Positions 1 to 45,037 of a stretch of 45,037 bases of DNA are shown here, piece by piece (position 1 is the stretch's first letter; every line of letters starts with the position of its first letter). The stretch is taken from the IMG/VR virus record IMGVR_UViG_3300028800_000020, positions 1-45,037 of that record, one strand, 5' to 3'. The notes beneath the pieces were generated by a model. That model did not search any database. It was given only the letters and a program-made list of their open reading frames with translations, and was not told the origin of the DNA. The translations under genes and the position numbers were made by a program. The stretch is from a virus.

Positions 1-127
1 CCGGCCGTGCTGCCAGCCAAGGATGGCGAGAACCAAACAGCCAAGGCGAGAGGTATTGCCGCCGGTCGCTTCAACAGCCCGGGCTTGCCAGCTATTACGC
101 GGTGCGGCGGCAATGATAGGCATTAGT
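1..127. repeat. Terminal direct repeat, left copy (assembly overlap)
   Basis: Identical base for base to the last 127 bases of the window (44911-45037). The length 127 is a common largest k-mer size in short-read assemblers, so this is most simply the overlap of a circular contig and not a biological terminal repeat. The leftward gene at 44665-45033 starts inside the right copy and its first 41 codons are therefore duplicated here. Confidence 0.95.
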
Positions 128-539
128 AACCGTTCGCTTCAAGCTTGTCGGCGAGTGTTTTTATCGCCTTTTTGAAGTTGCGGCGACCTTTTTCGTATGG
201 CGGAATGTAAACATCTGTCAGACTTGAAGCCGGAACGTTGAGCCATTCTAGGCCACTCCGCACCATATTCTTGTGAATATAGTTAAGAGCCATAGCCACC
301 CGATAAGGCGGCGTGTTGTACGTTAATTCGTCTAATAAGTTATTTTTCATCCTATAGACGCGGGATAAAGTGGCGCCAGCAAAACACACCATGCAAAACT
401 TAGGTGTTCTGATAAACCACTTGCTCATGTTGATGCGGTACTTAGGCGACTTTTCCCTGAGTTTAAGGGACTCAAGGGCGAAGCGAAGCAGTTTGCTCGG
501 CTTCCGTGGCAAGCGTTTCTTTCCGATTGTCTTCAACAT
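123..539 (-). CDS. Hypothetical basic protein (138 aa)
   Basis: No family was recognised. The protein is strongly basic, especially in its first 45 residues (many Lys/Arg), with a Cys-rich patch (KFCMVCFAG) near residue 50 and no predicted membrane segment. The start at 539 follows a clear AAAGGAG ribosome-binding site. The 20 bases covering this site and the start codon are repeated exactly in front of the next upstream gene at 1408. The stop codon forms TAATG with the start of the next leftward gene, reached across the circle join (45033 equals 123), so the two genes are probably translationally coupled. The basic N-terminus could mean nucleic-acid binding, but that is inference only. Confidence 0.75.
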   Translation of the reverse strand: MLKTIGKKRLPRKPSKLLRFALESLKLREKSPKYRINMSKWFIRTPKFCMVCFAGATLSRVYRMKNNLLDELTYNTPPYRVAMALNYIHKNMVRSGLEWLNVPASSLTDVYIPPYEKGRRNFKKAIKTLADKLEANGY

Positions 540-554
540 TGTCAGTCTCCTTTG
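535..554 (-). promoter_or_regulatory. Duplicated translation initiation region, copy 1
   Basis: Twenty bases covering the AAAGGAG site, the spacer and the ATG of the 138-aa gene are identical to 1404-1423 in front of the repeat-protein gene. Identity through the spacer is more than a ribosome-binding site needs, which points to a recent local duplication or a shared translational control target. Confidence 0.6.
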
Positions 555-565
555 GTTAAGTTAGT

Positions 566-1403
<838 letters not shown>

Positions 1404-1408
<5 letters not shown>

Positions 1409-1423
1409 TGTCAGTCTCCTTTG
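1404..1423 (-). promoter_or_regulatory. Duplicated translation initiation region, copy 2
   Basis: Exact 20-base match to 535-554, containing AAAGGAG and the ATG of the repeat-protein gene. Confidence 0.6.
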
Positions 1424-1509
1424 TGGGGTTTACGGGTTCCCGGCGCAAGAAGCGCGGGATCAGTGGCATTACGGTTTCGTCGTCCATTGGATTGCCCTCT
1501 CAGAACTAG

Positions 1510-1539
1510 AAGATACCGCCATAGAGTTTGGTTTGTCAA
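1510..1539 (-). promoter_or_regulatory. Leftward sigma70-type promoter within an inverted repeat
   Basis: Read leftward: -35 TTGACA at 1539-1534, 18-bp spacer, -10 TATCTT at 1515-1510. A perfect 10-bp inverted repeat (CTATGGCGGT and its complement) occupies 1515-1524 and 1543-1552, so the -35 lies in its loop and one arm touches the -10. This looks like a repressible promoter for the repeat-protein gene and genes beyond it. It fills most of the 150-bp gap 1409-1558. Confidence 0.65.
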
Positions 1540-1558
1540 GCCCTATGGCGGTCTCCGG

Positions 1559-1840
1559 CTACGATTTTGGGAACAACTGCGCCAAAACCGCCTCGTATTG
1601 CTCGCGGCGGCGTTCTAACACCGCTACGTCGTCAAGAAGATCGATGAGCGCGGGAAAATTGATGTCCTTAGCGCAACACGCTTCCTGTACTTTCGTTTGC
1701 TTGGTTAGGATGTCAGCGTCAAGCTGGGCCATCTCTAACTCGGCCTTAGACTGCACTTGCCTGGCGCGGATCGGCGCCATGGCTTCATCAAGCTTTTCCT
1801 TAGAAAGCGCGATGAGTTCTTTAAACGGTCGCAACTGCAT
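1559..1840 (-). CDS. Hypothetical coiled-coil protein (93 aa)
   Basis: Not recognised. The protein is almost entirely helical: a charged N-terminal helix (KELIALSKEKLDEAM), a central helix (QSKAELEMAQLDADIL) and a C-terminal helix (DDVAVLERRREQYEAVLAQL), consistent with a small coiled-coil. There are two adjacent cysteines near residue 55 and no membrane segment. The start at 1840 follows an AAAGGGGG ribosome-binding site that lies inside the end of the upstream gene (stop at 1821), so the two genes overlap by 20 bp. Confidence 0.7.
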   Translation of the reverse strand: MQLRPFKELIALSKEKLDEAMAPIRARQVQSKAELEMAQLDADILTKQTKVQEACCAKDINFPALIDLLDDVAVLERRREQYEAVLAQLFPKS

Positions 1841-2222
1841 TTAAGCCCCCTTTACATAGTAAGAGTTTACGTTTAGGCACTTTACTTTCTTTCGGCGCGG
1901 GACCCTGAAAGTCTCGCGGCATCCCCGCCGTGATCCTGCCATCATAGCCGTTGTCTTCCAATATATCCGCGTACCTGGGGTCCCAGTGACGAAAGGCGCC
2001 GTGGTTTCCTTCGCGCTCCATATACATATAAACCGCGTGCTGTTGCTCCGCCGACGAGTTTTCAATAATTTGTCTTGCTCTATGATCCCCGTTCTTAGCC
2101 GCTCTAAAAACACAGAAAGCTTGCTCCACCCATGACAGATAGTGCCGGTCGTAATCATAGTGTGCCGTGAAATCGCGTGGGCGAGGAAATACTCGCCCGA
2201 TAACTCGTTCTAAATTGCTCAT
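1821..2222 (-). CDS. Hypothetical protein (133 aa)
   Basis: Not recognised. The start MSNLERVIGRVF at 2222 is preferred over an in-frame ATG 27 bases upstream because AGAAGGGGCAACACC stands directly before it, the same box used by several genes of this block. Residues 20-75 are rich in aromatics and charge and look helical and globular. Two segments (HWDPRYADILEDNGYDG and GMPRDFQGPAPKE) suggest a small soluble protein. The C-terminus (PKRKLLLCKGGLNAVATV) overlaps the start of the 93-aa gene. Confidence 0.7.
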   Translation of the reverse strand: MSNLERVIGRVFPRPRDFTAHYDYDRHYLSWVEQAFCVFRAAKNGDHRARQIIENSSAEQQHAVYMYMEREGNHGAFRHWDPRYADILEDNGYDGRITAGMPRDFQGPAPKESKVPKRKLLLCKGGLNAVATV

Positions 2223-2247
2223 GGTGTTGCCCCTTCTGTGTTGTCTC

Positions 2248-2276
2248 ATTTACGCTTGCGGGGTTTACTTTGTCAA
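2248..2276 (-). promoter_or_regulatory. Probable leftward promoter
   Basis: Perfect -35 TTGACA at 2276-2271, 17-bp spacer, poor -10 GTAAAT at 2253-2248. It lies directly beyond the hairpin terminator at 2281-2320 and 26 bp before the ATG at 2222, a terminator-then-promoter arrangement. The weak -10 limits confidence. Confidence 0.4.
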
Positions 2277-2280
2277 GGGG

Positions 2281-2320
2281 AAAACGGGCAGCACGCGCGG
2301 CATAAAGCACGTACTACCCG
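2281..2320 (-). terminator. Leftward rho-independent terminator
   Basis: On the minus strand, just after the stop of the 317-aa gene, CGGGTAGTACG (2320-2310) can pair with CGTGCTGCCCG (2295-2285): 11 pairs including two G-U. The loop is 14 nt and TTTT follows (2284-2281). The T-run is short, so termination may be partial. Confidence 0.55.
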
Positions 2321-2330
2321 CCCCTCGCGC

Positions 2331-3284
2331 CTAAGCCCGCACGCTTAGGCCAAGCCTCTTCGCCATGCGCGCTATCTCCGGCCACTTAACCAAGTGGCAC
2401 CCGGCTTTAACGTCGCCTTCCGGCGTTATTTCGTCAATCTCAAACACGCCTAGCGGTATCTTGTGGCCGTTCTTAACCCAGCCATTGCCGCGCGCCTTGG
2501 CGATTAGAGGGAAAGCCCTGGTCGCGTGGTGCACTGGAAATTCGGCGCCGGCGCTGGTCAAGATGTTTTCGCCGTGGCGCCGTAACAAGACGCCATAGTT
2601 TTGTTTTATCCATTCCAACATGGCCATCGGGGTTTTGTTTACCGGCAATCCCGCCCGCCATATGCGCGGCCACTGTGACCGCTCGGCCTTCAATACGCCT
2701 TCCGCGTGCTGATAGCGGGCTTCGATATGCGCCAAGCGTCCCTTTTCCCGCATGGCAATTTTGCGCTTTTCGGCGTCGGCATAGCGTTGCGCCATAGATG
2801 CAACATCACCGCCGAGCATCAGCGGTTTATAGCGCGACACAAACGCGGCGCCAAACTCGTTCCGTCTCATACAAACTTGCGTTGCTTCTAAGGCAAGCCT
2901 AGCTTTCTTGCCCTTGTGTTTTGTCTGGCCACTTTCGGTGAGAAGCTTCCTTATCTCGGCGTCAAACAAATCAAGGTTAGTGCTGGCGTTACTGCTAGGC
3001 TGTTTCACATAGAAGCTAGGCAAGTCACTACGTAAGGCGCGGCGAACTATGCTTTGATGCTTGCTTGTCGAAACCGAGTAGGAAGAGGAATTGATTAGAA
3101 CGCAATTCTCTCCCTTCAGTGTCTTGGCGAACGAGGCGATTGCGAAGTGTCGGCCGTAGGAATAGATTGCATTACCATCCCAAAACATCCGGCCATCGGC
3201 CGAGCGGCCGTGAGAGATATTTCGCTGGGCCCATACATGCGCGGTTTGCTCATGTGATCCAAAGACTGTTTTAGCTCTAGGCAT
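2331..3284 (-). CDS. Conserved phage hypothetical (SHxxxAHxWA / YSYGxHF family, 317 aa)
   Basis: The N-terminus carries the pattern I recall from a widespread phage and plasmid family, probably DUF8033: GSHEQTAHVWAQR, then RMFWDGNAIYSYGRHFAIASF at residues 9-53, followed by an Asn-Ser-Ser-rich stretch (LINSSSYSVSTSKHQ). The function of this family is unknown to me. Residues 155-210 look like a charged helix (SMAQRYADAEKRKIAMREKGRLAHIEARY). The C-terminal third contains a conserved-looking patch (ILTSAGAEFPVHHATRAFPLIA) and ends in CHLVKWPEIARMAKRLGL. AAAGGAG precedes the ATG by 9 bases. The family name is from memory. Confidence 0.8.
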   Translation of the reverse strand: MPRAKTVFGSHEQTAHVWAQRNISHGRSADGRMFWDGNAIYSYGRHFAIASFAKTLKGENCVLINSSSYSVSTSKHQSIVRRALRSDLPSFYVKQPSSNASTNLDLFDAEIRKLLTESGQTKHKGKKARLALEATQVCMRRNEFGAAFVSRYKPLMLGGDVASMAQRYADAEKRKIAMREKGRLAHIEARYQHAEGVLKAERSQWPRIWRAGLPVNKTPMAMLEWIKQNYGVLLRRHGENILTSAGAEFPVHHATRAFPLIAKARGNGWVKNGHKIPLGVFEIDEITPEGDVKAGCHLVKWPEIARMAKRLGLSVRA

Positions 3285-3352
3285 GTTACTTACTCCTTTA
3301 TTGCGGTTAAGGGGTTTTAGGCACGAAAACTAAAAACTCGGCTCTATTAGAA

Positions 3353-3384
3353 GGCCGCCCATGCGTTTCTAGGCTAGGGCGGCC
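3353..3384 (-). terminator. Strong intergenic hairpin, possible terminator
   Basis: Perfect 8-bp stem GGCCGCCC (3353-3360) and GGGCGGCC (3377-3384) with a 16-nt loop, 5 bp beyond the stop of the 64-aa gene. There is no proper T-run (TTCT follows on the minus strand), so it may attenuate or stabilise RNA and not terminate. Confidence 0.35.
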
Positions 3385-3388
3385 ATCG

Positions 3389-3583
3389 TCACACCAAGGA
3401 TAAACCGGCTTCGCGTATCCCGTCAAGAATGTCTGTTGCGTACCTGGGCTCAATGACCACGGCATTGCCTAAGCGTTGCGCGTCGGAAGGCAAGTGCTCC
3501 TTAACCCAGGCGGAAGCGGCAGGCGTCAAAGGATGCAGCAAGCAGATTGAGCCATGGCCGGCGAAATTAAAATCGGGTTTCAT
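3389..3583 (-). CDS. Conserved small phage protein (64 aa)
   Basis: Matches a short family seen in many phages and mobile elements, recognisable by LLHPLTPAASAWVKEHLP, then AVVIEPRYATDILDGIREAGL. Function unknown. The ATG overlaps the stop of the upstream gene as ATGA (3580-3583), so translation is probably coupled. Its length is normal for the family. It has a helix-strand-helix look and no membrane segment. Confidence 0.8.
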   Translation of the reverse strand: MKPDFNFAGHGSICLLHPLTPAASAWVKEHLPSDAQRLGNAVVIEPRYATDILDGIREAGLSLV

Positions 3584-3888
3584 GCATCACCTGCCGGGTG
3601 ATAAACTATTTCGACAACGCCGTTCCCTTGCATACTTATGCCAAGGTTTCCGTCGTCATCGATAGTGGCGTGAGTGATACCTTTCAGGCCAAGTACGGAA
3701 TAGCCGTATAGGTGGTCAAAACCTATTTCGGTTAACCCTACTTTGCGAGCTGCGCGAACAGCATCAAGGCTTTCACGATCCGCGCCTTTCAATTCCTCGC
3801 GCCTATGGTGATATACGATCCGGACGCGAGGATGTTGGCGGAAAAACCGCTTAACAAGCTGTTGCGGGGTGATGCGTTTAGTGTTCAT
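3580..3888 (-). CDS. Hypothetical protein (102 aa)
   Basis: Not recognised. The start [16 protein letters not shown] at 3888 is chosen because AAGGTGA lies just upstream and the ATG overlaps the previous stop as ATGA; a longer open frame upstream lies inside the 67-aa gene. The N-terminal 60 residues are basic and may be a small DNA- or RNA-binding fold ([24 protein letters not shown]). The C-terminus is beta-rich ([27 protein letters not shown]). Confidence 0.7.
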
Positions 3889-4088
3889 GGCATCACCTTG
3901 GCGTGGCAATGGCCGGCATCGATTAGAGCCTTTGCAGCCCGGCCATAGTGACCTTGCAAAGTCCACGCGCTCCCATTGTCGATTAACGCTTGAAACAAGG
4001 CAATTGTTTCCTCGCGGTTTAACTCGCCTTGCTCATAGCGGATGATAAAATCGATATGATCCGCCGGTTTTGTTTCAGTTTGTGTCAT
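3885..4088 (-). CDS. Conserved small phage protein (67 aa)
   Basis: Belongs to a family of short proteins with the pattern [45 protein letters not shown] recall it from many phages and plasmids, possibly as DUF7417; its function is unknown. AAGGGGCAACACA stands before the ATG, the ribosome-binding box shared by this block. The stop overlaps the next gene (ATGA). Confidence 0.8.
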
Positions 4089-4115
4089 TGTGTTGCCCCT
4101 TAGTGCGGTAAGGAT

Positions 4116-4135
4116 GCCCGAGAAACCGCTCGGGC
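4116..4135 (-). other. Intergenic hairpin
   Basis: Perfect 7-bp stem GCCCGAG / CTCGGGC with a 6-nt loop between the 125-aa and 67-aa genes. No T-run follows. It is one of a series of hairpins in the gaps of this operon and may be an RNA processing or stability element. Confidence 0.4.
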
Positions 4136-4146
4136 TCGGTATGCTC

Positions 4147-4524
4147 TTACAGTGTGATGATACGCGCTTCGTGATCCACGTCCACTATATACAAGGCATC
4201 TTGCTTTGCAAGCCTTGCGTACCGTATGGCCAAGTCAATAAGCTCGGCTTGACGGCGACGCGGGATTGCGACCGTGTAACGCTCACTCTTATCCATCACA
4301 GGCATTCCCTTGGCGTTGATCCATAGGCCATGCTGCAACATAACAGTGATACCACCGAACGCTTTAACCGCTTCAACCTGCATTGACGTATGCAACGCTG
4401 ATAAGTCCGCGCCTTGGTTATCCTTTACAGGCAACACAAACGATATTTCGTAAAGGCGCTCTTTGGCTTCAGTCTGTGCAACGGGCTTCGCGTTCATTTC
4501 TTTGATGCTTTGTAAGTCTCTCAT
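4147..4524 (-). CDS. Conserved phage hypothetical (125 aa)
   Basis: Resembles a conserved hypothetical family with a [21 protein letters not shown] segment followed by [15 protein letters not shown] and, near the end, a helix of the [17 protein letters not shown] type (residues 20-120). Function unknown. The start [10 protein letters not shown] at 4524 is selected because TAAGGGGCAAGCC is directly before it; an in-frame ATG at 4560 lacks a binding site and would read through a hairpin. It is predicted to be soluble alpha/beta. Confidence 0.75.
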
Positions 4525-4546
4525 GGCTTGCCCCTTAGAGTGTGTT

Positions 4547-4566
4547 GCGGGCAAAACCATGCCCGC
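4547..4566 (-). other. Intergenic hairpin
   Basis: Perfect 6-bp stem GCGGGC / GCCCGC with an 8-nt loop in the gap between the 28-aa gene and the 125-aa gene, followed leftward by the AAGGGGCAA ribosome-binding box. It has the same arrangement as 4116-4135. Confidence 0.4.
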
Positions 4567-4572
4567 TTGGTC

Positions 4573-4659
4573 TTATAGCTTGCCGTTGTGATGCAGCAAT
4601 GCCAGCAAGCCGAACAAGGCCGCAAGCGCGATGCAACAATAGGCGATAAGTGATGTCAT
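4573..4659 (-). CDS. Short membrane peptide (28 aa), first gene of the leftward block
   Basis: A small reading frame beginning MTSLIAYCCIALAALFGLL and ending HHNGKL. It is almost one hydrophobic helix (residues 3-22) with two adjacent cysteines and a short polar tail. The ATG at 4659 has AAAGGGGCAAAACA in front of it, matching the ribosome-binding box of the following genes, which is the main reason to believe it. It is the first gene after the leftward promoter at 4771-4799. The role is unknown; a small membrane effector acting early on the host is one guess. Confidence 0.6.
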   Translation of the reverse strand: MTSLIAYCCIALAALFGLLALLHHNGKL

Positions 4660-4770
4660 TGTTTTGCCCCTTTAAACCGCTCATAACTTTCGGTTTATCT
4701 ATTTATGTTTGCATTGCAGATGATGCAAGCCGCTAGGCGCTAGCTAGCATCTATGCAATAAGCAAGCATA

Positions 4771-4799
4771 AAGATAAACCAAAAAAAAGCGAAAGTCAA
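4771..4799 (-). promoter_or_regulatory. Leftward sigma70-type promoter of the accessory block
   Basis: -35 TTGACT (4799-4794), 17-bp T-rich spacer, -10 TATCTT (4776-4771), all on the minus strand. It precedes the 28-aa gene by about 110 bases. The same -10 hexamer is used at 1510. The leader RNA runs through the palindrome 4692-4780. Confidence 0.65.
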
Positions 4800-5043
4800 T
4801 AGAGGATATTGAAATAATTCAATTTATTTTATTGCTTCTTTTTGGTGTAGCTGGCCTATTGATATCATTATGCCTTAATTTTGCCATGTTGCTCCTCGCC
4901 ATGCTTTCTACCATTTAGCACGCATTACTTGCTTAATTTTGGTAATAGCGCCTTGCTCGCAGCTACCTATTATTTGTTTCAGAGTGAAACTAATTGCTTT
5001 ATTTACTTTCATATCGGACCGGTTTAGTACTATCTGCGCTGTT

Positions 5044-5066
5044 TAGTGAATGATTCTCATTTGCAG
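5044..5066. promoter_or_regulatory. Operator-like 23-mer, degenerate copy
   Basis: Matches the reverse complement of the 5196-5218 palindrome at 19 of 23 positions, with the central AATGATTCTCATT exact. Together with 5196-5218 and 10796-10818 it defines a common 23-bp site with outer TTGnGAA and inner TGA..TCA half-sites. Confidence 0.5.
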
Positions 5067-5130
5067 TCGCTCGATACTCGCCTTCAGAGTGGCCATTTTA
5101 TCACACTGTTGCATTTATACAACACATGTC

Positions 5131-5155
5131 ATTCGCAATTGCGAATCACTCGCAA
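5131..5155. promoter_or_regulatory. Half-site cluster (16-bp perfect palindrome plus third arm)
   Basis: ATTCGCAATTGCGAAT (5131-5146) is a perfect palindrome made of two back-to-back TTGCGAAT half-sites. A third, imperfect half-site (TCACTCGCAA) ends at 5155. The half-site is the same as in the 5196-5218 operator. Confidence 0.55.
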
Positions 5156-5195
5156 CAAGAGTCATTGATATCATTGACGAATCAGCATAGTGCTT

Positions 5196-5218
5196 TTGCG
5201 AATGAGAATCATTCGCAA
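5196..5218. promoter_or_regulatory. Operator: perfect 10-bp inverted repeat, Fur-box-like
   Basis: TTGCGAATGA, 3-bp spacer GAA, TCATTCGCAA: a perfect palindrome of 23 bp. The inner 19 bases match the classical 19-bp Fur consensus at 14 positions by my count. A phage or host dimeric repressor is the likely ligand; its identity is not shown by the sequence. Confidence 0.65.
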
Positions 5219-5364
5219 GACGGGGGTGGGGTGCCGGGTATCCCCCTGATTTTTGCGCCTCAGTGGAGTTCGACCACCTTTTCTCACACGCGGCGGCCCA
5301 AAAATAAAAGAGTTTCTAAAAAGTGAACAAAATCAAAGGGGCTTGAAAACAATGATATTTTTCC

Positions 5365-5392
5365 TTGACTTACCAGGGTGCCATGCTAAACT
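5365..5392 (+). promoter_or_regulatory. Rightward promoter, predicted start at the terS ATG
   Basis: -35 TTGACT (5365-5370), 16-bp spacer, extended -10 TGC-TAAACT (5384-5392). A transcript starting 7-8 bases downstream would begin at the ATG at 5400, giving a leaderless terS message. Confidence 0.6.
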
Positions 5393-5399
5393 CGCGAAC

Positions 5400-5996
5400 A
5401 TGCCCCAAAAAGACACCCCCATCCACGGCGCCCTGCTAATTCCGAAGGAATATAAACTCGGCCCGGCGATGTCGAAGCTGACCGAGCGCCAGCGGGCGTT
5501 TGTGGTGGCGCTCCTCGACTTCGGTGGCATCAACCCGAACAAAGCCGCGAGGATGGCGGGGTACTCCGTGGCCGATGGCGGCGCCGGTTTAGCCGTAACC
5601 GCTCACCGCCTGGCGCACGACGAAAAAATCCAGGACGCAATTCAGGAAGAAGCCGGCCGGCGTCTGAGAACCGGCTCGATTATGGCCGTGAAGACCTTGC
5701 TGGAGATTGCGGACAATCCGGCCGCGGAGCACCGCGACAGGCTCAAAGCTGTGGAGATGATCTTGAATCGAACCGGCCTTCACGCGATCAGCGAAAAGAA
5801 CGTCACCGTCACCCATGTCGATCAAACCAGCGACGAGATGATTAAGCGCATCGCGCTCCTCGCCAGGAACCAAGGGCTCGATCCGGTGAAATTGCTCGGG
5901 AATGCGGGTGTCGTGGTTGACGCTGACTTCAAGGAAGTGGTGGAAACGCCGGAACCAGTCGAGCGCGACCCGAACGATTTAAGTGATTTGCTGTGA
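5400..5996 (+). CDS. terS: Terminase small subunit
   Basis: Recognises phage DNA and hands it to the large subunit for packaging. The N-terminal region has the terminase-small-subunit helix-turn-helix pattern KLTERQRAFVVALLDFGGINPNKAARMAGYS (residues 25-56). It is followed by a helical oligomerisation region (RLKAVEMILNRTGL) and an acidic tail (EPVERDPNDLSDLL) of the kind that contacts TerL. The start at 5400 has no ribosome-binding site but sits exactly where the promoter at 5365-5392 would start transcription. An alternative in-frame ATG at 5352 has AAAGGGGC 10 bases upstream and would give 214 aa; I cannot exclude it. The stop overlaps the TerL start (GTGA). Confidence 0.85.
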   Translation: MPQKDTPIHGALLIPKEYKLGPAMSKLTERQRAFVVALLDFGGINPNKAARMAGYSVADGGAGLAVTAHRLAHDEKIQDAIQEEAGRRLRTGSIMAVKTLLEIADNPAAEHRDRLKAVEMILNRTGLHAISEKNVTVTHVDQTSDEMIKRIALLARNQGLDPVKLLGNAGVVVDADFKEVVETPEPVERDPNDLSDLL

Positions 5997-7435
5997 CCGA
6001 GAATAACAAACTTAAAGAATTGCTGGAAACGCTCGAAGCGATCGAACAGCGACGGAAGTTCCGCAAGCTCGACTTCTACCAGCCTTACCCCAAGCAGGAA
6101 GAGTTCCACGCTCTCGGCGCTCGTTGCAGGGAACGCTTGCTGATGGCCGGCAACCAGCAGGGTAAAACTTATTCCGGCGCCGCGGAAGTCGCGATTCACA
6201 TGACGGGAGAATACCCGGAGTGGTGGGAGGGCCGGAGATTTACGAAGCCTGTGAAGTTTTGGGTCGCCGGGGAAACCTCGGCGCTGGTCCGCGATCAGCC
6301 TCAAGCTTTGCTCTGCGGGACGCCGGGTGTGGTTGACGACGCAGGTACAGGGCTGGTGCCGAAAGTATCGTTAAAAGATGTTTCTCTCGCTCGCGGTGTC
6401 ACTGATGCGTTCGACACGATCCAAGTAATTCATAAGACCGACGGCATCGAGGACGGTATATCGACTGCCGTGTTCAAGTCCTACGAGCAAGGCCGGCAGA
6501 AATTTCAGTCCGCAACCCTTGATGGGCTGTGGCTCGACGAAGAACCCGACGAGGAAATCTACCAGGAGTGCCTGGCGCGTATCACCGCGACGGATGGATT
6601 GCTGTTCATGACCTTCACTCCGCTGAAGGGCCGGAGCAAAGTCGTCATCAGATTCATGGACGAGGCGTCCGAGGACCGTGGCATTGTCCACATGGACATC
6701 GACGACGCCAAGCACATCAAACCAGAAGACCGTGCCAAGATCATCGAAGGCTATCTACCTCATCAACGCGAAGCCAGAGCGCACGGCGTTCCTCTTCTCG
6801 GTTCGGGCGTGATCTTCACGATGCCGGAAACTAGCGTCAAGGAAAATGCGATCGAGAATGTTCCTATCTACTGGCGGAAGATTTGGGGTATCGACTTCGG
6901 CATCGGCCATCCTTTCGCAGCCGCTCTGCTTTTGTGGGATGTTGACAACGATGTCATTCATGTCCATCACACAGTGAGGATGGCTGATGTGTTCCCGATC
7001 AACCACGCCGCGGCGATGAAACCGATCGGCGCTGCGGTTCCCGTTGCGTGGCCTCAAGACGGTACGGCGCGCGAGGCAGCCGGCGGAACGCTCGCTTCGC
7101 TCTACTCCAAAGAAGGCCTGTTGACTTTGCCCAGCCACGCGACCTGGCCGCAAGGTGGGTATTCCACCGAAGCCGGCGTCGAGGAGATGCGGGAGCGGGA
7201 ACAGAACGGCAAGCTCAAATATGCCGCGCATCTCACCGATCTCTTCGAGGAACGCCGCTTTTACCACAGGAAAGACGGCGAGATCGTGAAGATCAAGGAC
7301 GATATATTATCGGCCATAAGGATCGGTATCATGATGAAACGCTTTGCAAAACCGGTGGTCTTAGGCGGCAAACGCCAGAAACGCCAGGGTAAGCTCCTCG
7401 CAACGGGGCTTGACTTCAATGTCTTCGGGGAGTAA
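5993..7435 (+). CDS. terL: Terminase large subunit (ATPase-nuclease)
   Basis: DNA-packaging motor and headful/cos nuclease. ATPase domain: Walker A GNQQGKT (residues 53-59), Walker B LWLDEE with D182/E183, and coupling motif TFTPLKGRS near 208-216. Nuclease domain: first acidic residue D301 in GIDFGIGHP, probable second D356 (WPQDG), and D436/D437 in KIKDDILSAIRIG. The length of 480 aa is typical of podovirus TerL. It begins with GTG overlapping the terS stop (GTGA), so the two subunits are coupled. An initiator-type tRNA gene starts 8 bases after its stop codon, within the same transcription unit. Confidence 0.93.
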   Translation: MTENNKLKELLETLEAIEQRRKFRKLDFYQPYPKQEEFHALGARCRERLLMAGNQQGKTYSGAAEVAIHMTGEYPEWWEGRRFTKPVKFWVAGETSALVRDQPQALLCGTPGVVDDAGTGLVPKVSLKDVSLARGVTDAFDTIQVIHKTDGIEDGISTAVFKSYEQGRQKFQSATLDGLWLDEEPDEEIYQECLARITATDGLLFMTFTPLKGRSKVVIRFMDEASEDRGIVHMDIDDAKHIKPEDRAKIIEGYLPHQREARAHGVPLLGSGVIFTMPETSVKENAIENVPIYWRKIWGIDFGIGHPFAAALLLWDVDNDVIHVHHTVRMADVFPINHAAAMKPIGAAVPVAWPQDGTAREAAGGTLASLYSKEGLLTLPSHATWPQGGYSTEAGVEEMREREQNGKLKYAAHLTDLFEERRFYHRKDGEIVKIKDDILSAIRIGIMMKRFAKPVVLGGKRQKRQGKLLATGLDFNVFGE

Positions 7436-7443
7436 TGTGGGGG

Positions 7444-7520
7444 AGCGGGGTGGAGCAGCCCGGTAGCTTGCCAGGCTCATACCTTGGAGGTCGGGGGTTC
7501 GAATCCCCCTCCCGCAACCA
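7444..7520 (+). tRNA. Initiator-type tRNA-Met (CAT)
   Basis: A full 77-nt cloverleaf with encoded CCA, derived from bacterial tRNA-fMet. Acceptor AGCGGGG/TCCCGCA has an unpaired A1.A72, the initiator hallmark. The D-stem GAGC/GCTT has A11-U24, also initiator-specific, with a G10.U25 wobble. The anticodon loop CTCATAC reads AUG. Anticodon stem CCAGG/CTTGG replaces the usual three G-C pairs with A29-U41, G30.U40 and G31-C39. T-arm GGGGG-TTCGAAT-CCCCC is perfect. It lies 8 bp after terL and 21 bp before the next gene in the late transcript, so it must be cut from mRNA. Confidence 0.93.
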
Positions 7521-7541
7521 TTCTCATATGGAGCCGGCGTA

Positions 7542-7748
7542 GTGGACAGCCCTAAAAATCTTTCGCCGGCTTCCGTCGATCTCGGGCTTGGCGATATCTT
7601 GAAGGACCAACTCGCTCTCCAGTCCGAAGCCGCGCGCAAGGCCGCGCTGAAGAAATCCGGCGCTTCCGAAGCCCAGCAAGCGATGAGCCCGGCGACGAAT
7701 GCTCTTTTCAACTTCCTTGGCGGAGGCGCAGATGCAGCCCTCAATTAG
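7542..7748 (+). CDS. Small protein upstream of portal (68 aa)
   Basis: A small helical protein with the segment SVDLGLGDILKDQLALQSEAARKAALKK and a Gly-rich tail (NFLGGGADAAL). Short proteins with a similar LGLGDIL element often lie between terminase and portal in podoviruses; the function is unknown. GTG start with GGAG nine bases upstream. The 3' end overlaps the next gene by 17 bp. Confidence 0.7.
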   Translation: MDSPKNLSPASVDLGLGDILKDQLALQSEAARKAALKKSGASEAQQAMSPATNALFNFLGGGADAALN

Positions 7749-7890
7749 TTTCCCGCGTAACCAGCCACGGCAGCAGCCGAAGATCGTGGCTGTGATCCCC
7801 GGCGATCCGCCGGCCGATCAGACGCCGCCCCAAAGTTATACGGCGGCGATTTCCATAACCGCTCCGCTCCCGAAAGTCGGCAATGGCTGA
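7732..7890 (+). CDS. Small Pro-rich protein (52 aa)
   Basis: Start at 7732 (MQPSISFPRNQPRQQPK), chosen because GGAGG lies five bases upstream; a longer frame would begin inside the previous gene without a binding site. Residues 5-35 are Pro/Gln-rich and probably extended. It overlaps its neighbours on both sides (portal ATG at 7883), a sign of tight coupling. Not recognised; possibly a minor virion or assembly peptide. Confidence 0.55.
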   Translation: MQPSISFPRNQPRQQPKIVAVIPGDPPADQTPPQSYTAAISITAPLPKVGNG

Positions 7891-9607
7891 TACCAGTTTG
7901 ACGCCGCGCAAGCAATCCGAACGCGAGGAGATGATCGTCTCCGAGACGCTGCGCGAGTTTTCGGAACTTCAGACCTATCGTAACGTCTTCGCTTCGCATT
8001 GGGAAGAAGTCGCGGAACTGATCCTGCCGACTTACCGCAATACTTTCATGTTCGGTAATTACAACTGGCCGGGCCAGAAGAAGACCGATCGTCAGGTTGA
8101 CGCCACCGGCATGATGGCGCTGTCGCGCTTCGCCGCTATCTGCGACAGTCTTTTGACGCCGCGTAATTCCTACTGGCACGGCCTCGAAGCCAACGACCCT
8201 TATGTCATGAAGGACCGCGCTACGCGGCTTTGGTTTGAGAGCACCGCCAAGAAACTCTTCAAGTATCGCTACGCCGCGCAAGGCAACTTCAGCGCGCAGA
8301 ATCAAGCCAACTATCAATCGCTCGGCGCTTTCGGCAACGCGCAGATGTTCATCGACGAGTTCGATGCGACGTTGAGTGGCGTCAAAGGTCTTCGCTACAA
8401 AGCGGTGCCGATGGGCGAACTCTTCTACCGCGAGAACCATCAAGGCATGGTGGACGGTTTCGTTCGCTGGTTCCGGCTCACCGCGCGCCAGGCAAAGCAG
8501 AAGTGGCCGGAGACTTTCCCGGCTGTCCTGCAAGCTGCGCTCGAAGCGAACAGCGAACAGCTTTTCGATTTCTTGCACCGTGTTGTCCCGCGGACCGACT
8601 TTGAACCCGGCCGGCTGGACATCAAGGGTAAGCCCTACGCCTCGTATTATGTTTGCATGAAAAGCCAAACCCTTCTGCAAGAAGGCGGCTATCGCAGTTT
8701 CCCCATGGCGGTGTCACGTTACGACCAATCGCCAGGCGAAGTCTATGGCCGCAGTCCGGCAATGATGGTCCTTCCCGCGCTCAAGACCTTGAATGCGGAG
8801 AAGCGGACGTTCCTCAAACAGGGACACCGTGCGGCTGACCCGGTGCTTTTGACTAATGATGACGGGCTGTTGAGTTTCGACTTGACCCCCGGCGCTATGA
8901 ACCCTGGCGGCATGAATCCCGACGGTAAGCCGCTTGTCGGCGTGTTACCGACCGGTAACATTCAGATCACCGAAGACATGATGAAAGAGGAGCGCGCGCT
9001 CATCAACGACGCCTTCCTCGTAACGCTGTTCCAGATTCTCACCGAGACCCCGACGATGACGGCAACCGAAGTGATCGAACGCACCAACGAGAAGGGTATT
9101 CTCTTGGCGCCGACGATCGGTCGTCAGCAGTCCGAATACCTCGATCCGATGATCCATCGCGAACTCGATCTCCTGTCGAGCCAGGGTCTTCTCGATCCGA
9201 TGCCCCCGCGCTTGCGCGAAGCGAAAGGCGCATACGATGTCGTCTATACCTCACCGCTTTCGAAGGCGATGAAGGCTCAGGAAGCCGCTGGTTTCTTCCG
9301 CACAATCGAAGGTGTCAAGGAATTGATGGCTGTGTCGCAAGACCAGTCCTTGCTCGATCGCTTCGACTTCAATACTGCGATCCCTGCTATCGCCGATATC
9401 CAGTCCGTGCCGGAAAGCTGGATGGCGGACGACAAACAAGTTGCTGCGAAACAGAAGGCGCGCGCCGACGCCGCCCAGCGCCAAGAGATGATCCAAGCTG
9501 CACCCGCGGCCGCTGCGATGATGAAGGCCCGCGCTGCTTCAGGCGCCGCGGCACCCGCTCAGGCGCCGGCACAACCAGGACCCCCGTTGACACAATCGGG
9601 GGCATGA
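7883..9607 (+). CDS. Portal (head-tail connector) protein
   Basis: Forms the dodecameric ring through which DNA enters and leaves the capsid. It matches the T7-type head-to-tail connecting family (PF12236) in length (574 aa) and in signature stretches: FASHWEEVAELILPTYRN near residue 40, RQVDATGMMALSRFAAICDSLLTPRNSYWHGL near 73-105, SRYDQSPGEVYGRSPAMMVLPALKTLN in the middle, and LTETPTMTATEVIERTNEKG (about 388-407). The C-terminal 60 residues are Ala/Pro/Gln-rich and probably disordered. It follows the terminase and precedes the Bbp19-like and scaffold genes, the standard late order. Confidence 0.93.
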   Translation: MADTSLTPRKQSEREEMIVSETLREFSELQTYRNVFASHWEEVAELILPTYRNTFMFGNYNWPGQKKTDRQVDATGMMALSRFAAICDSLLTPRNSYWHGLEANDPYVMKDRATRLWFESTAKKLFKYRYAAQGNFSAQNQANYQSLGAFGNAQMFIDEFDATLSGVKGLRYKAVPMGELFYRENHQGMVDGFVRWFRLTARQAKQKWPETFPAVLQAALEANSEQLFDFLHRVVPRTDFEPGRLDIKGKPYASYYVCMKSQTLLQEGGYRSFPMAVSRYDQSPGEVYGRSPAMMVLPALKTLNAEKRTFLKQGHRAADPVLLTNDDGLLSFDLTPGAMNPGGMNPDGKPLVGVLPTGNIQITEDMMKEERALINDAFLVTLFQILTETPTMTATEVIERTNEKGILLAPTIGRQQSEYLDPMIHRELDLLSSQGLLDPMPPRLREAKGAYDVVYTSPLSKAMKAQEAAGFFRTIEGVKELMAVSQDQSLLDRFDFNTAIPAIADIQSVPESWMADDKQVAAKQKARADAAQRQEMIQAAPAAAAMMKARAASGAAAPAQAPAQPGPPLTQSGA

Positions 9608-9621
9608 TGTAAGGTGGCAAG

Positions 9622-9930
9622 ATGACATCCCTGTTCGTCATGTACCAGAGGACCCTAGATTACCTGCGCTTGAGAAGTCGAGCGTACAAGCTTACTTTTA
9701 CCGACCCCAAGAACAATGAGGTTTTGAAGGACCTGGCAAAGTTCTGCCGCGCAGATACTTCCTATACCAGCCCGAATCTAGTGAACCTTGGCATCGCTAT
9801 CGGGCGCCGGGAAGTTTGGTTGCGGATTCAACATCACCTGAGACTGACGCCCGATCAACTCTACGAAATTTACAACAAACCATCGACCCTCAACCCACCT
9901 ACACAAAACAGGGAGCATACAAATGACTGA
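9622..9930 (+). CDS. Bbp19-like small phage protein (102 aa)
   Basis: Matches the short family named for gene bbp19 of Bordetella phage BPP-1: LRLRSRAYKLTFTDPKNNEVLKDLAKFCRADTS, then GRREVWLRIQHHLRLTPDQLYEIY (residues 16-85). A role near the portal/head is assumed from position only. AAGGTGG lies 7 bases before the ATG. It overlaps the scaffold gene by 8 bp. This family and the order portal, Bbp19, scaffold, capsid are the best evidence of kinship to BPP-1-like podoviruses. Confidence 0.85.
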   Translation: MTSLFVMYQRTLDYLRLRSRAYKLTFTDPKNNEVLKDLAKFCRADTSYTSPNLVNLGIAIGRREVWLRIQHHLRLTPDQLYEIYNKPSTLNPPTQNREHTND

Positions 9931-10774
9931 CCAGACGCCCGAACAAATTGCCGCCGCTAGAGCCGCTGCCGATGCAGCAGCCGGTCATTGGACCGCAGGG
10001 CTCGACGCCGAGACAAAGGGCTACGCTCAGAACCGTGGCCTCGACAAGAAGACTGCGGCCGAAGCTTTCTTCGAAGCCTCGAAGGCTCATCGCGAAGCCG
10101 AACGCCTGATTGGCGCTCCCGCGAACGAGATGATCCGCCTCCCGAAAGACCCGAACGCGCCGGAATGGAAAGACGTTTACAAGCGCCTTGGCGTCCCGGG
10201 CGACGAGAAGGATTACGACTTCTCCACCGTGAAGCGCGCTGGCGACAAGCCGCTCGACGATGCTTTGTCGGCAACGCTGCGCCAAGCTTCTCTGGCCGGG
10301 CATCTCACGAAGGACGGCGCGACTCAAGTGGCCGCGCAAGTCGTCAAGCATCTTGACGGTATTGAGAGTGCCAAGGCCGCCGACGACGCTGCCAATCTCC
10401 TGAAAGAGAAAGCGGCGCTCAAGGCGAATTGGGGTGCGAACGAAGCTGCGAATATGGTGGTTGCTCGCGCCGCGGTGACTGCGCTTGGCATCAAGCCCGA
10501 GACAGTATCCGCTTTGGAAAAGGTTGCCGGCTACGCTGCGGTCATGGAAATGTTCCGCAATATCGGCTCGAAGATCGGCGAGGATCGCTTCATCCAAGGC
10601 GGCCCGAATGCCCCGGCTGGCGGCGCTATGACCCGCGATCAGGCAGTTTCCGAGAAGGAAGCATTGAAGAAGGATGTCGCTTGGAGAAATCGTTATCTCG
10701 CTGGTGGCGTTGAAGAAAAACGCAAGATGGACAGTCTGGACAGGATTATTTTGGGCGTTTCTTCAGCGGCCTAA
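9923..10774 (+). CDS. Putative capsid scaffolding protein
   Basis: Directs capsid assembly and is absent from the mature head. The assignment rests on position directly before the major capsid gene and on composition: 283 aa, highly helical, Ala/Lys/Glu-rich, no cysteine seen. An N-terminal helix (PEQIAAARAAADAAAG) is followed by a FFEASKAHREAERLIG segment, a short globular patch (DVYKRLGVPGDEKDYDF) that I recall from podovirus scaffold-like proteins, and a basic C-terminus (KKDVAWRNRYLAGGVEEKRKM), as needed for capsid contact. GGGAG precedes the ATG. The capsid promoter lies just after its stop. Confidence 0.75.
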   Translation: MTDQTPEQIAAARAAADAAAGHWTAGLDAETKGYAQNRGLDKKTAAEAFFEASKAHREAERLIGAPANEMIRLPKDPNAPEWKDVYKRLGVPGDEKDYDFSTVKRAGDKPLDDALSATLRQASLAGHLTKDGATQVAAQVVKHLDGIESAKAADDAANLLKEKAALKANWGANEAANMVVARAAVTALGIKPETVSALEKVAGYAAVMEMFRNIGSKIGEDRFIQGGPNAPAGGAMTRDQAVSEKEALKKDVAWRNRYLAGGVEEKRKMDSLDRIILGVSSAA

Positions 10775-10783
10775 AAATAGTGC

Positions 10784-10812
10784 TTGACAGGTGAATTGAG
10801 AACGATTATCAT
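10784..10812 (+). promoter_or_regulatory. Capsid gene promoter
   Basis: Consensus -35 TTGACA (10784-10789), 17-bp spacer, -10 TATCAT (10807-10812). It lies in a 140-bp gap before the major capsid gene, leaving a 5' leader of about 95 nt. A 23-bp palindrome covers the second half of the spacer and the whole -10. Confidence 0.8.
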
Positions 10813-10818
10813 TCTCAA
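10796..10818. promoter_or_regulatory. Fur-box-like operator over the capsid promoter
   Basis: Palindrome with outer arms TTGAGAA (10796-10802) and TTCTCAA (10812-10818) and a near-symmetric centre (CGATTATCA), 23 bp. It matches the hub operator 5196-5218 at 18 of 23 positions and the 19-bp Fur consensus at about 15-16. Its position over the -10 means a bound protein should block polymerase. Confidence 0.7.
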
Positions 10819-10914
10819 GACTGCCATACTCGCATCGAACGCGACGGCACGGATGAGTTAATCGGCCCCCGAATGGACACGGCCAAGGTAAGTCAACCTT
10901 TCGGGAGTTAAAAG

Positions 10915-11847
10915 ATGACCGGTTCCTACGATCCAGGCCTTATTCCGCTTTATACGACCCAATTCTCGACGAATGTGGAACTCTTGCTTCAGCAGAAGGG
11001 TTCTAAGCTCCGCGGCCGCGTCCGTGAGGGTATGCATGTCGGCAAGATGGCGTCGCCCATCAACCAGATCGGTACGCTCGCGCTCAAGGCGCCGGCCGGT
11101 CGTTTCGCTCCCCTTGGCCACCAGGATGCCGCATATGATCGGCGCTGGGTGTTCCCGCAGGAAGGCGAACTTCCGCAGTTGGTCGATTCGTTCGACGAAT
11201 TGCAGACCGTAGTTGACCCGAAGTCGGGCCTTGTCGAGACCGCTGTGAATGCAGTCGGTCGCGCTTGGGACGACACGCTCATCAGTGCGTCCACCGGCAC
11301 CGCTACGCTCGGCCAGGATGCTTCGAGCCTCACGACCGAATCCTTCGACACTTCCAAGTTCCAGATCGCCAGCACCTTCGGTTCTGCGTCGGCCTCGGGC
11401 TTGACTGTTGCGAAGATCATCGAAACCAAGCGCGTCTTCGAGAAGTATCATAACGATCTCGAAATGGACCGCCCGACGTTGGTGATTGGTTCGCAGCAAC
11501 ACAGTGACTTGCTCAACCAAGTCCAGGTTGTCTCGACCGAGTTCAACGAACGCCCGGTTATGGTGGACGGTGTTGTCCGCCAGTTCCTCGGCTTCGACAT
11601 CGTGATCTCCGAACGTCTCCCGCAGACGACCGTTGGTTCCGTCCGTGGTGTGCTCGCCTTCGTGAAGACCGGCATGTACCTCGGTGTCTGGAAAGACATG
11701 ACGAACCGCATCGCAATTCGTGAAGACCTGTCAGGCACGCCTTGGCAGATTCTCACCAGCACGATGTACGGTGCAACCCGCACGCAGCCCGGCAAGGTCC
11801 AGCAAATCCTTTGCGCGGATACGTCAGGCGCCGACATCAACCCGTAA
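10915..11847 (+). CDS. Major capsid protein
   Basis: 310 aa, the main shell protein. Recognised by position after scaffold, by its own strong promoter and by stretches typical of the podovirus capsid family of this type: VELLLQQKGSKLRGRV, then PAGRFAPLGHQDAAYDRRWVFP (residues 60-81), and a C-terminal KTGMYLGVWKDMTNRIAIREDL. The HK97-type fold is presumed from the family, not seen. GGGAG precedes the ATG. The gene uses the C-ending codons favoured by the neighbouring virion genes, consistent with high expression. Confidence 0.88.
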   Translation: MTGSYDPGLIPLYTTQFSTNVELLLQQKGSKLRGRVREGMHVGKMASPINQIGTLALKAPAGRFAPLGHQDAAYDRRWVFPQEGELPQLVDSFDELQTVVDPKSGLVETAVNAVGRAWDDTLISASTGTATLGQDASSLTTESFDTSKFQIASTFGSASASGLTVAKIIETKRVFEKYHNDLEMDRPTLVIGSQQHSDLLNQVQVVSTEFNERPVMVDGVVRQFLGFDIVISERLPQTTVGSVRGVLAFVKTGMYLGVWKDMTNRIAIREDLSGTPWQILTSTMYGATRTQPGKVQQILCADTSGADINP

Positions 11848-11856
11848 GGAGCTACC

Positions 11857-12501
11857 ATGACTTTAACAGCAGCCGGCGACATCCTCGAAAGCGCCACTCT
11901 CGTAAACCTTAGCACTATGCCGGTCCTTGTGCCGACAATGGGCGAAGGCGCACGCTACGATGTCAAGGAAAACGAGGATTACGTTGCCCCGACGGCTTCG
12001 AACGTCCAGTATTCCACCTATACCCTCGGCCCTCGCATTCCGACGAACGCGAAGATCAAGTCTGTAAGCGCGTATTGCAAAGGCGTGGACAGCAATGGTA
12101 CGGCGGCTTTCGCGGCTGATATCAACCTGATCTTCTCCGATGCTCCTCTCGGCGGTATCGCTGCGGGCACCCCGACGCTGGACGGAACTTCGTCTTCGTA
12201 CGCCGGGCAAATTCCGACTTCGACGCTCAACGGTACTGTGACTTCGATCACGGCATACGCCAGCCCGAACAAGATGTTCGGTTCGGCTGTGACCTTGGCG
12301 GGTAACTCCGGCGCAGTCAAAATTCAGGAATTGACGTATCTGAACACCTTTCTGTTCGCGCATCGTCAGCTTCCGATTTGGGACGTTCTCGGTTTCACGC
12401 AGGACCCGGGCGGCTTCCTCAATTTCTTCGTTGTTTGCACCACAGCGTCCAACACCGCCGCTACCGGCATATTGGGCCTCAAGGTTGCCTACGCGATCTA
12501 A
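11857..12501 (+). CDS. Putative capsid decoration / head protein (214 aa)
   Basis: Not recognised with certainty. It follows the capsid gene after 9 bp with AAGGAG before the ATG, which favours a capsid decoration or head-stabilising role. The sequence is beta-rich with many Thr/Ser/Gly and alternating hydrophobics, including NVQYSTYTLGPRIPTNAKIKSVSAY and ALTLAGNSG-like segments. No signal peptide or membrane segment. Confidence 0.6.
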   Translation: MTLTAAGDILESATLVNLSTMPVLVPTMGEGARYDVKENEDYVAPTASNVQYSTYTLGPRIPTNAKIKSVSAYCKGVDSNGTAAFAADINLIFSDAPLGGIAAGTPTLDGTSSSYAGQIPTSTLNGTVTSITAYASPNKMFGSAVTLAGNSGAVKIQELTYLNTFLFAHRQLPIWDVLGFTQDPGGFLNFFVVCTTASNTAATGILGLKVAYAI

Positions 12502-12529
12502 CCGGCGCTCACGGCGCCAAGGCTGAAGC

Positions 12530-13117
12530 ATGACTGTAAATTACCTGTCGATCAACAAAGGCCAGTTGGACAGTCAATCCGGCAACGTGCTCGTTGCTCA
12601 GGATGCTGGCTCAATTGCCACTGTTATCACGGACGCTACGACTGCCGATACGGATGTCGGAACTGTCGTGACCAACACCGCTACGGTCGATACTGATCTC
12701 GCTACTGTCCTTACGGACTATGATGCGATTGGCGCAGCGATTGTTGCGATCTCAGGTGACACATACAGCAACACCACGCACCAATTTACGACTGGTGGTT
12801 CCACCGGCCTGACTTCATCGCAACTTCATACGCAGATGACTTCGCTTAACGCGATGATGACGGCGTTCCTCACGGCGCAGACGGCGGCGACTACCGCCAA
12901 CACAAATGCAACGACCGCGAAGACTGCGACAGCGGCGACGGTTACTGCCGCGGCTGCAATCGCTTATTCGACGACTGCGGACTTCATTCTCTCAATTCTG
13001 ATGACCAACAGCCCCGACCGCAAGGACGCGATCCTCGCGATGGAAGCCTTTAAGAATTACATCTTGAGTAATGGCGTCCCCGGTGGTAGAGTGGGAACCG
13101 ACTTACCTGTGCTTTAG
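12530..13117 (+). CDS. Hypothetical Ala/Thr-rich virion-region protein (195 aa)
   Basis: Residues 20-75 hold repeated TDxxT / TDxAT elements (VITDATTADTDVGTVVTNT...). Residues 100-150 are a long Ala/Thr helix (TAQTAATTANTNATTAKTAT). The C-terminus is a more ordinary globular end (DRKDAILAMEAFKNYILSNG). The composition suggests an extended coiled or fibrous structural protein. It sits among head and fibre genes and is probably a virion component; the exact role is unknown. Confidence 0.6.
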   Translation: MTVNYLSINKGQLDSQSGNVLVAQDAGSIATVITDATTADTDVGTVVTNTATVDTDLATVLTDYDAIGAAIVAISGDTYSNTTHQFTTGGSTGLTSSQLHTQMTSLNAMMTAFLTAQTAATTANTNATTAKTATAATVTAAAAIAYSTTADFILSILMTNSPDRKDAILAMEAFKNYILSNGVPGGRVGTDLPVL

Positions 13118-13126
13118 GAGTAACTG

Positions 13127-13615
13127 ATGGTTTCCCAGCCCCCTTATGGTTACATCAACCCCGCGGTAATTGTAAACACGCCGGCAAACCCGACGGCTCC
13201 CGCGAGCACTTCTGCATACAAGATGCAGGGCATCGGTCAGCTTATCACTCCTTCGACGCCTAGCGCGAACGTCCTTGCTCTGTTTTCGGCGACCCTCAAC
13301 GACGGCGCCACGACTGTCGGCGAAGGCATCAATCTCCAACTTTACTATGGCCCGGTTGTTTCCGGCACCGCGATCCCGGCGAATGCTGGCGCGATCCCCG
13401 CGAACGCGGTTGCACTCGGCGCTATCTTGACCTGGGCGACTGGCGTGACGCTGACGACTGCCGCGGATTCCCTGATTCCGATCACTCTCTTCGGCTTGGC
13501 CAAGGCGTTGACGCCTGGTCAGCAATACTGGTTCGACGTTGCCGCGGAAAGCGTGGTTGGCGCGAGCCAGGTTGCAATCGTGAACCCCACGTTTGCTCTC
13601 ATCGAAATCGGGTAA
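13127..13615 (+). CDS. Hypothetical virion-region protein (162 aa)
   Basis: Beta-rich, Ala/Thr/Pro-rich protein with an N-terminal PPYGYINPAVIVNTPANPTAP segment and a middle GEGINLQLYYGPVVSGTAIP stretch. Such beta-sandwich-like proteins are common in podovirus head and fibre regions, but I cannot assign a role. AGGAG precedes the ATG. It is followed after 6 bp by another beta-rich gene, so the group 12530-14258 looks like one module. Confidence 0.6.
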   Translation: MVSQPPYGYINPAVIVNTPANPTAPASTSAYKMQGIGQLITPSTPSANVLALFSATLNDGATTVGEGINLQLYYGPVVSGTAIPANAGAIPANAVALGAILTWATGVTLTTAADSLIPITLFGLAKALTPGQQYWFDVAAESVVGASQVAIVNPTFALIEIG

Positions 13616-13621
13616 GCCCCG

Positions 13622-14032
13622 ATGGCTTCAAACCTCAAAGTATCTACGACTACCGCGAACGCCGAAGCCAATGCGCTTGTCGGCTCGTTCACGAATAGCT
13701 CGACTATCAAGATTTACGACGGTGCTCAGCCCTCAACCCCCGAGACAGCAATCTCGACGCAAAATCTTCTGGCCACGATCACGTTGCCGGCGAGTTCTGC
13801 ATTCGGTGCTGCATCGGCTGGCGTTATCACGGCCGCGGCGATCTCGGACATTACGATTGGTGCTTCCGGTACGGCGGCTTGGTTCCGCTGGTGGAAGGCC
13901 GACGGCACAACCCCGATTGCCGATGGTTCTGTCGGTACGTCCGGCGCCGACTTAAACCTCAATTCGACCTCGCTCTCTTCGGGCGCAACTCTCTCCACAA
14001 CCAGCTTCACGTTCACCGTTCCGGCGGTGTAA
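13622..14032 (+). CDS. Conserved beta-rich phage protein (136 aa)
   Basis: Resembles a common but uncharacterised phage family. It has an N-terminal LKVSTTTANAEANAL, a STIKIYDGAQPSTPETAI element, LLATITLPASSAFGAASAGVIT, then GTAAWFRWWKADGTTPIADGSVGTSGADLNLNS (roughly residues 75-115). It is likely an all-beta virion protein placed near decoration or fibre genes. The ribosome-binding site is weak, and expression may depend on the gene 6 bp upstream. Confidence 0.7.
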   Translation: MASNLKVSTTTANAEANALVGSFTNSSTIKIYDGAQPSTPETAISTQNLLATITLPASSAFGAASAGVITAAAISDITIGASGTAAWFRWWKADGTTPIADGSVGTSGADLNLNSTSLSSGATLSTTSFTFTVPAV

Positions 14033-14033
14033 C

Positions 14034-14258
14034 ATGATTACACTCACGTATTCGGGCTCTCCTGTCTGGAACCTCCCGCAGGACGGGGGCCGGGCAAACG
14101 TGCGTGTGCAGTTTGCTGGTGACGATGGCAACACCTATGGCCCGTTAGATTTTATTCTTGACGCTGGTGGTGATCTAAACACAGTCATTGCGGCCAAACA
14201 AGCAGACCTTCAGAACACGCTCAACGCTCCGCCTCCTGTCGATGATGGAGGCGAATAA
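14034..14258 (+). CDS. Small hypothetical protein (74 aa)
   Basis: Short protein with a beta N-terminus (MITLTYSGSPVWNLPQDGGRANVRVQF), a middle DGNTYGPLDFILDAGGDLNTVIAAKQADL and an acidic Pro/Asp-rich end. Not recognised. It fits tightly between its neighbours: it starts 1 base after one stop, and its stop overlaps the next ATG (TAATG). Confidence 0.6.
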   Translation: MITLTYSGSPVWNLPQDGGRANVRVQFAGDDGNTYGPLDFILDAGGDLNTVIAAKQADLQNTLNAPPPVDDGGE

Positions 14259-16006
14259 TGGCCTTCTTCGACACCGCCCAATATGCAAATTACGGAAACG
14301 GAACCAGCACTGGTTATTATGCTGTCGCTCAATTTGCGACTTCGCATGTTTATACTGCTGGAACATGGGTTCGCCAATTAACAGCGCCGTCGTTTGGAAA
14401 CGAACGGATATTTGTTTGTATCGTGGCGGGAACTTCCACCACTGAACCAAGCTGGACAGTGACACGCGGTGCAAAGAACACTTCAGGCACGGCAACTTTC
14501 CAAGAATGCACCGGCCAAGCTGGCCCAAATGGTGATCTTACAAATTGTCCGGTTTGGGCGGCGAGTACGGCATTTACGCTCGGCGAAGTGATTTATGATG
14601 TTACGAGTGGGAGTTTGCAAATTCTTTCAACTGCGTCGGGTAATACCTCTGGTTCGAAGCCCACGTTTAGCGCAACGGCCGGGGTGACGACGAGCGATAC
14701 TTCTAATGTTTGGACGAGTCTTGGTCCTGCTTCGAATTACACTGGATGGCAATACCCTCATGCTCGTATCGCCAATGCGGTAGCAACAACCTGGAACCAA
14801 GCGGGTCAGACTATTTATGCGGCTAGTGCTTCCGCCGAAACGGGCGCTGCTACGACTTCCTTGGCAACAAAAGGAACCGCCGCTTCTCCTGTTAAAATTT
14901 TGTCCGTGAGTACGAGTGCGGCGCCTCCTACTGCGTTATCCGCCGGGGCGTCCATAACTACGACTGGAGCAAACACTCTTACAATCGAAGGTAGTGCGAG
15001 TGCTTGTTCGTATTGGTACGGGGTGAGTTTTATCGGCGGTTCCGGGGATAGTTCTGGTATGTCGATGAACATTTCCAATACAACCCCGATGGACGTTGTG
15101 TTTGATAGTTGCACATTTAATCTTGCTTCGACCGCCGCGAGTTCAACCATTCAGTTCACCGGTTGGATGCAACTGCTGGCTTGTACCTTTATCTTCGGGA
15201 ATACCTCACAGGTATTTAAAATAAACGGTGGCCCGAATATCTTAATTCGCGGGGGAACTTTCGCCGGGTCCGGCTCAGTGCCTACTACTGCCTTTAATTT
15301 TGGCACAGTAAATTCAACGCTCCTCGTTGACGGCCTCGACATTTCAGCGGTCACAGGTAATCTCTGTAATATCGCAACTGGTGCTTCTCAGCCCGCTGGC
15401 ATGAATGTGGTGTTTGAAAATTGTAAATTGGGGTCGGGTGTTTCCGCGACTACAGGATCATTCACACAGATTTATAACGGCGGTGTCAAGATACATAATT
15501 CTGATAGCACAAACACGAATTATCGGTATTATTATACAAACTACGCCGGGACTGTCCAACATGAGACCACGACGTACCTTAATGCCTCCGATGGCACGAC
15601 AAACATAAGCTGGAATTTCGCGTCTTCTGCGAACTCAAATTTTGAAATCCCGTTCCAGTCCGAAGAGATCATGATCTGGAACGACACAACCGGGAGTAGC
15701 AAGACCGCGACAATCGAACTTACGACCGCAACTACTCTTACCAATGGTGATTTTTGGGTTGAGTTCGAGTATCTAGGAAACTCCAGTTATCCTATAAGTT
15801 CTAAAGCGACGACAAGGGTGGCCGATATTCTTACGATGACAGCAGCACTCACGACGAGTTCGGCTTCGTGGAATAGCGCAAAAACAAATAAGTATAGCGT
15901 TTCGGCAAGTTTTACCCCACAGCAAAAAGGCTATATCAAGGCTCGTATTTACTTGGCAAAGCCGAGTGTAACTGTCTATGTTGATCCTAAGATAACGGTC
16001 GCTTAA
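14258..16006 (+). CDS. Putative tail fibre / beta-helix protein with two binding-like modules (582 aa)
   Basis: Two N-terminal modules (residues about 27-87 and 92-150) have the pattern of small carbohydrate-binding-like domains: hydrophobic Y-T-A-G-x-x-V, an aromatic strand, then G-T-S-x-x-E-P-x-W or W-x-S-L-G at the end. Residues about 240-440 look like a right-handed beta-helix, with short repeated strands, Ser/Thr/Asn ladders, FDSCTF, LACTFIF and IRGGTF. The C-terminal 130 residues are a beta domain. A receptor-binding or capsule-contacting role is likely. The gene is visibly richer in A/T than its neighbours and uses many A- and T-ending codons, which suggests acquisition. GGAGG precedes the ATG. 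Confidence 0.65.
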   Translation: MAFFDTAQYANYGNGTSTGYYAVAQFATSHVYTAGTWVRQLTAPSFGNERIFVCIVAGTSTTEPSWTVTRGAKNTSGTATFQECTGQAGPNGDLTNCPVWAASTAFTLGEVIYDVTSGSLQILSTASGNTSGSKPTFSATAGVTTSDTSNVWTSLGPASNYTGWQYPHARIANAVATTWNQAGQTIYAASASAETGAATTSLATKGTAASPVKILSVSTSAAPPTALSAGASITTTGANTLTIEGSASACSYWYGVSFIGGSGDSSGMSMNISNTTPMDVVFDSCTFNLASTAASSTIQFTGWMQLLACTFIFGNTSQVFKINGGPNILIRGGTFAGSGSVPTTAFNFGTVNSTLLVDGLDISAVTGNLCNIATGASQPAGMNVVFENCKLGSGVSATTGSFTQIYNGGVKIHNSDSTNTNYRYYYTNYAGTVQHETTTYLNASDGTTNISWNFASSANSNFEIPFQSEEIMIWNDTTGSSKTATIELTTATTLTNGDFWVEFEYLGNSSYPISSKATTRVADILTMTAALTTSSASWNSAKTNKYSVSASFTPQQKGYIKARIYLAKPSVTVYVDPKITVA

Positions 16007-16007
16007 C

Positions 16008-16841
16008 ATGGCCCGGCAAGCTCTCTTACCGGGCGTCGGGTACATCAACGAGACCGGCGCGCGCCAGGCGCTCATCCCCGGTGGTGCGTATATAAATGAA
16101 ACCCAGGGTGGCTCCGGTTTCTCCGCGGCTATTGCTTTAGTCCAACCCGCACAATCAATTGCTATAAGCGCGCGGAGTTTTTCAGACGCTCTTGCGCTCA
16201 CCCAAGGCACACAATCGATTGCGATAAGCGCCCGGAGTTTCTCCGCGGCTATATCTCTGGCCCAAGGCGCACATACTTTTGCGTTCGCGGGCAAGGAACA
16301 CTTCTCTGACGCCATAGTTTTGCGGCAGGGCGCGCAGTCGATCTCGGTCAGCGCAGCTACCCGAGCGTTTGTCGCGTTGTCGCTTACCCAGCCGGCTCAA
16401 ACAATCTCGATCGGCAGCCACAGCTTCGCCTGTACTCTGGCGTTGACGCAGAAGATCAACGTCTTTTCGTTAACCGATCATTTAAGTTTCACTGGCTCCC
16501 TCGCCCTGGCCCCAGGTAAGGCGCTATTCGTCATGCCGGTTAAGGAGCGATTTATCGCCACTTCGGCGCTGTTAACTACGAAAAACTCGCTTGCTTACCA
16601 TGGCCACTGGCAGTTCCAGGCTTCTTTGCCCTTGACGCAGCCCGAAAATATAGTTAATATAAAGGTTTACCATAATAGTTTGGTCCGTTGGGCGCCCGCT
16701 GGGGCTGGCGATACGAGGGACCGGACTGTAGCGCCGTCTTTGCAGCAGACCCGCGAAACTGCCGCAACTCTAACGCAAACTCGGAGCGTGTCAGCGGGGC
16801 TCCAACAGTCGCGGACGAGACCGCCTAGTTTGGGGGATTAA
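16008..16841 (+). CDS. Virion protein with about nine 20-residue beta repeats (277 aa)
   Basis: Residues 2-33 contain two copies of ARQALxPGxxYINET, a motif I recall from phage virion-region proteins. From residue 38 to about 225 the protein consists of about nine units of 19-22 residues with the pattern F-S-x-A-x-x-L-x-Q-x-x-Q-S-I-x-I-x-x-x-S; the first units are the most regular and later ones decay. The last 30 residues form another short repeat (LQQTRETAATLTQTR). An extended beta structure, perhaps a fibre or tail attachment, is likely. It sits between the fibre-like protein and the tail tube genes. TAATG coupling to the next gene. Confidence 0.6.
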   Translation: MARQALLPGVGYINETGARQALIPGGAYINETQGGSGFSAAIALVQPAQSIAISARSFSDALALTQGTQSIAISARSFSAAISLAQGAHTFAFAGKEHFSDAIVLRQGAQSISVSAATRAFVALSLTQPAQTISIGSHSFACTLALTQKINVFSLTDHLSFTGSLALAPGKALFVMPVKERFIATSALLTTKNSLAYHGHWQFQASLPLTQPENIVNIKVYHNSLVRWAPAGAGDTRDRTVAPSLQQTRETAATLTQTRSVSAGLQQSRTRPPSLGD

Positions 16842-18112
16842 TGCCTTTTCTTGACAGCCTCGACATCGCGAACCGCGCGCTCGATCATCTCGGCGCTTCA
16901 CACATCCAGAATGTCGCTGAAGACAGCGTAAACAACGAAAAGATTTCCTTCGTCTATGACAAGGTGCGTCGCGCGGAACTGCGCCGCAACACTTGGCGTT
17001 TCGCTATCCGCAAAGCGGTACTTCGCCCGGTTGACACCACAACCTTCGGTCTTGTGCCGGATCAGTGGAATGCCGGTGTCCAGTATCTGCCCGGCTCGGT
17101 CGTGACAGACGGCAACGGTCAGATATGGGTCTCGAATAAAGCAAACAACATTGGCAACGACCCCGCCACTTCGAATTTTTGGGACAGCTACTTTGGTTCG
17201 ATGGTGGCCGACGCTTGGGACTCTACACTCACCTATTACGCTGGGGATGTTGTGTATATCTCGAAGGCAGACGGTTCCTTCGTCGTTTATCTTTCCCGCC
17301 AGAACAATAACCAGGAAGAACCCGACACCGCCGATGCGTGGAGTGCGACGACCTCGTACAGCCAGGACCAGACAGTCTCGTACAGCGGCGAACAATGGCG
17401 CAGCTTGATTGCGTTCAACTTGAACCATGTTCCTACCGGTGGCCCGGCCAACTGGAATGCTGCGACGACTTATGCGGCTACAAACCAGGTCACAGGTTCA
17501 GACGGGTTCATTTATACGTCTGTGGGCAGCAGCAACACCGGGCACAATCCTGTCACGGACGACGGCACTTACTGGACGAATACCGATACCCCGAATGCGT
17601 GGGTTGCGGTTCCAACATTGCCAGCCAGTTCCGGGGCGTGGACGCCGCTTTACGCGGCTCTCGAAAGTATCAATCTCATGTACCCCCTCGGCGCTGGGCC
17701 TTCCTCGCAGTCGGTTACAAAGAACATCTTCCGCTTACCAGCCGGCTTTCTGCGGCGCGCACCACAAGACCCCAAGGCAGGGATCAATTCTTTCCTCGGC
17801 GCTCCTGCGTGGAACAGTCTCGACGATTGGGAACTCGAAGGAGACTATCTTATCTCTTCGCAGTCGGAGCCGATCCTCCTGCGCTTCGTAGCGGACATCC
17901 AGCAAGTCACGAAGATGGACGATATGTTCTGCGAAGGTTTCGCGGCGCGCATCGGTCTCGAAGCTTGCGAAGCGATCACCAATTCGAACGCCAAGCAGCA
18001 GACTTGCAACAACGCTTATATGAAGTTCATGAGCGAAGCCCGCATTGTGAATGCGATCGAGAACGGGCCGACTGAGCCCCCGGAAGACGATTATATAACT
18101 TGCAGAATGTGA
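16841..18112 (+). CDS. Tail tubular protein A with four inserted binding-like modules (423 aa)
   Basis: Gatekeeper ring between portal and nozzle (T7 gp11 type). The N-terminal 74 residues match the family: LDSLDIANRALDHLGASHI, then NEKISFVYDKVRRAELRRNTWRFA. The C-terminal half resumes it (YPLGAGPSSQSVTKNIFRLP, FVADIQQVTKMDDMFCEGFAARIGLEACEAIT). Between them, residues 76-248 hold four tandem modules of about 40 residues (76-118, 126-167, 167-205, 205-248), each W-x-x-x-x-x-Y-x-x-G/N-x-x-V, an aromatic strand, x-N-x-G-x-x-P. These look like small carbohydrate-binding (CBM5/12-like) or fibronectin-like inserts. T7 gp11 is only about 200 aa, so the inserts explain the length. Confidence 0.85.
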   Translation: MPFLDSLDIANRALDHLGASHIQNVAEDSVNNEKISFVYDKVRRAELRRNTWRFAIRKAVLRPVDTTTFGLVPDQWNAGVQYLPGSVVTDGNGQIWVSNKANNIGNDPATSNFWDSYFGSMVADAWDSTLTYYAGDVVYISKADGSFVVYLSRQNNNQEEPDTADAWSATTSYSQDQTVSYSGEQWRSLIAFNLNHVPTGGPANWNAATTYAATNQVTGSDGFIYTSVGSSNTGHNPVTDDGTYWTNTDTPNAWVAVPTLPASSGAWTPLYAALESINLMYPLGAGPSSQSVTKNIFRLPAGFLRRAPQDPKAGINSFLGAPAWNSLDDWELEGDYLISSQSEPILLRFVADIQQVTKMDDMFCEGFAARIGLEACEAITNSNAKQQTCNNAYMKFMSEARIVNAIENGPTEPPEDDYITCRM

Positions 18113-18113
18113 C

Positions 18114-20840
18114 ATGGAAGCTTCCTACACACAGACATCTTTCTTGGCCGGTGAGTGGAGCGAATGGGCGCAGTCGCGTTTCGATTTGCCGGAATACAAG
18201 AAGGCGATGTCGAAATGTCTCAATGCTTTTCCGGTTGATGAAGGTGCTGTTCCGCGGCGCCCGGGCTTTGAGTTTCTTGGGACTTCTCGTAATGGCGCGG
18301 CCGGCCGGCTGATCCCGTTCGATTTCACTGATGCGCTTCCATACGACATGGAGTTCACCGATGGGCATCTTCGTTTCTGGAGCGAGACCCAACTTGCTTC
18401 AACAAACGACAACCAAGTAGTCTCGTCGATCTCCGGTGCTAACCCGGCGGTTTTTACGTTGCCGGCGGCCGTGACTTGGGCAACAAACGATCAGGCCACT
18501 TTCTCTTTCAGCAGCCCCGCGGACGCCGTAACGGGGGTCACATTACTGAATAAGCAATTCATTCTCACAATGCTCACCACGACGACTTTCAACGCGACCG
18601 ACGCGGTTACTGGCGTTCAAGTAAACGGCAGCGGCCTTACGGCTCTCACACCTACTGTCGCGCACATCTCGGATTTCACGACCCCGTATTCCGTTGCCGG
18701 CGCTGACTGGCATAGTCTTCGTTCCGTGCAAAGCTATGATCTGGCGATGCTACTCCACAGTTCCGTAGCGCCACAGGCACTCCTCGTTCTCAACGCCCCG
18801 ACCGCAAGTTCGTTTGCGTCATTCGAGTTTACGCCGGCCTCGTTTCAGGACGGCCCGTATCTCGACCCGCCACCGAACTCGATCGCCACGATAAGCGGGA
18901 CTGCCGGCGTCGTACAGGTTACAGTAGGGTACAACGCATGGGCGAGTGGAACGACTTACGGCATCGGCGTTCCTGTGACCAACGACGGTCAGGATTACAT
19001 TTCTCTGGCCAATAACAACACTGGTGTCACGCCCGGTACGAACGCGAAGATGTGGCTGCCGCTTGGTAGTGGCAGCATGGTTAGCGCAAAAGGATTTGTC
19101 GATACAGATGTAGGTCGTATGATCCGGCTGTTCTCGGAGCCGATTATTTGGGACCCGAGTACGACGTTTGCCGCTGGCGATACTGTGGCGTATAACGGTT
19201 CGTATTTCACATCGCTCATCGATTCCAACACGAACAATGAGCCTGACATCTCGACGACGGATTGGGTGATAAACACTTCCGCCGCGATCTGGACTTGGGG
19301 TATCATAACGCAAGTCAATTCCGCAAACTCAGTCAGTCTTCAGCTTCAAGGCGCTAATCTTCTCTACACGGTTCCGGTCCAGACATGGCGCTTGGGAGTG
19401 TGGAGCAACACGACCGGCTGGCCGACATGCGGTTGCTACCAGGAAGGACGTTTCTGGTTTGCCGGCGCAGTTCCGAACCGTGTGGATAGCAGCGCGCCGA
19501 ATGCGGCATTCAATATGTCCCCGACCGCGCAAGACGGTACGGTCGCAGATAGCAATGCAATTTCGTACACGCTCAACGCCTCACAGACAAACCCGATCTT
19601 TGCGATGGAGCCAGATCACCAAGGCATTCTCATGTTCACGGAGGAAGGCGAATGGTTGATGTCTTCAGGCACGGCCGGCGCCCCAATGACGCCTTCGAAT
19701 ATACAGGCGCACATCGAAACGAAGTACGGCAGTTCTAACATCTTGCCAGTTCGTACCGGCCTGACGATATGCTTTGTCCAGCGCCAGAAGAAACGCCTGA
19801 TTGAGTTCCTCGTCGATGTGTTCTCGCAACGGTTCTTCGGAAAAGACTTATCGGTCTTCGCCCGCCATCTTGGCGCGCGTGGCGTCGAAGAGTTGGCCTA
19901 CCAGCAACAGCCAGCGCCTTTCGTGTGGGAGAGATGTACGGATGGCACGCTGACCGGTACGACATATCGACGGATCAGTCTGTTTTCCACGCAAGAGCCG
20001 GAGTTTGTCGGCTGGCACCAACATCAACTCGGGTCGAATCGCTTCATCGAAAGTATCTGTGTCAGTCCTTCCGGGGGTGGCACGCTCGACGCCCTTTCGA
20101 TGGTGACAAATAACCTAGCCACAAATGTCCGCTATGTCGAACGCATGACGCCATTAATGGACGAGACCTCGCCGCTTACTCAGGCTTGGTTTCTCGATTG
20201 CGCGGTGACGCCGCCGGCCGCGTCCTTGTCCGGCAACACCGTCACGTTTAGCGGCCTGTGGCATCTTGAAGGCAAGAAGGTGAGCGTCTTTGCGGCAGCC
20301 TTGGATTGCGGAGATTTTATCGTAACCGGCGGCCAGGTGGCGGTCACGCTCGGGACGGCCGATCCGCTCACCGGGTACACCTTCGACATCCCACAATTCA
20401 ATCTTCTACAACCTATGGTTGATGACTTCTCGGACCAGTCAGTGACGATTGTTGGCAGCCCAACGTCTTATACGATACCTTGTGTCATTGGGTTTAATTA
20501 CCAGAGCCAGGGGCAACTTGTAAGACCACAACTCCCGGTTGACACCGGAGCGAAGACCGGCCCGGGTTTCGGCAAGAAACGCCGCCAAGCCAGGTACGCT
20601 GTTGCGTTGTCCAAGTCCCTCGGTGTCAAGATCGGGGTGGACAACGGCAAGAGCCGGCCGGTCCCGGCCATCTCGCCGGGCGGTAAGCAACTGCCATATT
20701 TGTCAACGTATTCAGGCATTGTGAGAGATACCTTGGAAAACGACTTCTCTTTTGATAGTATGCTGCGTTGGGAGACGACCCGGCCTTACCCGGCTACTGT
20801 GACCGCGCTCGGCGGTTTCATAACCACAGAGGATGTTTAA
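18114..20840 (+). CDS. Tail tubular protein B (nozzle) with two inserted modules (908 aa)
   Basis: Large nozzle protein of the short tail (T7 gp12 type, about 800 aa). The N-terminus matches the family: TQTSFLAGEWSEWAQSRFDLPEYKKAMSKCLNAFPVDEGAVPRRPGFEF, then RLIPFDF. Characteristic later parts are PNRVDSSAPNAAFNMSPTAQDGTVADSNAISYTLNASQTNPIFAM, TEEGEWLMSSG and RKKRLIEFLVDVFSQRFFGKDLSVFARHL. Residues about 275-317 and 344-387 are two modules of the kind found in tail tubular protein A (WASGTTYGIGVPV..., WDPSTTFAAGDTVAYNG...). The gene begins 1 bp after tail tubular protein A. Confidence 0.88.
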   Translation: MEASYTQTSFLAGEWSEWAQSRFDLPEYKKAMSKCLNAFPVDEGAVPRRPGFEFLGTSRNGAAGRLIPFDFTDALPYDMEFTDGHLRFWSETQLASTNDNQVVSSISGANPAVFTLPAAVTWATNDQATFSFSSPADAVTGVTLLNKQFILTMLTTTTFNATDAVTGVQVNGSGLTALTPTVAHISDFTTPYSVAGADWHSLRSVQSYDLAMLLHSSVAPQALLVLNAPTASSFASFEFTPASFQDGPYLDPPPNSIATISGTAGVVQVTVGYNAWASGTTYGIGVPVTNDGQDYISLANNNTGVTPGTNAKMWLPLGSGSMVSAKGFVDTDVGRMIRLFSEPIIWDPSTTFAAGDTVAYNGSYFTSLIDSNTNNEPDISTTDWVINTSAAIWTWGIITQVNSANSVSLQLQGANLLYTVPVQTWRLGVWSNTTGWPTCGCYQEGRFWFAGAVPNRVDSSAPNAAFNMSPTAQDGTVADSNAISYTLNASQTNPIFAMEPDHQGILMFTEEGEWLMSSGTAGAPMTPSNIQAHIETKYGSSNILPVRTGLTICFVQRQKKRLIEFLVDVFSQRFFGKDLSVFARHLGARGVEELAYQQQPAPFVWERCTDGTLTGTTYRRISLFSTQEPEFVGWHQHQLGSNRFIESICVSPSGGGTLDALSMVTNNLATNVRYVERMTPLMDETSPLTQAWFLDCAVTPPAASLSGNTVTFSGLWHLEGKKVSVFAAALDCGDFIVTGGQVAVTLGTADPLTGYTFDIPQFNLLQPMVDDFSDQSVTIVGSPTSYTIPCVIGFNYQSQGQLVRPQLPVDTGAKTGPGFGKKRRQARYAVALSKSLGVKIGVDNGKSRPVPAISPGGKQLPYLSTYSGIVRDTLENDFSFDSMLRWETTRPYPATVTALGGFITTEDV

Positions 20841-20843
20841 GCC

Positions 20844-22118
20844 ATGTCATTAGGCGATCTAGGCTCCCTCGTAACCGCTGGCGGCTCGGCGATCCAAGAC
20901 CTGTTTCAAGGTGAAGGCGCTTCCGCGCAAGCGAGTTCGTTCACTGGCGCCGCTACGCTGGCCGAACAGAATGCGAAGCTCACAGCGGCGTCAACCCGCA
21001 TCCAGGAAACCCAAACCGCCCGCCAAGTTTACCAGACCATCGGCACGCAGGAAGCTGACGTTGCCGGCGCTGGGTTTACAGAGAGCGGATCGGCTCTCGA
21101 TCTTCTTCGCTCCAGCGCGCAGCAAGGATCGCTTGCTAAGTCACTCGTCAATATCGAAGGCGCTATCAGTGAGAACAGTTACGCCGCGCAAGCTGGCGCC
21201 TACAAAGGCTTGGCCACGGCGTATAACGAAGCTGCTACGGGAGACAAGATTTCCGCAATTGGTTCAATCGGCGGCGCGCTATTGAAGAACGTCGATCTCG
21301 CGTCCAAGGGACAAACGGTTGTTAAAGGCATTGACTATGTGAGTGGTCTCTTCTCTTCGGCGCCCGAAGTCGGTACTCAATTCAGCGGGGCTGCTGCGGC
21401 AACCGAAGCTGCGAGTACCGAATCTTTCCTAGCACCTGGTGTGGTACAGAGTAGTTTGCTCGAACCGACTGGTTTGCTTTCCACAACCGATGCTGCCGTA
21501 TCGAGTGGTGCCGATCTAAGCGCGGCCTTCGCAGCTTCCGACGTTGGTGTCGATACATCCGAAGTCGCTATCGGCACTAGTGAAACGGCTGCGTCAACCG
21601 GCATTGGTGATGCAATTACTGGCATTGCTGGCGACATTGCTTCGGGTATTGGTGATGCTGCTTCGGCAGTCGGCGGGTTTGTTGCTGATGCTGCCGCAGA
21701 AGTCGCGGCGTCGGCGGCTGAGATTGCTGCGGGTATCGGAGATGTTCTCGCTTCGATTGGCGAGGCCCTGGCTTTTGTTCTTTCCGTCATTTGTACCGCG
21801 TACTATAAGCGCGGGATGATAACCCGCTCTGTTTGGCACGGCGCTCAGTTATATGGGCGTGATGTCGCCCCGCGTCATGTTTATGAAGCATACCTTCTTT
21901 GGGGACGCCCGATTGCCTTTCTTATTGACAAGTCGGCGTTTGCTGCTAAAGTATTTGCTCCTATCTTTATTCCTTGGGCTCACGAACTGGCGGTCTTGGC
22001 GGGTGAGAAGACCGCAAAGTCAACTCGGTGGGGCCGCACAGTGTTCCGCGTGACTTATGCTTTCTCCGACATCTTAGGCCGTGTCATGCAATTACGGAGG
22101 CTCTATGCTCACACCTGA
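20844..22118 (+). CDS. Internal virion protein (gp14-like, 424 aa)
   Basis: First of three genes after the nozzle that by position and composition correspond to the ejected core proteins of T7-like podoviruses. The N-terminus is helical (AATLAEQNAKLTAASTRIQETQTARQVYQTIGTQEADVAGAGFTESGSAL). The middle (residues about 170-310) is very Ala/Gly-rich with hydrophobic patches, as expected for membrane passage. The C-terminal 105 residues form a distinct domain (CTAYYKRGMITRSVWHGAQLYGRD...). GAGGATG precedes the ATG. Only the family-level role (DNA ejection conduit) is inferred. Confidence 0.7.
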   Translation: MSLGDLGSLVTAGGSAIQDLFQGEGASAQASSFTGAATLAEQNAKLTAASTRIQETQTARQVYQTIGTQEADVAGAGFTESGSALDLLRSSAQQGSLAKSLVNIEGAISENSYAAQAGAYKGLATAYNEAATGDKISAIGSIGGALLKNVDLASKGQTVVKGIDYVSGLFSSAPEVGTQFSGAAAATEAASTESFLAPGVVQSSLLEPTGLLSTTDAAVSSGADLSAAFAASDVGVDTSEVAIGTSETAASTGIGDAITGIAGDIASGIGDAASAVGGFVADAAAEVAASAAEIAAGIGDVLASIGEALAFVLSVICTAYYKRGMITRSVWHGAQLYGRDVAPRHVYEAYLLWGRPIAFLIDKSAFAAKVFAPIFIPWAHELAVLAGEKTAKSTRWGRTVFRVTYAFSDILGRVMQLRRLYAHT

Positions 22119-22347
22119 ACAACAGAAGACCATCTACACGCACAACGGCAAACCGTTGAACAAAGATGCTATGCTGAAGCCGAACCCGACGATCGCTAAG
22201 GTCTTGGCCGCTCGGGTGATGAGCATGAACGACGCGCAGAAGGCTGCGTTGAAATCTATCGTCACTCCGCAATCCGCTCCGGCGCTCAAGATACTGATGC
22301 CGGAACTCGCCTCGGTCATCGACAAGGGAGTTGGCAATGGCGGGTAA
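22105..22347 (+). CDS. Small helical protein between ejection genes (80 aa)
   Basis: Start at 22105 (MLTPEQQKTIYTHNGKPLNKD), chosen because CGGAGG lies six bases upstream; it overlaps the previous stop by 14 bp. Helical, with KVLAARVMSMNDAQKAALKSIVTPQSAPALKILMPELASVIDKG. Not recognised. Its conserved-looking position inside the ejection-protein cluster suggests a minor virion protein or assembly factor. Confidence 0.65.
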   Translation: MLTPEQQKTIYTHNGKPLNKDAMLKPNPTIAKVLAARVMSMNDAQKAALKSIVTPQSAPALKILMPELASVIDKGVGNGG

Positions 22348-23869
22348 CATCCAGCAATACAATTCGCCGATCGACAAGCTTGAACCTTCGGATCGCGGCA
22401 TAGACGCGCTTGCTCGCGAAGGCCGTGAGATCGGTACGCCTTACCGCGAGATGGGCGAACAAGTCGGTAAGGCGAGTTCCCAACTTGGGGCCTTTATTAC
22501 CCAGCACGAAACGATGTCTGAGATCAGCCAAGGCTCTGCGGCTCTTGCTGTCATGCACAATAATCTCACGACGCAATGGAACCAGATAGCGGCGACCGCA
22601 GACCCCAACGATCATACAATTCAGGAGAAGTTTCTCAACGATACAGCGGAGCCTCAACTCGCTGCGTTCTCCGGCGGCTTTGACACGGAGCGCGGCCAGG
22701 AATGGGCCCTCTCACAAGCTGATTCGCTCCGCACTCATTTGTGGGACAAGACTTCTGCGGATATGAGCGCCCGCGCCGGCAACGCGATCGTTCTCAATCT
22801 CAAGACCACTCTCAGCAATTTATCCGACGCCGCCCGCAAAGACCCGTCGTCGATAAGCCAATCTCTCGGTCAGGTTGACGCAGTTGTCGCGGCATCGAAG
22901 GCGAATAGCGCGGGCGTGCTCAACCAAGAGCAATTGGACAAGCTCGACGACATGAGCCACGACATGAAGAATGAGATCGTCAAGTCTGGCGTTATGGGCA
23001 TGGCCGATGTCAATCCAATGGCAGCGGTAAAGACAATCGACAGCGGTGGTTTGAAGGATTATTTGTCCGGCCCTGAAGCGGAGGAATTAAAGAAATACGC
23101 CGAAGGTGTAACTCGGATGAAGCTCGAAGACGAGTCCCGGGCTTACGAGAATAAGCAGCGCGCGCAAACAGAAACCGACGAGGCCGCTACTACAAAGGTT
23201 ATCAATAGCCTTTACAATCAAGATACCGGGCGGTTGACAATCCCCGACAATATCAACCAACAGATATGGTCGATGCCGGGGGTGAGTGGTAAGGCGAAGC
23301 TTGGGATGCTTGGCGCGGTAAAGAACATCTCGAAAGAGACTGTTGACGATGATCCTAAGATGATCGAAGATTTCGCGTCACGCTTGAAATCGAACAGCGA
23401 CAGCCCCCTCACGCAAGACGATCTCCTCACAGCTATGGCCACCGGTCATATGACGCCTTCGACCTTTAACTTCTTTAATGAGCACTTGAAGAACACGCCG
23501 GACACGCACGCCGAGAATGAGATGGTCGCGCAGACGATGGATCAGTGGAAGAACAATATCCTCAAGCCGCAATTCGGTCAGCCGAACACCCCCGGCGCTG
23601 AAGATGCTTACACCCGCTGGCAGACTTGGTTCTTGCCAGCCTACGCTTTGGCGAAGAAAGACCCGAGCCTTGCTGGTATGAGTGAAGCGCAGAAAGCGCA
23701 AACGCTTCTCAGCCCCGACAGCCCGAAGTATATGTTGACGCCGGAGTTGATGAAGAAGTTCATGGCCGCTGGCGATGACTTGATCCCCGGTATGGTAAGC
23801 CCCGGTCAACCGCTGCCTTCTGGTAACGACCGCAAACCTCTCGATCAAATCTTCGGGCCGAAACAGTGA
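22337..23869 (+). CDS. Internal virion protein (gp15-like, 510 aa)
   Basis: Second large ejection-type protein. Start at 22337 (MAGNIQQYNSPIDKLEPSDRG), with GGGAG seven bases upstream and a small overlap with the previous gene. The protein is almost wholly helical, rich in Gln/Asp/Lys, without cysteine or signal. The opening NSPIDKLEPSDRGIDALAREGREIG and QVGKASSQLGAFITQHETMSEISQGSAALA match podovirus internal virion proteins that I recall. It probably builds the ejection channel with the flanking genes. Confidence 0.75.
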   Translation: MAGNIQQYNSPIDKLEPSDRGIDALAREGREIGTPYREMGEQVGKASSQLGAFITQHETMSEISQGSAALAVMHNNLTTQWNQIAATADPNDHTIQEKFLNDTAEPQLAAFSGGFDTERGQEWALSQADSLRTHLWDKTSADMSARAGNAIVLNLKTTLSNLSDAARKDPSSISQSLGQVDAVVAASKANSAGVLNQEQLDKLDDMSHDMKNEIVKSGVMGMADVNPMAAVKTIDSGGLKDYLSGPEAEELKKYAEGVTRMKLEDESRAYENKQRAQTETDEAATTKVINSLYNQDTGRLTIPDNINQQIWSMPGVSGKAKLGMLGAVKNISKETVDDDPKMIEDFASRLKSNSDSPLTQDDLLTAMATGHMTPSTFNFFNEHLKNTPDTHAENEMVAQTMDQWKNNILKPQFGQPNTPGAEDAYTRWQTWFLPAYALAKKDPSLAGMSEAQKAQTLLSPDSPKYMLTPELMKKFMAAGDDLIPGMVSPGQPLPSGNDRKPLDQIFGPKQ

Positions 23870-26800
23870 GCGACCCTGCCGAGGACCAATCGACCCCGCA
23901 ACAGATTGCGGCGCCCTCTGTTGTTGACCAGAGCGCACAAGCTCGTACCGCCGGCTATTCATGGGGCGATATCAATTCGCATCTCGATGATAAGAGAACC
24001 CAGGCTAAAGCCGCAGGGTATTCGGACGAAGAGATCAACAAGTATTTGGGGCTGCAATCGCCGAAAGAGCCCGACCAGTCTCACCCCGATCCGTCTCCAC
24101 TCCAAGCGAACGATAACACGCTGCCGGCGCAGATACGACAGTTCGCGAATAAGTACCTCACGCCAAGTATGGAGCAGCCTGGGTATGTAGAACCGTCCGC
24201 GGCGCAGATACAGGCTGATGGCTTCTGGAAGAACCTCGGATGGTCGGCGCTCGACGTTGCAAAAATCTTTGGCAAACCGTTTGTGAATGGCGTCGCCGAT
24301 CTCCTCGACTACAGCGCCGGGGGTCTAAAGCCCGGCGAGAATATGAGCCCTGAATCCGTGGGCGCTTTAATGGTTCTGTCGCCAACATCCCCCGTTGGTT
24401 TTAAAGCTGGCGCCGCGCCGAAAGAAGTTACACCGATCCCCAAGCCCGAAGAAGTAATTGACGCCGCGACGGCTGTGACGGGTCTCAAAGGCCCCCAAGC
24501 AGTTGACAATGGTGTCGGCACGGCGATGACAAATCTCGCTCAGCATTGGACCAAGACAGGCGAGCCGCCACTCGACGCCGCCAAGCGGGCTCAGTCCGAT
24601 CCTGTGTTCCGCCAACAGATACAAGCGCCACCGCCACCTGAAGTTCCTACCGGTTCCTCGGCGACACCGACGGTTGATGGCGCCTTTGTCATCGGCAAGA
24701 TGTCGGAAGAAAATCCATTGCCTCCTATCGAGAAGGCCCCGCTCGGCGATAACCCGAATGCTTGGGAGCATGTAGCTAGTCGCATCGCGGATATCGGCGA
24801 AGGCCCGACGCCGTGGGAACAAGTTAAGGCCGCCGGGTACAGGACTTACCTCGATCTATTCAACCCCGATCATCCTATCCGCGCGCTCGTCGATGCGGTT
24901 GAGGAAGGCAAGAAACTCCCCGACATGGAGAACCCGAACTATCTTTATCGTTTCGCCGAACTGTCGAATACCCGTTCGCAGTATATGGTCGAACGCAAGA
25001 TGATCGATATTGACGGGAACGTAGTCGGCAAAGGGCTCAATGAAATCCTCGATCCTCTGAAGGGCAAAGAAGGTGACTTCTGGACTTACTCCGTGGCCAA
25101 GTGGGCCGTCGAGAAGGCTGAGCAAGCGAAAGAGACCGGCGTTGATGTTGATGCAGCAAAGCAAGTTGTTGTGGAAGGCGACAGTCGTTTCCGCGAAGCC
25201 TTCGGATCGCTTGTCGATTGGCAAAACGGAACGCTGAAATACGCACGCGATGGCGGCTTGATCTCGAAAGAAAACTACGACAAGATGGTCGCCGAAAACC
25301 AGGCGCGCATCCCAGGCTACCGTGCCGAAGAGGAAGCAAGCGATAAGGTCCGCGGTCCTGGGCCGGGCAAGACCGCCTTCAGCCCTGTCAAAAAGTTTTT
25401 CGGCTCCGACAAGAAGATCGAACCTATTTTGAAAAGCTTATTGCAGGAAGCTTTCCTGCGCGTCGAACTCGCCAATCGCAACCGCGCTAATCTAGCTCTG
25501 GCCGACATCGCTGAAGAGACTGGTCTCGGTGGCAAGGTGTCGAACCAAGCACGCCCAATCGAACTCACCGACCAGGAACTCCTTAACCTCGGTATCCAGA
25601 ACTTAGAAGCAGCGCGAGAAGACGGCGCCGCAACGATCTTTCGGGCTTTCGGCCAGCATGTAGGTGCAGACGAGGTTCCTATCTTCCGTGACGGTAAGAT
25701 GGAAGTCTGGAAATTCGAGGACCCTGATCTCACGCGGGCGTTGCGTGGTTACGATCAGACCAGCTTGACGACATGGCGTAAGCTCGCCGCCGGCATGACC
25801 AAGATAACGAGGAACCTGATCGTCCTCAATCCTTTCTTCCCGATCCGGCTTATGGACTACGACATCCCTTGGCAGTTTATAACCAAGCCGGGTCTGCGTA
25901 ATACGCTCGCCGATTTCTACGTCGGGCTCAAGAACATTGCTGGCGGTTCGAAAGCTTACGATGCATGGATGCGGTCCGGCGGCGCTGAGCGTATCTTCGA
26001 CGGCCTAACGCGGAACAGCTACATCAAGGAAGTTCTCAAGGGCCATGCCGACCCAGCCTACACTGATGGTGTCTGGAATGCGATCAAGTCGCCTTACCAT
26101 GCTCTGCGTAATTGGGCGCAATTACTCAACCAATCGCAGCGCGTCGGTCGCTATATCCGCGGCCGCCAAGCTGGTGAGAGTGGACCTAAAGCCGCGGCAG
26201 CTTCGACTGACGCAGCATTTCACCGCGCTGGGTTCGGCGGTCCGGCTGCGAAGTCTTGGAACTCGGTCGCACCATTCACCGCGGCGTACTTGAATAGTTT
26301 GGAACAAACCGTGCGTGGTATGTTTGGAATTGGCAAGACTATAACAGGCGATGCAAACAGCGCCGCGCAATTCAGCGCCAAGGCAGCGGCTATCATAACC
26401 ATCCCGATGCTGGCCAATTGGTTCAACGGCCACGATAAGGATTGGTACAAGGCTGCGCCGGACTGGCAGAAAGACAACGGCTTGCTGATCCACATCGGCC
26501 CCGATGATGGCGGCCACACGGTCTTCTTTAAGTTCCCGCCGGTCCTCTCCTTTCTTTATGGTGCTCTGCCGCGCCGTTTGATGGAAGCCTTTGTCGCTGA
26601 TAACCCTCACGCATGGGATGGGATCGGTAAGAGTTTCGGTTCCAGCTTCGCCCCGCCCGGCGGCTTGCTCACATACAATGTGTTTCTGCCGTTGCTTGAA
26701 CAACTGGCGAACCATAGCTTCTTCCGCGACCAGCCACTCGTACCGGACGACCTTAAGCGCAACGTCTTGACACCCGAGCAATACAATAACTATTCGTCGG

Positions 26801-27471
26801 GTACGGCAAAGGGCTTATCGCGCTTCGTCAATGATCTGCCGTTGCTGCGTAACTTTGGTCTCTCGCCACCTGTGATCGATAATTACATCCAGGATTGGGG
26901 TGGCACGATTGGTACGATGGCCGTCAGATCGGCCGATCTTGCTCTTGGCACCGGGCCGCACCACGCTGGCGCTCCGGCTCCGCATCTCGAAGACATGCCT
27001 GGCATTTCCTCGTTTCTGTCGCGTTACCCTTCTGCGTCCGCAGCGCCTACGCGGGACTTCGAGACCCGTATGGACAATTACAACGCCGTTCATGGTTCGC
27101 TGATGCGCGCGATGGAAGCCGGCGATCTGGCCCGCTTCCAACAGATCGTTAAAGAGAACCCAGCCGCGGCCGCTATGCACAAGTTTCAGTTCAACCAAGA
27201 GACGATGGCGAAGGTGCCTTCTGGCCAAGACATGATGCCGTACACGAATGCCTTGCAACAGGCGGCCAAGCAGATAAACACCGCCGACGCCCAGCGAGTT
27301 ATGAACGCGGAAAAGGCGTTAAAGAACATGAAGGAATACGCACAATCCGTGAACTCGAACACAAAGTTTACCCCCACGGATAAGCGCCAACTCCTTGACC
27401 AGACTTACAGTTGGATGCAGGAAGTTTCTCAGCGGGGGATTGGTTCTATGGATCGGGCTGGTTTACCTTGA
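23866..27471 (+). CDS. Large internal virion / DNA ejection protein (1201 aa)
   Basis: Third and largest ejection protein, at the T7 gp16 position; GTG start overlapping the previous stop (GTGA). Residues about 25-65 carry two copies of AxxAGYSxxxINxxL, a repeat common at the start of such phage giants. Residues about 620-1010 resemble the large polyvalent protein associated domain LPD38 (NPFFPIRLMDYDIPWQFITKPGLRNTL; STDAAFHRAGFGGPAAKSWNSVAPFTAAYLNS; a hydrophobic ITIPMLANW patch). No lysozyme or transglycosylase catalytic motif was seen, unlike T7 gp16. The C-terminal 150 residues are helical. The stop codon lies inside the -35 of the next promoter. Confidence 0.75.
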   Translation: MSDPAEDQSTPQQIAAPSVVDQSAQARTAGYSWGDINSHLDDKRTQAKAAGYSDEEINKYLGLQSPKEPDQSHPDPSPLQANDNTLPAQIRQFANKYLTPSMEQPGYVEPSAAQIQADGFWKNLGWSALDVAKIFGKPFVNGVADLLDYSAGGLKPGENMSPESVGALMVLSPTSPVGFKAGAAPKEVTPIPKPEEVIDAATAVTGLKGPQAVDNGVGTAMTNLAQHWTKTGEPPLDAAKRAQSDPVFRQQIQAPPPPEVPTGSSATPTVDGAFVIGKMSEENPLPPIEKAPLGDNPNAWEHVASRIADIGEGPTPWEQVKAAGYRTYLDLFNPDHPIRALVDAVEEGKKLPDMENPNYLYRFAELSNTRSQYMVERKMIDIDGNVVGKGLNEILDPLKGKEGDFWTYSVAKWAVEKAEQAKETGVDVDAAKQVVVEGDSRFREAFGSLVDWQNGTLKYARDGGLISKENYDKMVAENQARIPGYRAEEEASDKVRGPGPGKTAFSPVKKFFGSDKKIEPILKSLLQEAFLRVELANRNRANLALADIAEETGLGGKVSNQARPIELTDQELLNLGIQNLEAAREDGAATIFRAFGQHVGADEVPIFRDGKMEVWKFEDPDLTRALRGYDQTSLTTWRKLAAGMTKITRNLIVLNPFFPIRLMDYDIPWQFITKPGLRNTLADFYVGLKNIAGGSKAYDAWMRSGGAERIFDGLTRNSYIKEVLKGHADPAYTDGVWNAIKSPYHALRNWAQLLNQSQRVGRYIRGRQAGESGPKAAAASTDAAFHRAGFGGPAAKSWNSVAPFTAAYLNSLEQTVRGMFGIGKTITGDANSAAQFSAKAAAIITIPMLANWFNGHDKDWYKAAPDWQKDNGLLIHIGPDDGGHTVFFKFPPVLSFLYGALPRRLMEAFVADNPHAWDGIGKSFGSSFAPPGGLLTYNVFLPLLEQLANHSFFRDQPLVPDDLKRNVLTPEQYNNYSSGTAKGLSRFVNDLPLLRNFGLSPPVIDNYIQDWGGTIGTMAVRSADLALGTGPHHAGAPAPHLEDMPGISSFLSRYPSASAAPTRDFETRMDNYNAVHGSLMRAMEAGDLARFQQIVKENPAAAAMHKFQFNQETMAKVPSGQDMMPYTNALQQAAKQINTADAQRVMNAEKALKNMKEYAQSVNSNTKFTPTDKRQLLDQTYSWMQEVSQRGIGSMDRAGLP

Positions 27472-27496
27472 CATTCAAATCGTTAATAGCTAGGAT
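27468..27496 (+). promoter_or_regulatory. Promoter of the collagen-like fibre gene
   Basis: -35 TTGACA (27468-27473) contains the TGA stop of the preceding gene. 17-bp spacer, -10 TAGGAT (27491-27496). A perfect inverted repeat GCTAGG-ATAC-CCTAGC (27489-27504) covers the -10 and may be an operator. AGGAG and the ATG at 27517 follow. Confidence 0.65.
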
Positions 27497-27516
27497 ACCC
27501 TAGCAGGAGTGTATGC

Positions 27517-28653
27517 ATGACGACTAACCCGTTCCTCCCTTCGACTTCGGGCCTATCGCCGAACGCTGGCCTTCTTGGCACGCCCGGCGCTATCGTCAGT
27601 ACGTCAACGACCTCGCAAACGATTGCCACTGGCTCGCTGTCCTTCCAGACCCAGCCGCAAGCGGTCTATGCCCCAGGCATGTTCGTCTCGATCGTCGATG
27701 CTTCGGATTCGTCGAACTACATGACGGGCACCGTCTCAAGCTACAGCGGCACGACCCTCGTTGTCGATATCACTGTGACAGGTGGATCAGGTACGCTCAC
27801 GGATTGGAACATCAGTTTATCGGGAACGCCAGGACCTATCGGTGCGACAGGCGCTACGGGAGCGACAGGCGCCGCGGGAACAAGCGCCGGCCCGGTCAGT
27901 GGGTTCATCAAAGGTCTGGTCATCAAGAACAACTCCGGCACACCAGCCACCAAGATCGACATCACCGCAAACTCAGCCGTTCTTGTAAACTCGTCCGGCG
28001 TGTCGGTCCGTAAAACAAGTTTCTCCGCAACGATCGATCTGACCACCGGAACAGCCACCAGCGCCGCGAATGGTATGGATGGCGAAGCCCGCGGCACAAG
28101 CGCATGGGTTTATCTATACCTCATCAATGATGGCGGTTCGAACTTCAAAGGTCTTGCTTCATTGACCTCACCCATCGCAGGGTCGCCTACCTTACCGTCC
28201 GGCTATACCTATTCGACTTACGCTGGCGCGATGTATGTGGATAGCAGCGGCAACTTGATGTATTCCACACAACACGGCAAGCGCGGGGCTTACACCGTAA
28301 CCGCTGCAACGAACACCGCTGCGATGCCGTTGATGGATAGCGGTGCAAAAGGCAGCACCACCGTTCCGACATGGCAGTCTGTAGCGACGGGGGCTTTCGT
28401 CCCTGCATCGGCCGGTGCCATAATCATTGGTCTTGGCTGTCACTCAAGTCATGCGATGGCAGCGCCGAACAATGCTTACGGTGCGTATAGCTCGACCACC
28501 AACGCCCCGCCCGTCGTGGTGGACAGCAGCGGCAGCGATGTCATGGCGTCAGCGACGTTGCTCTTGGAGAGCACAAATATCTATTGGGCCGGCGCGGTGG
28601 CGGCTTCATACTTGTATTGCTACGGCTGGGAAGATTACTGCGTATTGGCATGA
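27517..28653 (+). CDS. Tail fibre protein with collagen-like repeat (378 aa)
   Basis: The N-terminal 100 residues are beta-rich. Residues about 106-127 are collagen-like Gly-x-y triplets (GTPGPIGATGATGATGAAG), which form trimeric stalks in phage fibres. The C-terminal 250 residues are a Ser/Thr/Gly-rich beta domain, probably the receptor-binding tip, ending in an aromatic, Cys-containing tail (YLYCYGWEDYCVLA). It has its own promoter and AGGAG site, separate from the ejection genes, and leads into the lysis region through an ATGA overlap. Confidence 0.75.
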   Translation: MTTNPFLPSTSGLSPNAGLLGTPGAIVSTSTTSQTIATGSLSFQTQPQAVYAPGMFVSIVDASDSSNYMTGTVSSYSGTTLVVDITVTGGSGTLTDWNISLSGTPGPIGATGATGATGAAGTSAGPVSGFIKGLVIKNNSGTPATKIDITANSAVLVNSSGVSVRKTSFSATIDLTTGTATSAANGMDGEARGTSAWVYLYLINDGGSNFKGLASLTSPIAGSPTLPSGYTYSTYAGAMYVDSSGNLMYSTQHGKRGAYTVTAATNTAAMPLMDSGAKGSTTVPTWQSVATGAFVPASAGAIIIGLGCHSSHAMAAPNNAYGAYSSTTNAPPVVVDSSGSDVMASATLLLESTNIYWAGAVAASYLYCYGWEDYCVLA

Positions 28654-28943
28654 GCGACCAACTCGACACCATATCCGCCGCCATTGGTGGCCTCCAAGCC
28701 GATGTTCAAAACATTTTGCGGAGCCAGGATCATCTTGTCTCTTATATAAAAGATAACAACGATAAGATCGCCAATGCGTTGAAAGAGCACAACCAGGACG
28801 ACGAGCGCCGGTTCCACACCGTCGAGAAAAGTTTGGTGGAACTCCAGACTTTCAAGAACCGAGTTTATGGTATCGCAGCGTTTGTCAGTTTGATAGCGAG
28901 CGTAGGCAGCAACCTAGCCTCGTCGATCGTCAAGAAATTCTGA
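28650..28943 (+). CDS. Coiled-coil plus C-terminal membrane anchor protein (97 aa)
   Basis: Start at 28650 (MSDQLDTISAAIGGLQADV), overlapping the fibre stop as ATGA. Residues 5-70 are a charged heptad-like coiled coil. Residues about 75-92 (YGIAAFVSLIASVGSNLASSIV) form one membrane segment with a Lys-Lys end. The layout resembles XhlA-type lysis accessory proteins, and it sits directly before the endolysin. A holin-associated role is inferred from topology and position only. Confidence 0.65.
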   Translation: MSDQLDTISAAIGGLQADVQNILRSQDHLVSYIKDNNDKIANALKEHNQDDERRFHTVEKSLVELQTFKNRVYGIAAFVSLIASVGSNLASSIVKKF

Positions 28944-28967
28944 CCCCGAAACAACTCACAGAGAAAG

Positions 28968-29456
28968 ATGGATTCATCTTTAACTCGGCGATCATTCATA
29001 CTCGGACTTTTACTCTTACCTTGGGCTACACCAGCGGCGGCCCGGACAAGGAAACCTGTGGCTTATAGTTTACAAATCGCTACCGCTACGATCTACATGG
29101 AAGCCTCTGGCGAAGGTCCCCAAGGCGAGCTAGCCGTCGCCCACGTTCTTCTCAACCGGCAAGCTGATGGACGCTGGGGGAAGACCTTAGCCCAAGTATG
29201 CTTAGCTCCCGAGCAATTTTCTTGCTGGAACACGACCGATCCAAATAGACGACGGATGGCCGCCCTGGGCAATGACGATCCTGCCCTCCTAAGCGCCAAT
29301 GCTGCGCTCGGGGCCGCTCAAGGAGGCGCGGCCGACCCCACAAGGGGCGCAACTCACTACTATTCCGCAAAAATGCCCTCACCCCCTGAATGGGCCGGCT
29401 CTGGCCGATTTCTAGTACAGATAGGCAACCATAGGTTTTACGACCAGGTGGCTTGA
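28968..29456 (+). CDS. Endolysin: SleB-type cell wall hydrolase with N-terminal signal
   Basis: Cleaves peptidoglycan at lysis. The catalytic domain (residues about 33-162) matches the SleB/CwlJ hydrolase family (PF07486): ATIYMEASGEGPQGELAVAHVLLNR, with Glu45 the likely catalytic acid, then TLAQVCLAPEQFSCWN and ATHYYSAKMPSPPEWA. The N-terminus is an export signal with a twin-arginine-like start (TRRSFILGLLLLP) and an Ala-x-Ala end (TPAAA-RT), so the enzyme may reach the periplasm by the host Tat or Sec route. The stop TGA lies inside the -35 of the following promoter. Confidence 0.85.
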   Translation: MDSSLTRRSFILGLLLLPWATPAAARTRKPVAYSLQIATATIYMEASGEGPQGELAVAHVLLNRQADGRWGKTLAQVCLAPEQFSCWNTTDPNRRRMAALGNDDPALLSANAALGAAQGGAADPTRGATHYYSAKMPSPPEWAGSGRFLVQIGNHRFYDQVA

Positions 29457-29481
29457 CTTTTTGACGCACCAGGGGTACAAT
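29453..29481 (+). promoter_or_regulatory. Promoter of the distal lysis genes
   Basis: -35 TTGACT (29453-29458) contains the endolysin stop codon. 17-bp spacer, -10 TACAAT (29476-29481). It gives a leader of about 35 nt before the 46-aa membrane peptide gene, so holin-like and spanin genes can be transcribed apart from the endolysin. Confidence 0.7.
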
Positions 29482-29521
29482 CAAAGGGTCCAACTTCTTA
29501 CCCATTACTGAGAGAGCTATC

Positions 29522-29662
29522 ATGATGACTATCCTCCTTCTCGCTGTTTCCCACGTTATCGCTTTCGTCGCTGGCGCGTTCATGCACAAGTGGCTGGCCT
29601 CCAAGGCTACCCAGGTGGTCACGACCATCACCGGAACCCCCAGCACAGCGCCCAAGGCCTAA
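29522..29662 (+). CDS. Short membrane protein in lysis cassette (46 aa)
   Basis: Begins with a double start (MM) and one hydrophobic helix (TILLLAVSHVIAFVAGAFM, residues 3-21), then a basic HKW and a Thr/Pro/Ala-rich polar tail. It is the first gene after the promoter at 29453-29481 and lies 3 bp before the next membrane-protein gene. GAGAG, a weak ribosome-binding site, is 6-9 bases upstream. It could be a small holin or antiholin. The promoter-gene spacing is the main support. Confidence 0.65.
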   Translation: MMTILLLAVSHVIAFVAGAFMHKWLASKATQVVTTITGTPSTAPKA

Positions 29663-29665
29663 TCC

Positions 29666-29902
29666 GTGGGGTGGTTCTACCGCCTCATAGCAGACCGGCA
29701 AGGCAATCCCAACGAGCACATTGTCGCGGCGTTGTGGGGTTCGTTCATCCTTGCGTTGCTCGCGCTATATTTAACCTACACCGGCCATGCGCCTACGCTC
29801 ACTGAATACGGCGTAGGACATGGTGCAGTTTGGGGAGCGGCCGGCGCTGGCACGGCTCTCTCGAAAGACAATACCACGCCAGCCAAGGACCCGGGGAATT
29901 GA
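29666..29902 (+). CDS. Putative holin-like membrane protein (78 aa)
   Basis: GTG start (MGWFYRLIADRQGNPNEHIVAAL). One clear membrane segment (residues about 19-38, IVAALWGSFILALLALYLTY) and a second, weaker Gly/Ala-rich one (about 48-64). A polar, charged C-terminus follows. Size, topology and position directly before the spanins make it the best holin candidate in the window, though the 46-aa gene competes. The sequence itself does not prove hole formation. Confidence 0.6.
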   Translation: MGWFYRLIADRQGNPNEHIVAALWGSFILALLALYLTYTGHAPTLTEYGVGHGAVWGAAGAGTALSKDNTTPAKDPGN

Positions 29903-29905
29903 CAG

Positions 29906-30274
29906 ATGCCCACTTTGCAAGACATCGAAGCATGTGTCGCTGGAATTATTCTCATCGCTGCGATTACGTGCACGTGGATCGTACAGGACTGGCGCTGGGA
30001 AGCGAAAGAGACGGCGGCGATCAAGCAAGCTGTCCTTATCAGCGAGACCCAGGCCAAACAGCAAGCAGCGGCCGCGACGGCCTTCGAAAAGCAGAGAGGA
30101 TCGACCGATGCCAAATACCAAAAGATTGACGACTTTCTTAACGCTACTTCTGGCCCTGTGGTTAAGTGCCTCGACGCTGGGGGGTTGCGCTTGGTTAATG
30201 ACGCCCTCAGTCGTACCGCCCCCGGTCCCCGCAGACCTACTGTCGCTTTGCCCCGACCTGCAACCGCTAACTGA
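29906..30274 (+). CDS. Rz: i-spanin (Rz-like, 122 aa)
   Basis: Inner-membrane half of the spanin complex that disrupts the outer membrane at the end of lysis. An N-terminal membrane anchor (residues about 10-28, VAGIILIAAITCTWIVQ) is followed by a helical periplasmic stretch rich in Glu/Lys/Gln/Ala (EAKETAAIKQAVLISETQAKQQAAAATAFEKQ). The C-terminus is Pro/Arg-rich because the same DNA also encodes the o-spanin in another frame from 30108. This nested architecture is diagnostic. Confidence 0.85.
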   Translation: MPTLQDIEACVAGIILIAAITCTWIVQDWRWEAKETAAIKQAVLISETQAKQQAAAATAFEKQRGSTDAKYQKIDDFLNATSGPVVKCLDAGGLRLVNDALSRTAPGPRRPTVALPRPATAN

Positions 30275-30383
30275 CGGCAGCGAACTCGGCGTTGAACGGA
30301 AGATCGCGGAAGTCGGGCATGAGTATTACGACTGCGCCGATCGGCACGCCGCGCTAGTCCAGGCGATTAAACCGGTTCAATAA
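30108..30383 (+). CDS. Rz1: o-spanin (Rz1-like lipoprotein, 91 aa)
   Basis: Outer-membrane spanin, started inside the i-spanin gene in a different frame, with AGAGGA nine bases before the ATG. The signal peptide (MPNTKRLTTFLTLLLALWLSASTLGGC) has lipobox LGGC at residues 24-27, so the mature protein begins with a lipidated Cys. A short Pro-rich stretch (PSVVPPPVPADL) follows, as usual for Rz1, then a longer charged tail. The gene extends 109 bp beyond the i-spanin stop and is the last rightward gene; its stop lies within 7 bp of the oppositely oriented HNH gene. Confidence 0.85.
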   Translation: MPNTKRLTTFLTLLLALWLSASTLGGCAWLMTPSVVPPPVPADLLSLCPDLQPLTDGSELGVERKIAEVGHEYYDCADRHAALVQAIKPVQ

Positions 30384-30718
30384 TTCCAATTTCTGGAAGC
30401 TATATGCGCGGCCGCTTTAAGCACCGCGGCTCTGTGATCCCGCCGTCTTATATTTTCAAGAGGCGTCACACGCTCAAGATTTTTGCGCCGGCAATCAAGG
30501 CCGTCGCCGTTCTTATGATCTACGTCCTGGTTGCAGCGTGCTCGCACCAGGAACCGATGGAGATACCTCTTCTTGTTACCGATCGTAGCCCTGGCGTAAT
30601 AATTTGTCGGCTTTCCATACCGCTTCGATACATGGAGATGCCAACGATGCCTTTGGATAAGTGGCCAGTCTGCGTCATCGATCAGGACTTGGCGCCCTTG
30701 CGTCAACAAGACGTACAT
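30377..30718 (-). CDS. HNH endonuclease, probably homing (113 aa)
   Basis: DNA endonuclease of the HNH_3 type. The C-terminal part has DVDHKNGDGLDCRRKNLERVTPLENIRRR (residues about 64-92), holding the His-Asn-Asn framework. The N-terminal part (VLLTQGRQVLIDDADWPLIQRHRWHLH) is the usual preceding beta region with an aromatic core. The start at 30718 is chosen because the ATG overlaps the previous stop (TAATG); the longer frame upstream lies inside that gene. It is the last gene of the leftward block and converges on the spanins with overlapping ends, a typical site for a free-standing homing gene. Confidence 0.8.
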   Translation of the reverse strand: MYVLLTQGRQVLIDDADWPLIQRHRWHLHVSKRYGKPTNYYARATIGNKKRYLHRFLVRARCNQDVDHKNGDGLDCRRKNLERVTPLENIRRRDHRAAVLKAAAHIASRNWNY

Positions 30719-31140
30719 TAGATTTCCAGCGCGCGGACCATCTTGAGAAGATCGAAGTGGACCATGTTCGCCAGGCGGTACATCAGGTCCCAAATCTCCA
30801 TATTCCCTTCGACTAGGATATGAGTGTTCTTACCGAGCCCAGCCATATAGCCGAGTTCGAGATGACCGGACTTACCCGCTGGTAAAAGCAGAATACCGGT
30901 ATCGGCCGCTTTAAGGTGATGGTGGTCAAAGTTGAAATTCTTTGTGGCATTCTTTTCGAATAACGCCTCGACGTAGGAACGGCCGCGCTGTTTCTCATAG
31001 TCCCTCCAAATCTGATCGGCTTCGGGTCCGGCGCCAAACCAGTCGTCGAAAACCTCATGGCCACGGTCGCGCAGGGTCTTTGCGACGACAGGAATGCGGG
31101 TGTTCTTCAATGACCCGATCAGATAAATCTTGCGCCCCAT
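30718..31140 (-). CDS. Nucleoside 2-deoxyribosyltransferase-like protein (140 aa)
   Basis: Probable nucleotide-metabolism enzyme of the deoxyribosyltransferase-like superfamily. IYLIGSLKNTRIPVVAKTLRDRGHEVFDDWFGAGPEADQIWRDYEKQRG (residues 5-53) is followed by FDHHHLKAADTGILLLPAGKSGHLELGYMAGLGKNTHILV (about 69-108), which contains the family's nucleotide-binding PAG.S.HLELGY pattern. The exact substrate is unknown; salvage or hydrolysis of nucleoside monophosphates in support of replication is likely. It is coupled to the metallophosphoesterase gene upstream and the HNH gene downstream (both TAATG). Confidence 0.8.
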   Translation of the reverse strand: MGRKIYLIGSLKNTRIPVVAKTLRDRGHEVFDDWFGAGPEADQIWRDYEKQRGRSYVEALFEKNATKNFNFDHHHLKAADTGILLLPAGKSGHLELGYMAGLGKNTHILVEGNMEIWDLMYRLANMVHFDLLKMVRALEI

Positions 31141-32366
31141 TACGTTCTCCGTTGTTGGAACTTAACCCATTCGTTATCGGTCTTGCGCTTGTCGTCGAGA
31201 TAGACCTGCCATTGCGCCGTGATGCCGTGCTTGCCGTGGACAAACCACAGGGCTTGCGACGGCGGGGCATACGGCACGCGCAGCATCAGGCGGGCGTACT
31301 CGTCATATCCTTTGAGGGCGCCGTTGACAATGACCGGCACGCTATCGCCACGCGGCGTGTAGGTATGCCAGTGACCGATAACCATGGTGTCGAAATCGCG
31401 ACCGATCTGTGCTTCCGATCGGCCGACTTTGAAGGTGCCGCGAGCGATAGGACCAATGGCTCCGATGATACCGTCACCACCTTTGACCCCAAGAGTATCG
31501 CCATGCGTAAGAAGGAAGCGGTGGCCGAGGACGGTGAAGTACGCATCGGTTTCCCCCGGAACAAGGAAACGGAACCGCTTATCGTTTTTGAAGTGCCGTT
31601 CGAGTTGGCAGTACAAATTCCACTCGTAGTTCTCATAGACCCGCCCCTTTGTTCTTGGTTTTAAGGTTGACCTGCCGTGATTGCCAACAACGCAAGGCAC
31701 AAAGACCTTGCCGAACTTATTGGCCATGATGGTGAGGGCGGTGATAAGTTCTTCCTGGAGTTCGATGAGGGTTTGCTGGACGTAGCCCTCGTTCGTATCC
31801 CTGAGTTCCTCATGGATGTTCCCCGAGATCATATCGCCGCCAAGGCAGATGACAATGCCGGGGTAGTTCGGATTGGTCATATGCTTGAAGGCGAGATCGA
31901 TCGTTGACTCGACGAGGCGTTTTAAACGCTGCTTGGCGATCGTGCGATTGAAGGCATTGACGCCGCCGACCTCTACCGGATTAACGGTCTCACCCCAATG
32001 CCAATCAGACCAGATCGTCATAGGAACGCCCGACAACCCCGCCGGCCGTTCCTTGATAAGCCAATCCGGCGGCTCAGGTGTCGCTGCGGCAAGTTGGTAT
32101 ATTGTCTTTCGGATACTTTCTGCCGTATCGTTATGCTTCTCGATGGCGGCTAAATCACGCTGGAGAAGTTTGACTTTCGAACGCAGAACTGAAACCTCAT
32201 CGCGGATCACGGTGTCGGCCGTCAAGCCTTTGGCTTTGGCGTCTAAGATTGTCTGTCGCAGCGCAGTCGTTTTAATACCGAAGTGTTCGCAGGTTTCACC
32301 GATCGAGTGCGTCTTGCGGTACTTTAGACGCTCAACTGTTTCGGCGTCACTGAGTTTGTCGGCCAT
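31140..32366 (-). CDS. Calcineurin-like metallophosphoesterase with N-terminal HTH (408 aa)
   Basis: All metal-binding motifs are visible: SDWHWGE (D121, H123), CLGGDMISG (D178), VVGNHGR (N229, H230), THGDTLG (H288, D290) and GHWHTY (H332, H334). The first 60 residues include a helix-turn-helix-like segment (KTHSIGETCEHFGIKTTALRQTILDAK), and residues 56-95 a helix. The motif order matches the SbcD/Mre11-like and phage phosphoesterase superfamily. Placement with polymerase and resolvase genes suggests DNA repair or end processing, but the substrate is not shown. Its start overlaps the resolvase-like gene by 20 bp. Confidence 0.85.
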   Translation of the reverse strand: MADKLSDAETVERLKYRKTHSIGETCEHFGIKTTALRQTILDAKAKGLTADTVIRDEVSVLRSKVKLLQRDLAAIEKHNDTAESIRKTIYQLAAATPEPPDWLIKERPAGLSGVPMTIWSDWHWGETVNPVEVGGVNAFNRTIAKQRLKRLVESTIDLAFKHMTNPNYPGIVICLGGDMISGNIHEELRDTNEGYVQQTLIELQEELITALTIMANKFGKVFVPCVVGNHGRSTLKPRTKGRVYENYEWNLYCQLERHFKNDKRFRFLVPGETDAYFTVLGHRFLLTHGDTLGVKGGDGIIGAIGPIARGTFKVGRSEAQIGRDFDTMVIGHWHTYTPRGDSVPVIVNGALKGYDEYARLMLRVPYAPPSQALWFVHGKHGITAQWQVYLDDKRKTDNEWVKFQQRRT

Positions 32367-32679
32367 GGAGTAACCTCATAATGGTTAAAAAGTCGATGAG
32401 AGAAAGGATCGCTACCCACTCTTCGCCGTTGCGCTTATGGAATACGACAGGCGTTTTGCCGGCGCATTCGTTCTTGGCTTGCGCGAGCCAGTGATAGAGA
32501 TTGCCGGCTTCCCGGCGTTTGACTTCGATGTGGAGAGTTTCGAGCGGCGGTCCGACGACAACATCGGGGCTATTGGAACTGCCCTCGTATTGCTGGCCGC
32601 GGCGTGCTTCGATGCCGAGTTCCTTGAGCAAGTGAACGACTTCGAGTTCACCGCGTTTGCCTTTGCTACGGCTGTTCAT
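32347..32679 (-). CDS. PD-(D/E)XK nuclease, Holliday junction resolvase-like (110 aa)
   Basis: Short nuclease of the resolvase/VRR-NUC group. SKGKRGELEVVHLLKELG (residues 4-21) gives the conserved Glu; SSNSPDVVV supplies the Asp (about residue 38), and LHIEVKRRE (about 49-57) the ExK. The end QAKNECAGKTPVVFHKRNGEEWVAIL fits the fold. It probably resolves branched intermediates in replication or packaging. It overlaps the DNA polymerase stop by 4 bp (ATGA) and the phosphoesterase start by 20 bp, so the three are one translational unit. Confidence 0.85.
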   Translation of the reverse strand: MNSRSKGKRGELEVVHLLKELGIEARRGQQYEGSSNSPDVVVGPPLETLHIEVKRREAGNLYHWLAQAKNECAGKTPVVFHKRNGEEWVAILSLIDFLTIMRLLHGRQTQ

Positions 32680-34673
32680 TTGCGATACCGATCCCCGACC
32701 CAGGTTTCAACGGCGACAGGAACTTTCATCTGCTTGGCCCACTCCGGCATATCGCACATTATGTCGGCCAGTATCTTCTGATCCGCGTCTTTTGTCAAGG
32801 GCTCACATACGATTTCGTCGTGAACCGTTAAGATGATCGGGAACCCATTGGCCTCCAACTTAAACATCGCCGAGACCATTAGATCGCGGGCGAGGGCTTG
32901 GACGACGTTCTCGGTGAGGAGACCGCCGAAAGCATCTATTGTTATTAATTGTTTCTTCTTGACCTGCTGGTAGGTCCATGCCGCGCGAACATCCGTCTCG
33001 TCCCACGGCACAGCCCGGCGGGAAGGCTGCGGATTAAAGTACCATAGCTTGCGGCCGCTCGGCAACCGCGCCGTCAGCCAGCCGTCTTCAAGCTGGTAGA
33101 GCACACCGAAAGCTTCATGTGGCTTCTGGCGGTTGACCGTTTGAGTTGCGGCTTCATCGAGACCATACCAGACTTTAGGAACTCTCGGCGCCCAGGTCTC
33201 GCGGTAAACTTTTACGACGCGCTGGCAGAAACTATCGTCCTGTCCATTGCCGTACTTCGCCTGAAACTTCTTCCATCCCATTTGGAAGCCAAGGCCAAGC
33301 ACGGAGTTCTTACCGACCTGACGTTCCTCCGGGTCTTTCTTCTTGTCGATAACCCTGTTGTATATGCTGCCGGCCATATCGCAGTAGATGTCCCGGCCTT
33401 GCGCCAGGATCAAACACTTATCGAACTGGCCGGCGAGGGCTAAGACGATCCTAGCTTCGACCGTTGCGAAGTCGCCGGAAACTAACTGTCGTCCCGGCGC
33501 GGCAATAATGGCGTGCCTGAGTGACGAAACGACGGTTTCAATCGCGGGTCCGACAGCCAGTTCGACGAACCCGGGATCGCCCGACATGACAGCGGGGACG
33601 ATAACATCGTGACCCGGTTTTTCTCCGCGCGCATCTTTGAGAGTTCCCCGGGGGAAATTGTGAGGCTGTAAGAGACGACCAGCCCATCGACCAGGGCTTG
33701 CCCCATGATACTGTAGAAGCCCCCGGGCTCTACCGTCGGTGCAAACGCATTGAGACATTCGCTTGAGTTTCTTGACCGACGCCGAGCCGACAAGGCTTCG
33801 GATAACAAGTGCGCGACGAGGCAAAGGAGGAAGAACAATATCGCCCACATCAAGATCATCGCTATCGTGTCCATCATCTTCGTCCTCCGTTTCGCCGAGT
33901 AATTTAGCTACGCCTTCTTTGGCCAAGCTGTTAAGCGTGATGCCGTTCTCGTTCAACCATACTAGGAATTTCTTGTTCTGCGTAGGCTTGAGCCCACCAG
34001 TGAGTTCTTTAAACTCTTCAACCAATGGCGCACTTGCTCTATCCACGACCTCTTGGGCTTTTGTGATAAACGCCAGGTCAAGAGATACACCCCTTTCGTT
34101 GATGCGCTGATCCAACAGCCATACGTTTCGCTCTCCTTTTGTAAGACCGCCCAATCTATTCCTAAGTTCGTAGGTAGCTCTGCAATCTTGTCGATTGTAA
34201 ACATAAACTCTTTCAAGTGTTTCGGGGCTACGGTCATAGCGGCCTCTCTTGTCCGGCTTCGAAAGCGACTTGGTGATCTTCGATCCTTCTTTATCCTTAT
34301 GCTGCGGAAGACGCAAGGCCAAAACTGCTTGATCGAGATTGGCCGGGATCGCCTTCATCGCGCAGCAAGCCTGGGTATCGTCCCAGCGATTGTTAGGAAC
34401 GTCAGGCCAGTGGTACTGCGCCACCATAATGTTGCGCCATATCGCCTTCTCGAAGCCTGCATTGTGCGCCACGAAAAGGAAACCCGGGTCGGCCGCCATG
34501 ATGACTAGGTTATGTTCTTCTCCGCCGGGCGCCCAAGTTACCGGCTCGCCGCCGTCGATCTGGTAGGATAGCGAGATGACTTCGGTGGTTATGTCTTCCG
34601 AGTACCGCCACGCACCGACCGTCGGTAGATCGACCGCCGATGCTGTTTCGAAGTCAAGGACGACTTCGTGCAT
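32676..34673 (-). CDS. DNA polymerase, family A with 3'-5' exonuclease (665 aa)
   Basis: Replicative polymerase. Start at 34673 with AAGGTGA before it. Exonuclease: Exo I LDFET (D7, E9), Exo II NAGFEKAIW (about 71), Exo III YNRQDCRATYEL (D163). Polymerase: motif A SGDFATVEAR (D401), motif B RQVGKNSVLGLGFQMG (about 451-466), motif C VHDEIVCE (H618-D619-E620). A very acidic stretch at residues 261-276 (ETEDEDDGHDSDDLD) looks like an insertion between exonuclease and palm. No 5'-3' nuclease domain. The motif forms DFATVEAR and LGLGFQMG are those of phage-type PolA. Confidence 0.95.
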   Translation of the reverse strand: MHEVVLDFETASAVDLPTVGAWRYSEDITTEVISLSYQIDGGEPVTWAPGGEEHNLVIMAADPGFLFVAHNAGFEKAIWRNIMVAQYHWPDVPNNRWDDTQACCAMKAIPANLDQAVLALRLPQHKDKEGSKITKSLSKPDKRGRYDRSPETLERVYVYNRQDCRATYELRNRLGGLTKGERNVWLLDQRINERGVSLDLAFITKAQEVVDRASAPLVEEFKELTGGLKPTQNKKFLVWLNENGITLNSLAKEGVAKLLGETEDEDDGHDSDDLDVGDIVLPPLPRRALVIRSLVGSASVKKLKRMSQCVCTDGRARGLLQYHGASPGRWAGRLLQPHNFPRGTLKDARGEKPGHDVIVPAVMSGDPGFVELAVGPAIETVVSSLRHAIIAAPGRQLVSGDFATVEARIVLALAGQFDKCLILAQGRDIYCDMAGSIYNRVIDKKKDPEERQVGKNSVLGLGFQMGWKKFQAKYGNGQDDSFCQRVVKVYRETWAPRVPKVWYGLDEAATQTVNRQKPHEAFGVLYQLEDGWLTARLPSGRKLWYFNPQPSRRAVPWDETDVRAAWTYQQVKKKQLITIDAFGGLLTENVVQALARDLMVSAMFKLEANGFPIILTVHDEIVCEPLTKDADQKILADIMCDMPEWAKQMKVPVAVETWVGDRYRK

Positions 34674-34677
34674 GGTG

Positions 34678-34761
34678 TCACCTTGTGAGTAAGGCAACGA
34701 GAACCAATACTACCAGAAGCAGCAAGGGAGAAAAGATCGCGAGTTGTTTGCTGTGCGTCAT
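34678..34761 (-). CDS. Short membrane peptide (27 aa) before DNA polymerase
   Basis: Begins MTHSKQLAIFSP, followed by a run of Leu/Val (residues 13-25) and ends LTR: a single membrane helix with a short cytoplasmic start. Its ATG overlaps the stop of the upstream membrane-protein gene (ATGA), and its stop lies inside the AAGGTGA site of the polymerase. This tight fit between two real genes is the main evidence. Unknown role; it could also serve only to couple translation. Confidence 0.5.
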   Translation of the reverse strand: MTHSKQLAIFSPLLLLVVLVLVALLTR

Positions 34762-35387
34762 GCGAACATAAACACGAAAGCGGCGAGCGCCCACGCCATG
34801 CCGTTAAAGAACTCGCACCACTCAGTCGAGTGAGCCTTCAAAGACGGCAGCGTGATTATGACTTCCCAGCCGATCGAATACGCGATCGCCTGGAAGATAG
34901 TGATGGTGAGCACAGCCGCGGCCGGCGCCCATAGTGAATGCGACAAAGGGGTCAGCGGCGTGAACACTAAGAGACCGCGGAAGAACCCAACATTCAACAT
35001 GCCGTCGAAATCGTAAAAGAACCTTTCGTTCTCCGTCATACCAACCCATTCCGCCATTGTAGCCTGGTGCATCCATGCTTGCGGCCAGCGTTTAGCAAGT
35101 GGCAGCGAGGAAGACGGAAGCGCGCTGCGCCCCATTTGTTGTGCGAAAGCGTGAGGAACGAATGCTACGGCCGCGAAGGCGAGCGGGATCGCGAGGCCTA
35201 AATACAAGTCGTGTAGCCCAAACCCGTATCTCATATGATACATGCCGGCGAGGACCAACGTGAACGCGACTGACCAGATCAGCCTTGGCGGCGTGTCGCC
35301 ACCGAATTGAATGAAGCCCCCTCCGCGCAAACGATACACAAGGGCGAGGAAGAACTCCGAGAACGTCAAGAAGACAAAATTAAGCAT
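34758..35387 (-). CDS. Multi-pass membrane protein (209 aa)
   Basis: Start at 35387 (MLNFVFLTFSEFFLALVYRLRGGGF) with AAAGGAG nine bases upstream. Membrane segments are likely near residues 1-17, 30-48, 58-78, 153-175 and 192-209. Between them lies a soluble stretch with FYDFDGMLNVGFFRGL. I recall related phage proteins with the RLRGGGF element, of unknown function. It stands oddly inside the replication block, directly before the polymerase, and has a perfect 11-bp hairpin in its leader. Confidence 0.75.
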   Translation of the reverse strand: MLNFVFLTFSEFFLALVYRLRGGGFIQFGGDTPPRLIWSVAFTLVLAGMYHMRYGFGLHDLYLGLAIPLAFAAVAFVPHAFAQQMGRSALPSSSLPLAKRWPQAWMHQATMAEWVGMTENERFFYDFDGMLNVGFFRGLLVFTPLTPLSHSLWAPAAAVLTITIFQAIAYSIGWEVIITLPSLKAHSTEWCEFFNGMAWALAAFVFMFA

Positions 35388-35405
35388 AGTTTCTCCTTTG
35401 AGAGT

Positions 35406-35436
35406 ATAGTCGGTGGAGGGGCACCCCACCGACTAT
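35406..35436 (-). promoter_or_regulatory. Perfect 11-bp inverted repeat in leader
   Basis: ATAGTCGGTGG (35406-35416) and CCACCGACTAT (35426-35436) with a 9-nt loop, 18 bp upstream of the ATG at 35387. It lies in a 136-bp gap. A TTGACA hexamer (minus strand, 35466-35461) is upstream but no good -10 is seen. It may be an operator, or an RNA hairpin that hides or stabilises the leader. Confidence 0.5.
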
Positions 35437-35523
35437 CCCGACGCTACAACTCCCCTGTGCTGTCAAAGCGGGGAGAGAATAGCGTCTTCCGAAAGCAGCC
35501 CAGCACGGCGCTGCTGTGGTTTC

Positions 35524-36177
35524 TTAGAACGGTATTTCTTCAGAGCCAGGGGCTTCCGGGTTCTCCGCAGACACCGAACCTACATATCCTTTGAAGGCTT
35601 CCGAGGCAGTCTGGCCGCCGGAGAGACGAGCACCCTTGCCGGTCGAAAGGACCATGTTCAGGTATGCCGTAACGCCGCCGCGGCTGTTCTGGCCGACAGC
35701 ATCGTAAGGCACAAGGTTGAACTGCGCGAGGACTTCGACGCCGGGGTAAAACTTGTTCTTCGCCGCCGCCTTCGCCGTCACGTTGTCGAGATCGACGATC
35801 TTGCCGCCGTCGAGGTAAGCGAGCCGAGGCTCGTACTTCGAACGCGCCGAGATCACAACCTTGCCGCGCATATGCTCGCCATCGTCTTTGCCTTTTTCCT
35901 TGCGCGCGTCGGCGAGCTTATCGCCGTTCGCGAGAGGGAAGCAAAGTTCGGTGAGGGGCTTATCCGGCCACTTGGAACGCGCCATCTTTCCCATCAGGGC
36001 TTTGATAGCCTTGAGGTCTTCGCTGGCGATCGGGAACTCGAAGTTCGCCGAGTACTTGGGTTCGCCTTGGGCCTTACCGTTCTTGGTGAAAGCCTTGGCG
36101 TCGAATAACTGAGGGAACGTCATTACGACAGGAACCGTCAGGTTAAAAATGCCATCAGTCTTGGCTGCTTCGCTCAT
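35524..36177 (-). CDS. Single-stranded DNA-binding protein, DUF2815 type (217 aa)
   Basis: Resembles DUF2815 phage proteins, which are T7 gp2.5-like ssDNA-binding proteins in replication modules. NLTVPVVMTFPQLFDAKAFTKNGKAQGEPKYSANFEFP (residues 12-49) and FYPGVEVLAQFNLVPYDAVGQNSRGGVTAYLNMVL are the recognisable stretches. The C-terminus is acidic and ends SEEIPF, the usual protein-docking tip of SSBs. GGAG precedes the ATG, and a separate promoter is read at 36230-36259. It lies between the DUF2800 nuclease cluster and DNA polymerase, as in other phages with this set. Confidence 0.85.
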   Translation of the reverse strand: MSEAAKTDGIFNLTVPVVMTFPQLFDAKAFTKNGKAQGEPKYSANFEFPIASEDLKAIKALMGKMARSKWPDKPLTELCFPLANGDKLADARKEKGKDDGEHMRGKVVISARSKYEPRLAYLDGGKIVDLDNVTAKAAAKNKFYPGVEVLAQFNLVPYDAVGQNSRGGVTAYLNMVLSTGKGARLSGGQTASEAFKGYVGSVSAENPEAPGSEEIPF

Positions 36178-36203
36178 CTTAACTCCAATGCCCTTACGGG
36201 CGG

Positions 36204-36440
36204 TTATGCGGCAGGATTGCCGCTGTCCTCTTTTAACCCCGGGACGGGGGACAAGTCAAGCCTTGTTTTGTGCATACCACAGCCGGCGTCCTTAGCCTCT
36301 ACCGTAGGATACATCATGATAAGCTGCATCGCACCACGCTGCGGGATTGGCACCACTTGAGGCGGTGCTCCCCGGCATGTTCGTTTGGTAACGTCCTGCG
36401 GCACGAAATGACCGTTTGCACAATTCCCACAAGTTTTCAC
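36204..36440 (-). CDS. Small Cys-rich, zinc-finger-like protein (78 aa)
   Basis: GTG start at 36440, chosen because GGTGGAG lies upstream and the codon overlaps the preceding stop (GTGA); an in-frame ATG at 36470 has no good site. Four cysteines (KTCGNCANGHF near residues 3-6, TCRGAPP near 21, DAGCGMH near 52) form a probable zinc site. Small proteins of the form CGNC...C...PP...P.V....CG are common in phage replication regions, but their function is unknown. The SSB promoter lies inside the 3' end. Confidence 0.7.
   Translation of the reverse strand: MKTCGNCANGHFVPQDVTKRTCRGAPPQVVPIPQRGAMQLIMMYPTVEAKDAGCGMHKTRLDLSPVPGLKEDSGNPAA
36230..36259 (-). promoter_or_regulatory. Promoter of the SSB gene
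   Basis: -35 TTGACT (36259-36254), 18-bp spacer, -10 TAAAAG (36235-36230) on the minus strand, within the end of the small Cys-rich gene. The transcript would start about 50 nt before the SSB ATG. A CCCCG/CGGGG inverted repeat lies in the spacer. Confidence 0.45.
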
Positions 36441-36658
36441 AGCGATGATCTCCACCAGTAACGATCCCATAGGGTGTCGAGTTTCCTGTGGCCGTTATTG
36501 GGGTCCTTTATAAAAAGACTTTGTGGCGCTTTCTCGTAACGACGAAACAACGACAAATTATACAAATTCCACCGATGGCACCAAAGAGCCAGCAGCAAAA
36601 ATACCGCAGCAAGATTTGTCGGTATCTCCCACCAATAGTACTTTTTAAGACCACTCAT
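36437..36658 (-). CDS. Small membrane protein (73 aa)
   Basis: ATG overlaps the stop of the DUF2800 gene (ATGA), and its own stop overlaps the next gene (GTGA), so coupling is strong on both sides. One membrane segment (residues about 12-26, PTNLAAVFLLLALW), an aromatic N-terminus (KKYYWWEI) and a basic, Trp-rich C-terminal half (NGHRKLDTLWDRYWWRSS). Not recognised. A membrane protein among nuclease and SSB genes is unusual. Confidence 0.65.
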   Translation of the reverse strand: MSGLKKYYWWEIPTNLAAVFLLLALWCHRWNLYNLSLFRRYEKAPQSLFIKDPNNGHRKLDTLWDRYWWRSSL

Positions 36659-37806
36659 ATCTTATCGCGCATCGTTCTGATGGCACCGCCGAATGCTTGC
36701 TCGGTGGTCTGGACTTTAACTTCGACGCGATTGTCGTCGTCCGTGGCCACAGTCAAGCCGGTCTGCGGAGTGTAAGCGTATTCCTTGACGAGTTCCGCCG
36801 CGGCCGGTCCGATCTTTGCCATCTCGGCTGGCGACTTGAGTTCCGGTTTGCTCATGGCGTCGTCGCCGAACTTTTCCTTGAACACTTCGGATGCGCCATC
36901 CTTAAAGACGCGATTAGCTTTCTTCGGCACCAGCTTGCATCTTGGCACTTTTGTACCGGTGTTGAGGCGACGGAAGATTTCCTCGTCCAACGCCTTCATG
37001 TAGAAAGTAACCGCTTGCTTGTATTGGTAGGAGCGGCCCAGGCTAGCGTTTGTTAGTTCGACGACCGACTTCGGGTTAGCCGTACAAGCAGCGCCGAACA
37101 ACGCTGTCATCAATGGGCATACGAGTTTTGCGGGACAGAAGCGGCACCAGGAGCCGGCGTCGAGTTCCGCACCGTCCATCTCCGTCAAGTGCATCGCCGG
37201 CAGGAGTTTCTCCTCGGCCCACTTGCGGATAAAATCCGCCTTCACTGTCCACTCTTTTACTGGCTCGGAGAACGTCCTTGGCTGCACGATACGGAGGAGG
37301 ACATCTTGGACATCCGGGTGCTCGCGCAGGAAGCCGAAAGCGTAGTAAAGCAACTGCGGGTTGTTCTCAACTTCGACCACGATACCTTGACCGTGTTTGT
37401 AGTCGGTGACTTCCATGTAACCTTGATAGACTACGCCGCAGTCCACAGTACCGTAAAACTTTTCGTGCTCCGGACGCGAGATCGAGTACTCGACATAGAC
37501 CTTCGCATCCGGCAGCGCCATCGCCGGCCGAACCTTGTCGAGATAAACTTGTATGGCGTCGGCCATTTCGACATCAACGACGAAATCGTGGAACTTCTGG
37601 CCAACAAGTTCCCAGGCATCGAGCCCTTCTTTGAGACACTTGGCGCCGGCTTCATGCGCGGCGGTGCCGAGACCGCGGTACTCCGGCTCGTCCGTTTCCG
37701 GCAAGGTGAGTTCTTTAATGAGCGCCACTGATCCAGGGCAACTCATCCAACGCTCTGCGCTGGACGCGCCTAGCGGACTGTGGATTGGTCTGTGTTCTGC
37801 GGCCAT
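36655..37806 (-). CDS. DUF2800 RecB-like nuclease with Cys cluster (383 aa)
   Basis: PD-(D/E)XK nuclease of the DUF2800 family, found in phage recombination modules. The N-terminal HSPLGASSAERWMSCPGS (residues 9-26) is followed by GTAAHEAG (47-54), the active-site part GTVDCGVVYQGYMEVTDYKHGQGIVVEVENNPQLLYYAFG (about 118-157) with D121, D134 and K136, and CRFCPAKLVCP (about 217-227). The first Cys (near 24) and the C-terminal three fit the iron-sulphur staple of RecB/AddB-type nucleases. The start has AAAGGGGCAAGACC upstream. The start region is coupled to no gene, but its stop overlaps the 73-aa gene (ATGA). Confidence 0.85.
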   Translation of the reverse strand: MAAEHRPIHSPLGASSAERWMSCPGSVALIKELTLPETDEPEYRGLGTAAHEAGAKCLKEGLDAWELVGQKFHDFVVDVEMADAIQVYLDKVRPAMALPDAKVYVEYSISRPEHEKFYGTVDCGVVYQGYMEVTDYKHGQGIVVEVENNPQLLYYAFGFLREHPDVQDVLLRIVQPRTFSEPVKEWTVKADFIRKWAEEKLLPAMHLTEMDGAELDAGSWCRFCPAKLVCPLMTALFGAACTANPKSVVELTNASLGRSYQYKQAVTFYMKALDEEIFRRLNTGTKVPRCKLVPKKANRVFKDGASEVFKEKFGDDAMSKPELKSPAEMAKIGPAAAELVKEYAYTPQTGLTVATDDDNRVEVKVQTTEQAFGGAIRTMRDKI

Positions 37807-37829
37807 GGTCTTGCCCCTTTGTTTGCCGG

Positions 37830-38450
37830 CTACGCCAGCTTTTTAACGTCCTTCAATCCGTCGAGGAATGCACGACGACTTGTCTGTGGCATATCGATCA
37901 GGCGAGCCGGCGGTTTCACACCGCACTTCGCGATCCACTCACGAATACCAGGACCGTTCCCCGTAGCTTGTTGAGCACGCGAGCACGCAGATGTCAAGTC
38001 TGCATCTGTGACTTCCGGCGAGCCCGATCCAGGAAGCTCATCTTGAGAAGGTTTGGCAGCTTTCGCGGGCGCTTGCGGTACGTCTTCGATCGACGCCGGG
38101 TCGGCTTCTTGGGGTTGCTCTTTGCCCGGTGTAAGATGCACCTTTGGCATTTTCGGCGGCTTACCCTGGCTGCGACCGATCACAACCGTCTCAGAAGACG
38201 GTGCTACATTTGTAGCAACCTCGGGCTTCGCCGGCACCGGGGTCATTTCCGTGGGAGCGGCGGTGGCTTTGCCGATACCAAGAAGACTATGGAGATGTTT
38301 GTGCGCGAGCGCCTTCACACCTTCCATAGTCTTCTCAGCATCTTGGCCGTCAGGGACACTGAAAGAAAGCTCGACATCGCCGCGCTTGTTTTCAAAGTCT
38401 CCGGTCTTGACCGTCCGGCCGTACTTGATTGTTCCGTTCGTGATCTGCAT
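37830..38450 (-). CDS. Conserved phage hypothetical with disordered middle (206 aa)
   Basis: Start at 38450 (MQITNGTIKYGRTVKTGDFENKRGDVELSFSV), chosen because GGAGGG lies six bases upstream; the longer frame has no site. Residues 1-70 are a conserved phage domain of unknown function. Residues 75-150 are Pro/Ala/Lys/Glu-rich and probably disordered. The C-terminal 45 residues (CSRAQQATGNGPGIREWIAKCGVKPPARLIDMPQTSRRAFLDGLKDV) resemble a small helical, possibly DNA-binding unit. It lies between helicase and nuclease and is likely a replication or recombination accessory. Confidence 0.7.
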   Translation of the reverse strand: MQITNGTIKYGRTVKTGDFENKRGDVELSFSVPDGQDAEKTMEGVKALAHKHLHSLLGIGKATAAPTEMTPVPAKPEVATNVAPSSETVVIGRSQGKPPKMPKVHLTPGKEQPQEADPASIEDVPQAPAKAAKPSQDELPGSGSPEVTDADLTSACSRAQQATGNGPGIREWIAKCGVKPPARLIDMPQTSRRAFLDGLKDVKKLA

Positions 38451-38591
38451 CTTGCCCTCCAGATAAGAGACCGCGGGGATGGTTCCCCAGGCAGTCCTAG
38501 AAGCCGCCAAGTTTCCAAGCGATCCCACAACTCCGGGTTTGCTGCCCCTTGCCGTGGCACTTGGTCTGCCCATGCAGCCAGTCCCGCTCCA

Positions 38592-38620
38592 TTCTTACGC
38601 CCGTTCCGGCGTCTTGTCAA
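38592..38620 (-). promoter_or_regulatory. Probable promoter of the 38450 gene
   Basis: -35 TTGACA (38620-38615), 17-bp spacer, -10 TAAGAA (38597-38592), overlapping the end of the 73-aa gene. It fits the gap of 144 bp (38451-38594) and would give a leader of about 135 nt. In that gap I see no good gene: a 31-codon frame beginning MERDWLHGQTK starts at the -10 itself and would not be on the transcript. Confidence 0.45.
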
Positions 38621-38816
38621 CCCTGTCGATTTCGTTGTGTAAATCTGTAATGTTTTGCAAGGCTTCGAGATCGCTATGGCGCCGGCTCTTGCCTACCAGC
38701 GCGCTGAGTTTATCGATAGCCTCGTCGTGCATGGCCAGATTGCGACGGAGTTCCGCAAGTTCTTCCTGGCCCATTAGGAGGACGCGCTTTACCGCGATGA
38801 TTTGATCTGGCGTCAT
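38595..38816 (-). CDS. Small helical protein (73 aa)
   Basis: ATG overlaps the helicase stop (ATGA). Entirely helical, with charged heptads (LLMGQEELAELRRNLAMHDEAIDKLSALV), a probable coiled coil. Not recognised. The tight coupling to the SNF2 helicase suggests a partner or helicase accessory subunit, which is inference. Confidence 0.65.
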   Translation of the reverse strand: MTPDQIIAVKRVLLMGQEELAELRRNLAMHDEAIDKLSALVGKSRRHSDLEALQNITDLHNEIDRVDKTPERA

Positions 38817-40456
38817 GTTCCGAAGTCCCGCTTGTCGAGCGCCTTGTGTGTAATGTGCATCTTTCTGAGGGCACTTGCAAGGATTTTTTCCGCAAAGGAA
38901 CCGGGGGCTACAAAAATATCGCCTTGAACCGTATTACGCTGGCCTCCGCGGTCGAGACGGTCGAAAGCTTGGACGTTTTCCCCAGGAACCCAGGAAGGCT
39001 CTGCGATCAGGGCGTGGCAACTCACCAATTGCAGCCCGTCAGTGCCAGTGCCGAGGGAAAGGAGGTTCCCGATCAAGACCTGGTGGCGCTGTTCGTCCTG
39101 GAAAAGTTTAATATAATGATCTTTGCGGCTGGAACTGGTGTTGCCGTCGATACGCAAGACGCCGTGCTTCTCTAATTTCTTTTGCAGGATGTCGAGCACT
39201 TCATGATGCCAGCCGAACACAAGCAGTTTCTCTTCGCCGCCTTCGATCAGCATATCGACATAATCTGCGACCTGTGGCGCGAGCGCAACACCCATCATGC
39301 GCCTGACGACGGCGATATGACCGAGGGCGGTTGCGTCGGCGCCTTCGAGGTTCTCGGGGTCTATCTGCAACAGGCTTTCGGCCTTCAATGCCTGTTTAAC
39401 CGGCCCCGTCTCTTCGAGTTGGATCAAGTCGTAGATAGGCATTTTAAGCTGTGGCATCACATCTCTTTTGAGATGTCTTGACATAAAATTCGCCCGCATT
39501 CTGTTCTGCAATTCGCCATGCCGGCCAGTACGCTCGTCGATAAATACGATGTTGCGGCCGGTGCGCGGATCGATGCGTTCAACCTGCAACGCCGGATTAA
39601 AGCGTTCGCGGAAGCGATCCTCCGACATCCAATCGATGCTGTCGAAACAAAGCCCCCTGGCCAAAGTGTACGCTTCTCTAGGCCTGTTCGGTAAAGGCGT
39701 GCCGGTTAAGGCCAAAATTCTCTCTGACCGAGACGCAAAATCTTCAAACAATCGCTCGTCGCCGCCCCCAAAAACCGCGCGCGTGCGGCGAGAATCTGGT
39801 GTCTTGAGATAGTGTGCTTCGTCAAGGACGAGCAAGTCATAATGTCCTTTGGCGAGAGCCTTACCAATCGCTTCTGTCCGGGCCAGGTCATAAGAAACCA
39901 CTGTCCATTCGGCATTAGGATGCACACCATGCCGTCCGACGAGAATAGGATGGATGCAATAAGGCCATCTGAGAGTAGTCCACTCGCGAATGCGTTTAAC
40001 CCACTGTATCCGTATCGATGCAGGACAAATGACAAGCACTCGTTTAGCCCTGATCTCGTTTGCAAAGCAAATTGCAACTGGCGTTTTGCCAAGGCCGGGC
40101 TGGTCTCCGATGAGGCAATTCTTTCGTTGCAGAGCGTATTCAATATCGCACTTTTGAAAAGGCCATAGTTCTTGATCCGACGGGCATTCGATGTGCGCGC
40201 TGCTTGTGTTCTTCCATGAGGCATTGATTTGCTCTATTAAGGGGGCTAATTGTTGGCGCGCAGCGTCACTTGCACCCTCGAAAAAGGAAGCCGCGGCATA
40301 GGGTTCGTGGGTAAAGAGTACGGCTGTGGACGTTGTGGACGCAGGTAAGCTGAAATCGAAACCGTGTTCCGACATCAAACCCTGTATAGTAGAACTCTGC
40401 GCCCGCGGCACCTTTAGTAGATAGGAGCCGGTCGCGCTTACATAGTCAAGTTGCAT
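38813..40456 (-). CDS. SNF2-family DEAH helicase (547 aa)
   Basis: Superfamily 2 ATPase. Motifs in order: Walker A GDQPGLGKT (117-125), motif Ia ICPASIRIQW (143-152), DEAH (212-215), LTGTPLPNR (about 247-255), motif IV-like LLVFGWHHEVLD, motif V GTGTDGLQLV, motif VI QAFDRLDRGGQ. The N-terminal 100 residues are a separate small domain. This compact SMARCAL1-like type is common in phages near SSB and PolA and is thought to anneal or remodel forks. AAAGGA lies before the ATG. The gene is divergent from the primase-polymerase gene, with the two starts only 48 bp apart. Confidence 0.92.
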   Translation of the reverse strand: MQLDYVSATGSYLLKVPRAQSSTIQGLMSEHGFDFSLPASTTSTAVLFTHEPYAAASFFEGASDAARQQLAPLIEQINASWKNTSSAHIECPSDQELWPFQKCDIEYALQRKNCLIGDQPGLGKTPVAICFANEIRAKRVLVICPASIRIQWVKRIREWTTLRWPYCIHPILVGRHGVHPNAEWTVVSYDLARTEAIGKALAKGHYDLLVLDEAHYLKTPDSRRTRAVFGGGDERLFEDFASRSERILALTGTPLPNRPREAYTLARGLCFDSIDWMSEDRFRERFNPALQVERIDPRTGRNIVFIDERTGRHGELQNRMRANFMSRHLKRDVMPQLKMPIYDLIQLEETGPVKQALKAESLLQIDPENLEGADATALGHIAVVRRMMGVALAPQVADYVDMLIEGGEEKLLVFGWHHEVLDILQKKLEKHGVLRIDGNTSSSRKDHYIKLFQDEQRHQVLIGNLLSLGTGTDGLQLVSCHALIAEPSWVPGENVQAFDRLDRGGQRNTVQGDIFVAPGSFAEKILASALRKMHITHKALDKRDFGT

Positions 40457-40484
40457 TGACTTTCCTTTGGTGGTAAAGTATCAA
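40456..40484 (+). promoter_or_regulatory. Promoter of the primase-polymerase gene
   Basis: -35 TTGACT (40456-40461), 17-bp spacer, -10 TATCAA (40479-40484). The predicted start at about 40491 leaves only about 13 nt before the TTG start, containing AAAAGGGG. The -35 begins at the helicase start codon on the other strand. Confidence 0.65.
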
Positions 40485-40503
40485 TAACGCAAAAGGGGTC
40501 GCC

Positions 40504-42366
40504 TTGCAAGAAATATCTGAACTTCACCAGGCGGCGCGAGACTATGCCGCGTGCGGCATAAAAGTTTTCCCGGTAGAAATAAATGGGAAGAAACCAGTAA
40601 CAGCGCATGGGTATCTCGATGCAACAACCGACATCAAACAAATCGACGAGTGGTGGGGCGAACACGATTACAATATCGCATTTTCTCCAGAAAGTGCACG
40701 ACTTTTTGTTGTCGATGTCGATCCCGGTGGAACAATCAACGGAAATCTGCCAGCGACTTATCGAGTTAAAACTCCTCGCGGAAGCCATTTCTATTTCTCC
40801 GGTAGTGGACCGTCAACTGCTGGCAAACTCGGGCCACACATTGACACAAGAGGAGTCGGCGGATATGTTCTCCTTCCTCCTTCTCGCATTGACGAACAGC
40901 GATATGAGATAGCCGATGACCTTCCCTACGCCGAACTGCCTGTATGGATCAGTGACGCTCTTAGAGCGCCCGACACCGCCGTCGCCGCGGCCGTGGACGA
41001 GCAAGACCTGCCGGCAAACATCGATCGCGCTAGACTTCTACTGTCTCAGTGTGTGGATCGCGGCGATGTCGCGATTGAAGGACAGGGTGGTGATGACAGA
41101 ACGTATCGCCTGTGCTGCGAGCTACTTGACCTGGGCCTTAGTGCTAACACCGCGCGGGACTTGCTAGAAGAAATCTGGAACCCTCACTGTCAACCGCCAT
41201 GGGAAACATATGACATCGATCTTAAACTCGACAACGCATCGCGTTACCAACAAAATGATCCCGGAGCTTATGGCACCGTATCGCCCCAGCAAGCGTTTGG
41301 TGAAGCCATCAAACATTTATTGGATAGTAGCGTGGAGAATAAACACTCTAGGTTTTACTTCAAGGACGAAACGGAGCAAGACGCCGAGCCCGACCCGCAA
41401 TGGCTCGTCAAAGACCTGATAACTGAGCGTAGTACTGTACTTCTTTTCGGTGCAACTCAGAGCTACAAGAGCTTTCTTGCGCTAGACATAGTGCTAAGTC
41501 TAGCGACAGGTAAGGAAACTTTCGGGGCAGCACCACTTCAGGGGCCGGTGTTCTATGCAGCGTTAGAAGGCCGAGCCCATTTAAAGAAGGCTCGCAAGTC
41601 ATGGCGCGTTGCGCGTGAGATCGAGGGAAAGATAAAGGATTTCTATGTGGGGGTCGCACCACTCATCGGGGTGCCGGGAGAAATCCAGGACTTCGGAGAC
41701 GAGATAGCCCGCCGTTGCGCCGGCCGCAAACCGCGCCTTATCGTTATCGACACACTCGGCAAGGCGATGGCCGGTCTTAATGAGAACGACGCCATGGACG
41801 CCGGGAAGTTCATTCGCTTTTGCGACAGTCTGGTGGAAAGCTTCGGTTGCAGCGTTATCGCCATCCATCATACAGGTAAGGATGACACCAGAGGCGCCCG
41901 CGGCTCTAGCGCATTCCACGCTGGTTTTGATACCGTAATAGAAGTCAAGGCGCATCGGGCCACTAAAGCAGTTTCCGTGTGGGCACGCAAGCACAAAGAT
42001 GCCGAGGAGCGAGAAATACCCTGGACGTTCGAGGGCAGGGCCATAGCGGGCTCGCTGGCGTTCTTCCCGACCGACCTCGAAGCCCATAAAGCATTGACTG
42101 GCGACAAAGGCACCCTCACGCCAAAACAAATCGGCGCAGCTTTACAGGTTCTTAACGCTTATGGTGTTGAGCAAGGCGTGAGCACCGCCGTCCTGGCCAC
42201 GGAATTGACGCCGGCCATCGAAGGCCAATCGGTTGAGGACAGGCAAATTGCGATCAGCCGCACAGGACGCGCGCTCGCCGCGAAGGCGAAAGATCACTTA
42301 GAAGCTTATTGCGTCAAGACCGGGAAGGCTTTGGTGTGGATGCTGCCGGCGCCAGTGAGGAAGTAA
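40504..42366 (+). CDS. Primase-polymerase/RepA-like helicase fusion (620 aa)
   Basis: Primes and unwinds DNA. N-terminal prim-pol domain: GIKVFPVEINGKKP (18-31), catalytic VVDVDPGG (D71, D73) and GSHFYF (H95). Helicase domain: a variant Walker A GATQSYKS (316-323) of the type seen in RepA-like AAA ATPases, Walker B RLIVIDTLG (D416), and CSVIAIHHTGKDDTRGARGSSA (H455-H456). The TTG start is supported by AAAAGGGG six bases upstream and its own promoter. It is the only rightward gene between two leftward blocks. It could replicate from a nearby origin with the SNF2 helicase and PolA. Confidence 0.92.
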   Translation: MQEISELHQAARDYAACGIKVFPVEINGKKPVTAHGYLDATTDIKQIDEWWGEHDYNIAFSPESARLFVVDVDPGGTINGNLPATYRVKTPRGSHFYFSGSGPSTAGKLGPHIDTRGVGGYVLLPPSRIDEQRYEIADDLPYAELPVWISDALRAPDTAVAAAVDEQDLPANIDRARLLLSQCVDRGDVAIEGQGGDDRTYRLCCELLDLGLSANTARDLLEEIWNPHCQPPWETYDIDLKLDNASRYQQNDPGAYGTVSPQQAFGEAIKHLLDSSVENKHSRFYFKDETEQDAEPDPQWLVKDLITERSTVLLFGATQSYKSFLALDIVLSLATGKETFGAAPLQGPVFYAALEGRAHLKKARKSWRVAREIEGKIKDFYVGVAPLIGVPGEIQDFGDEIARRCAGRKPRLIVIDTLGKAMAGLNENDAMDAGKFIRFCDSLVESFGCSVIAIHHTGKDDTRGARGSSAFHAGFDTVIEVKAHRATKAVSVWARKHKDAEEREIPWTFEGRAIAGSLAFFPTDLEAHKALTGDKGTLTPKQIGAALQVLNAYGVEQGVSTAVLATELTPAIEGQSVEDRQIAISRTGRALAAKAKDHLEAYCVKTGKALVWMLPAPVRK

Positions 42367-42404
42367 TTATGTGGGCGTGCTGGGCTTGATACCAGCTTGG
42401 GCTC

Positions 42405-42590
42405 CTACGCCATTTCTAGCGCACCAGCCACTTCTAATTTTTCCGATAATAACTTTCTGATTATGTAAGCGATATTTTTGTCTAGATTTGTAACTTGCAT
42501 TTCAAATCCCAACGGTCCTCGTACACACCACGAACCAGGACCGCCTTCGTGGTTTCTCGCATAATAATATGGGTCGATGTCTCCGCTCAT
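42405..42590 (-). CDS. Small hypothetical protein (61 aa)
   Basis: Start at 42590 (MSGDIDPYYYARNHEGGPGSW), where ATGA overlaps the previous stop and GGGAGA lies upstream; in-frame ATGs further out lie inside the upstream gene. Helical C-terminus (NIAYIIRKLLSEKLEVAGAL). Not recognised. It is the last gene of the accessory block and converges on the primase-polymerase gene. A 5-bp hairpin (GCTGG/CCAGC) lies in the 38-bp gap, without a T-run. Confidence 0.65.
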   Translation of the reverse strand: MSGDIDPYYYARNHEGGPGSWCVRGPLGFEMQVTNLDKNIAYIIRKLLSEKLEVAGALEMA

Positions 42591-42880
42591 CTCTTCTCTC
42601 CCGTACATGGGCTTTCTGTTCCTGCGGCCCAATTATAATTATCGCACGGTTTTCCTTCGTGCTGGTCTTTTGGCGGATTGTCTCGTTTCGGACAAGCCCA
42701 CCAATCACATAGATGTGGCTGCACTTCCTCAGCGGTCGCGGCGAGGGCTTCGTCTATAATTTGAAGCATTTTTTGGTTTCCCTTATACTCTGGCCCCATA
42801 TCAAATTCTTCTAATATGGCCTCGCGGGCAATTGCAAGTGCGCTCCGAAGCGCAGCGATCTTCTCGGCGGCGGTTTTCAT
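42587..42880 (-). CDS. Hypothetical protein with C-terminal Cys motif (97 aa)
   Basis: The first 50 residues are helical (KTAAEKIAALRSALAIAREAIL). The C-terminal half has CDWWACPKRDNPPKDQHEGKPCDNYNW and CTGEK, giving four Cys and His in a possible zinc-binding arrangement. Coupled to both neighbours by ATGA. Not recognised. Confidence 0.65.
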   Translation of the reverse strand: MKTAAEKIAALRSALAIAREAILEEFDMGPEYKGNQKMLQIIDEALAATAEEVQPHLCDWWACPKRDNPPKDQHEGKPCDNYNWAAGTESPCTGEKR

Positions 42881-43089
42881 GCAGCACCTTCAGTATATTC
42901 ATCACGTAGCGATAGCGTTACTTTCCCTTTGCACGGGCCATTCTTATCGTCAGCCCGACGAACAACCCCACATTTTCGGCAGCACTCATACTGGATATTA
43001 TCTGGAACAAACCAGTGATGCTTTTCTAGGCCAACCAATTCGGCGAAAAACTTCTCGCTCTCGGGTTTCGGCGAATAATCGTTAGCCAT
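42877..43089 (-). CDS. Small zinc-ribbon-like protein (70 aa)
   Basis: Start at 43089 (MANDYSPKPESEKFF), six bases after GGAGG; the ATG two codons upstream has no spacing. YECCRKCGVVRRADDKNGPCKG (about 34-55) holds a CxxC...C zinc-like site. Similar short Cys proteins are common in phage accessory regions, with unknown function. The stop overlaps the next gene (ATGA). Confidence 0.65.
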   Translation of the reverse strand: MANDYSPKPESEKFFAELVGLEKHHWFVPDNIQYECCRKCGVVRRADDKNGPCKGKVTLSLRDEYTEGAA

Positions 43090-43125
43090 TCTCATCCTCC
43101 ATCTTGCTCTGCGCCGGGGTAGGGG

Positions 43126-43338
43126 TCATGGTGTATCCCCCACTCGCGTATTCCACGAGGCTTCCATGGTCCCAAGATCGCCGTTATACCAATCCGAACA
43201 CACCTGAGATTGGCGACATTGCGGACATTTAATCCATGCTCTCATGCCAAATGGAGGAACGTCTAATTGCTCCGTGGAAAACTTCGCTGGTGCGTTGCAG
43301 AACGGGCAGTTTTTTAAGCCATTAGTTTTTTTCGGCAT
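43126..43338 (-). CDS. Lar-like zinc-ribbon protein (70 aa)
   Basis: Matches the Lar restriction-alleviation family and its phage relatives: LKNCPFCNAPAKF (residues 8-20), WIKCPQCRQSQV (35-46) and the C-terminal MEASWNTR. The two CxxC pairs give the zinc site. Some members protect phage DNA from host restriction; others are only similar in fold, so the function is provisional. AGGGGAAGGA precedes the ATG. Its start overlaps the stop of the 52-aa gene (TAATG). Confidence 0.75.
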   Translation of the reverse strand: MPKKTNGLKNCPFCNAPAKFSTEQLDVPPFGMRAWIKCPQCRQSQVCSDWYNGDLGTMEASWNTRVGDTP

Positions 43339-43496
43339 TATTCCTTCCCCTCCGGGCTTGCGGTGGATTTGAGGGCGCGGATGGCAGAAAGCATATTGGC
43401 TTGTTCTTTCGAGCCACGGTTAAGTGACAGGTCGCTTAATTCATCGTCGCACCAAGCGATCATCTGCTCTGGTTTCAGTTCCGGCGTGTCAGTCAC
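43338..43496 (-). CDS. Small hypothetical protein (52 aa)
   Basis: GTG start overlapping the stop of the DUF6378-like gene (GTGA), with GAGG seven bases upstream; the stop overlaps the Lar-like gene (TAATG). The sequence reads MTDTPELKPEQMIAWCDDEL and ends helical, with KEQANMLSAIRALKS. It fills a gap of 155 bp completely and couples both neighbours, which is the evidence. Not recognised. Confidence 0.65.
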   Translation of the reverse strand: MTDTPELKPEQMIAWCDDELSDLSLNRGSKEQANMLSAIRALKSTASPEGKE

Positions 43497-43747
43497 AGCT
43501 TATCCTCGACAAGTTTGGCGTAGCCGGCGATGTCGTGCCAGTTGTCCGCGAGGTTAGGATCGCCATTAAGTATGCGCGCGATCTTCGTGGCGATCATGTC
43601 GAGCGATTCTCTTTGGGCGGTGTTGAGCAAATGCCAGCCCGCAAACTCCCTAAATTCATCTTTGAACTTTTGCGCCGTCGTGGCAACGTCTCCATAATCC
43701 CCATACTTATTGGCGCGGTCTTGCAGCGTGGCGTTAACGTCGCTCAT
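43493..43747 (-). CDS. DUF6378-like phage protein (84 aa)
   Basis: Recognised by YGDYGDVATTAQKFKDEF, then RESLDMIATKIARILNGDPNLADNWHDIAGYAKLVED (residues 46-82), the conserved region of a common phage family that I recall as DUF6378. Function unknown. Helical and soluble. Coupled at both ends (ATGA from the previous gene, GTGA to the next). Confidence 0.8.
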   Translation of the reverse strand: MSDVNATLQDRANKYGDYGDVATTAQKFKDEFREFAGWHLLNTAQRESLDMIATKIARILNGDPNLADNWHDIAGYAKLVEDKL

Positions 43748-44049
43748 TTTGTTTCCTTCCTTGTGCTGTAAACAACGATTTCCATGTCTTCTTTACGGCG
43801 CCCCGGAACCTCGTCAACAACGATATCCACTTCCGGCCCTTCGAAGCCACCGTAATAATTTGTCTGCCGTTTCCACTTGCCTTGCAGCCAAGCCGACAAA
43901 GCATTCTCGGCCGATTTCTTCGTGTATAAAAGGCGTGGAAAAGTTTTCTTATAATCCACGGCCACGGGCTCGTCGTGAGAGAAACCGCGTAGTTTACCCG
44001 CTGGCATAAACATCCCGCTGGGCTTATGACGGATAGCGTATAACTTCAT
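43744..44049 (-). CDS. Conserved phage hypothetical (101 aa)
   Basis: Start at 44049 (MKLYAIRHKPSGMFMPAGKLRGFSHDEP), where ATGA overlaps the previous stop. The remainder, PRLLYTKKSAENALSAWLQGKW, is a stretch I recall from a widespread phage family of unknown function; AENALSAWLQG is its best-conserved part. Small alpha/beta protein. GGTG is a weak ribosome-binding site, so coupling to the upstream gene probably drives it. Confidence 0.75.
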   Translation of the reverse strand: MKLYAIRHKPSGMFMPAGKLRGFSHDEPVAVDYKKTFPRLLYTKKSAENALSAWLQGKWKRQTNYYGGFEGPEVDIVVDEVPGRRKEDMEIVVYSTRKETK

Positions 44050-44420
44050 TTCAGCACCAGCGTTACAGGCTGGCCGCAAGTAGGACAAACTTCTACCGCG
44101 ACCGGCTTATGCCAAAGCCACGGACGCTTGGGCCTGCCCATAAAGACCCCTTGGGGCTCGCCGCGATGGCAGCAATCGCTTAGGCCTTTCGTGGCCAGCA
44201 CTAGAAGTGCGGCGTAAATCCTGTCTCGAGCATTGTCGGCAGAAACGGATTGCACCGCCTCGCGAGGGTAAAGCATCTGCACCACGTTATTGGTGCTGAG
44301 AATGCGCTTGGGATCGACGTTCTCTAAGACCGCTCGCGCGGCGCGTTCTACCAATACCCAAACATCGGCCTTCGACACCGATGGCGCCAGGAGTGCATCC
44401 CATTCACGCGGGGTCATCAT
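44046..44420 (-). CDS. Hypothetical protein with C-terminal CxxC (124 aa)
   Basis: Starts with MM at 44420, GAGGG five bases upstream, overlapping the previous stop (ATGA); an open stretch further upstream lies inside the 83-aa gene. Residues 5-80 are helical (TPREWDALLAPSVSKADVWVLVERAARAVL, SADNARDRIYAALLVLA) and could be a winged-helix-like unit. The C-terminus has VCPTCGQPVTLV. Function unknown. Confidence 0.65.
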   Translation of the reverse strand: MMTPREWDALLAPSVSKADVWVLVERAARAVLENVDPKRILSTNNVVQMLYPREAVQSVSADNARDRIYAALLVLATKGLSDCCHRGEPQGVFMGRPKRPWLWHKPVAVEVCPTCGQPVTLVLK

Positions 44421-44668
44421 TCTGCCCTCTTTTCCAAGCGGTGTAATCCTGTTTGGTCTTGAATAAAGCGGCTTATCTCTCGCAGACAAACCTCTTCGTA
44501 AACTGTCTCGGGAGCCGGAAAGAAACTGTACTTTCTCCAACGCGAAAACCATTCGATTGTCCCGAGCGAAACACCGTCATGTTTGTTTTCTACTTTCCAG
44601 CCAAGAGTTTTCCAGTGCGCCGGCACTTCAGCAGGGACAAAACGAATATGCGTTCCCTCTGTAATCAT
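44417..44668 (-). CDS. Small hypothetical protein (83 aa)
   Basis: Start at 44668 (MITEGTHIRFVPAEVPAHWKTLGWKVENK), where ATGA overlaps the stop of the next upstream gene. Looks like a small beta domain with aromatic residues (WKTLGWKVEN, IEWFSRWRKYSFF) and a helical end (YEEVCLREISRFIQDQTGLH). Not recognised. Confidence 0.65.
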   Translation of the reverse strand: MITEGTHIRFVPAEVPAHWKTLGWKVENKHDGVSLGTIEWFSRWRKYSFFPAPETVYEEVCLREISRFIQDQTGLHRLEKRAE

Positions 44669-45033
44669 TTCAGTGGCGCCGGTTCGGCGCGTTTGTCTTC
44701 CCTGATCCACTTCCGCAATTCCTCGAACATGGCGAGGCGGTCGATATCGTTCAGCTTCAGATGATCCGCCAATCCACGGAAACTGTCAACCATTTCCTGC
44801 ACAGTGCAGATAGCTTGATTGGCGAACATATTGCCGGCCTTGTTCTGGAAATTCGACATCACGGTGCCGTCTTTCAAGATCACCGCCGTCGATCCGAACC
44901 GAGGCGGTTTCCGGCCGTGCTGCCAGCCAAGGATGGCGAGAACCAAACAGCCAAGGCGAGAGGTATTGCCGCCGGTCGCTTCAACAGCCCGGGCTTGCCA
45001 GCTATTACGCGGTGCGGCGGCAATGATAGGCAT
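44665..45033 (-). CDS. Hypothetical protein spanning the contig join (122 aa)
   Basis: Complete only because of the terminal overlap; its start at 45033 equals position 123, where TAATG couples it to the 138-aa gene (123-539). A Gly-Trp-rich middle (LVLAILGWQHGRKPPRFGSTAVILKDGTVMSNFQNKAGNMFANQ) is followed by a helical C-terminus (QEMVDSFRGLADHLKLNDIDRLAMFEELRKWIRED). Not recognised. The uninterrupted frame supports circularity. Confidence 0.7.
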   Translation of the reverse strand: MPIIAAAPRNSWQARAVEATGGNTSRLGCLVLAILGWQHGRKPPRFGSTAVILKDGTVMSNFQNKAGNMFANQAICTVQEMVDSFRGLADHLKLNDIDRLAMFEELRKWIREDKRAEPAPLK

Positions 45034-45037
45034 TAGT
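44911..45037. repeat. Terminal direct repeat, right copy (assembly overlap)
   Basis: Exact copy of 1-127; see that entry. Removing either copy leaves a 44,910-bp circle. Confidence 0.95.

Follow-up and report, generated by a model that had tools for sequence, protein, structure and literature searches.

The window analysed here, the whole 45,037-base record of a podovirus-like phage, which is a virus of bacteria, carries a single tRNA gene, identified by ARAGORN as tRNA-Met(CAT) at 7444-7520 on the plus strand. The gene is genuine, of initiator type though divergent, and lies in the phage late operon; among the genes examined it alone combines C at position 38 with a G30.U40 wobble pair. We tentatively propose that this initiator of alphaproteobacterial type would sustain translation starts while host initiator is scarce or has been cleaved, with an anticodon arm that is probably a poor nuclease substrate.

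Sequence features and initiator type

The gene reads AGCGGGG TG GAGC AGCCCGGTA GCTT G CCAGG CTCATAC CTTGG AGGTC GGGGG TTCGAAT CCCCC TCCCGCA ACCA, with the CCA end encoded. Both ARAGORN and Rfam recognize a complete tRNA with a CAU anticodon, the RF00005 match at 7444-7517 reaching 51.3 bits against a gathering score of 29. Initiator tRNAs are marked by A1.A72, A11-U24 and the CAU anticodon; the absence of a Watson-Crick pair at 1-72 is a formylation determinant, and three G-C pairs at 29-31/39-41 make up the E. coli initiator form. The window gene has the A1.A72 mismatch, and its D stem GAGC/GCTT gives A11-U24. The anticodon arm CCAGG-CTCATAC-CTTGG (7471-7487, plus strand) pairs as A29-U41, G30.U40 and G31-C39, leaving one G-C pair out of three. 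As G30.U40 replaces the Watson-Crick pair G30-C40, we classify the gene as a divergent, initiator-type variant. The mismatch and these stem pairs, together with the wobble pairs G7.U66 and G10.U25, had been named in the initial annotation and are present as described. One further feature had been overlooked, namely C38 (position 7482, plus strand), at which cellular initiators have A.

With a covariance model made from 16 cellular initiators, the gene scored 85.2 bits (window E = 2.2e-17), whereas a model of 10 cellular elongator-Met genes gave 52.7 bits, 32 below the initiator model. The initiator model gave cellular elongators just 51 to 65 bits. A 77-nt gene cannot score 85.2 bits by chance, and the elongator family, which the initial annotation had named as the refuting outcome, is not the better match. 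The tRNA is likely to function as an initiator.

Genomic setting of the tRNA gene

The left part of the phage genome is ordered as small and large terminase subunits, tRNA, a small ORF, portal, capsid protein, and tail and lysis genes. On the plus strand, the terminase small subunit (5253-5996; Pfam Terminase_2, E = 3.6e-8) is followed by the large subunit, TerL (5993-7435; phrog_2, E = 1.8e-31), the stop of which lies 8 nt 5' of the tRNA. Directly downstream of the tRNA is a small conserved ORF with a GTG start (7542-7748, plus strand), with a homologous reading in the related locus L004, and then the portal or head-tail connector gene (7883-9607, plus strand; phrog_332, E = 2.5e-125). The right part holds replication genes, encoding DNA polymerase A, a Prim-Pol/AAA primase-helicase, exonucleases and a Gp2.5-like protein. 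The virion gene region also encodes a 1201-residue protein with an LPD38 domain, a large polyvalent protein (23866-27471). Elsewhere, a nucleoside deoxyribosyltransferase match (phrog_12607; 30718-31140) adjoins an HNH endonuclease-like ORF (30377-30793).

An equivalent gene succession is found in L004 (TerL 74% identical), L005 and L008, in which the tRNA is absent; in L004 the homologue of the small ORF lies directly 3' of the terminase with no tRNA between them. A scan of 32 TerL- or portal-relative loci revealed no initiator tRNA. Going by the scanned loci, the gene was thus either acquired or retained by the window lineage only. A conserved tRNA place in this phage group was considered and rejected, as L004, L005, L008, MW202898 and BcepC6B have the terminase-portal order with no tRNA annotated or found there; in BUCT708, no tRNA is annotated at this place. 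The more distant L009 (TerL 44% identical) carries fMet, Pro and Gly tRNAs (2598-3013), flanked by a weak terminase-small-subunit match and by TerL, and its initiator also has C38, but with T32 and a different stem.

We make no claim that terminase proximity is a general trend. Among 50 records searched out of at least 120 from IMG/VR, 19 had a terminase match, and in 7 of the 19 the tRNA lay within 5 kb of it by manual measurement, where 4.4 such cases would be expected (P = 0.11). The tRNA is near the terminase in five of six named phages viewed with their flanks, which were hand-picked.

Comparison with known phage-borne initiators

The initial annotation regarded a phage initiator as exceptional, a view that finds no support: phage T5 carries a gene annotated 'initiator tRNA fMet', and an initiator pattern is present in at least 120 IMG/VR stretches. 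In GenBank, 166 of 50,697 phage records have DNA similar to the window gene (E up to 0.01), and PMC12429752 describes lone tRNA-Met/fMet genes in Sinorhizobium prophages. T5 tRNAfM and the genes of CcrSC and QDWS359, all annotated tRNA-fMet, are phage-encoded and of initiator type like the window gene. However, these three keep A38, and the T5 gene is within a many-tRNA cluster, whereas the window gene stands alone in a packaging operon. Similar to the window, Erythrobacter phage vB_EliS_R6L has a CAU tRNA after the terminase and before an annotated portal (initiator model 88.0), but this tRNA has A38 and a D stem GCGC in place of GAGC, and hence is without A11-U24. The R6L gene (KY006853.1; L354:4001-4076) and that of Xanthomonas phage DoCa5 (ON932079.1; L352:1657-1731) are both initiator-like, directly 3' of the terminase and unannotated. 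In Sinorhizobium phage phiLM21 (KJ743987.1, 21148-21224; L353), the tRNA-Met is annotated on the strand opposite to that on which it reads as an initiator-like gene.

Relationship to alphaproteobacterial initiators

The nearest compared genes share 61 to 62 of 73 positions with the window gene and include alphaproteobacterial-type cellular genes (D loop CCC, A29-U41) as well as the phage genes L148, L178 and L208. The alphaproteobacterial-type tRNA-fMet, identical at 61 of 73 positions, shares the D arm GAGC...GCTN with its A11-U24 pair, the D loop AGCCCGGTA, A29-U41, G31-C39 and the mismatch at 1-72. The window gene differs from this type by C38 for A38, G30.U40 for G30-C40, A1 for C1, U25, C27-G43 and pairs in the T stem. 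Relative to the gene of this type in L273-L276, 12 of 73 positions differ, no stem pair is broken, and both partners have changed in three pairs, namely 27-43 and two of the T stem. None of the cellular genes read was identical to the window tRNA. The tRNA suggests an alphaproteobacterial host.

A29 is present in the named alphaproteobacteria Pseudovibrio japonicus and in Rhodospirillales and Alphaproteobacteria MAGs, while the initiator gene of Bosea, as stated in PMC8522696, has the E. coli arm, indicating that A29-U41 is not universal among alphaproteobacteria. The likeness to an AGG/CCU variant of rhizobial initiators, pointed out in the initial annotation, is correct for A29-U41 but is no oddity, as this pair is found in 14 of 14 distinct Pseudomonadota initiators read. 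Likewise, the anticodon stem does depart from three G-C pairs, yet G29-C41 is missing in all 14 of these genes and in 67 of 90 viral genes. A29-U41 is the common host form, and the rare part of the window stem is G30.U40.

Rarity of C38 and G30.U40

The viral set was drawn from at least 120 IMG/VR stretches with one initiator pattern, 14 of the 120 being removed for broken folds; this pattern is blind to initiators whose D loop differs or that have T32, such as that of L009. Among the matches listed, 90 distinct intact viral genes have G-C at pair 30-40 without exception and A38 in 88 cases, while pair 29-41 varies (A-U 50, G-C 23, U-A 17). The pattern was matched in 156 of 299 Pseudomonadota genomes and 85 of 100 Actinomycetota genomes. 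All 14 distinct Pseudomonadota genes have G-C at 30-40, no G30.U40 match was found in the 299 genomes, and the one genome among them with a non-A38 gene is the seed genome, which had been picked for this feature.

No other tRNA with the exact window anticodon arm was found in IMG/VR; two exact matches were discarded, as they are not tRNAs by ARAGORN. G30.U40 occurs in eight IMG/VR stretches, all of which keep A38. The viral contigs L263, L265 and L267 have in common an initiator-like gene with U31-A39, G30.U40, the arm GTAGT/ATTAC and A38, and form a small family of their own.

Non-A38 genes were found in 40 IMG/VR stretches, of which 31 are intact (one of them at a locus edge), and in 16 stretches from a collection of 84,980 species' genomes, of which eight are distinct and intact. 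Of these eight, one is identical to the gene of viral contig L211, one is on a plasmid and one directly adjoins a gene matching a phage neck protein. This last gene (L226:7740-7816), with T38, is from Pseudovibrio japonicus, which carries another initiator as well. A scan of two further cases, L236 and L237, for phage genes gave no match.

Of 92 distinct interior phage genes, 4 have a base other than A at position 38, versus 0 of 155 Pseudomonadota genomes (pattern-bearing genomes minus the seed genome; p = 0.018); among distinct contig-edge phage genes the count is 0 of 28. To form the interior set, 50 stretches were added to the earlier set, and any gene 250 nt or less from a locus end was left out. 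An earlier comparison of 2 of 90 with 0 of 155 had not reached significance (p = 0.13). The lower p value is thus a second look at related sequences, and the enrichment is suggestive only.

Anticodon-arm changes and initiator nucleases

According to PMC4105405, the VapC toxins of Shigella and Salmonella cut tRNA-fMet between A38 and C39. The window C38 is on the 5' side of this bond, and the gene has a substitution at or beside the cleavage site of a tRNA-fMet nuclease. Two VapC1 toxins of alphaproteobacteria have the same target: expressed in E. coli, that of Bosea cleaves tRNA-fMet, the anticodon arm being the inferred site (PMC8522696), and that of Rickettsia cuts in the anticodon arm. The sources conflict on the cut site, as PMC10264068 gives the anticodon itself as the target of VapC-LT2. 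The same paper proposes that phage tRNAs escape tRNA nucleases via loop changes and that fMet is generally avoided by phages; PMC12482277 also names fMet as a VapC target, and its phage Sf14 is without fMet. Similar to the evading tRNAs of PMC10264068, the window gene is changed at a residue beside a known cleavage bond. By that account, phages usually avoid the VapC target fMet, whereas the window phage has one, with putative resistance. Our literature search, mostly outside the reach of subscription papers, found no title or abstract on position 38 in phage initiators.

Based on these comparisons, we propose the following course. The initiator tRNA gene, acquired by insertion between terminase and portal, would be read through with the late operon, and the tRNA would be processed from the late transcript, then charged and formylated. 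Working in initiation alongside its host counterpart, it would let virion proteins go on being started late in infection. The altered arm, with C38 at the scissile bond, G30.U40 and the changed pair 27-43, would most likely make a poor substrate for initiator-destroying toxins such as VapC, and the phage tRNA would replace a cut host pool as well as enlarge it. The rare changes exactly at a toxin cut site suggest that the tRNA may be a cut-resistant spare. Nuclease evasion by this tRNA is plausible, a good guess that is unproven. The broader idea that changes at 38 and in the anticodon stem of phage initiators are selected escapes from tRNA-fMet nucleases is a bolder one that we consider unlikely on present evidence; the window gene, altering both 38 and 30-40, would be a strong example of it.

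Several observations count against the favoured reading, among them the anticodon cut site and the avoidance of fMet by phages given in PMC10264068. The bare tRNA transcript has a minimum free energy of -31.2 kcal/mol versus -26.5 kcal/mol for the cloverleaf, a preference of 4.7 kcal/mol for a non-cloverleaf fold, and its anticodon-stem pair probabilities are 0.02 or less in the unmodified form. In the same test, two cellular genes folded correctly and the phage genes L148, L009 and L218 gave mixed results. In addition, pairs 30-40 and 29-41 are the grip points of 16S A1339 and G1338, with A1339 bonding G30 (PMC11497404), and G30.U40 falls on the pair gripped by A1339. As G30 is retained, partial function is plausible.

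Alternative explanations

A simpler account is that initiation limits late protein synthesis and the phage adds initiator tRNA to raise dosage, the arm changes being near-neutral drift. We regard this as a serious possibility, if less than probable. The late-operon position fits it, stem drift at 29-41 is general among the 90 viral genes listed, and A38 is kept in 88 of 92 distinct interior phage initiators, indicating that evasion at 38 is no general rule. It accounts less readily for the fact that position 38 and pair 30-40 hardly vary elsewhere and that the window gene alters both. The gene might instead be a passenger acquired by chance and losing function. Its restriction to one lineage, which also weighs against the cut-resistant spare, agrees with such decay, as do the three wobbles and the poor predicted folding; yet the stems are unbroken, some pairs have changed in both partners, and the gene retains an encoded CCA and the 1-72 mismatch, making decay rather improbable.

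The initial annotation suggested that the tRNA may favour GTG, TTG or leaderless starts. By longest ORF, 24 of 31 starts are ATG, four are TTG and three are GTG (the small ORF at 7542, left out of this count, would add one GTG), so that there is no excess of other codons; three of the seven non-ATG starts have an in-frame ATG within 14 codons. The ATG share is close to the bacterial average of about 82% AUG in PMC11497404. The same source lends the idea that a weakened 30-40 grip permits GTG, TTG or other phage-used codons some footing, as changing G30-C40 to C30-G40 in E. coli loses discrimination against CUG. Since the window tRNA retains G30, the base contacted by A1339, and the starts are mostly ATG, start-codon retuning is unsupported and very unlikely. 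Least credible, and largely refuted, is that the gene is an attP/attB copy of a host tRNA. Many IMG/VR initiators do lie at contig edges (28 distinct, all A38), and the phiKX1 gene is near an integrase gene, across the record start. However, a search of the whole window record for a tyrosine integrase (PF00589) gave no match, the gene is inside the packaging operon, and none of the cellular genes read is identical to it.

Implications

The pair G30.U40 provides a naturally occurring case for probing how far an initiator can dispense with the 16S grip. Against anti-phage defence that destroys tRNAs, PMC10264068 proposes that phages answer with spare tRNAs carrying altered anticodon loops. This raises the question whether a similar answer exists at the initiator, which every protein needs and which phages, by the same paper, mostly avoid. 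Since phage initiators altered at the VapC scissile bond do occur, whereas cellular ones almost never are, the question is directly testable. Should the bolder idea of selected escapes be true, phages would be using initiator tRNAs that resist cutting as an answer to host toxins that shut initiation down.

Follow-up and report, generated by a model that had tools for sequence, protein, structure and literature searches.

Our analysis of a soil-phage virus record, whose 45,037 bases in full we call the window, shows that the promoter of the major capsid gene carries an operator of the Fur-box class over its -10 element, and that two further sites of this class stand in a hub ahead of the terminase genes. 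The phage encodes no recognised Fur protein of its own, and palindromes of the same class recur at the terminase regions of other phages. We give a probability of roughly 60% to the model that all three sites are operators for host Fur or for a near relative from its family, which would repress the capsid promoter until low iron or titration relieves the repression.

A Fur-box-class operator covers the -10 element of the capsid promoter

Direct reading of the plus strand places a sigma-70-type promoter (TTGACA-17-TATCAT) at 10784-10812, with TTGACA at 10784-10789, a 17-bp spacer and TATCAT at 10807-10812. A TTGACA-type promoter is found at the same place in most relatives. Positions 10796-10818 form a 23-bp palindrome, TTGAGAACGATTATCATTCTCAA, in which 10 of 11 positions pair. 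The palindrome covers the -10 element, which is the promoter overlap expected of a Fur box, and extends to the expected start point, the classic place for a repressor to bind. The ATG start codon of the major capsid protein gene (10915-11847, plus strand; phrog_3437 major head protein, E 1e-42) lies 3' of both elements. The initial annotation had described a consensus promoter before the capsid gene with its -10 inside a 23-bp palindrome, and its coordinates and sequences are correct.

Both hub sites are intergenic and precede the gene for the terminase small subunit, TerS (5400-5996, plus strand, start codon uncertain; phrog_51, E 2.6e-13), which is followed by the gene for the large subunit, TerL (5993-7435, plus strand; phrog_2, E 1.8e-31). 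The stronger site, TTGCGAATGAGAATCATTCGCAA at 5196-5218, had been called a perfect palindrome. It is indeed a palindrome, but with 10 of 11 positions paired it is nearly rather than strictly perfect. The weaker site at 5044-5066 is weakly palindromic (6 of 11 pairs), and its reported resemblance to the stronger one holds, as it has 19 of 23 bases in common with the reverse complement of 5196-5218. We detected no consensus promoter at either hub site. A palindrome at 5131-5146, ATTCGCAATTGCGAAT, presents the same half-sites in everted order when compared by eye and may be an accessory site.

The window as a whole is a phage record that ends in a 127-bp direct repeat. PHROG and Pfam assign terminase small and large subunits, a head-tail adaptor, the major head protein, a family A polymerase, an exonuclease and a cell wall hydrolase. 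Among the window ORFs scanned, no integrase, partition or repressor gene was recognised, in agreement with the earlier remark that no phage repressor gene is obvious. Among named phages, the capsid has its relatives in HTVC010P-like pelagiphages, and also in environmental records, at less than 60% identity. The first 25 kb has no near DNA match among named phage records, and a host search via a capsid relative in bacterial genomes returned only two distant MAG contigs. A tRNA-Met (CAU) gene is present at 7444-7520, between TerL and the portal region, and a leftward ORF (566-1408) contains a long Ala-Ser-Asp/Arg repeat (SARSAADSADSA) and has a weak tail-fibre match.

The window sites match Fur boxes at bacterial iron genes

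Scored against the 21-bp overlapping Fur consensus, the genome's three top matches are 10796-10818 (18 of 21), 5196-5218 (16 of 21) and 5044-5066 (15 of 21), and all three are intergenic. On the 19-letter scale the same sites score 16, 14 and 14 of 19, and they have the form of the overlapping 7-1-7 palindrome of 19-21 bp. The same consensus gives at best 14 in 27 related phage contigs, except for one non-palindromic 16-of-21 match in L003 that we attribute to chance.

Sequences nearly identical to the window sites are found in bacteria. With up to three mismatches allowed, the stronger hub site has 15 matches in 349 Pseudomonadota genomes, versus one for the reversed control, and the capsid site matches six distinct places in 249 Pseudomonadota genomes, versus none for the control. 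Four of these six places adjoin iron genes, which Pfam identifies as FUR plus FTR1 (twice; L225, L226), BFD plus bacterioferritin (L223) and HemS (L222). Several of the hub-site look-alikes likewise adjoin genes for FeoB (L219), FTR1 (L214), a TonB receptor (L215) or ApbE-DUF2271 (L209), and a ZnuA-type binding protein (L211) is a further neighbour. The remaining look-alikes lie inside ORFs or beside genes without a known iron role. Because several of the look-alikes adjoin bacterial iron genes and the controls give almost no matches, we assign the window sites to the Fur-box class. The same sequence is thus present at iron-regulated bacterial genes, and the original description of the sites as Fur-box-like is well supported.

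No FUR family protein is encoded in the window or in 23 relatives, whereas the same search was positive in 14 of 14 control genomes. The initial annotation had proposed a host protein of the Fur, Irr or RirA type as the binder. Judged by the sequences, a Fur-type protein is the better guess, and neither RirA nor Irr gains support here.

A model for repression of the capsid promoter by host Fur

We infer that host Fur would bind these sites, and that repression, titration and a response to iron would occur there. Iron-loaded Fur dimers on 10796-10818 would block the capsid -10 and keep capsid transcription low, and the hub sites would recruit the same protein beside the terminase operon. Release could then take either of two routes. 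In the first, cell iron drops. In the second, replication multiplies the sites, of which each genome carries three, until free Fur is outnumbered. It is known from the FURTA assay that multicopy Fur boxes titrate Fur and thereby relieve repression, although FURTA is a laboratory plasmid assay, whereas what we propose is a natural consequence of phage replication. The capsid promoter would in this way act as a late switch gated by both iron and copy number. One point against the model is that a phage with no detectable integrase would apparently pay a high price if Fur closed so strong a capsid promoter whenever iron is plentiful, unless titration lifts the block.

Related phages carry other operators at the capsid promoter

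The main rival to host Fur is a phage-encoded regulator of an unrecognised family with a Fur-like operator. Each lineage would have its own regulator and operator, and the likeness to Fur boxes would be convergent. We consider this explanation unlikely, though some features of the relatives speak for it. None of the relatives examined has a Fur box at its capsid promoter, not even the closest one (L002, capsid 84%). Their promoter is usually TTGACA-type and often bears a different inverted repeat, as lineage-specific operators would lead one to expect: 14 of 54 non-redundant capsid promoters contain an inverted repeat scoring at least 7, whereas 60 shuffles averaged 2.2 such promoters and never gave more than 9.

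Conservation in relatives had been proposed as a check on the sites. The sequence at the capsid promoter is not conserved, but palindromes are over-represented in that slot and the hub of one relative does contain a Fur box. In this relative (G434/L313; 49% identical to the window in TerL, 51% in portal and 50% in capsid), the near-perfect TGCGAATGATAATCATTCTCA matches the Fur box at 18 of 21 positions and lies about 315 bp 5' of terS, with no second box. Because other palindromes are over-represented in the same slot of the relatives, control of the capsid promoter seems to be a trait of the family for which different operators can be exchanged, and in the window this slot holds a Fur box.

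The rival explanation also draws on G013, G014 and G016, which share a different operator, CGCAATAWTATTGCG, repeated at both the capsid promoter and the terminase region, and in G014 and G016 in a hub cluster as well. These contigs hold 5 to 10 such sites each, versus 0.5 to 1.75 expected. That one regulator ties the hub to the capsid promoter, as was first suggested, fits these relatives, which carry their operator at both regions. The individual places of CGCAATAWTATTGCG in the three phages (L100, L087-L089, L099) are the hub, after TerL, before portal and the capsid promoter, though not all of them in each phage. A search of bacteria for a host regulon of this second operator class, GCGCAATNWNATTGCGC, gave eight sites in 200 genomes and one in the control. 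By eye, G014 also has a small helix-turn-helix-like ORF at 20898-21320.

Several observations argue against a phage regulator. No regulator gene was recognised among the annotated window ORFs, and a search for a gene common to the CGCAAT phages only, as the regulator, produced no convincing candidate. In addition, convergence does not predict that the window sites should match Fur boxes at iron genes, and the Fur-box class recurs in unrelated phages, as described below.

Other palindromes at the capsid promoter show no clear recurrence elsewhere in their own contigs (G025, G029, G033, L002, L003, L005 and G007). Long inverted repeats with arms of 10-13 bp flank the capsid -10 in L002 (5333-5373), L003 (8491-8531), L005 (3627-3657) and L010 (6130-6162), and these do not recur elsewhere in their contigs either.

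Downstream of the promoter, a pattern search located a conserved element, GGCCCCCG-N-GGACACGGCC, at 10864-10884 on the plus strand, between the promoter and the capsid start codon. The element, in the form GGCCCCCG-N-GGAYAMGGCC, is present in 75 of 84 family capsid leaders and is tandem in some family members (relatives include L008, L012, L109 and L129). Paired changes are visible by eye (GACC/GGTC and AGCC/GGCT), and the element has no Rfam match. It is probably a structured RNA.

Fur-box palindromes recur near the terminase genes of unrelated phages

At least 118 IMG/VR stretches contain a palindrome of the class TGMGAAYGAKWMTCRTTCKCA, into which both strong window sites (10796-10818 and 5196-5218) also fall, compared to none for the reversed pattern. 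Since the pattern itself selected these loci, the evidence lies in their extra sites and not in the first ones. Among the matches listed, more than one exact copy is present at 14 of 118 loci. Allowing one or two mismatches adds 75 sites in the 1.03 Mb of the listed loci, versus 3 in 1.35 Mb taken from other viral loci. Ninety proteins flanking the viral sites include matches to terminase subunits, endonuclease VII, polynucleotide kinase, gp88 and TPR proteins beside TerL. The identified neighbours are mainly phage genes, and no iron-uptake family was found among the ninety.

A phrog_2 terminase is present in 29 of the 50 contigs searched. With one site counted per contig, the box lies 5' of TerL in 24 of these 29 (random placement predicts 15.3, p 1.5e-5) and at most 2.5 kb upstream of it in 14 (4.6 expected, p 1e-5); both p values are optimistic, as the null is uniform placement, not matched for intergenic or promoter position, and some contigs are mutually related. 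Clustering of 25 TerL proteins, one of them from the window, gives 18 groups at 70% identity and 7 at 30%. We tentatively suggest, as a possibility that we would put below even odds, that many unrelated phages independently took up small Fur-box regulons at terminase and capsid promoters, in which host Fur would serve as an iron sensor and as a titration-based, replication-coupled late timer.

The number and placement of these boxes also bear on whether they regulate phage genes at all. They could instead be decoys that only soak up host Fur during replication, which would raise iron uptake or TonB receptors and leave the overlap with the capsid promoter incidental. Several copies per phage genome, many of them in hub-like intergenic DNA with no clear promoters, are consistent with this idea, as is the titration seen in FURTA. 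However, a decoy need not cover a -10 element, nor prefer the region 5' of terminase genes, and we regard this explanation as improbable. More doubtful still is that the sites are packaging or replication elements (pac, cos or an origin) and merely resemble Fur boxes. Many contigs do have them clustered near terS or TerL, but the box-to-TerL distance spans 0.2 to 9 kb, the same sequences stand at bacterial fur, bfd/bfr, hemS and feoB, and the capsid site falls exactly on the -10. Chance palindromes are equally hard to credit: a single 16-of-19 match does arise in 1 of 50 shuffles, but the window has three related sites, all intergenic and one exactly on the capsid -10, a set that 27 related contigs lack, and it has two 23-mers in which 10 or more of the 11 positions pair, compared to 0.47 expected per genome in Markov (dinucleotide) shuffles.

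Relation to known iron-dependent control of phage genes

Control by host Fur, our preferred model, has partial precedents. The bacterial Fur boxes at fur, bfd/bfr, hemS, feoB and FTR1 belong to the same 21-bp palindromic class as the window sites. They control iron genes, whereas here the target would be a viral capsid gene, on phage DNA that lacks a Fur of its own. Fur controls the stx1 promoter in lambdoid phages, where a Fur box covers the -10 within a phage genome, as at the capsid promoter of the window. In that case, however, the gene is toxin cargo and not a virion gene.

A host iron-dependent repressor also acts on phage or prophage genes in the case of DtxR, which controls the phage-borne diphtheria tox gene (PMC524172) and has targets inside Corynebacterium glutamicum prophages (PMC12327846). 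DtxR belongs to a protein family other than Fur, and its targets there are the cargo toxin and mostly hypothetical prophage genes, unlike the case proposed here, which concerns the capsid promoter and terminase region of a phage with no detectable integrase.

Host iron regulators are known to act on phage-borne toxins, whereas Fur control of virion and packaging genes appears to be unreported in the open-access literature searched, where looking for Fur boxes together with phage late, terminase or prophage genes turned up no account of Fur acting on virion genes. Taken together, these observations suggest that late gene expression in some phages may be coupled to the iron state of the host or to the phage's own copy number. 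If the model is true, late expression in phages would be set directly by how much iron soil and sea supply, and the many phages that carry Fur boxes would be ready test cases for a link between iron and phage production.
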